Below, piece by piece: positions 1-33,679 of a stretch of 33,679 bases of DNA. The notes beneath the pieces were generated by a model. It worked only from the letters and a program-made list of their open reading frames with translations, was not told where the DNA came from and made no database searches. A program made the translations under genes and the position numbers. The stretch is taken from assembly GCA_013151775.1 (NCBI GenBank), contig JAADHO010000021.1, positions 1-33,679 on the forward strand, given 5' to 3'. Position 1 is the first letter of the stretch. The number at the start of each line of letters is the position of its first letter. The DNA comes from Deltaproteobacteria bacterium. Lineage in GTDB: Bacteria > Myxococcota_A > Polyangia > Polyangiales > Houyiibacteriaceae.

Positions 1-54
1 CGGCTGCTCGAGGGGGAGCCAGTCATGCAAGCGCTCTCAACCTCGGGCAAATGA
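1..54 (+). CDS. C-terminal tail of an upstream ORF, probable antitoxin partner of the ParE-like toxin (5' truncated by window)
   Basis: Frame 1 reads RLLEGEPVMQALSTSGK* with the TGA at 52-54 overlapping the next ATG (ATGA at 51-54), a typical toxin-antitoxin operon overlap. Too short to identify by sequence. Confidence 0.4.
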   Translation, partial: RLLEGEPVMQALSTSGK

Positions 55-368
55 ATCGACTCCATTTGCGCTTTGCACCCGGAGCGGCTGAACAGCTGAA
101 TGTGGCAGCGGAATGGTGGAAACAGAATCGACCAGCCGCGGCCGACCTCTTCACAGCCGAGTTCAGAGCGGCGGCTGAGCTATTGTGTGAGGTGCCGGCC
201 GTCGGCGCGATCTATCCCAATGACGAATTGAGGGACGTGCGCCGCTACCTGATGCGAAAGACCCGTTTCCACATCTACTACGTCGTGGACGCGAACGCGC
301 TGATCATCGCTGCCGTGTGGAGCGCGGTGAGAGGCCACGGGCCCTTCGCGCCATCTGCATCGGGTTGA
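51..368 (+). CDS. RelE/ParE-superfamily type II toxin-like protein
   Basis: 105 aa; FAPGAAEQLNVAAEWWKQNRPAAADLFTAEFRAAAELL...VGAIYPNDELRDVRRYLMRKTRFHIYYVVDANALIIAAVWSAVRGHGP matches the ParE pattern (AxxDLxxxxxWW, RRxLxxxFxxxIYYxVD, VxHxxRxP-like C-terminus). Confidence 0.8.
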   Translation: MNRLHLRFAPGAAEQLNVAAEWWKQNRPAAADLFTAEFRAAAELLCEVPAVGAIYPNDELRDVRRYLMRKTRFHIYYVVDANALIIAAVWSAVRGHGPFAPSASG

Positions 369-455
369 GTCGCGACGTCCGAGCCCCCGCCCCCTGGCTC
401 CCACGTGACGCGCAGCGTAGGTTCGGGCCTCACCGCGGACCACCGACGAGGCTCG

Positions 456-1256
456 ATGATCGACAAGAAGCTGCGCTTTTACTCCTACAACGTGAATGGC
501 CTCAGGGCCTGCACCAGGAAAGGTTTCCGCGAGTGGCTGAAGACGAGCCGCGCGGATCTGGTGGGGCTGCAGGAGGTGCGCGCCAAGCCTGAGCAGCTCG
601 AGGACGATGTGCGCGATCCCAAGCGCTGGCACACGCACTTCGTGCCGGCGGAGCGCCCGGGCTACAGCGGCGTCGGGCTCTACTCACGCGAGCCGGCGGA
701 CGAGCTCGAGACTTCCTTGGGCGAAGAGCGCTTCGACTCCGAGGGCCGCCTCGTGTTCGCGCGCTTTGGCCCACTCTTGATCGTCAACGGCTACTTCCCC
801 AACGGCTCAGGCAAGAACCGAGACAACTCCCGCGTGCCCTACAAGCTCGACTTCTATCGCGCCCTCTTCGAGAAGCTCGAGGCGGAGCGCGCAGCCGGCG
901 GGCGCATCCTGGTGATGGGCGACTTCAACACCGCCCACGAGGCACGCGACCTGGCGCGACCCAAGGCCAACGAGAAGACGAGCGGCTTCTTGCCTGAAGA
1001 GCGCGCGGAGCTCGGGCGCTGGCTCGACAGCGGCTGGACCGACACCTTCCGCCACTTCGAGGAGGGCACGGGCCACTACTCGTGGTGGAGCCAACGCTTC
1101 GGTGTGCGCGCCAAGAACATCGGCTGGCGCATCGACTACATCCTCGCGTCGCCCGGCGCCATGGAGTACGTGCGCGGCGCGCGGATCCACCCCACGGTGA
1201 TGTGCTCCGACCACTGCCCGATCAGCGTCGACCTCGACCCGGCCATCCGCACTTGA
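456..1256 (+). CDS. xth: Exodeoxyribonuclease III (AP endonuclease, ExoIII/EEP family)
   Basis: YSYNVNGLRA, LVGLQEVRA, GDFNTAHEARDLARPKANEKTSGFLPEERAELGRWL, RIDYILAS, CSDHCPISVDLD motifs. ORF track begins at 405, but the ATG at 456 (MIDKKLRFYSYNVNG) fits the family N-terminus better. Confidence 0.93.
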   Translation: MIDKKLRFYSYNVNGLRACTRKGFREWLKTSRADLVGLQEVRAKPEQLEDDVRDPKRWHTHFVPAERPGYSGVGLYSREPADELETSLGEERFDSEGRLVFARFGPLLIVNGYFPNGSGKNRDNSRVPYKLDFYRALFEKLEAERAAGGRILVMGDFNTAHEARDLARPKANEKTSGFLPEERAELGRWLDSGWTDTFRHFEEGTGHYSWWSQRFGVRAKNIGWRIDYILASPGAMEYVRGARIHPTVMCSDHCPISVDLDPAIRT

Positions 1257-1272
1257 GGCTCCACGGACTCAC
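1225..1272 (+). repeat. Left copy of 48-bp direct repeat (exoIII 3' end plus first codons of hflX)
   Basis: gcgtcgacctcgacccggccatccgcacttgaGgctccacggactcac; matches 2687-2734 with a single mismatch (G1257 vs A2719). Confidence 0.95.
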
Positions 1273-1311
1273 CACAGCTCAGGTGCTGCTCGACATCTGA
1301 CTCGTCCGGGC

Positions 1312-2535
1312 TCAGCCACCCCTCGCGTACGCGTCCACCAGCGCGATCCCCGTCCTGACACTAGGAGCGGCGTTCTCGACATAGATCGGGACCTGCACGG
1401 CCCATGAGATGCGTACCGCCTCGAACAGCAGCGCGTGGAGGAAGCTCTGGGTGCAGACGTCCATGTGCCGAAAATCGAGGGCCACAGCTTCGCGAGCGAA
1501 GAGCCTCTTCTGGAGTTGATCTCGCGATACGAGCGCCGCCTGCTCCACGTCCTCGGCGATGGTTCGGACCAGGTAGCTGAACGTTCCGTCCGGCGGCGGC
1601 TCGAAACGAACCCAGGCCGAGGTATTGCGCTCCGGCGTACGCTGCTGAGCCTTCGCGCTGATGGTCTCGATCAGCGCCGCATGATCCTTCACTTCGTCCA
1701 AGGGAAACTCAAAGGTGACCAAGGTCCCCGGAAAGCTACGTTGGCGAAGAAACGACAGACGTCGTTGCTCATAGCCTGCGCCGCCGCGAAGCAGCAGCGC
1801 CGCCCCGCGACTCGCGACCAGAAGCCGCCCCGTAGTCAGCTTCGCCATCTCGGAGATGAAGAACAAGCCCATGCCCGCGTTGAAGGCGGAGCCCGTGCGC
1901 CCGGGCCCAAAGGACCCGGAGACGTGTGGTTGAAGCGCTTTCACCAGGGCGGCCTCGGCATCCGAGAGATCAGGATAGGTCGCGCCCAACGCTTCCAAGA
2001 CGCCCATCCCTGCGTCTGCCACGACCACCTGCACGGCGCTCCTCTCGTATCCGCGGAAGCCAGCGTCCATACGTTGCGCGGCCACGACGCACCCGAGCGG
2101 GTCGCCTGAATGCTGCACCGCGTTCCGCATCAACTCGACCAGCACGTAGATCAAGCTGCGCAGAGTCTCATCTTCCTCCTCTTCCGGGAGGAGCATTCTC
2201 GCGATCTCACGCGCGATCCCCTCGACGACGTCTATTGCCATGACTCGTCGCAACCCGACGGTCTGGCCGGCCTCTCCTGAAAGCCCGCCCTGACCGGCCA
2301 CGACCTCGTCGAAGCCTACGGCGTGGGCGAAACGCATCGCCGCTCGATCGCCGCCGCCAGATAGCCGAAGCTCATCGCCTCCGTTCTTCCTCGCCAGGAC
2401 CGCGAGCCCCGCCAAAGCCCACACCTCCGCGACCGAGACTTCATCCAGGTTGGCCTCGCCTGTCGCGACGGCGTGCTCCAACCAAGCCAGAAACGACCGA
2501 GGAGCATGCAGCCGAAAGCGTTCGGGTCGATGCAT
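1312..2535 (-). CDS. GHKL/HATPase_c ATP-binding protein with STAS-like domains (DUF4325-like C-terminus)
   Basis: N-box-like LVELMRNAVQHSG, G1 VVVADAGMGV, G2 GMGLFFISEMAKLTTG. C-terminal REAVALDFRHMDVCTQSFLHALLFEAVR resembles the STAS-like DUF4325 pattern; the N-terminal VWALAGLAVLARKNGGDELRLSG...RFAHAVGFDEVV is also STAS-like. ORF extends to 2601; the ATG at 2535 (MHRPERFRL) is a plausible start. Confidence 0.75.
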   Translation of the reverse strand: MHRPERFRLHAPRSFLAWLEHAVATGEANLDEVSVAEVWALAGLAVLARKNGGDELRLSGGGDRAAMRFAHAVGFDEVVAGQGGLSGEAGQTVGLRRVMAIDVVEGIAREIARMLLPEEEEDETLRSLIYVLVELMRNAVQHSGDPLGCVVAAQRMDAGFRGYERSAVQVVVADAGMGVLEALGATYPDLSDAEAALVKALQPHVSGSFGPGRTGSAFNAGMGLFFISEMAKLTTGRLLVASRGAALLLRGGAGYEQRRLSFLRQRSFPGTLVTFEFPLDEVKDHAALIETISAKAQQRTPERNTSAWVRFEPPPDGTFSYLVRTIAEDVEQAALVSRDQLQKRLFAREAVALDFRHMDVCTQSFLHALLFEAVRISWAVQVPIYVENAAPSVRTGIALVDAYARGG

Positions 2536-2686
2536 AGCTCTGCTGTCTATCGCGAAGGATCCTCCGCGGCCAGCGGAGTGGGCAGAAACACGTTGGCACA
2601 AGCATTTGCATCCCGCGCGGAGGACGGCGGCTGGCCTCGAGGTCGCGCGCGTCGTAGCTTCGGCGCCTCGACGCGCTCCATGCGCG

Positions 2687-2734
2687 GCGTCGACCTCGAC
2701 CCGGCCATCCGCACTTGAAGCTCCACGGACTCAC
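2687..2734 (+). repeat. Right copy of 48-bp direct repeat (truncated exoIII 3' end plus native hflX start)
   Basis: gcgtcgacctcgacccggccatccgcacttgaAgctccacggactcac; 47/48 identical to 1225-1272. Confidence 0.95.
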
Positions 2735-4343
2735 TTCGGGCCTCGCGCCCTCCCAACTACAGGCCCTCGAGCGCCTGTATCAGCGGCACGTGCCCTTCGA
2801 CGCGCTGACCACGCCGGAGCTCAGCCGCACCATGGCCGAGGCGACCGCGCGCACCGGTCGACAGGTAGGCGTGCTGGTCGATCGCGACGGGCGCGTGAAC
2901 CACGTGATCGTCGGCGACGCCACCCACATCGATCTGCCCGACGTGGGTCGGCTGCGCGCCGCGGGAGGCCGCCTGCGCGGGCTACGCCTGCTGCACACGC
3001 ATCTTCACAACGAGCCGCTGACGCGGGATGACTTGGTCGATCTGACCCTGCTGCGCCTCGACATGGTCGCGGCCTTCTGCCTCGCGCCGAGCGGCCTCTT
3101 CCGCCAGGTCTACTACGGCCACAACGTGCCCCTCGACCCGAGCGGCGAGGGCGAGCCCTACGCGGTCTACGGGCCGATCGCTCACGACCAACTCGACGTG
3201 AACCCCAAGCGCATCGTGGAGGCGCTCGAGCAGGAGTTCACGCGCGCCGCCAAGGCGCACCGCACGAAAGCCAAGGACGGTCGCGCCATGCTCGTGCACG
3301 TGTGCGACAAGCGCGACGCGGCCAAGGCGGAGGACTCCCTGAGGGAGCTGTCGGAGCTCGCGCGCACCGCCGGGGTCGAGGTCGCGGACCGCGTACTTCA
3401 GGTGCGCCACCGCGTCGATCCCAAGTACGTGCTCGGCCGCGGCAAGCTCGAGGAGGTCGTGATCCGCGCCATGCAGCGCGACGTGGAGGTGCTGATCTTC
3501 GACCGGAATCTCTCACCCGCCCAGGCCGCGGCCATCGCCAAGATGACGGACCTCAAGGTGCTCGACCGCACGCAGCTGATCCTCGACATCTTCGCGCAGC
3601 GTGCCGAGAGCCGAGACGGCAAGCTCTCCGTGGAGCTCGCGCAGACCAAGTATCTGCTGCCGCGCCTCGGCGCCAAAGACGACGCTCTGTCTCGTCTGAG
3701 CGGCGGCATCGGCGGACGCGGACCCGGCGAGACCAAGATCGAGGTGGGCAAGCGCCGCGCGAACGACCGCATCACCAAGCTCAAGCGCGACCTCGCCAAG
3801 CTCGCCGGTCAACGCAAACAGCGGCGACGGCGGCGGCAGAAGAGTCGCGCACCGATCGTGGCCTTGGTCGGCTACACCAACGCCGGCAAGAGCACGCTCT
3901 TGAATCAGCTCACCGGCAGCGACGTGCTCGCCGAGGACGCCCTCTTCGCGACCTTGGACACGCGCTCGCGCAGGCTCTACCTGCCGTCGGCGCGCGAGGC
4001 GGTCGTCACGGACACCGTCGGCTTCATTCGCGAGCTGCCCAAGGATCTCTTCGACGCCTTCCGCTCCACGTTCGAAGAGGCCGAAGACGCCGACCTCTTG
4101 CTCCACTGCGTGGACGCGTCGGATCCGAGTCACGCCGAGCAGATTCGGACCAGTGAGCGGCTCCTGCTCGACCTCGGCCTCGAGCACATTCCGCGCCTGA
4201 TGGTGTTCACCAAGGCCGACCGCCTCGATGGGGGGCGCGCCGAGGCCCTCGCCGCGGGCCACGGTGGTGTCGCCCTGAACGCCCTCGACCGCGCCTGCCG
4301 CCCTGACCTGCTCGCGCGCATGGACTCGATGCTGCCGGGCTGA
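2715..4343 (+). CDS. hflX: GTPase HflX
   Basis: HflX N-terminal region HGLTSGLAPSQLQALERLYQRHVPFDAL, YVLGRGKLEEVV, LSGGIGGRGPGETKIEVGKRR, G-motifs VGYTNAGKSTLLN / DTVGFIRELP / FTKAD. Start codon TTG at 2715. Confidence 0.95.
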   Translation: MKLHGLTSGLAPSQLQALERLYQRHVPFDALTTPELSRTMAEATARTGRQVGVLVDRDGRVNHVIVGDATHIDLPDVGRLRAAGGRLRGLRLLHTHLHNEPLTRDDLVDLTLLRLDMVAAFCLAPSGLFRQVYYGHNVPLDPSGEGEPYAVYGPIAHDQLDVNPKRIVEALEQEFTRAAKAHRTKAKDGRAMLVHVCDKRDAAKAEDSLRELSELARTAGVEVADRVLQVRHRVDPKYVLGRGKLEEVVIRAMQRDVEVLIFDRNLSPAQAAAIAKMTDLKVLDRTQLILDIFAQRAESRDGKLSVELAQTKYLLPRLGAKDDALSRLSGGIGGRGPGETKIEVGKRRANDRITKLKRDLAKLAGQRKQRRRRRQKSRAPIVALVGYTNAGKSTLLNQLTGSDVLAEDALFATLDTRSRRLYLPSAREAVVTDTVGFIRELPKDLFDAFRSTFEEAEDADLLLHCVDASDPSHAEQIRTSERLLLDLGLEHIPRLMVFTKADRLDGGRAEALAAGHGGVALNALDRACRPDLLARMDSMLPG

Positions 4344-4361
4344 CTCGCGGACGCGAAGCGC

Positions 4362-6254
4362 CTAGGGGTACTCGCGCACGCCCAGGTCGAAGCCGCCACT
4401 ACGGAGCGCGTTGATCATATCGTGATCGATGGGCGCGTAGTCCGGCGGCGGCACGTCGAAGAGCAGGTCGTCGGCTCCCGCGTTGATGGCGGGGCTGTCC
4501 GATTGCAAGCTGAAGTCGAGCCCGCTTGGATCGGTGAACTTGGGATCCTGATCGAGGATATTCGTCGCTGTGTCCACGCCGGTGGCGTCGATGGTCGAGG
4601 AGCCCATGTCGAAAAAGAGGTTGTCGCTGATTCGACTATTCTCTGGACTATTGTCGTCGATGTACACGCTGTTACGACCATCGAGCGGTTCGGACGAATT
4701 CATCACTACGATATTGTTTCGGAATTCTGTGCTCAGGATTCCGCTCCCGACGGAGAAAGCAACATACGCAGAATTGTACAGAACATTGTTGTAAAAGCGC
4801 GTGTCCGCAGTATTGGCGATTACGGTCGGAGCCCAGCCGATGTTATCGGTATCCGTCCGATCGAGTGTCCCACAGTTCATGAACAAGTTGTTGTAGACGA
4901 ATGTGGGCTCCGGAGCTGGCTCAGGCGGGTCGTAGCTCAGGTCGTAGACGTTGATCGCCACAGCACGCTGGGGACTACAGTCGACAATATTATTGAACAC
5001 AAAATGCGCCTTGAGGATTTGCGTACCCGGATCACATCGGTTTTCCTGATGATTGATGGATAGCACGGGTCCACGACCGAAGTCATTGTCGTACACGTAG
5101 TTCCACCCGAGATGATTTCCTACGATATCGGCACATCCGCTAAAATACGTGGCATGGTCGAAGCGGCTCTTGCTACGTCCACCATGAATGGCGTTGCCCA
5201 ATATCTTGTTTCCGCTGCCACCCGTGACGAGCGTTCCGGTCCCGGAGCCGTATTGATCTTTCAGACCAATAAGATCGTTTCCGATGAATCGATGATAGCT
5301 CGCCAAGCTCGCGGCCATCCACTCGGAGTCGATTTGAAAACCAGAGAAGACCATGTATTCGTTGCCGAACTTGATGCCGGTCCTGAAGTTCACGTTGTAG
5401 GACGCCACAAAGATCCGAGGCGTATCCCCCGGATACGCGAGCATCGCGATCGGACGACCTGCCTCACCGCTGGGCTCCGAGTTGCGGATCCACAACACCG
5501 AGTTTCCGCCATTCGCTCGGGAGTCGTAAGTCCCGGCACGGAAGTAGTAGAGGTCCCCAGGCTGCATGCCTGCGACGAAGCCGCTGCCGCCCGACGCTTG
5601 GGTGTAGACGAAGGGGTCAGAGAGCGACCCCGTGCCGTCCGCACCAGACGCGGCCACGAAGAAGATGCGGCCGCTTCGAATCGTAAACGGCAAGGGGGCG
5701 GAGGTCTTGTCACCGACGGTCACCGTGATCTCCGTCGGTCCGTCGCCCATCGCGCTCCCGAGCCAAAACGTGATCCGACTCCAAAAGGGCGTTGGCCAGG
5801 CCTCTCCCCACACTTGGTAGTCCGAATCGGATTCGAGACGTTGGCCACCCACGGTGACATAGCTGTCGCCGCGAGCCGTGCCCAAGCCGTGTCCCCAGAT
5901 GGTCACGGCGACGCCCTTGGTGGACGAACCGCCCCAGCCGGTGCTCGGGCCCGACTCGATGTCCGAGAACAGAAGTGTGGGCTGCCCCGGTTGGAAGGTG
6001 CCCGCGTCTCGTGCAGCTCCGTCCCGGCCGCCTGCGTCTCGGGCAGCACCGTCTCGAACTGCGGCATCGCTCCCGCTGCCATCCGCAGAGCCCGAATCGT
6101 CGACGGCGCCGGAGTCCGTAGCCGAACCTGAGTCAGCGGGCGCGGCGTTTCCCCCACCGCATGCCATGCTCGTGAGACAGATGGCGCCGAGGCCGACGGT
6201 GATCACCTGCAGCCAAGGTGTCCTGGAGTGGAGTGGTCGATAGCTGAGTCGCAT
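4362..6254 (-). CDS. Secreted lipoprotein with IPT/TIG-like and right-handed parallel beta-helix domains
   Basis: Start MRLSYRPLHSRTPWLQVITVGLGAICLTSMACGGG (lipobox-like) followed by a D/S/A/G-rich linker; VAVTIWGHGLGTARGDSYVTVGG is IPT-like; ADGTGSLSDPFVYTQA...GDLYYFRAGTYDSR and repeated N-rich turns (FVYNNLFMNCG, TRFYNNVLYNSA, TEFRNNIVVMNS, SPAINAG) fit beta-helix repeats. ORF track extends to 6314. Confidence 0.8.
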   Translation of the reverse strand: MRLSYRPLHSRTPWLQVITVGLGAICLTSMACGGGNAAPADSGSATDSGAVDDSGSADGSGSDAAVRDGAARDAGGRDGAARDAGTFQPGQPTLLFSDIESGPSTGWGGSSTKGVAVTIWGHGLGTARGDSYVTVGGQRLESDSDYQVWGEAWPTPFWSRITFWLGSAMGDGPTEITVTVGDKTSAPLPFTIRSGRIFFVAASGADGTGSLSDPFVYTQASGGSGFVAGMQPGDLYYFRAGTYDSRANGGNSVLWIRNSEPSGEAGRPIAMLAYPGDTPRIFVASYNVNFRTGIKFGNEYMVFSGFQIDSEWMAASLASYHRFIGNDLIGLKDQYGSGTGTLVTGGSGNKILGNAIHGGRSKSRFDHATYFSGCADIVGNHLGWNYVYDNDFGRGPVLSINHQENRCDPGTQILKAHFVFNNIVDCSPQRAVAINVYDLSYDPPEPAPEPTFVYNNLFMNCGTLDRTDTDNIGWAPTVIANTADTRFYNNVLYNSAYVAFSVGSGILSTEFRNNIVVMNSSEPLDGRNSVYIDDNSPENSRISDNLFFDMGSSTIDATGVDTATNILDQDPKFTDPSGLDFSLQSDSPAINAGADDLLFDVPPPDYAPIDHDMINALRSGGFDLGVREYP

Positions 6255-6451
6255 GATGATCGTCCGTGTGGGTGGTCGCGGGCTTGGTCCGAGCGCGCTC
6301 AGGCTAGACGACATGGCGCATCAGCTGTAGCTAAACTCGCCTATATCCCTCCAATCTCCGGCTCCGCACCAGCCTCGTGAAGCGGCTGTATGCGGGACTG
6401 GGCTGAATACCTGCTACGGTCCGGCATGTGTGGATCGACTGTGAGGCGCCT

Positions 6452-8380
6452 ATGAAGCGTTGGGTGTTGGCTGGTATGTTAGCCGCGAGCGCCGGCTGTG
6501 GTGGCGCCACGACGGACGCTGGCGCAGACGCCACGACGGACGCTGGCGCAGACGCCATGACGGACGCCGAGGTCGACGCGGGGCCGCCCTGCTCACCCGC
6601 CGCAGGCGATGAGCCCGCCGCGGGGCGGTGGGCGCTGAGCATGTTCCACTTCAACATCCAATACGTGGCTGGCGGTCTGCGCGGCTTCATGCCGGGGCGC
6701 CTCGAGAGTCACTTCGACTTCGACGAGGCGGAGACGGAGGATCTGATCATCCGCGAGAGCTACCTGCCGCTGCTCGACATCCTCGAAGCCCACCCGACGT
6801 TTCAGCTCACCATCGAGATGCAGGGTCGCATGATCGAGATCCTCGACGAGCGCTTCCCCGCGGATCTCGCGCGCACCAAGGCGTTGGTCGACTCGCGGCA
6901 ACTCGAGCTCGTGTCGTTTCACTACAGCGACCAGCTCCTGGTCGCCTACCCCAAGCACCACCTCGCGCGCTCCCTCGCCATGACGCGCGCGGCGGCGGCG
7001 AACGTCGAGCTCACGCTCAGCGGTAGCGTCTTCACGCAGGAGGGCTTCTTCGGCGAGGGCGTGCTCGACCTAATGCGAGAGAGCGGGCTGGGACCGGCCG
7101 TCGTCGGACACAACCTGGTCGAGTATCAGCGCGCCGATCTGGGCGCGCCGGCGGCCTACGATCGCGAGGGCATGGCCTTGCTGCTCCCGAGCCGCGGCGC
7201 GCCTTCGAGCTCCGGCGCGGAGCTGCGCTGGACCTATTTCGACGACGGCGAACTCTTGGCCGTGGGCGCGGCTCCCTATGTCGGCGACTTCTTTCAGCAG
7301 AACCAGAGCCTGATCGACGCCTATGTGGCGCGCCTCTCCTGCCTCGAGGCGGAGGGTTTTCACATCGGGCGCATCGACGACTACGTGGCCGCGCTGGAGA
7401 CCGCGGGCGTGACCCGCGCGCCTCTGGACGAGATCCTCGACGGCGACTGGCAGCCGGACGACACGGACAACGTGCTGCGCTGGATGGGCGTCCTCGGCGG
7501 CTTCCAAGACGACCACGATCAAGACGTGCTCGTCGGCAACCACCGCGCGGGCTTCTTGCTCGACGCGGCCGAGACCCTCCTCGCCAACGCAGGCGCGGAC
7601 GCTCTCGCGGACGGTCGCGCGCGACTCGACGCAGCCTGGCGCGAGCTGATGTTCGCCGAGGTCAGCGACTCGACCGGCTGGAATCCGTGGCGAGGCGAGG
7701 TCGACTACTCGCTGAATCACGCGGAGCAGGCGCGCACTTTGGCCAGCGCCGTGATTCAAGAACAGCTCAGCGCGCTCAGCTGGGTGGCCGCGGATGTGAA
7801 TCCCGCGACCGGCACCGCGGCGGAGGCGAGCGTCCCGAGCCCCGAGTCGTTCACCCCGGTCACCGCACCCCCGGTGGAGGTGACGGCGGACGCCCCCGAC
7901 CGCGACGTGACCATGACCTGGTCGCAACGCGCAGACGGCGTCTACGTGCTCGACCTGACCGTCTCCGCGCCGAGCAGCACGCCACGACATCGCGACGACG
8001 CGCCCCTTACCCTCCACTTCCCGAACACGAGCGGCCGCATTCGCTACACGCCCGCCCTGACCGACCGCGTCACGGATCTGCCCCTCACGGACTTCCGCTT
8101 CGACCACATCTGGCTGCCCGCACAGAACGGCCTCTTCGGCGTCGACGGAGGCTTCATGGTGATGGACGAGGCCGTCTCCCATCTGGCCGTCGGCTTCTTC
8201 GCCGCGGGCGGCGTGCAGCTCTATGACAGCAGCCTGCCGGACGACGCGCCGACCCATATGCGCCTACTCTTCACGGACGGGGACACAGGCGCGGCGCTCG
8301 CGTTGGCGGAGACCACCAACGCGCTGCGTCTCGTGACCATCTGCGCCGCAGACGCGAGCTGCGGACTGCCCGCGCGCTGA
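6452..8380 (+). CDS. Lipoprotein with glycoside hydrolase family 57/deacetylase-like (beta/alpha)-barrel domain
   Basis: MKRWVLAGMLAASAGCGG lipobox. MFHFNIQYVAGG, LTIEMQGRMIEILDERFPADLARTKALVDSRQLELVSFHYSDQLL and TLSGSVFTQEGFFGEGVLDLMRESG resemble GH57/GH38-type catalytic barrels. ORF track starts at the upstream GTG at 6428. Confidence 0.6.
   Translation: MKRWVLAGMLAASAGCGGATTDAGADATTDAGADAMTDAEVDAGPPCSPAAGDEPAAGRWALSMFHFNIQYVAGGLRGFMPGRLESHFDFDEAETEDLIIRESYLPLLDILEAHPTFQLTIEMQGRMIEILDERFPADLARTKALVDSRQLELVSFHYSDQLLVAYPKHHLARSLAMTRAAAANVELTLSGSVFTQEGFFGEGVLDLMRESGLGPAVVGHNLVEYQRADLGAPAAYDREGMALLLPSRGAPSSSGAELRWTYFDDGELLAVGAAPYVGDFFQQNQSLIDAYVARLSCLEAEGFHIGRIDDYVAALETAGVTRAPLDEILDGDWQPDDTDNVLRWMGVLGGFQDDHDQDVLVGNHRAGFLLDAAETLLANAGADALADGRARLDAAWRELMFAEVSDSTGWNPWRGEVDYSLNHAEQARTLASAVIQEQLSALSWVAADVNPATGTAAEASVPSPESFTPVTAPPVEVTADAPDRDVTMTWSQRADGVYVLDLTVSAPSSTPRHRDDAPLTLHFPNTSGRIRYTPALTDRVTDLPLTDFRFDHIWLPAQNGLFGVDGGFMVMDEAVSHLAVGFFAAGGVQLYDSSLPDDAPTHMRLLFTDGDTGAALALAETTNALRLVTICAADASCGLPAR
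6509..6556 (+). repeat. Two perfect 24-bp tandem repeats encoding TTDAGADA in the lipoprotein linker
   Basis: acgacggacgctggcgcagacgcc occurs twice (6509-6532, 6533-6556), followed by a diverged partial third copy (atgacggacgcc). Confidence 0.9.
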
Positions 8381-8434
8381 AGAATCGACCGCGAGCTCCG
8401 ATGCCCCGCGTCACGCCGACTTCTCGCTTCACCC

Positions 8435-9142
8435 ATGGAACGCGCATCGCGCTGGCGGCGCTGGCTTGCTGCGCCGGCACCGCCTAGCGCCGCCGCGCAG
8501 ACCCGGCCGACGTTCTTCGACGAGCCCTCGGAGATCCGCGTCATCGGTCGCGCGAGCGCCGCGCACGCACCACTGCCGCTGGTCGTCTTCCTCGCCGCGA
8601 CCGGCGGCACCTCCGCGGAGATGTTCACGCGCATGCATCAGGCCGTGCCCTTCGAGCGCTACGTCGCCCTGCTGCCTCCCGGGCGCCCGGCGCGAGCGGA
8701 CTACCTGCCCCGCTTCCGCGACTTCGTGGACTGGATGGAAGAGCGGATCCTGCCTGATCTCGAGCGGGCGCGCGCGCAGCATACCGTCGACCCCGAACGC
8801 ATCTACCTCGTCGGCTTCTCCCTCGGCGGTGACACGAGCTGGGCGCTGCTCGCCCGGCGCCCCGACCTCTTCCGCGGCGCCGTGGTAATGGGGAGCCGCT
8901 CAGGCGCACGGGTGCCTTCCCGCAAGCTCCGTCTGATGCGCGAGCGAGGCGTGCGCGTGGCCTTCGCCATCGGCCGCGAAGACCGGGCCGTGCGCGTCAG
9001 CGGCATCCAGCGCGCGCATCGGCGCATGCTCGAGGCCGGCGTCCCCACGCGCCTCGATCTCTATCCCGGCGAGCACGTGCCTCCCCCAGATCCCGAAATG
9101 CTCGCGGCACTCTTCCGCTTCGTGATGATCGGCTCGCCGTGA
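8435..9142 (+). CDS. Alpha/beta hydrolase (esterase/poly-hydrolase-like)
   Basis: PLPLVVFLAATGGTSAEMF, nucleophile elbow VGFSLGGDTSWALLARRPDLFRGAVVMGSRSG, and FAIGREDRAVRVSGIQRAHRRMLEAGVPTRLDLYPGEH typical of the C-terminal acid/His region. Confidence 0.8.
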   Translation: MERASRWRRWLAAPAPPSAAAQTRPTFFDEPSEIRVIGRASAAHAPLPLVVFLAATGGTSAEMFTRMHQAVPFERYVALLPPGRPARADYLPRFRDFVDWMEERILPDLERARAQHTVDPERIYLVGFSLGGDTSWALLARRPDLFRGAVVMGSRSGARVPSRKLRLMRERGVRVAFAIGREDRAVRVSGIQRAHRRMLEAGVPTRLDLYPGEHVPPPDPEMLAALFRFVMIGSP

Positions 9143-9227
9143 GGAATGCATGATCCGACTTGGGGCGTCGGCCGTAACATCGGAGGACGCGCGGTCATAT
9201 GCTGCGTGGACGACTGGAGGTCATCGA

Positions 9228-9881
9228 ATGTCTCGCCCCTTCGTGCTCGCGCTGAGCGCTCTCCTGATGCTGGGAAGTTGCGGCAGCCAAGCCGGATTCG
9301 CTCAAGACTCGGCGCGTTCTCCGAGCACACGACGCGCCCCTCCTCCCACCTCCGGTCGCGCCGTCGCCGTCTTCGCCGGTGGCTGCTTCTGGTGCATGGA
9401 GGGCCCCTTCGAGGCGCTCGAGGGCGTGAGCGCGGTGCTCTCGGGCTACTCGGGAGGTCAGCTCGAGGGCCCGAGCTACCAGGAGGTCTCCTCGGGCCGC
9501 ACGCGCCACCTCGAGGCCGTGCACGTGAGCTACGACCCGAGCCGCGTGAGCTATCAGCGCCTGCTCGAGGTCTATTGGCACAACGTGGATCCGACACAGG
9601 ATGACGGACAATTCTGCGACCACGGCCGGCAGTACCGAACCGCGATCTTCGTCCAGAACGCAGCGGAGCGGCGGCTGGCCGAGGCGAGCAAGGCGCACAT
9701 GGCGGAGGCGCTCGGGCGACCCATCAACACGGAGATTCGCGCCGACGCGCCCTTCTGGATCGCAGAGGCCTACCATCAGGACTACCACCGCACACACCCG
9801 ACGAGCTACCACCGCTACCGCACGGGCTGCGGCCGTGATGCGCGGCTACGCGAGCTCTGGGGCGCGAGCGCTGGGCACTGA
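9228..9881 (+). CDS. msrA: Peptide-methionine (S)-S-oxide reductase MsrA, exported/lipoprotein form
   Basis: GGCFWCMEGPFEALEGVSAVLSGYSGG and YRTAIFV are MsrA signatures. N-terminus MSRPFVLALSALLMLGSCGSQ looks like a lipoprotein signal. ORF track starts at 9150. Confidence 0.93.
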   Translation: MSRPFVLALSALLMLGSCGSQAGFAQDSARSPSTRRAPPPTSGRAVAVFAGGCFWCMEGPFEALEGVSAVLSGYSGGQLEGPSYQEVSSGRTRHLEAVHVSYDPSRVSYQRLLEVYWHNVDPTQDDGQFCDHGRQYRTAIFVQNAAERRLAEASKAHMAEALGRPINTEIRADAPFWIAEAYHQDYHRTHPTSYHRYRTGCGRDARLRELWGASAGH

Positions 9882-9892
9882 AGGCTCATGTA

Positions 9893-10456
9893 TCAGAGTG
9901 AGGGCTGGGGTTCGAAGTCGAGGGAGGCTGCGTTGATGCAGTAGCGCTGCCCCGTGGGCAGAGGTCCGTCGGGGAAGATGTGTCCGAGGTGGCCGCCACA
10001 GCGCGCGCAGTGAACCTCGGTGCGGAGCGTGCCGAGGGAGCTGTCGCTGCGAGTCGCTACGCGGCCGGGGGCGACGGGTCGCGTGTAGCTCGGCCAGCCC
10101 GTATGGGAGTCGAATTTGTCGGTCGACGTGAAGAGCGGCGCGCCACAACCGGCGCAGCGGTAGAGACCGGGCGCGTGGTTGGCGTGGAAGGCGCCCGAGT
10201 AGGCTCGCTCCGTGCCCTCTTCGCGCAGCACGTGAAACTCGGTGGGCGTCAATCGCCCGCGCCACTGCCGAGCACTGAACGCAACTCTGTCGCCGACAGG
10301 GGGATCGACGAAGCGCTCGGGGCGCTCCCGTGTGGCCGTGTTGGCGGAAGCCATGGCGCCAGAGTCTTGAGCATCGGCCGCGGGATCCGGGGAGAGCGCG
10401 AGGGCGACGAGAGCGAGGAAGGCGACGGCGAAGAGGAGGGCGAGCAACGTGCGCAT
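9893..10456 (-). CDS. msrB: Peptide-methionine (R)-S-oxide reductase MsrB, exported
   Basis: TPTEFHVLREEGTERAYSGAFHANHAPGLYRCAGCGAPLFTSTDKFDSHTGWPSY, VHCARCGGHLGHIFPDGP, RYCINAASLDF; hydrophobic N-terminal signal/anchor. Confidence 0.95.
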   Translation of the reverse strand: MRTLLALLFAVAFLALVALALSPDPAADAQDSGAMASANTATRERPERFVDPPVGDRVAFSARQWRGRLTPTEFHVLREEGTERAYSGAFHANHAPGLYRCAGCGAPLFTSTDKFDSHTGWPSYTRPVAPGRVATRSDSSLGTLRTEVHCARCGGHLGHIFPDGPLPTGQRYCINAASLDFEPQPSL

Positions 10457-10612
10457 GACTCCGTCTTAGGGCGTAGCGACTGCTGCCGTAAGCTGCGATT
10501 TCGGCGACGAGCAACCCACACGGAGGGTGACTCGGCCATCAAGGCAAACTCCGACGAGCTGCCTTGCGACCGGATCATTCGCGCCACGCTCGGGATGCCC
10601 GCCTCCGGCGCG

Positions 10613-11239
10613 CTACGCCTTCTCCAGCGCGGCGAGCAGAGCGTCGACCAGCCAGTGGAGGTGCGCTCGGCGCTCGGCGATGCCTTCGGCGCTCAGGGGG
10701 TCCGTTCCCCACGCGGGCGCGAGCGCCTCGGCGTAGGTGAAGTGGTTGATCACGGACGCCGAGAAGGTGAGGAAGAACTGGCGCGCAGCCAGCGGGCCCG
10801 TGGCGGGGACGAGGTCGCCGAGGGCCTGTTCGATGAAGCGCTGCAAGCCTGCGAGGTTCTCACCGATGAGCGTGAGGGCGGGTCCGCGTGAGGCCACCTG
10901 CTGCTGGACGAAGCGCGGGAAATTCTGATGCGTGGCGATGAAGTCCACGTAGCCGTCCATCAGGCGATGCAGGCGCTCGGCGACCGTGCCGTCTTCTGCC
11001 AGGGCGTCGCGCAGGGCCTGCTCGTGCGCCGCGTAGTAGCGCGCCATGACGCGCTCGAAGAGGGCCTCCTTGTTGTCGAAGTAGTAGAAGACGAGGGCCT
11101 TGTTCACGCCCGCGGCCTCGGCCACGTCGCGCACGCTGATGGCGTCGTAGCCCTGCTCACCAAAGAGCGCGTCGGCCGCCGTGAGGATCTGATTCGCCCG
11201 CACCGACTCGTCTCGCTTCTTCGCCCGTCGTCTCGCCAT
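10613..11239 (-). CDS. TetR/AcrR family transcriptional regulator
   Basis: ILTAADALFGEQGYDAISVRDVAEAAGVNKALVFYYFDNKEALFERVM is a classic TetR N-terminal HTH. Confidence 0.93.
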   Translation of the reverse strand: MARRRAKKRDESVRANQILTAADALFGEQGYDAISVRDVAEAAGVNKALVFYYFDNKEALFERVMARYYAAHEQALRDALAEDGTVAERLHRLMDGYVDFIATHQNFPRFVQQQVASRGPALTLIGENLAGLQRFIEQALGDLVPATGPLAARQFFLTFSASVINHFTYAEALAPAWGTDPLSAEGIAERRAHLHWLVDALLAALEKA

Positions 11240-11269
11240 CCAGGCTCCTTAGCACGTCTCGAGGACAAA

Positions 11270-11300
11270 GTTGACCGTTGGGTTTGACCGAACGGTTAAC
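11270..11300. promoter_or_regulatory. Candidate TetR-family operator in the divergent intergenic region
   Basis: GTTGACCGTTGGGTTTGACCGAACGGTTAAC: outer arms GTTGACCGTT/AACGGTTAAC match 9/10 as an inverted repeat; inner TTGACCG-AA-CGGTTAA is also a near-palindrome. Lies between the TetR gene and the TPP-enzyme gene. Confidence 0.6.
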
Positions 11301-11359
11301 ATATGCCATCAAGGAGCTGTGGGCGCCACGGGGGCAGTCCGAAATCGCCGGAGAAGACC

Positions 11360-13138
11360 ATGGGAATCGTCGCCAAGCTCGAGAGAAAACACCACATCAC
11401 AGGGGGAGCCATCCTCTCCCGCATGCTCGGCGCCGAGGGCGTCACCAAGGCCTTCGGCATCATCGACGGCACCTACCTCGCCCTCAACGTCAGCCTCGAA
11501 GGCAGCGGCATCGATCTCATCGGCCCGCGCCACGAGGCCTGCGCCCTGCACATGGCGGGCGCCTACGCACGCATGACGGGCGGCCTCGGCGTGGCCATCG
11601 CGAGCAACGGTCCCGGGGTCGCGAACGCCCTCTCGGGCGTCGCCGTGGAGCAGACGGAAGGCAACCGCGTGCTCTTGATCACCTCGTGTCGACGCCAAGG
11701 CATCGTCTACCCGGATCGGGGCGGCGCGTTTCAGGCCTTCGATCAGGTGGGCGTGATCGGCAAGATGAGCAAATGGAGTTGCGCCGTGCCGTCGGTGGAC
11801 CGCTTGGCCGAACTGACTCGCCGCGCCCTGCGCGTCTGCTTCACCGGTCGCCCCGGCGTCGTGCATCTCGACGTGCCCGAGAGCGTGATGAACACCAAGG
11901 TGGAGGAGAATCCGAGCTGGTTCCGCGCTCCCGATCAGTACCGCATGCTCGAAGCGCTGACGCCCACGACGCGTCAGGTCGGGCGCGCCCTCGACATGCT
12001 CGCCTCGGCCAAGCGCCCCATCCTGCACGCGGGCACGGGCATCATGCACGCCGGCGCCTATGCGGAGTTGAAGCAGGTAGCGGAGCTCTTCCACGCCCCC
12101 GTGAGCACCTCCTGGGGTGCCCGCGCGGCCATGGACGAACGCCACGAACTGAGCATCCCCATGCCCTACGTCGACGCCCTGAAACAAGCGCGCGTCGAGT
12201 CGGATTGCGTGCTCGTGCTCGGCTCGCGCCTGGGGGAGACCGACTTCTGGGGCAAGGCCCCTTACTGGGCGAAGCCCGAAGAGCAGCAGCTGATTCAGGT
12301 AGACCTCGAGCTGGAGCAGTTGGGCAATAACAGGCCGGTGGACCTGGCCGTGCAGGCGGACGTGAAGGAGTTCCTGCGTCAGCTCGCGGCCATGGCACGC
12401 ACCCGCAACACGGGCGCCACGGACGCGCGCAAGAAGTGGGTGAAGGGCCTGAACAAGGCCTGCGCGAGCCGTCGCAAGAAGCTCGACAAGTGGCTCGACA
12501 AGACGGACGTGCCGATGCACCCGGCGCATGTCGCCCACACCTGCGACCAAGTCTTCGACGACGACGCCGTGATGGTGGTGGACGGAGGCAACACCAGCAT
12601 CTGGGCCCACTTCTTCCACCAAGTGCGCACGCCCAACACCGTGCTCGGCACGGCCAAGATGGGCATGCTCGGCGCGGGCATTCCGCAGGCCCTCGCCGCC
12701 AAGGTCGCGCGCCCCGACAAGCAGGTCGTGTGCGTGATCGGCGACGGCGCCATGGGCTTTCACCCGCAAGAGATCGAGACCGCCGTGCGCTGCGGCCTGA
12801 ACGTCATCTACATCGTGCTCTGTGACAAGCAGTGGGGCATGGTGAAGATGACGCAGCAGTTCGCCCTGAAGCCGGTGAAGACGTTGATCAAGAAGAGTCT
12901 CAGCCCGGAGGAGACGACCAACACGGAGCTGAACGAGATCGAGTTCGACCAGCTCGCGCGCTCCATGGGCGCTCACGGCGAGCGCGTGGCGGACTCTGCG
13001 GGGCTGCGCGGCGCCATCGAGCGCTGCATGGCCTCGGGCAAGCCGAGCGTGATCCACGTCGACGTGGACCGCGTGGCGCATCTCTGGGCGCCCAACCTGC
13101 GCACCTTCAAGGAGATGCATCAGGAGCCGAAGGGGTGA
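11360..13138 (+). CDS. Thiamine pyrophosphate-dependent enzyme (acetolactate synthase-like superfamily)
   Basis: GAILSRMLGAEGVTKAFGIIDGTYLALN...GPRHEACALHMAGAYARMTGGLGVAIASNGPGVANALSGVA, and C-terminal GDGAMGFHPQEIETAVRCGLNVIYIVLCDKQWG TPP-binding motif. ATG at 11360 (MGIVAKLERKHHITGG) preferred over 11303. Confidence 0.9.
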   Translation: MGIVAKLERKHHITGGAILSRMLGAEGVTKAFGIIDGTYLALNVSLEGSGIDLIGPRHEACALHMAGAYARMTGGLGVAIASNGPGVANALSGVAVEQTEGNRVLLITSCRRQGIVYPDRGGAFQAFDQVGVIGKMSKWSCAVPSVDRLAELTRRALRVCFTGRPGVVHLDVPESVMNTKVEENPSWFRAPDQYRMLEALTPTTRQVGRALDMLASAKRPILHAGTGIMHAGAYAELKQVAELFHAPVSTSWGARAAMDERHELSIPMPYVDALKQARVESDCVLVLGSRLGETDFWGKAPYWAKPEEQQLIQVDLELEQLGNNRPVDLAVQADVKEFLRQLAAMARTRNTGATDARKKWVKGLNKACASRRKKLDKWLDKTDVPMHPAHVAHTCDQVFDDDAVMVVDGGNTSIWAHFFHQVRTPNTVLGTAKMGMLGAGIPQALAAKVARPDKQVVCVIGDGAMGFHPQEIETAVRCGLNVIYIVLCDKQWGMVKMTQQFALKPVKTLIKKSLSPEETTNTELNEIEFDQLARSMGAHGERVADSAGLRGAIERCMASGKPSVIHVDVDRVAHLWAPNLRTFKEMHQEPKG

Positions 13139-14133
13139 GCGTCGAGGACGCAGCCGCGGACGGGACGCGCGCACTGCGAGTGCTCGTCACGGGCGCCTCG
13201 GGCTTCGTCGGGAGGCGCGTGGTGGCGGCGCTCGCGAAGACGCCTGGCGCGGAGGTCATCGCCACGGATCTACGCGTGCCCGCCGTGCGCGACCGCCTCG
13301 AGAGCGTCGACTACCGCCGCCTCGACATCTGCGAGCCGGGCATCGGCGCGCTCTTCGCTGAGCTTCGCGTGGACGTGGTCGTGCACCTCGCGGCCATCGT
13401 CACGCCGGGGCCGCACATGACGCGCGAGATGCAGCGGCGCGTCGACGTGGACGGCACACGCGCCGTGCTCGACGCCTGTCTGGAGGCGGGCGTCGAACGC
13501 TTCGTCTACACCAGCAGCGGCGCCGCCTATGGCTACCACGCCGACGCCTCGCCTCTGCTCGAGGAGGACGACCCGCTGCGCGGCAACGACGTCTTCGCCT
13601 ACGCGTGTCACAAGCGCGAGGTGGAGGAGCTGCTCGCCGAGTATCGCGAGGATCATCCCGAACTCGCGCAGGTGATCTTCCGCGTCTCCACCGTGCTCGG
13701 GCCGGAGGTCGACAACCAGATCACAGCCATGTTCGAGCGCCCCGTGGTGATGGGTCTGAAGGGCTCGGAGACTCCCTTCTGCTTCGTCGCCGCGGAGGAC
13801 GTGGCCGCCTGCATCGTCGAGGGCGCGCTCGGCGGCGAGCCCGGCGTCTACAACCTGACGGGAGACGGAGTGATGACGCTGCGCGAGATCGCCGCGCGCA
13901 TGGGGAGACGCTACGTGGCGCTGCCGGAGGCGGTCGTTCGAGGCGCCCTGAGGGCGCTGACCAAGTTCGGCCTCAGCCCCTACGGACCGGAGCAGACGCT
14001 CTTCCTGAAGTACCGCCCCGTGTTGAGCAACGAGCGGCTGAAGAGGGTCTTCGGCTACCGCCCGCGGCAGAACACGAGGCAGGCCTTCGAGCGCTACCGG
14101 GCGTCACGCGCGCTCGAACAAGAGCATGGCTAG
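13135..14133 (+). CDS. NAD-dependent epimerase/dehydratase (extended SDR)
   Basis: RVLVTGASGFVGRRVV Rossmann motif, VVHLAAIV, VYTSSGAAYG, YxxxK-type YACHKREVEELL. GTG at 13135 overlaps the upstream stop (GTGA) and is in frame with the 12832-14133 ORF. Confidence 0.9.
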   Translation: MSVEDAAADGTRALRVLVTGASGFVGRRVVAALAKTPGAEVIATDLRVPAVRDRLESVDYRRLDICEPGIGALFAELRVDVVVHLAAIVTPGPHMTREMQRRVDVDGTRAVLDACLEAGVERFVYTSSGAAYGYHADASPLLEEDDPLRGNDVFAYACHKREVEELLAEYREDHPELAQVIFRVSTVLGPEVDNQITAMFERPVVMGLKGSETPFCFVAAEDVAACIVEGALGGEPGVYNLTGDGVMTLREIAARMGRRYVALPEAVVRGALRALTKFGLSPYGPEQTLFLKYRPVLSNERLKRVFGYRPRQNTRQAFERYRASRALEQEHG

Positions 14134-14950
14134 AGGTCGCGAGCGAAAATTCGACCGAAAGGTCGTGGTGCTCAGCGGGGCCGCCGGTGGTATCGGCTCT
14201 GCGCTCGCCTTCCGCTTCGGTGCGGCGGGGGCGCGCTTGGTCTTGCTCGACCTGAACGAGGAGGCTCTGGCGAAGCTCGCGGAGCGCCTGCGTGTACGCG
14301 GCGTGGAGTGCGTGACGTCCGTCTGCGACGTGCGCTCGGAGGACGCCTGCGAGGCGGCCTTCCGGGTGGCCGAGGATCGCTTCGGCGGCGTGGACGTGGT
14401 GATCGCCAACGCCGGCATCAGCCACCGCAGCCTCTTCGAAGACACGTCCCCCGAGGTGCTGCGCCGGGTGATGGACGTGAACTTCTTCGGCGCCGTGAAC
14501 CTGGTGCGTGCGTGCCTCGCGTCCGTGCGCGCGCGTCGCGGGCAGCTGGTCGCGATCTCGAGCGTCGCCGGTTTCGCGCCCTTGGTGGGCCGCACGGGCT
14601 ACGCCGCCTCCAAGCACGCGCTCCACGGCTTCTTCGGCTCACTGCGCGCTGAGCTCGCCGGGTCGGGCGTGGACGTGATGTTGGTCTGCCCCGCCTTCAC
14701 GGACACGCCGCTAGCGCAGAACGCGCTCGGCGGCGATGGACGCGCCGTGGGTGACGCGGGCCGCGAGATGGCCGGCGGCGCCATGACCCCCGAGCACGTC
14801 GCAAAGAGCGTGCTACGCGCGGCCCAAAGCCGTCGTCGCCTGGTGCCCATCGCGCCCATCGCCCACGCGTCGTTGTGGCTCGCGCGCCTCGCGCCGCGGC
14901 TCTACGAACGCGCCATGTTGGCGAAGCAGGGCGGCGAGTTTCGGGGTTGA
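14126..14950 (+). CDS. Short-chain dehydrogenase/reductase (classical SDR)
   Basis: VVVLSGAAGGIGSALAFRFGAAGARLVLLD, VIANAGISH, ISSVAGFAPLVGRTGYAASKHALHGFFGSLRAEL. ATG overlaps the epimerase 3' end. Confidence 0.92.
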   Translation: MARGRERKFDRKVVVLSGAAGGIGSALAFRFGAAGARLVLLDLNEEALAKLAERLRVRGVECVTSVCDVRSEDACEAAFRVAEDRFGGVDVVIANAGISHRSLFEDTSPEVLRRVMDVNFFGAVNLVRACLASVRARRGQLVAISSVAGFAPLVGRTGYAASKHALHGFFGSLRAELAGSGVDVMLVCPAFTDTPLAQNALGGDGRAVGDAGREMAGGAMTPEHVAKSVLRAAQSRRRLVPIAPIAHASLWLARLAPRLYERAMLAKQGGEFRG

Positions 14951-15065
14951 CGTGGGTGAGCAAGAAGGACGGCCGGGGCCGCAACGCCGAGGCACCGTTG
15001 ACGCACAGACGAACGGCACGGGCGATGCAACGTGTGTAGGGCGGGCACTCGTCCGAGTCGCCGAT

Positions 15066-15716
15066 TCACAGCGGACCCAGGATCTCATCACACAGCGGGT
15101 TCAGGCTGTGCCGGGGGTCATCGATCACGCCGCCGCCTTCATCGCGCGCGGTGCATGAGCCCATCAATCGCCCAGACACCACCACCGGCACATCCTCCCC
15201 CGGCAGGATCTCACCTCCGTCGCCGACACGCGATTCGGGTACGCCGCCCAGGCGCATGGAGACCACCCCGTCTGGGCTGACGCGATAGTCGAAGGTGCGG
15301 ATGAACAAGGCGCCGCCCAGCCCTCCAGACTCGGAGTCGGTGATCACCATCGAGCCCCGGTTCTCGAAGATCCACCGACTGCCCGCGGCCGGCGAGAATG
15401 AAGCTGTGATCGTACCATCCGATTCGTGCGCGATCTGGTCAACGGGATACTTGTATTCACCAGAGATCTGAACACGGTTCCCTGCGGCCTGGAGCAGCAA
15501 GCGCGGCGGCAGGTCAACATCCACGCTGAGAACCAATGCGCCGTACATCTCCGGCAAACCGGGCACATCCACGCTTACCGGTTGCAACGCAGGATCCACG
15601 GGCGCCCGACCGCCTCGTCCTGGAGGCGAATTCGAGCATGCCAACGCGAAAACACAAAGATAAAGAGTGACTATACGTTTATCTGAATGCATAAGAATCG
15701 ACACGACATTCTCCAC
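15066..15716 (-). CDS. Putative lipoprotein of unknown function
   Basis: MHSDKRIVTLYLCVFALACSNSPPGRGG lipobox-like signal (within ORF starting MENVVSIL); no recognised domain. Confidence 0.6.
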   Translation of the reverse strand: MENVVSILMHSDKRIVTLYLCVFALACSNSPPGRGGRAPVDPALQPVSVDVPGLPEMYGALVLSVDVDLPPRLLLQAAGNRVQISGEYKYPVDQIAHESDGTITASFSPAAGSRWIFENRGSMVITDSESGGLGGALFIRTFDYRVSPDGVVSMRLGGVPESRVGDGGEILPGEDVPVVVSGRLMGSCTARDEGGGVIDDPRHSLNPLCDEILGPL

Positions 15717-15836
15717 CTTCTACGGAACTCGCATATAACATACATCTAGGTCTCGTGCCCCTCGGCGGCATCGGGCGCGCGCACGTCGCGAGCGGCTGCG
15801 TTCGACCAGGCGAGCGCGTGCTATGCTGGTGGGGTC

Positions 15837-16397
15837 ATGCCGAACGCCGCCGAGAAGCTCGCAACGTACGAGGACGTGCTCGCGGCGCCCGAGCACCTCG
15901 TGGCACAGCTGATCGACGGGCAGCTCATCACGCAGCCTCGCCCGGCCTCGCGACACGCGAGAGCGGGGTCACGGCTCGGGGCGCTGCTCGACGGACCCTT
16001 CGACCGAGGCAGCGGAGGCCCGGGAGGATGGGTGATCCTGTTCGAGCCCGAGCTGCATCTCGGGCCTCATGTGCTCGTCCCGGATCTCGCCGGCTGGCGG
16101 CGCGAGCGCATGCCGGAGCTGCCGGACGCGCCGTTCTTCGAGCTCGCCCCGGACTTCTGCTGCGAGGTCCTCTCTCCCTCCACGGCGCGAACCGACCGCA
16201 TCCGCAAGGTGCCCCTCTACGCCGAGTATGGCGTCGGCCACGTCTGGCTCGTGGACCCGCAGGCGCAGTCTCTCGAGGTCTTCGCCCTCGACGGTGAGAG
16301 CTATCGCCTGGTCGGCACCTACGCCGAAGAGGAGGTCGTAGAGGCTATGCCCTTCGGCGCGGTCCCGCTCGAGCTCGGGCTGCTCTGGCAGCGTTGA
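15837..16397 (+). CDS. Uma2 family endonuclease-like protein (DUF820, PD-(D/E)XK-like)
   Basis: TYEDVLAAPEHLVAQLIDGQLI, FEPELHLGPHVLVPDLAGWRRERMP, PDFCCEVLSPSTARTDRIRKVPLYAEYGVGHVWLVDPQAQSLEVF. Confidence 0.9.
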   Translation: MPNAAEKLATYEDVLAAPEHLVAQLIDGQLITQPRPASRHARAGSRLGALLDGPFDRGSGGPGGWVILFEPELHLGPHVLVPDLAGWRRERMPELPDAPFFELAPDFCCEVLSPSTARTDRIRKVPLYAEYGVGHVWLVDPQAQSLEVFALDGESYRLVGTYAEEEVVEAMPFGAVPLELGLLWQR

Positions 16398-16457
16398 GCC
16401 CGTGAGGCGGAAGCGGACCTGCGCCGCCTTCGGCCCCTCAGGTCGCTGCCGCTCTAT

Positions 16458-17681
16458 TCAGAAGAATCGTCCAACGACGCCCAGCGTCACCCCTCCCAGG
16501 CGCCCACTTCTGTCCACGAGGGGCGACCATGTGGGAGCCCACGCAACGGCCGTCTGCTGGCGTGCGTGCGCCTCAGCCCGTGCGGAGTCTATTTCATAGC
16601 CAACCACGGCCATAGGTGCGCCCAAGCCAGCGTTGATCGCGAAGGCGACATCGAAATCCAGCTGGGTGGCGATTCGCCCGTCTTCATCCGAGTTCGGCAA
16701 GGCGGTGTATCCGAGAAACGCGCCCGAAATGCCCAGCAGGTAGGTTCGCCAGCCTCCGCCCATGCCATGCGTCATGCTCCCTCCCCAGGTCACGCCGATC
16801 CCCGCACCGACGCCCTGGGCGACGCTCGAACCGAGGGAGTAGGCCAGCGCACAACCCAATGAACCATCGAGATTGGCGCCCACGCGCCACTCACCACAAG
16901 CCAGGGACTTGATCACCCAGGTGCCAGCGACGAAGGCGTTGCCCACGAGCCAGCCCAGGGCCACGGAGAGGAAGACGCGTCCTGGCCGGTGGCTGCGGGA
17001 CGCTCGCGCTCGCACCAGACCCTCGGGGGGCGCGTCGCGCTCGCTCGAGATGCCGTCGCCTGCGGACGTGGGAGAGGGCAACGCGTCCAGCCGCGCCACG
17101 AGCTCGGGGTGCGCGGCCATGGCCTCGCGCAGCCCGACGAACCAGCCTTCGACCGCCTGATCGAGCAGGGCGAACCCGAGGTCCGTGCTATTGTTCTCGC
17201 TCTCCATGTCGCGGCCTTCGATCTCCGCTCGGTAGACCTCCTGGCCGGACCCATCGAGGAGCGCGATGCTGCCGCGAAGCCACGCCTGCGCGCTCGAGCC
17301 GGCGAGCATCCCCGCAGTACGCACCTCGAAGACCGGGAGCTGCACGTCGAGGGTGGAAGCCCCGACGCCAGGGACGAAACCCACGCTGCGCGCGGCGGCA
17401 ACCACATGCTGCGCCACGGCTCCGGCGAGATCGGGTGCGATGAGCTCATGTTGGGGGACGTGAGCGAGGCCCTCCAAACGCCAACCAACGTGGCCCGCAG
17501 CGCTCGCGTGAACACGCACCACGACCCCTTGTCCGTGGGCCACCCCCTGAGGAAGCCCACCATAGCGCGGTGCTGGCGTGCGCACGGGCCCAGGCGCGCA
17601 GCCTTGGATTATCAGCCCCAAGGCGACCCATACCGCGCAACCACGCACACTCGCGAAATTCGCTCTGACTCTCTCCCTCAT
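16458..17681 (-). CDS. Putative lipoprotein with glycine-rich C-terminal membrane-associated region, unknown function
   Basis: Start MRERVRANFASVRGCAVWVALGLIIQGCAPGP (lipobox), preceded on the minus strand by GGGAGGTGAAT (Shine-Dalgarno). The ORF track runs to 19310, but the upstream part is antisense to a well-supported plus-strand gene. Confidence 0.7.
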   Translation of the reverse strand: MRERVRANFASVRGCAVWVALGLIIQGCAPGPVRTPAPRYGGLPQGVAHGQGVVVRVHASAAGHVGWRLEGLAHVPQHELIAPDLAGAVAQHVVAAARSVGFVPGVGASTLDVQLPVFEVRTAGMLAGSSAQAWLRGSIALLDGSGQEVYRAEIEGRDMESENNSTDLGFALLDQAVEGWFVGLREAMAAHPELVARLDALPSPTSAGDGISSERDAPPEGLVRARASRSHRPGRVFLSVALGWLVGNAFVAGTWVIKSLACGEWRVGANLDGSLGCALAYSLGSSVAQGVGAGIGVTWGGSMTHGMGGGWRTYLLGISGAFLGYTALPNSDEDGRIATQLDFDVAFAINAGLGAPMAVVGYEIDSARAEAHARQQTAVAWAPTWSPLVDRSGRLGGVTLGVVGRFF

Positions 17682-17858
17682 ATTCACCTCCCATACACAC
17701 CGAATACACTCATTCGGAACGCACCGGCATCCTACGGCCCCGCTGCGGGCCTGTCGAGGTTCACGGACGACGTCGCAGAGCGTGCCATGCGTTCCCACGA
17801 CGAGAGCCTCGTTCACGAGGGATGATACACTGGGCCGCCCTTCGACTCTGGAGACCTC

Positions 17859-20660
17859 GTGACCCGATCCCAGAACCGCCACATCCTGCATGCACCGGTC
17901 GGGCCCTCGCTCGGCTCGTTGCTCCTCTGCCTGCTGATGGCCTGCTCGAAGGACGCGCCCGCGGCCATGGATGGCGGCCGCGACACGGGCGCGGAGATCG
18001 ACGGGGGTCTTCGCGATGGCTCGCTTCCGCCGGATGGTCTCGGCGAGGTGGTCACGTTCACGGACGGGCTGACGCCGATCCCGATCGTCGTCCGGGATCC
18101 CGTCAACGCCACGCGCCGCTCGTCGCCCGTGTCGGGCTCCATTCCCTTCGCCCGTGGCGCCCTCGAGGTCGCCGACGTCAGCCGTCTGGTGCTCGCGACC
18201 GAAGGTGAGGCGCTGCGAGTCGAGACGTTCCAGACCCCGAAGGTGCTCGGGACCTGGGGCGACGGAAGCGTCAAGTGGCTGCTGCTCGACTTCCAGGTGT
18301 CTCTGCCGCCGGGTGGATCGGCGAACTTCGAGCTCGGTTTCGCGGACGCCCAGGACAGCGAGGACGCCCGCATCGTCATCACGGAAGAGAGCGACCGCTT
18401 CGTCGTGGACACGGGCACGCTGCGGGTCGAGCTGAACAAGAACACCTTCACGCTCTTCGACCGGGTGTCGGTGGACGCGAACGGCGACGGCGCATACAGC
18501 GACGACGAGCTCGCCGTGGACGGACCGGGGGAGATGTTCATCGATCTCGACGACGCGCCGCCGGGCGCCGCCGACTCGGGCGCCAACGACTACCCGAACA
18601 CTTGGTCGCTCGGCATGGAGGGCGGGAACTGGCTGCGCGACTCCGCGTCGACGACCAGCACGCGATACCTCGCCTCGCGGGGCGACTACGCCCTGACGCT
18701 CTACCGCGACGGCAAGAGCCACGTGATCTTCAAGATGGAGGGCTGGCACCGCGTCGAGGGCGGCGAACGCCAGTTCGCCAAGTACACGCTCTATCTTCAC
18801 CTCTACGTCGGCCAGGCCTTCGTGCGGCTCACGCACACCTGGATCATGACCGGGGACCCGGACAAGAACTTCATCCGCCGGATGGGCATCGACCTGCCGC
18901 TCGCCGCCGCCTCCCGGGGCGAGCGCCTGAGCTACGGCTTCGGCGGCGCCTTCCAGACCGACGGAGAGCCCGTCGTCTTCGACCCCAGCGCGCCCGCCTA
19001 CATTCCTCGCGTGCCCGGCCCGAGCGAGCTGCTCGAGGGTGAGATCAGCGCCAGCGGGCAGGTGTCGCTCTTCTCCATCGGGCCGGACAAATACTACCAC
19101 GACGTGCCTCTGGGTGACGCGCCGCCCGTGGCGTACACGCTGGTCGAGAACGAGGCCACGATGGCCATGGGCCTCGAGCCGTCGGGCTGGGGTGGTGTGC
19201 GGGGAAGTGGCGTGAGCGTGAGCGGAGGTATCCGCGACTTCTGGCGCGAGCATCCGAAGGAGGTGGCGTTCGAAGCGGGCCGCCTCGCCCTCTATCTCTG
19301 GCCAGACCACGGCGGAAAGACCCTAGACCTGCGACGCCGCTACCCCGAGGTGCGAGGCACGGTCTCCGAAGGCTGGGGCCGCGCGGCGCGACGCGAATTC
19401 GTGGCGCCGGGTTCGGCGGTGGGCGTGGCGAAGACGACGGACCTCTTCCTCTCCTTCGAGCCCGCTTCGAGCGAGTGGGCCACGGTCGATGACGCCTTTC
19501 GATCCTTCCAGGATCCGCTGCTGCCCTTCGTCTCGGGCGCCTACAACGTCTCGACGGGCGTCTTCGGACCGCTGACTGCGTACGACCCGGATGGCTACGA
19601 GAAGGTCGAACGCTACATGGATCTGATGGCCGCGCGCATCGTGCGTTCGCGCCAGGAGTATCGCTGGGTCGGCATGATGGACTTCGGCGCGACCTTGACC
19701 GAATTCGGCAAGCAGAGCTGGGAGCTGGACATCCCAGACAATCCACAGGTCTTCTCGAACTGGGGCTACGCCGGCTGGCTGCAAGAGAACTACCGCTTCG
19801 GCCAATTCGCCTTCATCCAATACTTCCGAAGTGGTCGCTACGACTACATGCGCTCGGCGAGCGAGTGGCTTCGACACACGCGCGACGTGGACTGCGTGTA
19901 CTGGGACACGCCGGACGACGGCACGCGCCCCGGCGACAACCAAGGCAGCTCGCGCCTCGGAGGAGGGCACCGACACGACCAACAACATTGGGGCGCCTAC
20001 ATGGCGGGCTACGGGATCCCGACGATCGCGGTCGTTCACCACTACTTCATGACGGGCGAGCCTCGAGACCTCGACGCCATGCGCGACAACGTGAAGTGGA
20101 TCCTCGACGCGGGAAGCTGGATCGAGAACTACAGTGCCTACTCGGTCCTCTACATGGCCGAAGCCCTGGGCGACGAAGACGCCATGAGCCGGGCCCTGGC
20201 GCGTCCCGTCACGCCGCGCTCGGCCTTCGGTCGCGCCACCTACGACAGCGGCATGGGCCTGATGTTGCACGACATCCAGACCCACGGAGATCCGCGCGTG
20301 CGCGAGCTGCTCAGGACCTGGGCCGACCTCGACGAGATCAGCGCCGCCTACCTGCGCGCCTACCTAGAGTCGGTGGAGGCGTCGGGCAGCTACACCGCAC
20401 GAATCCAGAGCGACTTCGACACGATCTTCCCTGCGAGCTCCGTCCGCGCGTCCCGCTACACCGGCGCCGCGCGACCTCCGGTAGATTTCCGCGACGCTCT
20501 GAGCGCCGAGGTCTTCCCCGAGTCCCCCTGGCGCTGGCCCATGCGAACGCTAGAGGCTGTTCAGTTCGATGGACCTGGCGGTATGGGCAATGATCCGGGC
20601 CGCCACGCGAACCAGATGGCGCTGCTCTGGTTCATGCCCCACGTCGGCAGAGACCTCTGA
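17859..20660 (+). CDS. Lipoprotein with exo-rhamnogalacturonan lyase (PL26, PcRGLX/YetA-like) domains
   Basis: GTG start; LLLCLLMACSKDAP lipobox; IVVRDPVNATRRSSPVSGSIPFARGALEVADVSRLVL...VETFQTPKVLGTWGDGSVKWLLLDFQVSLPPGG is the characteristic N-terminal RIFT-barrel signature of the PcRGLX/YetA-like family. Confidence 0.75.
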   Translation: MTRSQNRHILHAPVGPSLGSLLLCLLMACSKDAPAAMDGGRDTGAEIDGGLRDGSLPPDGLGEVVTFTDGLTPIPIVVRDPVNATRRSSPVSGSIPFARGALEVADVSRLVLATEGEALRVETFQTPKVLGTWGDGSVKWLLLDFQVSLPPGGSANFELGFADAQDSEDARIVITEESDRFVVDTGTLRVELNKNTFTLFDRVSVDANGDGAYSDDELAVDGPGEMFIDLDDAPPGAADSGANDYPNTWSLGMEGGNWLRDSASTTSTRYLASRGDYALTLYRDGKSHVIFKMEGWHRVEGGERQFAKYTLYLHLYVGQAFVRLTHTWIMTGDPDKNFIRRMGIDLPLAAASRGERLSYGFGGAFQTDGEPVVFDPSAPAYIPRVPGPSELLEGEISASGQVSLFSIGPDKYYHDVPLGDAPPVAYTLVENEATMAMGLEPSGWGGVRGSGVSVSGGIRDFWREHPKEVAFEAGRLALYLWPDHGGKTLDLRRRYPEVRGTVSEGWGRAARREFVAPGSAVGVAKTTDLFLSFEPASSEWATVDDAFRSFQDPLLPFVSGAYNVSTGVFGPLTAYDPDGYEKVERYMDLMAARIVRSRQEYRWVGMMDFGATLTEFGKQSWELDIPDNPQVFSNWGYAGWLQENYRFGQFAFIQYFRSGRYDYMRSASEWLRHTRDVDCVYWDTPDDGTRPGDNQGSSRLGGGHRHDQQHWGAYMAGYGIPTIAVVHHYFMTGEPRDLDAMRDNVKWILDAGSWIENYSAYSVLYMAEALGDEDAMSRALARPVTPRSAFGRATYDSGMGLMLHDIQTHGDPRVRELLRTWADLDEISAAYLRAYLESVEASGSYTARIQSDFDTIFPASSVRASRYTGAARPPVDFRDALSAEVFPESPWRWPMRTLEAVQFDGPGGMGNDPGRHANQMALLWFMPHVGRDL

Positions 20661-20708
20661 CGGAGCTGGGCTCTTGTCGATCGCGACCTCTCCCTATACT
20701 TTGAGCTC

Positions 20709-22298
20709 GTGAAACACCATTTGTGCCGCCTCGTCTTCCTCATCCTCATCACGGGCCTCATGGGCTGTGGCGGATCCTCGAGTCCTCCAGACGGATCGGC
20801 TGCCGACTCCGGTAGCCCCGACTCTGGCAACCTCGACTCCGGCGGTCCCACGGACGGCGGCGTCGGAGTGGTCCTCACGGAGACTCAGTTTCCCATCGAC
20901 CCGAACGCAATCATCGTCGACAAGGACCACCCGAACGCCGGGAACGACCTGTCGACACCGGGACGCGGCGGCAGCGACGCACCCTTCGCGTCGATTCAGC
21001 ACGCCCTGAGCGAGCTCGCCCGGCGCGGGCGCACCCTCTACGTGAAACCCGCGGCCACGCCCTATTTCGAACCTTACCGCATGAGCGGACTCGACGCCGG
21101 AGGCATCACGATCAAGCTCGAGGGAACCGAAGAGTCGCCTTTCGTGATCTCCGGATACCCGGGCCTATCCATGCCCGTCATCGACCAGCAGCGTGGAGCG
21201 TCCACCTACCTCGTTGGATACGACTACCAAGCCACCGAGGACAGCGATCCTGCGACCAAGGGCCTAAACGGATTCCTCATCGAATCTGGCAGCAAGCACG
21301 TTACGATTCGTGGCTTTGAGATACGCAACACATCTGGAATCGGCATCATCACTAAAGATGGCACGACTTTGGCGATCACCATCGAGTACAACCATATCCA
21401 CAACTGCTACGGTGTGGACAACATTGCAGCGGTCCGGCTCGACTGGGCGGACGGCGCAATCGTCCGCGAAAACATCCTTCATGATACCTACTCGTCGCGC
21501 CTCGACAGCAACCCGTTGACGGACGAACCCTACGGATTGGCCTCGGGAATCCATGGGTACCGACCTACACGCTCACAGATCTACAACAACGAGATCTACA
21601 ACGTAAAGAAGGGAGTCTTCGAGAAGCAAAGCCATCCAGACCTTACGCCGGGACACACGATCTACTGGAACCGGATCCACGATGTAGCAGGTCCAGCATT
21701 CGAACTCGGGCTGATAGGCTCGAGCGCCGCACCGAATCGAGATGACAAATTCTACGAGAACATCATCGAGCGCAGCGGCAGCATCATCGCGGTCATCACT
21801 GGAGAGTCCAACGCGCAGCCTGACGGACTACTGGTGCGCAACAACACAGCGGTGGATGTGACATCCTTCTTCGCGATGACGCCGGTGACCAACGTGGAGA
21901 TCTACAACAACATCGTCGTGGGATCAGTGTCGGGCGTCATGGTCGGCGTCGACGAACGGGCACCGTGGACTTCTGGGATCACATACATCGACAACAACTG
22001 CTACTATACTGGTGGAGTCACGAAATTCATTACCGGTTGGTACGGCAGCGAGATGCGCGAATACGACTCCCTCGGATCCTGGCAGACAGCGTTCAGCTCG
22101 GGTCTCTCCGCCTCTACACTCAGCGCCGATCCAGACCTCAACAGCATCGATGAAGACCCGGCATTCGTGGGCGCCGGCGACTATCACCTGCAGGCCGGCT
22201 CACCCGCAGCGGGCGCGGGCCGCGACGGTGTGGATATGGGCGCCTACCGAACGGGGACAGAACGCATCGGCCCCTCGTGGCGACTGCCGAGCAGCTGA
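20709..22298 (+). CDS. Lipoprotein with right-handed parallel beta-helix domain
   Basis: GTG start; LILITGLMGCGGSSS lipobox and D/S/G linker; FASIQHALSELARRGRTLYVKPAATPYFEPYRMSG; repeats such as VTIRGFEIRNTSG, ITIEYNHIHNCYG, SQIYNNEIYNVKKG, VEIYNNIVVGSVSG; C-terminal DYHLQAGSPAAGAG. Confidence 0.85.
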   Translation: MKHHLCRLVFLILITGLMGCGGSSSPPDGSAADSGSPDSGNLDSGGPTDGGVGVVLTETQFPIDPNAIIVDKDHPNAGNDLSTPGRGGSDAPFASIQHALSELARRGRTLYVKPAATPYFEPYRMSGLDAGGITIKLEGTEESPFVISGYPGLSMPVIDQQRGASTYLVGYDYQATEDSDPATKGLNGFLIESGSKHVTIRGFEIRNTSGIGIITKDGTTLAITIEYNHIHNCYGVDNIAAVRLDWADGAIVRENILHDTYSSRLDSNPLTDEPYGLASGIHGYRPTRSQIYNNEIYNVKKGVFEKQSHPDLTPGHTIYWNRIHDVAGPAFELGLIGSSAAPNRDDKFYENIIERSGSIIAVITGESNAQPDGLLVRNNTAVDVTSFFAMTPVTNVEIYNNIVVGSVSGVMVGVDERAPWTSGITYIDNNCYYTGGVTKFITGWYGSEMREYDSLGSWQTAFSSGLSASTLSADPDLNSIDEDPAFVGAGDYHLQAGSPAAGAGRDGVDMGAYRTGTERIGPSWRLPSS

Positions 22299-22439
22299 GA
22301 CGCCAGAATTCCAGGCTACCGGCGAGGTCCGATGTCGCCGAAGGTTCCCGCGCGGCCGCGTCGTTGACACGAACACTTGCTCCTCCGTTCATCCAGGTCG
22401 CGTGACGGATCCGTCGGACAGCGGGCCAGGCGGTCGCGG

Positions 22440-23735
22440 TCAGGCGCGGGCGGCGGACCGCTTGGTCGCGCGCTTCTTGGGCGCGCGCTTCTCGGGCGCG
22501 GCGCGCTTGGCGCCGTTGGCCTTGGCCGCTTTCGTCTTGGCGCCGTTGGCCTTGGCCGCCTTGGCCTTCGTCTTCGGCAGCAGCGCGTCGGCGAGCTCGG
22601 CGGCGCGATCCGTGCGTTCCCAGGTGAAGCTCTTCTCCGTGCGACCGAAGTGACCGTAGGCCGCGGTGGCGCGGTAGATGGGCCGGAGCAGGTTGAGCGT
22701 CTCGATGATCGCCGCGGGGCGGAAGTCGAAGAGCTGCTGCACCCTGCGGGCGATCTTCTCGTCGGAGACGACGCCCGTGCCGAAGGTCGAGACATACACG
22801 CCCATGGGACGCGCGACGCCGATGGCGTAGGCGACCTGCACCTCGCAGCGCTTGGCGAGCTTGGCGGCGACGATGTTCTTGGCGACGTAGCGTGCGAAGT
22901 AGGCGGCCGAGCGATCGACCTTCGACGGATCCTTGCCGCTGAAAGCGCCGCCGCCATGACGACCCATGCCGCCGTAGGTGTCGACGATGATCTTGCGACC
23001 CGTGAGGCCGGCGTCGCCGTAGGGTCCGCCGATCACGAAGCGCCCCGTGGGGTTCACGTAGATACGCGTCCTCTTGTCGACCATGCGCTTCGGAAGCATG
23101 GGCGTGATCACCTCTTCGATCACCGCCTGCTTCAGCGCCCGATAGCTGATCTCTTCGGCGTGCTGCGTGCTGAGCACGACCGCGTCGATGCGCTTGGGCT
23201 TGTCGCCGTCGTACTCCACCGTGACCTGGCTCTTGCCGTCGGGGCGCAGCCAAGGGAGGGAGCCGCTCTTGCGCACCTTGGCCAAGCGCTTGGTCAACTT
23301 GTGGGCGAGGTCGATGGGCAGCGGCATCAGCTGGCGCGTCTCGTCGACGGCGTAGCCGAACATCAGGCCCTGGTCGCCGGCGCCCTGCTCCTTGTGCAGG
23401 CCCTTGCCTGCGGTGACGCCCTGGGAGATGTCGGGGGACTGCTTCTCGATGGCGTTGAGCACCGCGCAGGTGTCCGCGTCGAAGCCCATGGCCGAGTCGG
23501 TGTAGCCGATCTCGCGGATCGTCTGGCGTACGATCTCGGGCAGGTCGACCCACGCCGAGGTCGTGACCTCACCGGCGATGATCGCGTAACCGGTCTTCAC
23601 CATCGTCTCGCAGGCGACGCGCGCGTGGGGATCCTTGGTGAGGATGGCGTCGAGGACCGAGTCGCTGATCGCGTCACAGATCTTGTCGGGGTGACCTTCG
23701 GTGACGGATTCGGAGGTGAAGAGCTGGCCAGCCAT
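22440..23735 (-). CDS. metK: S-adenosylmethionine synthetase with Lys/Ala-rich C-terminal extension
   Basis: [129 protein letters not shown] are MetK signatures. Confidence 0.97.
22506..22559 (-). repeat. 30-bp-period repeat encoding the K/A/N-rich MetK tail
   Basis: cttggcgccgttggccttggccgc occurs at 22506-22529 and 22536-22559, separated by tttcgt. Confidence 0.9.
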
Positions 23736-23767
23736 GGAACGTCCTTTGCGAGAAACGGAGGGTCAAG

Positions 23768-23796
23768 TGCGTAGCCCCAGACCCAACCTGTGTCAA
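23768..23796 (-). promoter_or_regulatory. Candidate sigma70-type promoter for metK
   Basis: On the minus strand TTGACA, 17-nt spacer, TACGCA upstream of metK. The -10 is a poor match to consensus. Confidence 0.3.
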
Positions 23797-23865
23797 TCGC
23801 GCGCGCGGCGCGCGGGGATCTCGCGACCTGCGCCGCGGGCGTGGAGGCGCCTCCCGATCTGTGGA

Positions 23866-26800
23866 TCAGCGACGCTGTCGTCGGAGGCCTAGACGCCAGA
23901 TCAGAAGCCCGAAGAACGCCGCGAGCGGCCACGGCTTGGGGCGACGCTGGCCGACCACGACACAGCCGCAGCCTCCGCCGCCGCTGCCCTCGAGTCCGCC
24001 GTCTGCGCCCGCGTCCGGCGACACGCCGCCCTCGATCACGTTGATGGGGCGCTGCGTGAACTGCACCGGCCACTCCACCGTCGTCTCGTGGCCCGCACCG
24101 TCTTGCACGCGAGCGACCACGCGGTAGCTGCCCTCGGGCGCCACGGAACCGTCGTTCGTGCCTCCGCCCCAGCTCGCGCTGAAGCTATCCGACGTACCGC
24201 TGAAGCTGCCCTCTCCGAGGCTGAAGACCAGCGCGTCGGCGCCGTCTCGAACCTCCACCACGTAAGCTCCCAGAGACCAATGGTCCGTGGCCGTGAGGGT
24301 GAAGCTCGCCGGAGGCCCCTCGACGAAGACCGTGAAGGGGCCGCTGATGGAGGCCTCGGGGCCGAGCAGGTCTGCCACCACGACGCCATCGGACGTGGCC
24401 TCGCCGCTGGCACCCGCGGGCCCGAGGGCGCGCACGGCGAAGAGGTAGCGCCCACCGAGGCGCAGGGGCAGGTCGCGCAGCGCGATGCGTGTGACGTCGC
24501 CCACGTCTTGGAAGGCGGGCCGCGTCAAGGCCGTGCCGCCCGGCGTGAGCACCGCGACCTCGTAGCTGGTGGCCCCAGCGATGCTGGCCCAGCTCGCCAT
24601 CAGGCTCGAAGGTGAGTCCACCTCGTCTAGATCCGTCGCGCCGGGAGACGCTGGATCCAGATCCAACACCGGGTCGGGCGCGGGGTAGGCGGCGCCGCGG
24701 ATGCCATAGAGGAAGCCGTCCGCCACGCTGACGATCAGGTCGTCCTGACCGTCTCCGTCTGCGTCGCCGACGACGGGCTCGCCCACGGGGAAGCGAAGAT
24801 CCAGAGACCAGCGCAAGCTCAAATCACAGGGATCGAGGGCGTAGAGATATCCGTCGCTGGAGCCCACGAGGATCGCCGGATCACTCGCGCCGAGCAGGCC
24901 CGCCACCGCGGTGACGTTGCTGAGGCGGCCGGGCGCCGCGTCCGTGGGCGCGTCGACCAGCGCGTAGCTCTGTCCGCCCACGAGCAGGCGGTGAGCCAGG
25001 CTCGCGATGGCGCCGCCCGAGAGCCGCTCCACGTAGATCTCACCGGGAATCGCGCTGCCCGACGCGACCGCCGCGCCACCCGCGCAAGCGACCAGGGCGC
25101 CGTATTGGCTCACGTTCACGCGCGCCTCACCGTCGGCCAGAGAGGACATGCTGACCAAGTCCACCGCGCGGCTCCCGAACCAGCTGCCGTGGGCGAAAAC
25201 GTCGAGGTCACCGTCCCCGTCGAGATCTGCGATCAGCGGATCGGCGCGGTTCACGCCCGCGCCCGCCGTGACGCCCACCGTGGCCAGGGTGGACCCCGCG
25301 AGCCGCAGGGGCGTGGCGGGGCTCGAGACGTAGTCGTCGAAGCCGTCTCCGTCCACGTCGGCCGCGGCAGCGAGCCCGTAGTTGTTGGCGCCCCACATCA
25401 GGCGGAAGCGATCCGAGCTGACCCCGGGCGCTCCCGTGTCGCCGGCGAAGGCGCGCACCCGCAGGAAGTCCGCCGCGGGGTCGGGCTCGAAACGCTCGAG
25501 CAAGACGCCCACGCGGCCCGCGCCCGCGGCGACGGGGATCGGGCCGCCCAGGAGTTGGCCAGCGGACGTGGAGCGCGCGCCCCAACGCGTGGTCGCGCCG
25601 GGCTGACGCCAGATCTCCACGCCGTCTGACGCTCCCCGCGCCACCAAGGAGGTCGAGTCCTCCACACCCAGCAGCTCGAGCGCACCGTCGCCCGTGACGT
25701 CGGCCAAGGCGGGGCGCTCGAGACCCACGAGCGAGTAGACGGAGCTCGGAGGTCGCGCCGCGTCCGCGCCGCGCACGTCCAAGCGCGAGAACACGCCGCG
25801 GCTGTCCGTGATGTAGACGCCCTGCGCACCCGCGGAGCTGACGACCAAGGGCGCCTGAGCCGGGCCGCCGACGCCGAGCAGATAGCCTCCGGCGCGCATG
25901 CCGGGCAGGGAGAACTCGAGGCCCTCGTAGCGGTTCTTCACCGTGAGCGTTCCGTCGAGCACCAGCACGAAGCCATCACTCGTGGACACGAGCAGCTCGG
26001 GCGCGTCCGAGGTGATGGGCCCCGCGAAGGCCAAGGCGACGATCTGCACGTTCTCCGGTGCGTCGAAGCGGCCGACCTGCGTGGGCGTGTCCCCCACGAT
26101 GTCGAATACGCGCAGCCCCACCAGGCCTCCGCCCGTGTCCTCCACGCCCGCGATCATCTCCAGGGCGGGATCGCCGTCCAGGTTCCGCACGGCGAGCTCG
26201 CGTGTGGGACGCTGACCGAGCGCCGCCTCGAGATCCAACCGCTCCACCGGCACCACGTCGGGCAAGGTGAAGCGAGGCGAGAGGGTCGCTCCGTCGAAGC
26301 CGAGGACGACCACGCCCGTGGCGGCCCGCGTCACGATCTCGCCTCGACCGTCGCCGTCGAGATCCACCACGCCCGCGAACTCGAAGCCCGCGAGGCTGAC
26401 GCGCTCCGTACCGTCCGCGGCTGCGCGCACGAAGACGGTGGGGATGCCCGTGCTGCCGTCGACCAAGCCGTAGACGACCTCCTTCGTGCCGTCGCCGTCG
26501 AGATCGGCCACGGAGTGGAGGTCGTCGAAGATCAAGAGGTCGCTCAGAGGGTTGGACGCGGCGACCCGCCACAGCCGCGTGTAGCCCGAGGCGTCGCCTC
26601 GATACACGACGAAGCTCTGGGAGCCGAGGCCGCTCAGCGCAGCGCGCGTGATGGCGAAGAGCTCGGGCGTGGCGTCGCCCACTACATCCGCGAGCACGAC
26701 GGCGGTGTTCGCGCGATTGAAGTAGCGCTCGGGGGAGCTGAGCGTGCCTTCGAGCGTCCCCGTGGCGCCGTCGTAGACGCCCACCTCCGTGTGGCCCCAA

Positions 26801-27522
26801 GAGGCGACCAACTCCGCCATGCCGTCTCCGTCCACGTCGGCGATCTGCGCGCCGTCGCCGCAATTGCTGCCGCCCGCGTTCTCCAGACGCCAGAGCTCGC
26901 GCGTCGTGCCGAAGTCGCAGCCGCCAGCGTCGCAGAAGCTGTAGGCGATGCCGGGAGGCGGATCGCCCCAACCGGGTGGCACGTTTCCGCAGGGTCCCGT
27001 GCCGAGGTAGACGTCGAGGTGTCCGTCGCCGTCGAGGTCGCCCACGCGCGGCCAGCGGAATTGGTAGATGACGTGTCCGGGCAGATGCCAGAGCACGGCG
27101 CCGTCGACCAGGGAGACGACCCAGACGTCGGAGGGGATGCCGGCGCGAAACACCAGCACCTCGGACCGTCCGTCTTCGTCGAGATCCACGGGACCGAAGA
27201 GCATGCTCGCGCCGGAGAGGATCGGGCTCTCCCAGTCCACCACGTCCGTGTCCGCCTCCTTGGCGACCACGCGGCCGCCGACCACGAAGACCACTTCGTC
27301 GCGACCGTCCGCGTCGACGTCATCAGCCAGGAAGGCGTTGCCCGCGAGTCGACCTCCGAGGTAGCTGCGCCAGCGCGTCGCCGGGATGGCGATGCCGAGC
27401 TGCCCGCTCGAGGCGGCCGTGCGCCGCGCGTCGTGACGAGAGACGAGCCAGTCGTCGGCACGCGCAGAGAGCGAGGAGCAGAACGCCAAGGCGAAGACGA
27501 ACAGGCAGAGAAGACGGCGCAC
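23866..27522 (-). CDS. Large secreted FG-GAP/VCBS (integrin alpha-like beta-propeller) repeat protein with MYXO-CTERM-like sorting tail
   Basis: Many D-x-DGDGxxE repeats (DDVDADGRDEVVFV, VDLDEDGRSEVLVF, GDLDGDGHLDVYLG, ADVDGDGMAELVA, VDLDGDGRGEIVT). Tail GGGGCGCVVVGQRRPKPWPLAAFFGLLIWRLGLRRQRR. GTG at 27522 (VRRLLCLFVFALAFCSSLSARA signal peptide) has a G-rich SD-like upstream; ORF track start is 27588. Confidence 0.85.
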   Translation of the reverse strand: MRRLLCLFVFALAFCSSLSARADDWLVSRHDARRTAASSGQLGIAIPATRWRSYLGGRLAGNAFLADDVDADGRDEVVFVVGGRVVAKEADTDVVDWESPILSGASMLFGPVDLDEDGRSEVLVFRAGIPSDVWVVSLVDGAVLWHLPGHVIYQFRWPRVGDLDGDGHLDVYLGTGPCGNVPPGWGDPPPGIAYSFCDAGGCDFGTTRELWRLENAGGSNCGDGAQIADVDGDGMAELVASWGHTEVGVYDGATGTLEGTLSSPERYFNRANTAVVLADVVGDATPELFAITRAALSGLGSQSFVVYRGDASGYTRLWRVAASNPLSDLLIFDDLHSVADLDGDGTKEVVYGLVDGSTGIPTVFVRAAADGTERVSLAGFEFAGVVDLDGDGRGEIVTRAATGVVVLGFDGATLSPRFTLPDVVPVERLDLEAALGQRPTRELAVRNLDGDPALEMIAGVEDTGGGLVGLRVFDIVGDTPTQVGRFDAPENVQIVALAFAGPITSDAPELLVSTSDGFVLVLDGTLTVKNRYEGLEFSLPGMRAGGYLLGVGGPAQAPLVVSSAGAQGVYITDSRGVFSRLDVRGADAARPPSSVYSLVGLERPALADVTGDGALELLGVEDSTSLVARGASDGVEIWRQPGATTRWGARSTSAGQLLGGPIPVAAGAGRVGVLLERFEPDPAADFLRVRAFAGDTGAPGVSSDRFRLMWGANNYGLAAAADVDGDGFDDYVSSPATPLRLAGSTLATVGVTAGAGVNRADPLIADLDGDGDLDVFAHGSWFGSRAVDLVSMSSLADGEARVNVSQYGALVACAGGAAVASGSAIPGEIYVERLSGGAIASLAHRLLVGGQSYALVDAPTDAAPGRLSNVTAVAGLLGASDPAILVGSSDGYLYALDPCDLSLRWSLDLRFPVGEPVVGDADGDGQDDLIVSVADGFLYGIRGAAYPAPDPVLDLDPASPGATDLDEVDSPSSLMASWASIAGATSYEVAVLTPGGTALTRPAFQDVGDVTRIALRDLPLRLGGRYLFAVRALGPAGASGEATSDGVVVADLLGPEASISGPFTVFVEGPPASFTLTATDHWSLGAYVVEVRDGADALVFSLGEGSFSGTSDSFSASWGGGTNDGSVAPEGSYRVVARVQDGAGHETTVEWPVQFTQRPINVIEGGVSPDAGADGGLEGSGGGGCGCVVVGQRRPKPWPLAAFFGLLIWRLGLRRQRR

Positions 27523-27571
27523 GGTGCCCCCAAGAGGTGAAGTGGAAGCCAGAAGCATAACGCATGTGCGC

Positions 27572-29381
27572 TCAGCGAGAGCCGCCAACCCGCGCCGCGG
27601 CCGCCTGCGCGCTTCCGCCCCGCTCCTCGCGCAGCACCTCGACCCAGGCGAGCAGGGCGCTGCCGGCGTGCTGTACGAAGTCGTTTCGCACCATCAGCTC
27701 GAGGGGACTGCCGGGGAAGCCGCCCTCGGCGCCCGCGGGATCCGCGAAGAGCTGCGTGGGTCCCGGACGCCACTGCCAGCGCATCAGGTTCGCCATGCCT
27801 CGCTCGATCATCGCGCGCAGCTCGCGCGTGTCGCGTCCGCGCGCCTGAAAGAGCCGGTAGGTGAAGATGAAGGCCTCGCTGCGTGAGCCCACGGGCGTGA
27901 AGCGTGGCGCGATCAAGGGGCTCACACCGAAGGCGCCCGCCACGGGCCACGGCGTCTCGCCCTCGCCGTATTGGAGGTGCTGATTCCAGTCGGCCCAGCG
28001 CCCGCAGAAGTCGAGGGCCTCGGGGCTGTGCACGTCGTCCCGACCCACACCCGCCGCGATGCATGTCCAATGCTCGGCGCCGTAGTAGTAGCGGCTGCCG
28101 AGGAAATCCCAGCCCGAGCCCGTGAGGTGCGCCATCACCCGGCGCGCCGCCTCGAGGTCGCGCGTGTCGCCGAGGGCGTCGTAGGCGAGCAACAAGGCGT
28201 AGGCCGCCTCGCCGCTGTAGTAGAGGTACTGCACGTCGATGGGCTCGCCCGAGGTCGAATTCGTGCATCATCTCGCCGTCGTCTCGCTGCTGCGCGCGCA
28301 GGAAGGCCGTCAGCCCCTCGAGCAAACGGCGCACGCCCACGTCGTCCCGTCCGCGCAGGTACTCCGCCGCCGCGACCGCCGTCAGCGCCGAGGCGCCGAG
28401 ATCCGCGCGCTCGGAATTGGCTACGCAGAGTCGCTCGGGCGCGCCGCAGTGGCGAAGCAGGCTCCGCTCCACGTAGCCGAGAGCGCGTCGAGCCCCGACA
28501 CGCGCCGCCTCGTCTCCCGCGACGCGCGCCTCCTGCGCCAGGAAGTAGGTGGTGCCGGCGTGGCGCGGCAGGTTGTAGGCGGCGGCTCGCTCCGTTCCGG
28601 ACGCCGCGTCGTACTCGTAGACGTAGCGCCCGTCTCGGTGCTGATGCCGCAGCAAGAAGGCAGCGCCTGCGTGGGCCGCCTCGAGCAAGTTCGCCTCCGT
28701 CAGCTCGCGCTCACGCGGATAGACGTCGTCCGTGTAGGTGATGGCGACGAAGCGGCGCAGATCACCCTCGGAGGTGTCCGCGGGATCACGCCCCAGATCG
28801 CGCGCCAGGCGCCGGGCCAGGGCTTCGACACGCACACCGAAGCCGAGCTCGGGCATGGGTGAGATGGCGCCGGGGTCGAAGGCGCCGTCGGAGATCAGCT
28901 CCTCAGGCGTCAGGAAGGCGACCTCGTCACCGAAGCGCAGCTCGAGGCCATCGCGACGCGGCACCAGGCCGAGCTCGCTGAGCCAGGGGACGCCCAGCGT
29001 CAGCGGTCCGCTGCCGAGGGAGACGCTGAGCGTGAGCTTCAGGCTCGCGGCGTCCGGACGCGTACGCAGCTGCCGCGCCGCCTGCTCCACCGTCGAGACC
29101 AGACCCTGACCGCGCAACCGATAGAGGGCCGCACCGTGGGACCAACCGAGCACGTAGACGGGCGCCTCGGGTCGGTAGCTGCGGGCCTGCTCGGGAGGCG
29201 CCTCGGGCGCGCCGCCCGCCGCCGCCGTGTGCAGCGCCTGCCGTGCCCAGGCGATGGCCTCCGCGGGAGGCTCCTCGGCCGGGGAGATGGACGCGCGCAG
29301 ATACACGATGGCGCTCAGCACCAGCGTGAACAGCGCCCAGGCCGCGAGGCCGCGCACCAGAGTCGACCTCGAGAGCTTCAA
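27572..29381 (-). pseudogene. Frameshifted gene for a membrane-anchored protein with an alpha/alpha-toroid-like C-terminal region (two frames)
   Basis: Frame A from TTG 29381 (MKLSRSTLVRGLAAWALFTLVLSAIVYLRASISPAEE...LRAQQRDDGEMMHEFD) continues coherently in frame B (...SGEPIDVQYLYYSGEAAYALLLAYDALGDTRDLEAARRVMAHLTGSGWDFLGSRYYYGAEHWTC...). Frame A beyond about 28255 becomes R-rich nonsense. Frame change lies within about 28243-28267. Could be a sequencing error, a true mutation or recoding. Confidence 0.75.
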
Positions 29382-29812
29382 CGTGTCTCGTCTGCGTCCG
29401 GTCGACCCAGCACCCAGAGCTGCGCCGCGGGGAAGATCACGAGGTAGGGCAGGAGCAACAGGAAGACCACGAAGAGGATCAGCCCGCCGCCCATGCCCAC
29501 CGGTCCGTAGCGCCCGTAGAGATCGCTCGCTGCGAGGGCCAGCGCCGTCACCAGGCCCATGCCCGCGAGCAATAGGGCGAGGCCCACGATGCGCGCCAAG
29601 GTCAGCGCCCAGGTCTTGCGCAGGAGCAGCGAGCCGCCGGCCACGACGAAGCCGAGAGCGAGCAGCGAGCCGCCGATGTCGAGCGGAAGCCAGCGCGCGG
29701 GCAGGGCGAACCAGATGGCGCCGAGCAGGAGCAGCCCGATGACGATGTCGACGCCTCCGACGATCGGATGCGCCGCCACGTCAGGCGCGGAGCCTTCAGT
29801 GTCCACGGACAT
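29378..29812 (-). CDS. Small multi-pass membrane protein, unknown function
   Basis: MSVDTEGSAPDVAAHPIVGGVDIVIGLLLLGAIWFALPARWLPLDIGGSLLALGFVVAGG...: about four hydrophobic segments. TGA overlaps the TTG of the next minus-strand gene. ORF track starts at 29863. Confidence 0.65.
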   Translation of the reverse strand: MSVDTEGSAPDVAAHPIVGGVDIVIGLLLLGAIWFALPARWLPLDIGGSLLALGFVVAGGSLLLRKTWALTLARIVGLALLLAGMGLVTALALAASDLYGRYGPVGMGGGLILFVVFLLLLPYLVIFPAAQLWVLGRPDADETR

Positions 29813-31400
29813 GCGGCGGCATCCCTCGGGAGACGATGGTGGTGTCGCCGAAGCGAGCGTCATGCTGCTCGGGGTAGTCGAGCGTGTAGTGCAGGCCTCG
29901 GCTCTCGTGGCGAATCGAAGCGGACGACACGATCACGGAGGCGACGTCGGCGATGTTGCGCAGCTCGAGCAGGTCGCGCGTGACGAGGTGACGCCAGAAG
30001 TACTCGCGGATCTCCTCGCGCAGCAGGGCGACCCGGCGCGCGGCGCGGCGCAGGCGCTTGTCCGTGCGCACGATGCCGACGAAGTTCCACATGAAGCGGC
30101 GCAGCTCCTCCCAGTTCTGCGTGATCACCACCAGCTCATCGCCGGCGACGGCCTCACCGGTGTCCCAATCGGGCACCTCGGGCCAGGGCGCCTCGCGGTC
30201 GCATTTCGCCACGGCGCGACCCGCGCGATGACCGTAGACCAGGCCCTCGAGCAGGGAGTTACTCGCCAGGCGGTTGGCGCCATGCAGCCCCGTGCAGCTC
30301 ACCTCACCGATGGCGAAGAGGCCCGGGAGCGAAGCGCGTCCGTCTTCGTCCACCACCACGCCTCCGCACATGTAGTGTGCGGCCGGCACCACGGGGATCG
30401 GCTCCTTCGTCATGTCGAAGCCGTACTCCAGACAGGTGGCGTGGATGGTGGGGAAGCGCTCGCGCAGGTACTCGGGCGTGCGCGAGCGCATGTCGAGGTA
30501 GACGCAGTCGTCGCCCGTGCGCTTCATCTCCCAGTCGATGGCGCGCGCGACCACGTCTCGCGGCGCGAGATCCTTCAGCTGATGGTGCTTCGGCATGAAG
30601 GCCGTGCCGTCGGCGAGCTTGAGCACGCCTCCCTCACCGCGCAGCGCCTCGCTGATCAGGAAGCTCTTGGCCTCGGGGTGATACAGACAGGTCGGGTGAA
30701 ACTGGAAGAACTCCATGTTACCGAGCAGCGCGCCCGCTCGGTAGGCCATGGCCACGCCGTCCGCCGTCGCCACGTCGGGGTTCGAGGTGTAGAGGTAGAC
30801 CTTGCCGCCACCGCCGCTCGCGAGGATGGTGGCGCGGGCGAGGAAGGTGTGGACCTCGCTGGTCTCGACCTCGAGGGCGTAGACTCCAGCGACGCGCCGG
30901 GCGCTGCCGAAGCGGCTCATCTCGATCAGGTCGATGGCCATGTGATTCTCGAACATGCGGATGCGCGGGTTCGCCTCGACGGCGGCGACCAACGCGCGCT
31001 GCACCTCGGCGCCCGTGATGTCCCCCGCGTGGGCCACGCGTCGCGCCGAGTGTCCGCCCTCGCGCGTCAGATCGAAGTTCGCGCCGTCCTCGCCTTGGTC
31101 GAAGACCGCGCCGAGCTTCACGAGCTCGCGCACGTAGTCGGGACCCTCCGTGACGACCATGCGCACGATCTCCGGATCGGAGAGCCCGCCGCCGGTCGTC
31201 AGCGTGTCCTCGACGTGCGCCTCGACGCTGTCCAGAGGATCGAGCACGGCCGCGATGCCTCCCTGCGCGCGGCTGGTGTTGGAGTCGGAGCAGTCGCGCT
31301 TGGTGAGCACGACGACGTCCCCATGCACAGCCGCCTCGAGGGCGAAGGTCAACCCCGCGACGCCGCTGCCGATGACTAGATAGTCCGTCTGGATGCGCAT
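29796..31400 (-). CDS. nadB: L-aspartate oxidase
   Basis: MRIQTDYLVIGSGVAGLTFALEAAVHGDVVVLTKRDCSDSNTSRAQGGIAAVLDPLDSVEAHVEDTLTTGGGLSDPEIVRMVV, HGANRLASNSLLEGLVYGHRAG: strong NadB signatures. ORF extends to 31463; ATG at 31400 preferred. Confidence 0.95.
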   Translation of the reverse strand: MRIQTDYLVIGSGVAGLTFALEAAVHGDVVVLTKRDCSDSNTSRAQGGIAAVLDPLDSVEAHVEDTLTTGGGLSDPEIVRMVVTEGPDYVRELVKLGAVFDQGEDGANFDLTREGGHSARRVAHAGDITGAEVQRALVAAVEANPRIRMFENHMAIDLIEMSRFGSARRVAGVYALEVETSEVHTFLARATILASGGGGKVYLYTSNPDVATADGVAMAYRAGALLGNMEFFQFHPTCLYHPEAKSFLISEALRGEGGVLKLADGTAFMPKHHQLKDLAPRDVVARAIDWEMKRTGDDCVYLDMRSRTPEYLRERFPTIHATCLEYGFDMTKEPIPVVPAAHYMCGGVVVDEDGRASLPGLFAIGEVSCTGLHGANRLASNSLLEGLVYGHRAGRAVAKCDREAPWPEVPDWDTGEAVAGDELVVITQNWEELRRFMWNFVGIVRTDKRLRRAARRVALLREEIREYFWRHLVTRDLLELRNIADVASVIVSSASIRHESRGLHYTLDYPEQHDARFGDTTIVSRGMPPHVRGH

Positions 31401-31456
31401 GGCCCCGCGAGCATACCGCGCTTTCGCGCCCTGGCCACGACGCCCTTGCGGGAGAC

Positions 31457-31498
31457 GGAACATCTGTTACAGTCCTGAAAATGGAACATGTGTTCCAT
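31457..31498. promoter_or_regulatory. Two palindromic operator-like sites (GGAACA-N2-TGTTCC type)
   Basis: ATGGAACA-TG-TGTTCCAT at 31481-31498 is a perfect 8-bp-arm palindrome; GGAACA-TC-TGTTAC at 31457-31470 is a near-copy. Both lie between the divergent nadB and saccharopine dehydrogenase-like genes. Confidence 0.6.
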
Positions 31499-31516
31499 TG
31501 GTGAAGGAGGCGGCCC

Positions 31517-32746
31517 ATGGCCCGTATCGTGGTGCTCGGTGGTGGTGGTGGAGTCGGTGGAGTCGCGGCGCGCGCGCTGGCGACCGCAGAAGAGGTGACG
31601 CAGCTGGTCGTGGCCGACAGCCGGCTCGACGCAGCGCGCAGCACCATTGGGAGCTTGCCCGAGGGGACGGCAGCGACGGCCTGCGAGGTGGACGCCGCCT
31701 CACCCGAGTCTCTGGCCGCCGTGCTCGCGGGCGCCGACGTCGCGCTCAACTGCGTCGGTCCCTTCTACCGCTTCGGTCCGCCCGTGCTGCGCGCCGCCAT
31801 CGAGGCCGGCGTGAACTACGTAGACGTGTGCGACGACCTCGCGCCGACGCGCGTCATGCTCGAGCTTCACGCGGAGGCGGAGCGTCGTGGCGTGAGCTGC
31901 CTCGTGGGCATGGGCAATTCACCCGGGCTCGCCAACGTGTTGGTGAAGCTCTGCGCGGATCAGCTGCTCGAGAGCGTCGACGAGGTGGACATCTTCCACA
32001 TCCACGGAGGCGAGGAGTCGGAGGGCCCCGCGGTGATCAAGCATCGCATTCAGGCGATGATCGATCCCGTGCCGCTCTTTCTCGATGGCGAGATGATCGA
32101 GGTGCAGCAGCTCGGGCCGGATGGCGAGGCGCACACGCAGCAGGTCGACTTCCCCGGCGTGGGCAGCTCGCCCGTCTACCCCTATCCGCACCCCGAGACG
32201 ATCACTCTCCCGCAGCACATCCCGGGTCTGCGCCACGCCACCAACAAGGGCGCCATCTTCCCCCTCTCCTACTTCGCGCTCACCCAAGAGATGGTGCGCG
32301 TGGGCGCTTGCACCACGTCACCCATAGAGGTGAACGGAGCGAGCGTCATCCCCATCGAATTCTCCGTCGCACACATCCTCTCGCGGCGCGCGGAGCTGTT
32401 GAAGCAGGCAGGCGTACAGGGCGCCGCGGGCTGCCTGAAGGTGATCGTGCGCGGTCTGAACGCGGGCGAGCGACAGAGCTTCACCTTCTCCCTCAGCTCA
32501 CGCTCGTCGGGAGCGGGAGAGGGCACGGGCATCCCCGCCGCAGCGGGGGCCGTGATGATGGCGCTCGGCCAAGTGGCGGGGCCCGGCGTGCTGCCTCCCG
32601 AAGCGGCCGTGTCGCCGCTGCCGCTCTTGATGCGCGCGCTGAAGATGGCCGACGCGCTAGGCGCGGGCGTGGGCGAGAGCACGAAGATCGAGATCACCCG
32701 TGAGGACGCGCAGGGCCACCTGACGCAAATCCCCCTGCCCTTCTAG
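31517..32746 (+). CDS. Saccharopine dehydrogenase family protein (NAD(P)-binding)
   Basis: MARIVVLGGGGGVGGVAARALA Rossmann motif, DVALNCVGPFYRFGPPVLRAAIEAGVNYVDVCDD, GMGNSPGLANVLVKLCADQL typical of this family. AGGAGG SD-like sequence upstream. Confidence 0.88.
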   Translation: MARIVVLGGGGGVGGVAARALATAEEVTQLVVADSRLDAARSTIGSLPEGTAATACEVDAASPESLAAVLAGADVALNCVGPFYRFGPPVLRAAIEAGVNYVDVCDDLAPTRVMLELHAEAERRGVSCLVGMGNSPGLANVLVKLCADQLLESVDEVDIFHIHGGEESEGPAVIKHRIQAMIDPVPLFLDGEMIEVQQLGPDGEAHTQQVDFPGVGSSPVYPYPHPETITLPQHIPGLRHATNKGAIFPLSYFALTQEMVRVGACTTSPIEVNGASVIPIEFSVAHILSRRAELLKQAGVQGAAGCLKVIVRGLNAGERQSFTFSLSSRSSGAGEGTGIPAAAGAVMMALGQVAGPGVLPPEAAVSPLPLLMRALKMADALGAGVGESTKIEITREDAQGHLTQIPLPF

Positions 32747-33679
32747 TGACTGACGCGGGCGCCATGTTCATCGGCCACGACCTCGGCACGAGCAGCGATA
32801 AGGCCGTGCTCGTGAACGCCCGCGGAGAGCTACTCGCCGAGGCCAGCGCCGAGTATCCCTTGCGTCGGCCCGCGGCTCAGCGGGCGGAGCAGGATCCCGA
32901 AGACTGGTGGCGCGCGGTGGCGGAGACCACGCGCACGCTCTTGGCACAGGCGGACGTGCGTCCCGGAGATGTGCGAGGCCTCGCCTTCGCCGGCCAGATG
33001 CTCGCGCTCGTGCCGATGGACGCTCATGGCACACCGACGCGCATGGCCCTGAGCTGGCTCGACGCACGCGCCGAGGTCGAGGCGAAGCAGCTGAGTCGAC
33101 GCTTCGGCGGTGAGCGTGTGGTGGCGGCGCTGGCTGGAGGCAGCCCGAGCGCGAAGGATCTGCTGCCCAAGATCGCCTGGTTGGCGAAGCACGAGCCCGA
33201 GGTCTACGTGCGCACGTGCGCCTTCGGAGACGCGACGAGCTACCTGGTGGCGCGTGCCACAGGGCGACTGCTGCTCGATCCGACGGCGGCGGGCGGCACG
33301 GGCGTCTTCGACGCGAAGGGGCGGCGCTGGTCACGCTGGCTGGCCAAGCTCGCGGGGCTCGACCTGCGCAAGCTGCCCGAGCTGGCGGAGTGCACGAGCG
33401 TGGTGGGCGGGCTGCGCGCCGAGGCCGCGGCGGAGCTGGGCCTCGAGGCCGGCACGAAGGTCGTCATGGGCATGGCCGACATCCCCGCCGCCGCCGTCGG
33501 CGCGGGCGCGTGCGGTGCAGGCGACGTGCACATCTACCTCGGCACTTCGGCCTGGGTGGGCGTGACACGAGGCACGCCTCGGAGCCTGGCGCGCGCAGGA
33601 ATCGCCGCAATCCCCGGCGCCGAGCTCGGCTCGAGCCTGTCGATCGGCGAGATGGAGAGCGCCGGGGCGTGTCGCGGCT
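32746..33679 (+). CDS. FGGY-family carbohydrate kinase (xylulokinase-like), 3' truncated by window end
   Basis: Open frame to the window end, absent from the ORF track because it has no stop. MFIGHDLGTSSDKAVLVNARGELLAEASAEYPLRRPAAQRAEQDPEDWWRAVAETTR, GLAFAGQM, LSWLDARAEVEA, IYLGTSAWVGVT. GTG at 32746 overlaps the upstream TAG; the alternative ATG is at 32764. Confidence 0.88.
   Translation, partial: MTDAGAMFIGHDLGTSSDKAVLVNARGELLAEASAEYPLRRPAAQRAEQDPEDWWRAVAETTRTLLAQADVRPGDVRGLAFAGQMLALVPMDAHGTPTRMALSWLDARAEVEAKQLSRRFGGERVVAALAGGSPSAKDLLPKIAWLAKHEPEVYVRTCAFGDATSYLVARATGRLLLDPTAAGGTGVFDAKGRRWSRWLAKLAGLDLRKLPELAECTSVVGGLRAEAAAELGLEAGTKVVMGMADIPAAAVGAGACGAGDVHIYLGTSAWVGVTRGTPRSLARAGIAAIPGAELGSSLSIGEMESAGACRG

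Follow-up and report, generated by a model that had tools for sequence, protein, structure and literature searches.

The window, by which we mean the whole 33,679-nucleotide stretch of DNA that was analysed, contains the host genes exoIII and hflX, separated by an insert with a direct repeat at each end (Table 1). Sequence comparison confirmed the original prediction of a 48-bp direct repeat at the exoIII/hflX junction, and the sole mismatch between its two copies is a G at position 1257 against an A at position 2719. About 3 x 10−16 pairs of 48-mers with one mismatch or none are expected by chance within the window, and in the 6.05-Mb assembly the 48-mer occurs at two sites only, both bracketing the insert. 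exoIII terminates within the left copy, and hflX, whose Pfam domains are GTP-bdg_N/M and MMR_HSR1, begins within the right copy with a TTG start that overlaps the exoIII TGA. Directly upstream of exoIII there is a ParE-type toxin gene at 51-368 on the plus strand (PF05016, 31.7 bits); its start is overlapped by the end of a short frame, a possible antitoxin gene, which is cut by the contig edge.

By comparison with relatives, the conserved exoIII sequence (SDHCPISVDLDP) leads into the left copy but not the right, and the conserved hflX sequence (SGLAPS) follows the right copy but not the left. Homology to exoIII ends upstream of the right copy, and homology to hflX continues past the left copy for six codons only, in the stub RLHGLTTAQVLLDI followed by a stop. 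The repeat extends 16 bp beyond the exoIII stop codon into hflX, and the mismatch falls in the fossil hflX codon, the functional right copy having the codon found in L030. Because exoIII is continuous with the left copy only and hflX with the right copy only, the repeat is a duplicated target. The locus thus has the structure left host, repeat, insert, repeat, right host, an exact target duplication. The earlier proposal that a segment with one gene came in and duplicated the junction is supported.

Table 1. Features of the exoIII/hflX locus (positions in the window) and direct-repeat scars at other loci of the host genome (positions in the respective locus).
Locus	Feature	Position	Strand	Remarks
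Window	exoIII, exodeoxyribonuclease III family, intact left host gene	456-1256	+	PF03372, E = 6e-38; 56-70% identity to relatives
Window	Left 48-bp copy: exoIII 3' end, TGA, fossil first hflX codons	1225-1272	+	47/48 identical to right copy; stub frame ends at 1300
Window	Insert proper, 1414 bp	1273-2686	.	GC 0.650 (genome 0.683); missing from exoIII-hflX junctions of relatives
Window	Cargo gene, 407 aa, predicted GHKL-type ATPase family	1312-2535	-	Antisense to exoIII/hflX; sole ORF of insert
Window	Right 48-bp copy: exoIII 3' end fossil and functional hflX start	2687-2734	+	
Window	hflX GTPase, intact right host gene	2715-4343	+	PF13167, PF16360, PF01926; 57-71% identity to relatives
L090	44-bp repeat, 100% identical			1430-bp insert, GC 0.53; one antisense secreted-protein-like gene
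L163	69-bp repeat, 100% identical, ECF sigma factor end			ParE-type toxin and likely antitoxin
L132	140-bp repeat, 99% identical, gltD-like end			ParE-like toxin (PF05016, weak) and RelN-like antitoxin (weak)
L073	109-bp repeat, radical-SAM gene end			HicA-like pair (PF07927, weak)
L186	152-bp repeat, 94% identical, methionine synthase end			Uma2
L118	78-bp repeat			RCC1-repeat lipoprotein-like gene
L176	37-bp repeat, 100% identical, across two convergent gene ends	1367-5869		4.5-kb insert; XRE and ImmA/IrrE-type genes
L065	127-bp repeat			
L195 (G000:C222)	Imperfect 59+23 bp repeat with small indel	933-1038 and 1832-1949		RHH antitoxin-ParE toxin module

Eight relatives at family or order level have hflX immediately after exoIII, and the aligned ends of the two genes lie 14-113 bp apart. 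These empty sites were read from gene adjacency, the 48-bp repeat itself not being alignable at the nucleotide level at this divergence. As the only genome of the same genus (81% complete) has no real hflX match, the nearest comparison is at family level. The adjacency of the two genes in relatives, which agrees with the earlier view that they were once neighbours, means that the junction lacked the insert in its ancestral state and acquired it later; rather than all carrying the cargo gene here without repeats, the relatives carry the empty site. The closest arrangements are those of L005 and L030, with 1-6 bp from the exoIII stop to the hflX start. In six of the eight the gap is 89-113 bp with no overlap, and the idea that the insertion broke a translational coupling of exoIII and hflX is on this evidence speculative.

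No transposase or integrase was found within the insert, as had been claimed: its single ORF is of GHKL ATPase type, with 39 bp of insert downstream of the stop codon and 151 bp upstream of the start codon. There are no terminal inverted repeats at the insert ends, the longest terminal inverted match being 4 bp. A scan for promoters and terminators at the locus gave nothing, and the insert has no match to a sigma-70-like promoter, which is a weak guide in a high-GC, myxobacterium-like genome. The cargo protein scores 20.4 bits with PF02518 (HATPase_c), below the cut-off of 26.4. An alignment of eight sequences of its family contains the GHKL motifs, an N-box (ELxRNxxQHS) and the G boxes VxDxGxG and NAGxGLFFISEMA, with E134, R137, N138, Q141, H142, D174xGxG and N219AGxGLFFIS invariant. 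An AlphaFold model (pLDDT 83) has weak matches to the ATPase folds of GyrB, Hsp90 and MutL. By these motifs and weak fold matches, the cargo is a predicted member of the GHKL ATPase superfamily. Searches with the cargo in PADLOC and NCBIfam, and against solved structures by sequence profile, returned nothing. Its C-terminal segment (LDFxxMxxCTQSxLHALL) may resemble STAS-like domains.

Members of the cargo family, 40-61% identical, occur in L033 (another genus of the same order) and in metagenome-assembled genomes labelled Vicinamibacteria, Planctomycetota, Phycisphaerales and Hyphomicrobiales. The family is patchy, being present in 8 of 97 relatives and scattered over several phyla. We found no repeats of at least 16 bp bracketing the homologs at 13 other loci, and by gene calls the homologs occupy differing gene layouts. 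One complete gene lies between the repeats, as in the original description of a single-gene cassette, but since the homologs are unbracketed the gene itself is not a mobile unit or a self-contained cassette. With its varied layouts, it is instead ordinary patchy cargo.

We conclude that a 1.4-kb one-gene segment was probably acquired horizontally and joined the exoIII-hflX junction by illegitimate recombination, duplicating 48 bp without the help of a transposase or integrase. Most probably, the breaks in the target strands would have been spaced by 48 bp, or else the incoming DNA would have had its two ends attached to chromosomal points with a 48-bp overlap; this stretch would then have been copied into both ends of the insert. 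Such a duplication keeps both exoIII and hflX whole, which explains how an insertion into overlapping genes could survive. This reading builds on the exact target duplication, the empty site of the relatives, the complete cargo, the absence of a recombinase and the recurrence of such structures in the genome; what we infer is how the DNA was joined at the molecular level and that the insert came from outside. Ku-dependent end joining was considered and rejected: Ku was not detected in the host genome, so the route need not be of that kind.

The original prediction suggested searching for other cassettes flanked by duplicated host junctions. We scanned 1.65 Mb (27%) of the 6.05-Mb genome for direct repeats and found about ten loci of similar architecture, in which a near-identical repeat of 37-152 bp over the end of a host gene brackets complete cargo (Table 1). 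The repeat length differs by locus within this one genome (37, 44, 48, 69, 78, 109, 140 and 152 bp), and the cargo at the sister loci includes ParE-type and HicA-like toxin-antitoxin genes, Uma2, secreted proteins and lipoproteins. Some scars have identical copies and are presumably recent. At L195 the RHH-ParE module lies within the 5' portion of an ATPase gene, and the locus, with its imperfect repeat, appears to record a similar but older event. Likely tandem paralogs or arrays (L081, L124 and L151) were left out of the count; at L151:5500-7740, for example, three related small genes stand in tandem with 89-165 bp repeats (93-99% identical), which looks like recent tandem duplication. The same scan found no such scars in 650 kb of Sinorhizobium meliloti pSymB, and in 250 kb of Escherichia coli it found repeats only inside the annotated rhsC region (an Rhs element); because these controls are unrelated species, the enrichment in the host genome is indicative only. 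The recurrence of these scars, often around toxin-antitoxin genes, points to transposase-free gene gain.

An empty-site comparison at L132 identified the right copy as the native gltD end. At L163 the same-genus genome is not syntenic. For L090 the same-genus genome has neither an empty site nor the cargo; its matching junction (G001:C199:10348-12613) is occupied by about 2.26 kb without a match, which may be another cargo. Two further details concern individual sister loci. At L073:3440-4044, within the bracketed insert, the frame of the HicA-like toxin appears broken relative to its upstream start, through a frameshift or a sequence error. At L163:9147-9200 an AcrB-type ORF passes through the repeat fossil, and the same-genus relative matches it only from about position 9247, so the 3' end of this ORF may have been altered by the insertion.

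The main rival to a target duplication is one-sided homologous recombination, in which a relative's DNA, made up of its own exoIII 3' end with the cargo behind it, crossed over within that homologous gene end and was attached at its far end by an illegitimate join inside exoIII. In that case the repeat copies would be two alleles, and the event could have been either homology-facilitated illegitimate recombination or the single crossover of a circularised fragment. In E. coli experiments, circularised fragments that entered by a single crossover produced duplications of 109-950 bp (PMC3240628), and one-sided homology has been proposed for the capture of effector-immunity modules in Vibrio cholerae (PMC5361080). 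The stop-anchored sister loci fit this route. At the six loci L186, L132, L118, L090, L073 and L163 the outer edge of the repeat lies within 0-6 bp beyond the host stop codon (distances, in ascending order, of 0, 2, 2, 3, 5 and 6 bp), and at L065 it lies 13 bp beyond it. Such clustering at the stop codon (repeats of 44-152 bp) has P ~ 2 x 10−6 against a uniform edge, and the coding differences between copies at sister loci, 16 synonymous against 6 non-synonymous, have P = 0.004 on the assumption that the target was duplicated and the fossil then decayed, both statistics having been picked after the data were seen. With stop-anchored edges and mainly synonymous differences the copies look like two alleles, which suggests that at these loci two functional alleles were brought together when a donor gene end with its cargo entered by one homologous and one illegitimate join. 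A staggered-break model alone does not predict either property.

At the window locus itself we consider one-sided recombination unlikely. Since the repeat there reaches 16 bp into hflX, the donor DNA would have needed exoIII, then a truncated hflX, then the cargo. The mismatch in the fossil hflX, with the L030 codon kept in the functional copy, is as expected from decay after duplication. The repeat at L176 likewise spans a junction: at both loci it covers parts of both host genes and ends at neither stop codon, and both fit plain target duplication. One-sided recombination with donor alleles may nevertheless be the commoner route in this genome, and if a single route made all the scars, the window locus may also have arisen from it.

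Illegitimate joining with target duplication, our preferred reading, also has to be weighed against explanations that do without it. That the scars are assembly artefacts, with variant strains of a metagenome joined one after another, is improbable. The assembly is in 460 contigs, repeats of 37-152 bp are near the sizes of k-mer overlaps, and strains, too, would differ mostly at synonymous sites; but chance joins would cut genes, whereas the genes or operons within each examined insert are complete and leave short margins, the flanking genes on both sides are intact, and the cargo is non-random (toxin-antitoxin, Uma2). Slightly less credible still is site-specific integration of a small element with the 48-bp junction as its att site and its integrase lost or acting in trans. 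This had been raised in the original prediction, and the length of the repeat and the restored 3' end of exoIII do resemble att sites in gene ends, but we set it aside: the insert has no integrase, the 48-mer is unique in the genome, the cargo homologs have no att-like brackets, and nine comparable repeats found in the genome vary in both sequence and length (37-152 bp) and have no core in common beyond chance, nor do the insert ends, which have no terminal inverted repeats. A relic of a transposon or IS-mediated event is the least plausible of all, despite the foreign-looking gene within a direct repeat, because 48 bp far exceeds the usual target duplications of 2-14 bp, as had been pointed out, and there are neither terminal inverted repeats nor a transposase.

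The genome-wide pattern of scars anchored at stop codons is of more interest than the window locus alone. Tentatively, and as a possibility that we hold with less confidence than our reading of the window, the genome may gain genes recurrently without a recombinase: the donor DNA would consist of cargo plus its own allele of the 3' end of a host gene, and recombination in the last 40-150 bp would restore the host gene, placing complete cargo behind its stop codon and leaving the old 3' end as a fossil. If this is true, gene ends are general landing sites for single-gene cassettes such as toxin-antitoxin modules, Uma2 genes and orphan ATPases. The entry of single genes and toxin-antitoxin pairs into chromosomes without transposases is poorly understood, and several scars per megabase make a readable record in which repeat length, repeat edge and copy differences allow target duplication to be told apart from recombination with a donor allele. 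If stop-codon anchoring holds in other genomes, it offers an easy way to search for small genes that were gained recently.

Parts of this picture resemble known systems. Homology-facilitated illegitimate recombination and single crossover also leave a duplicated part of a gene beside foreign DNA with no recombinase (PMC3240628), which suits the stop-anchored sister loci; the window repeat differs in covering two genes and not ending at a stop codon. In the serial displacement of T6SS effector-immunity modules and Rhs tips, too, a module enters at the 3' end of a conserved gene and leaves a displaced 3' fossil (PMC5361080), but in our genome the hosts are housekeeping genes whose product is unchanged, and the cargo is an independent gene. 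The closest likeness is to the insertion with long target duplication of restriction-modification genes in Helicobacter pylori (Nobusato et al. 2000), which we know from later descriptions of that work (PMC1643837, PMC3874152) that put the duplications "in the order of 100 bp". As far as these descriptions go, both systems have an insert without a transposase within a long direct target duplication of variable length, recognised against an empty site, with selfish or addiction genes among the cargo. Our case differs from the H. pylori system so described in its lineage, in its cargo (a GHKL ATPase, with toxin-antitoxin genes, Uma2 and lipoproteins at the sister loci) and in its many loci within one genome, which are mostly stop-edged with synonymous differences between copies. 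The window locus, with a repeat that covers parts of both host genes, fits as a further case of insertion with long target duplication.
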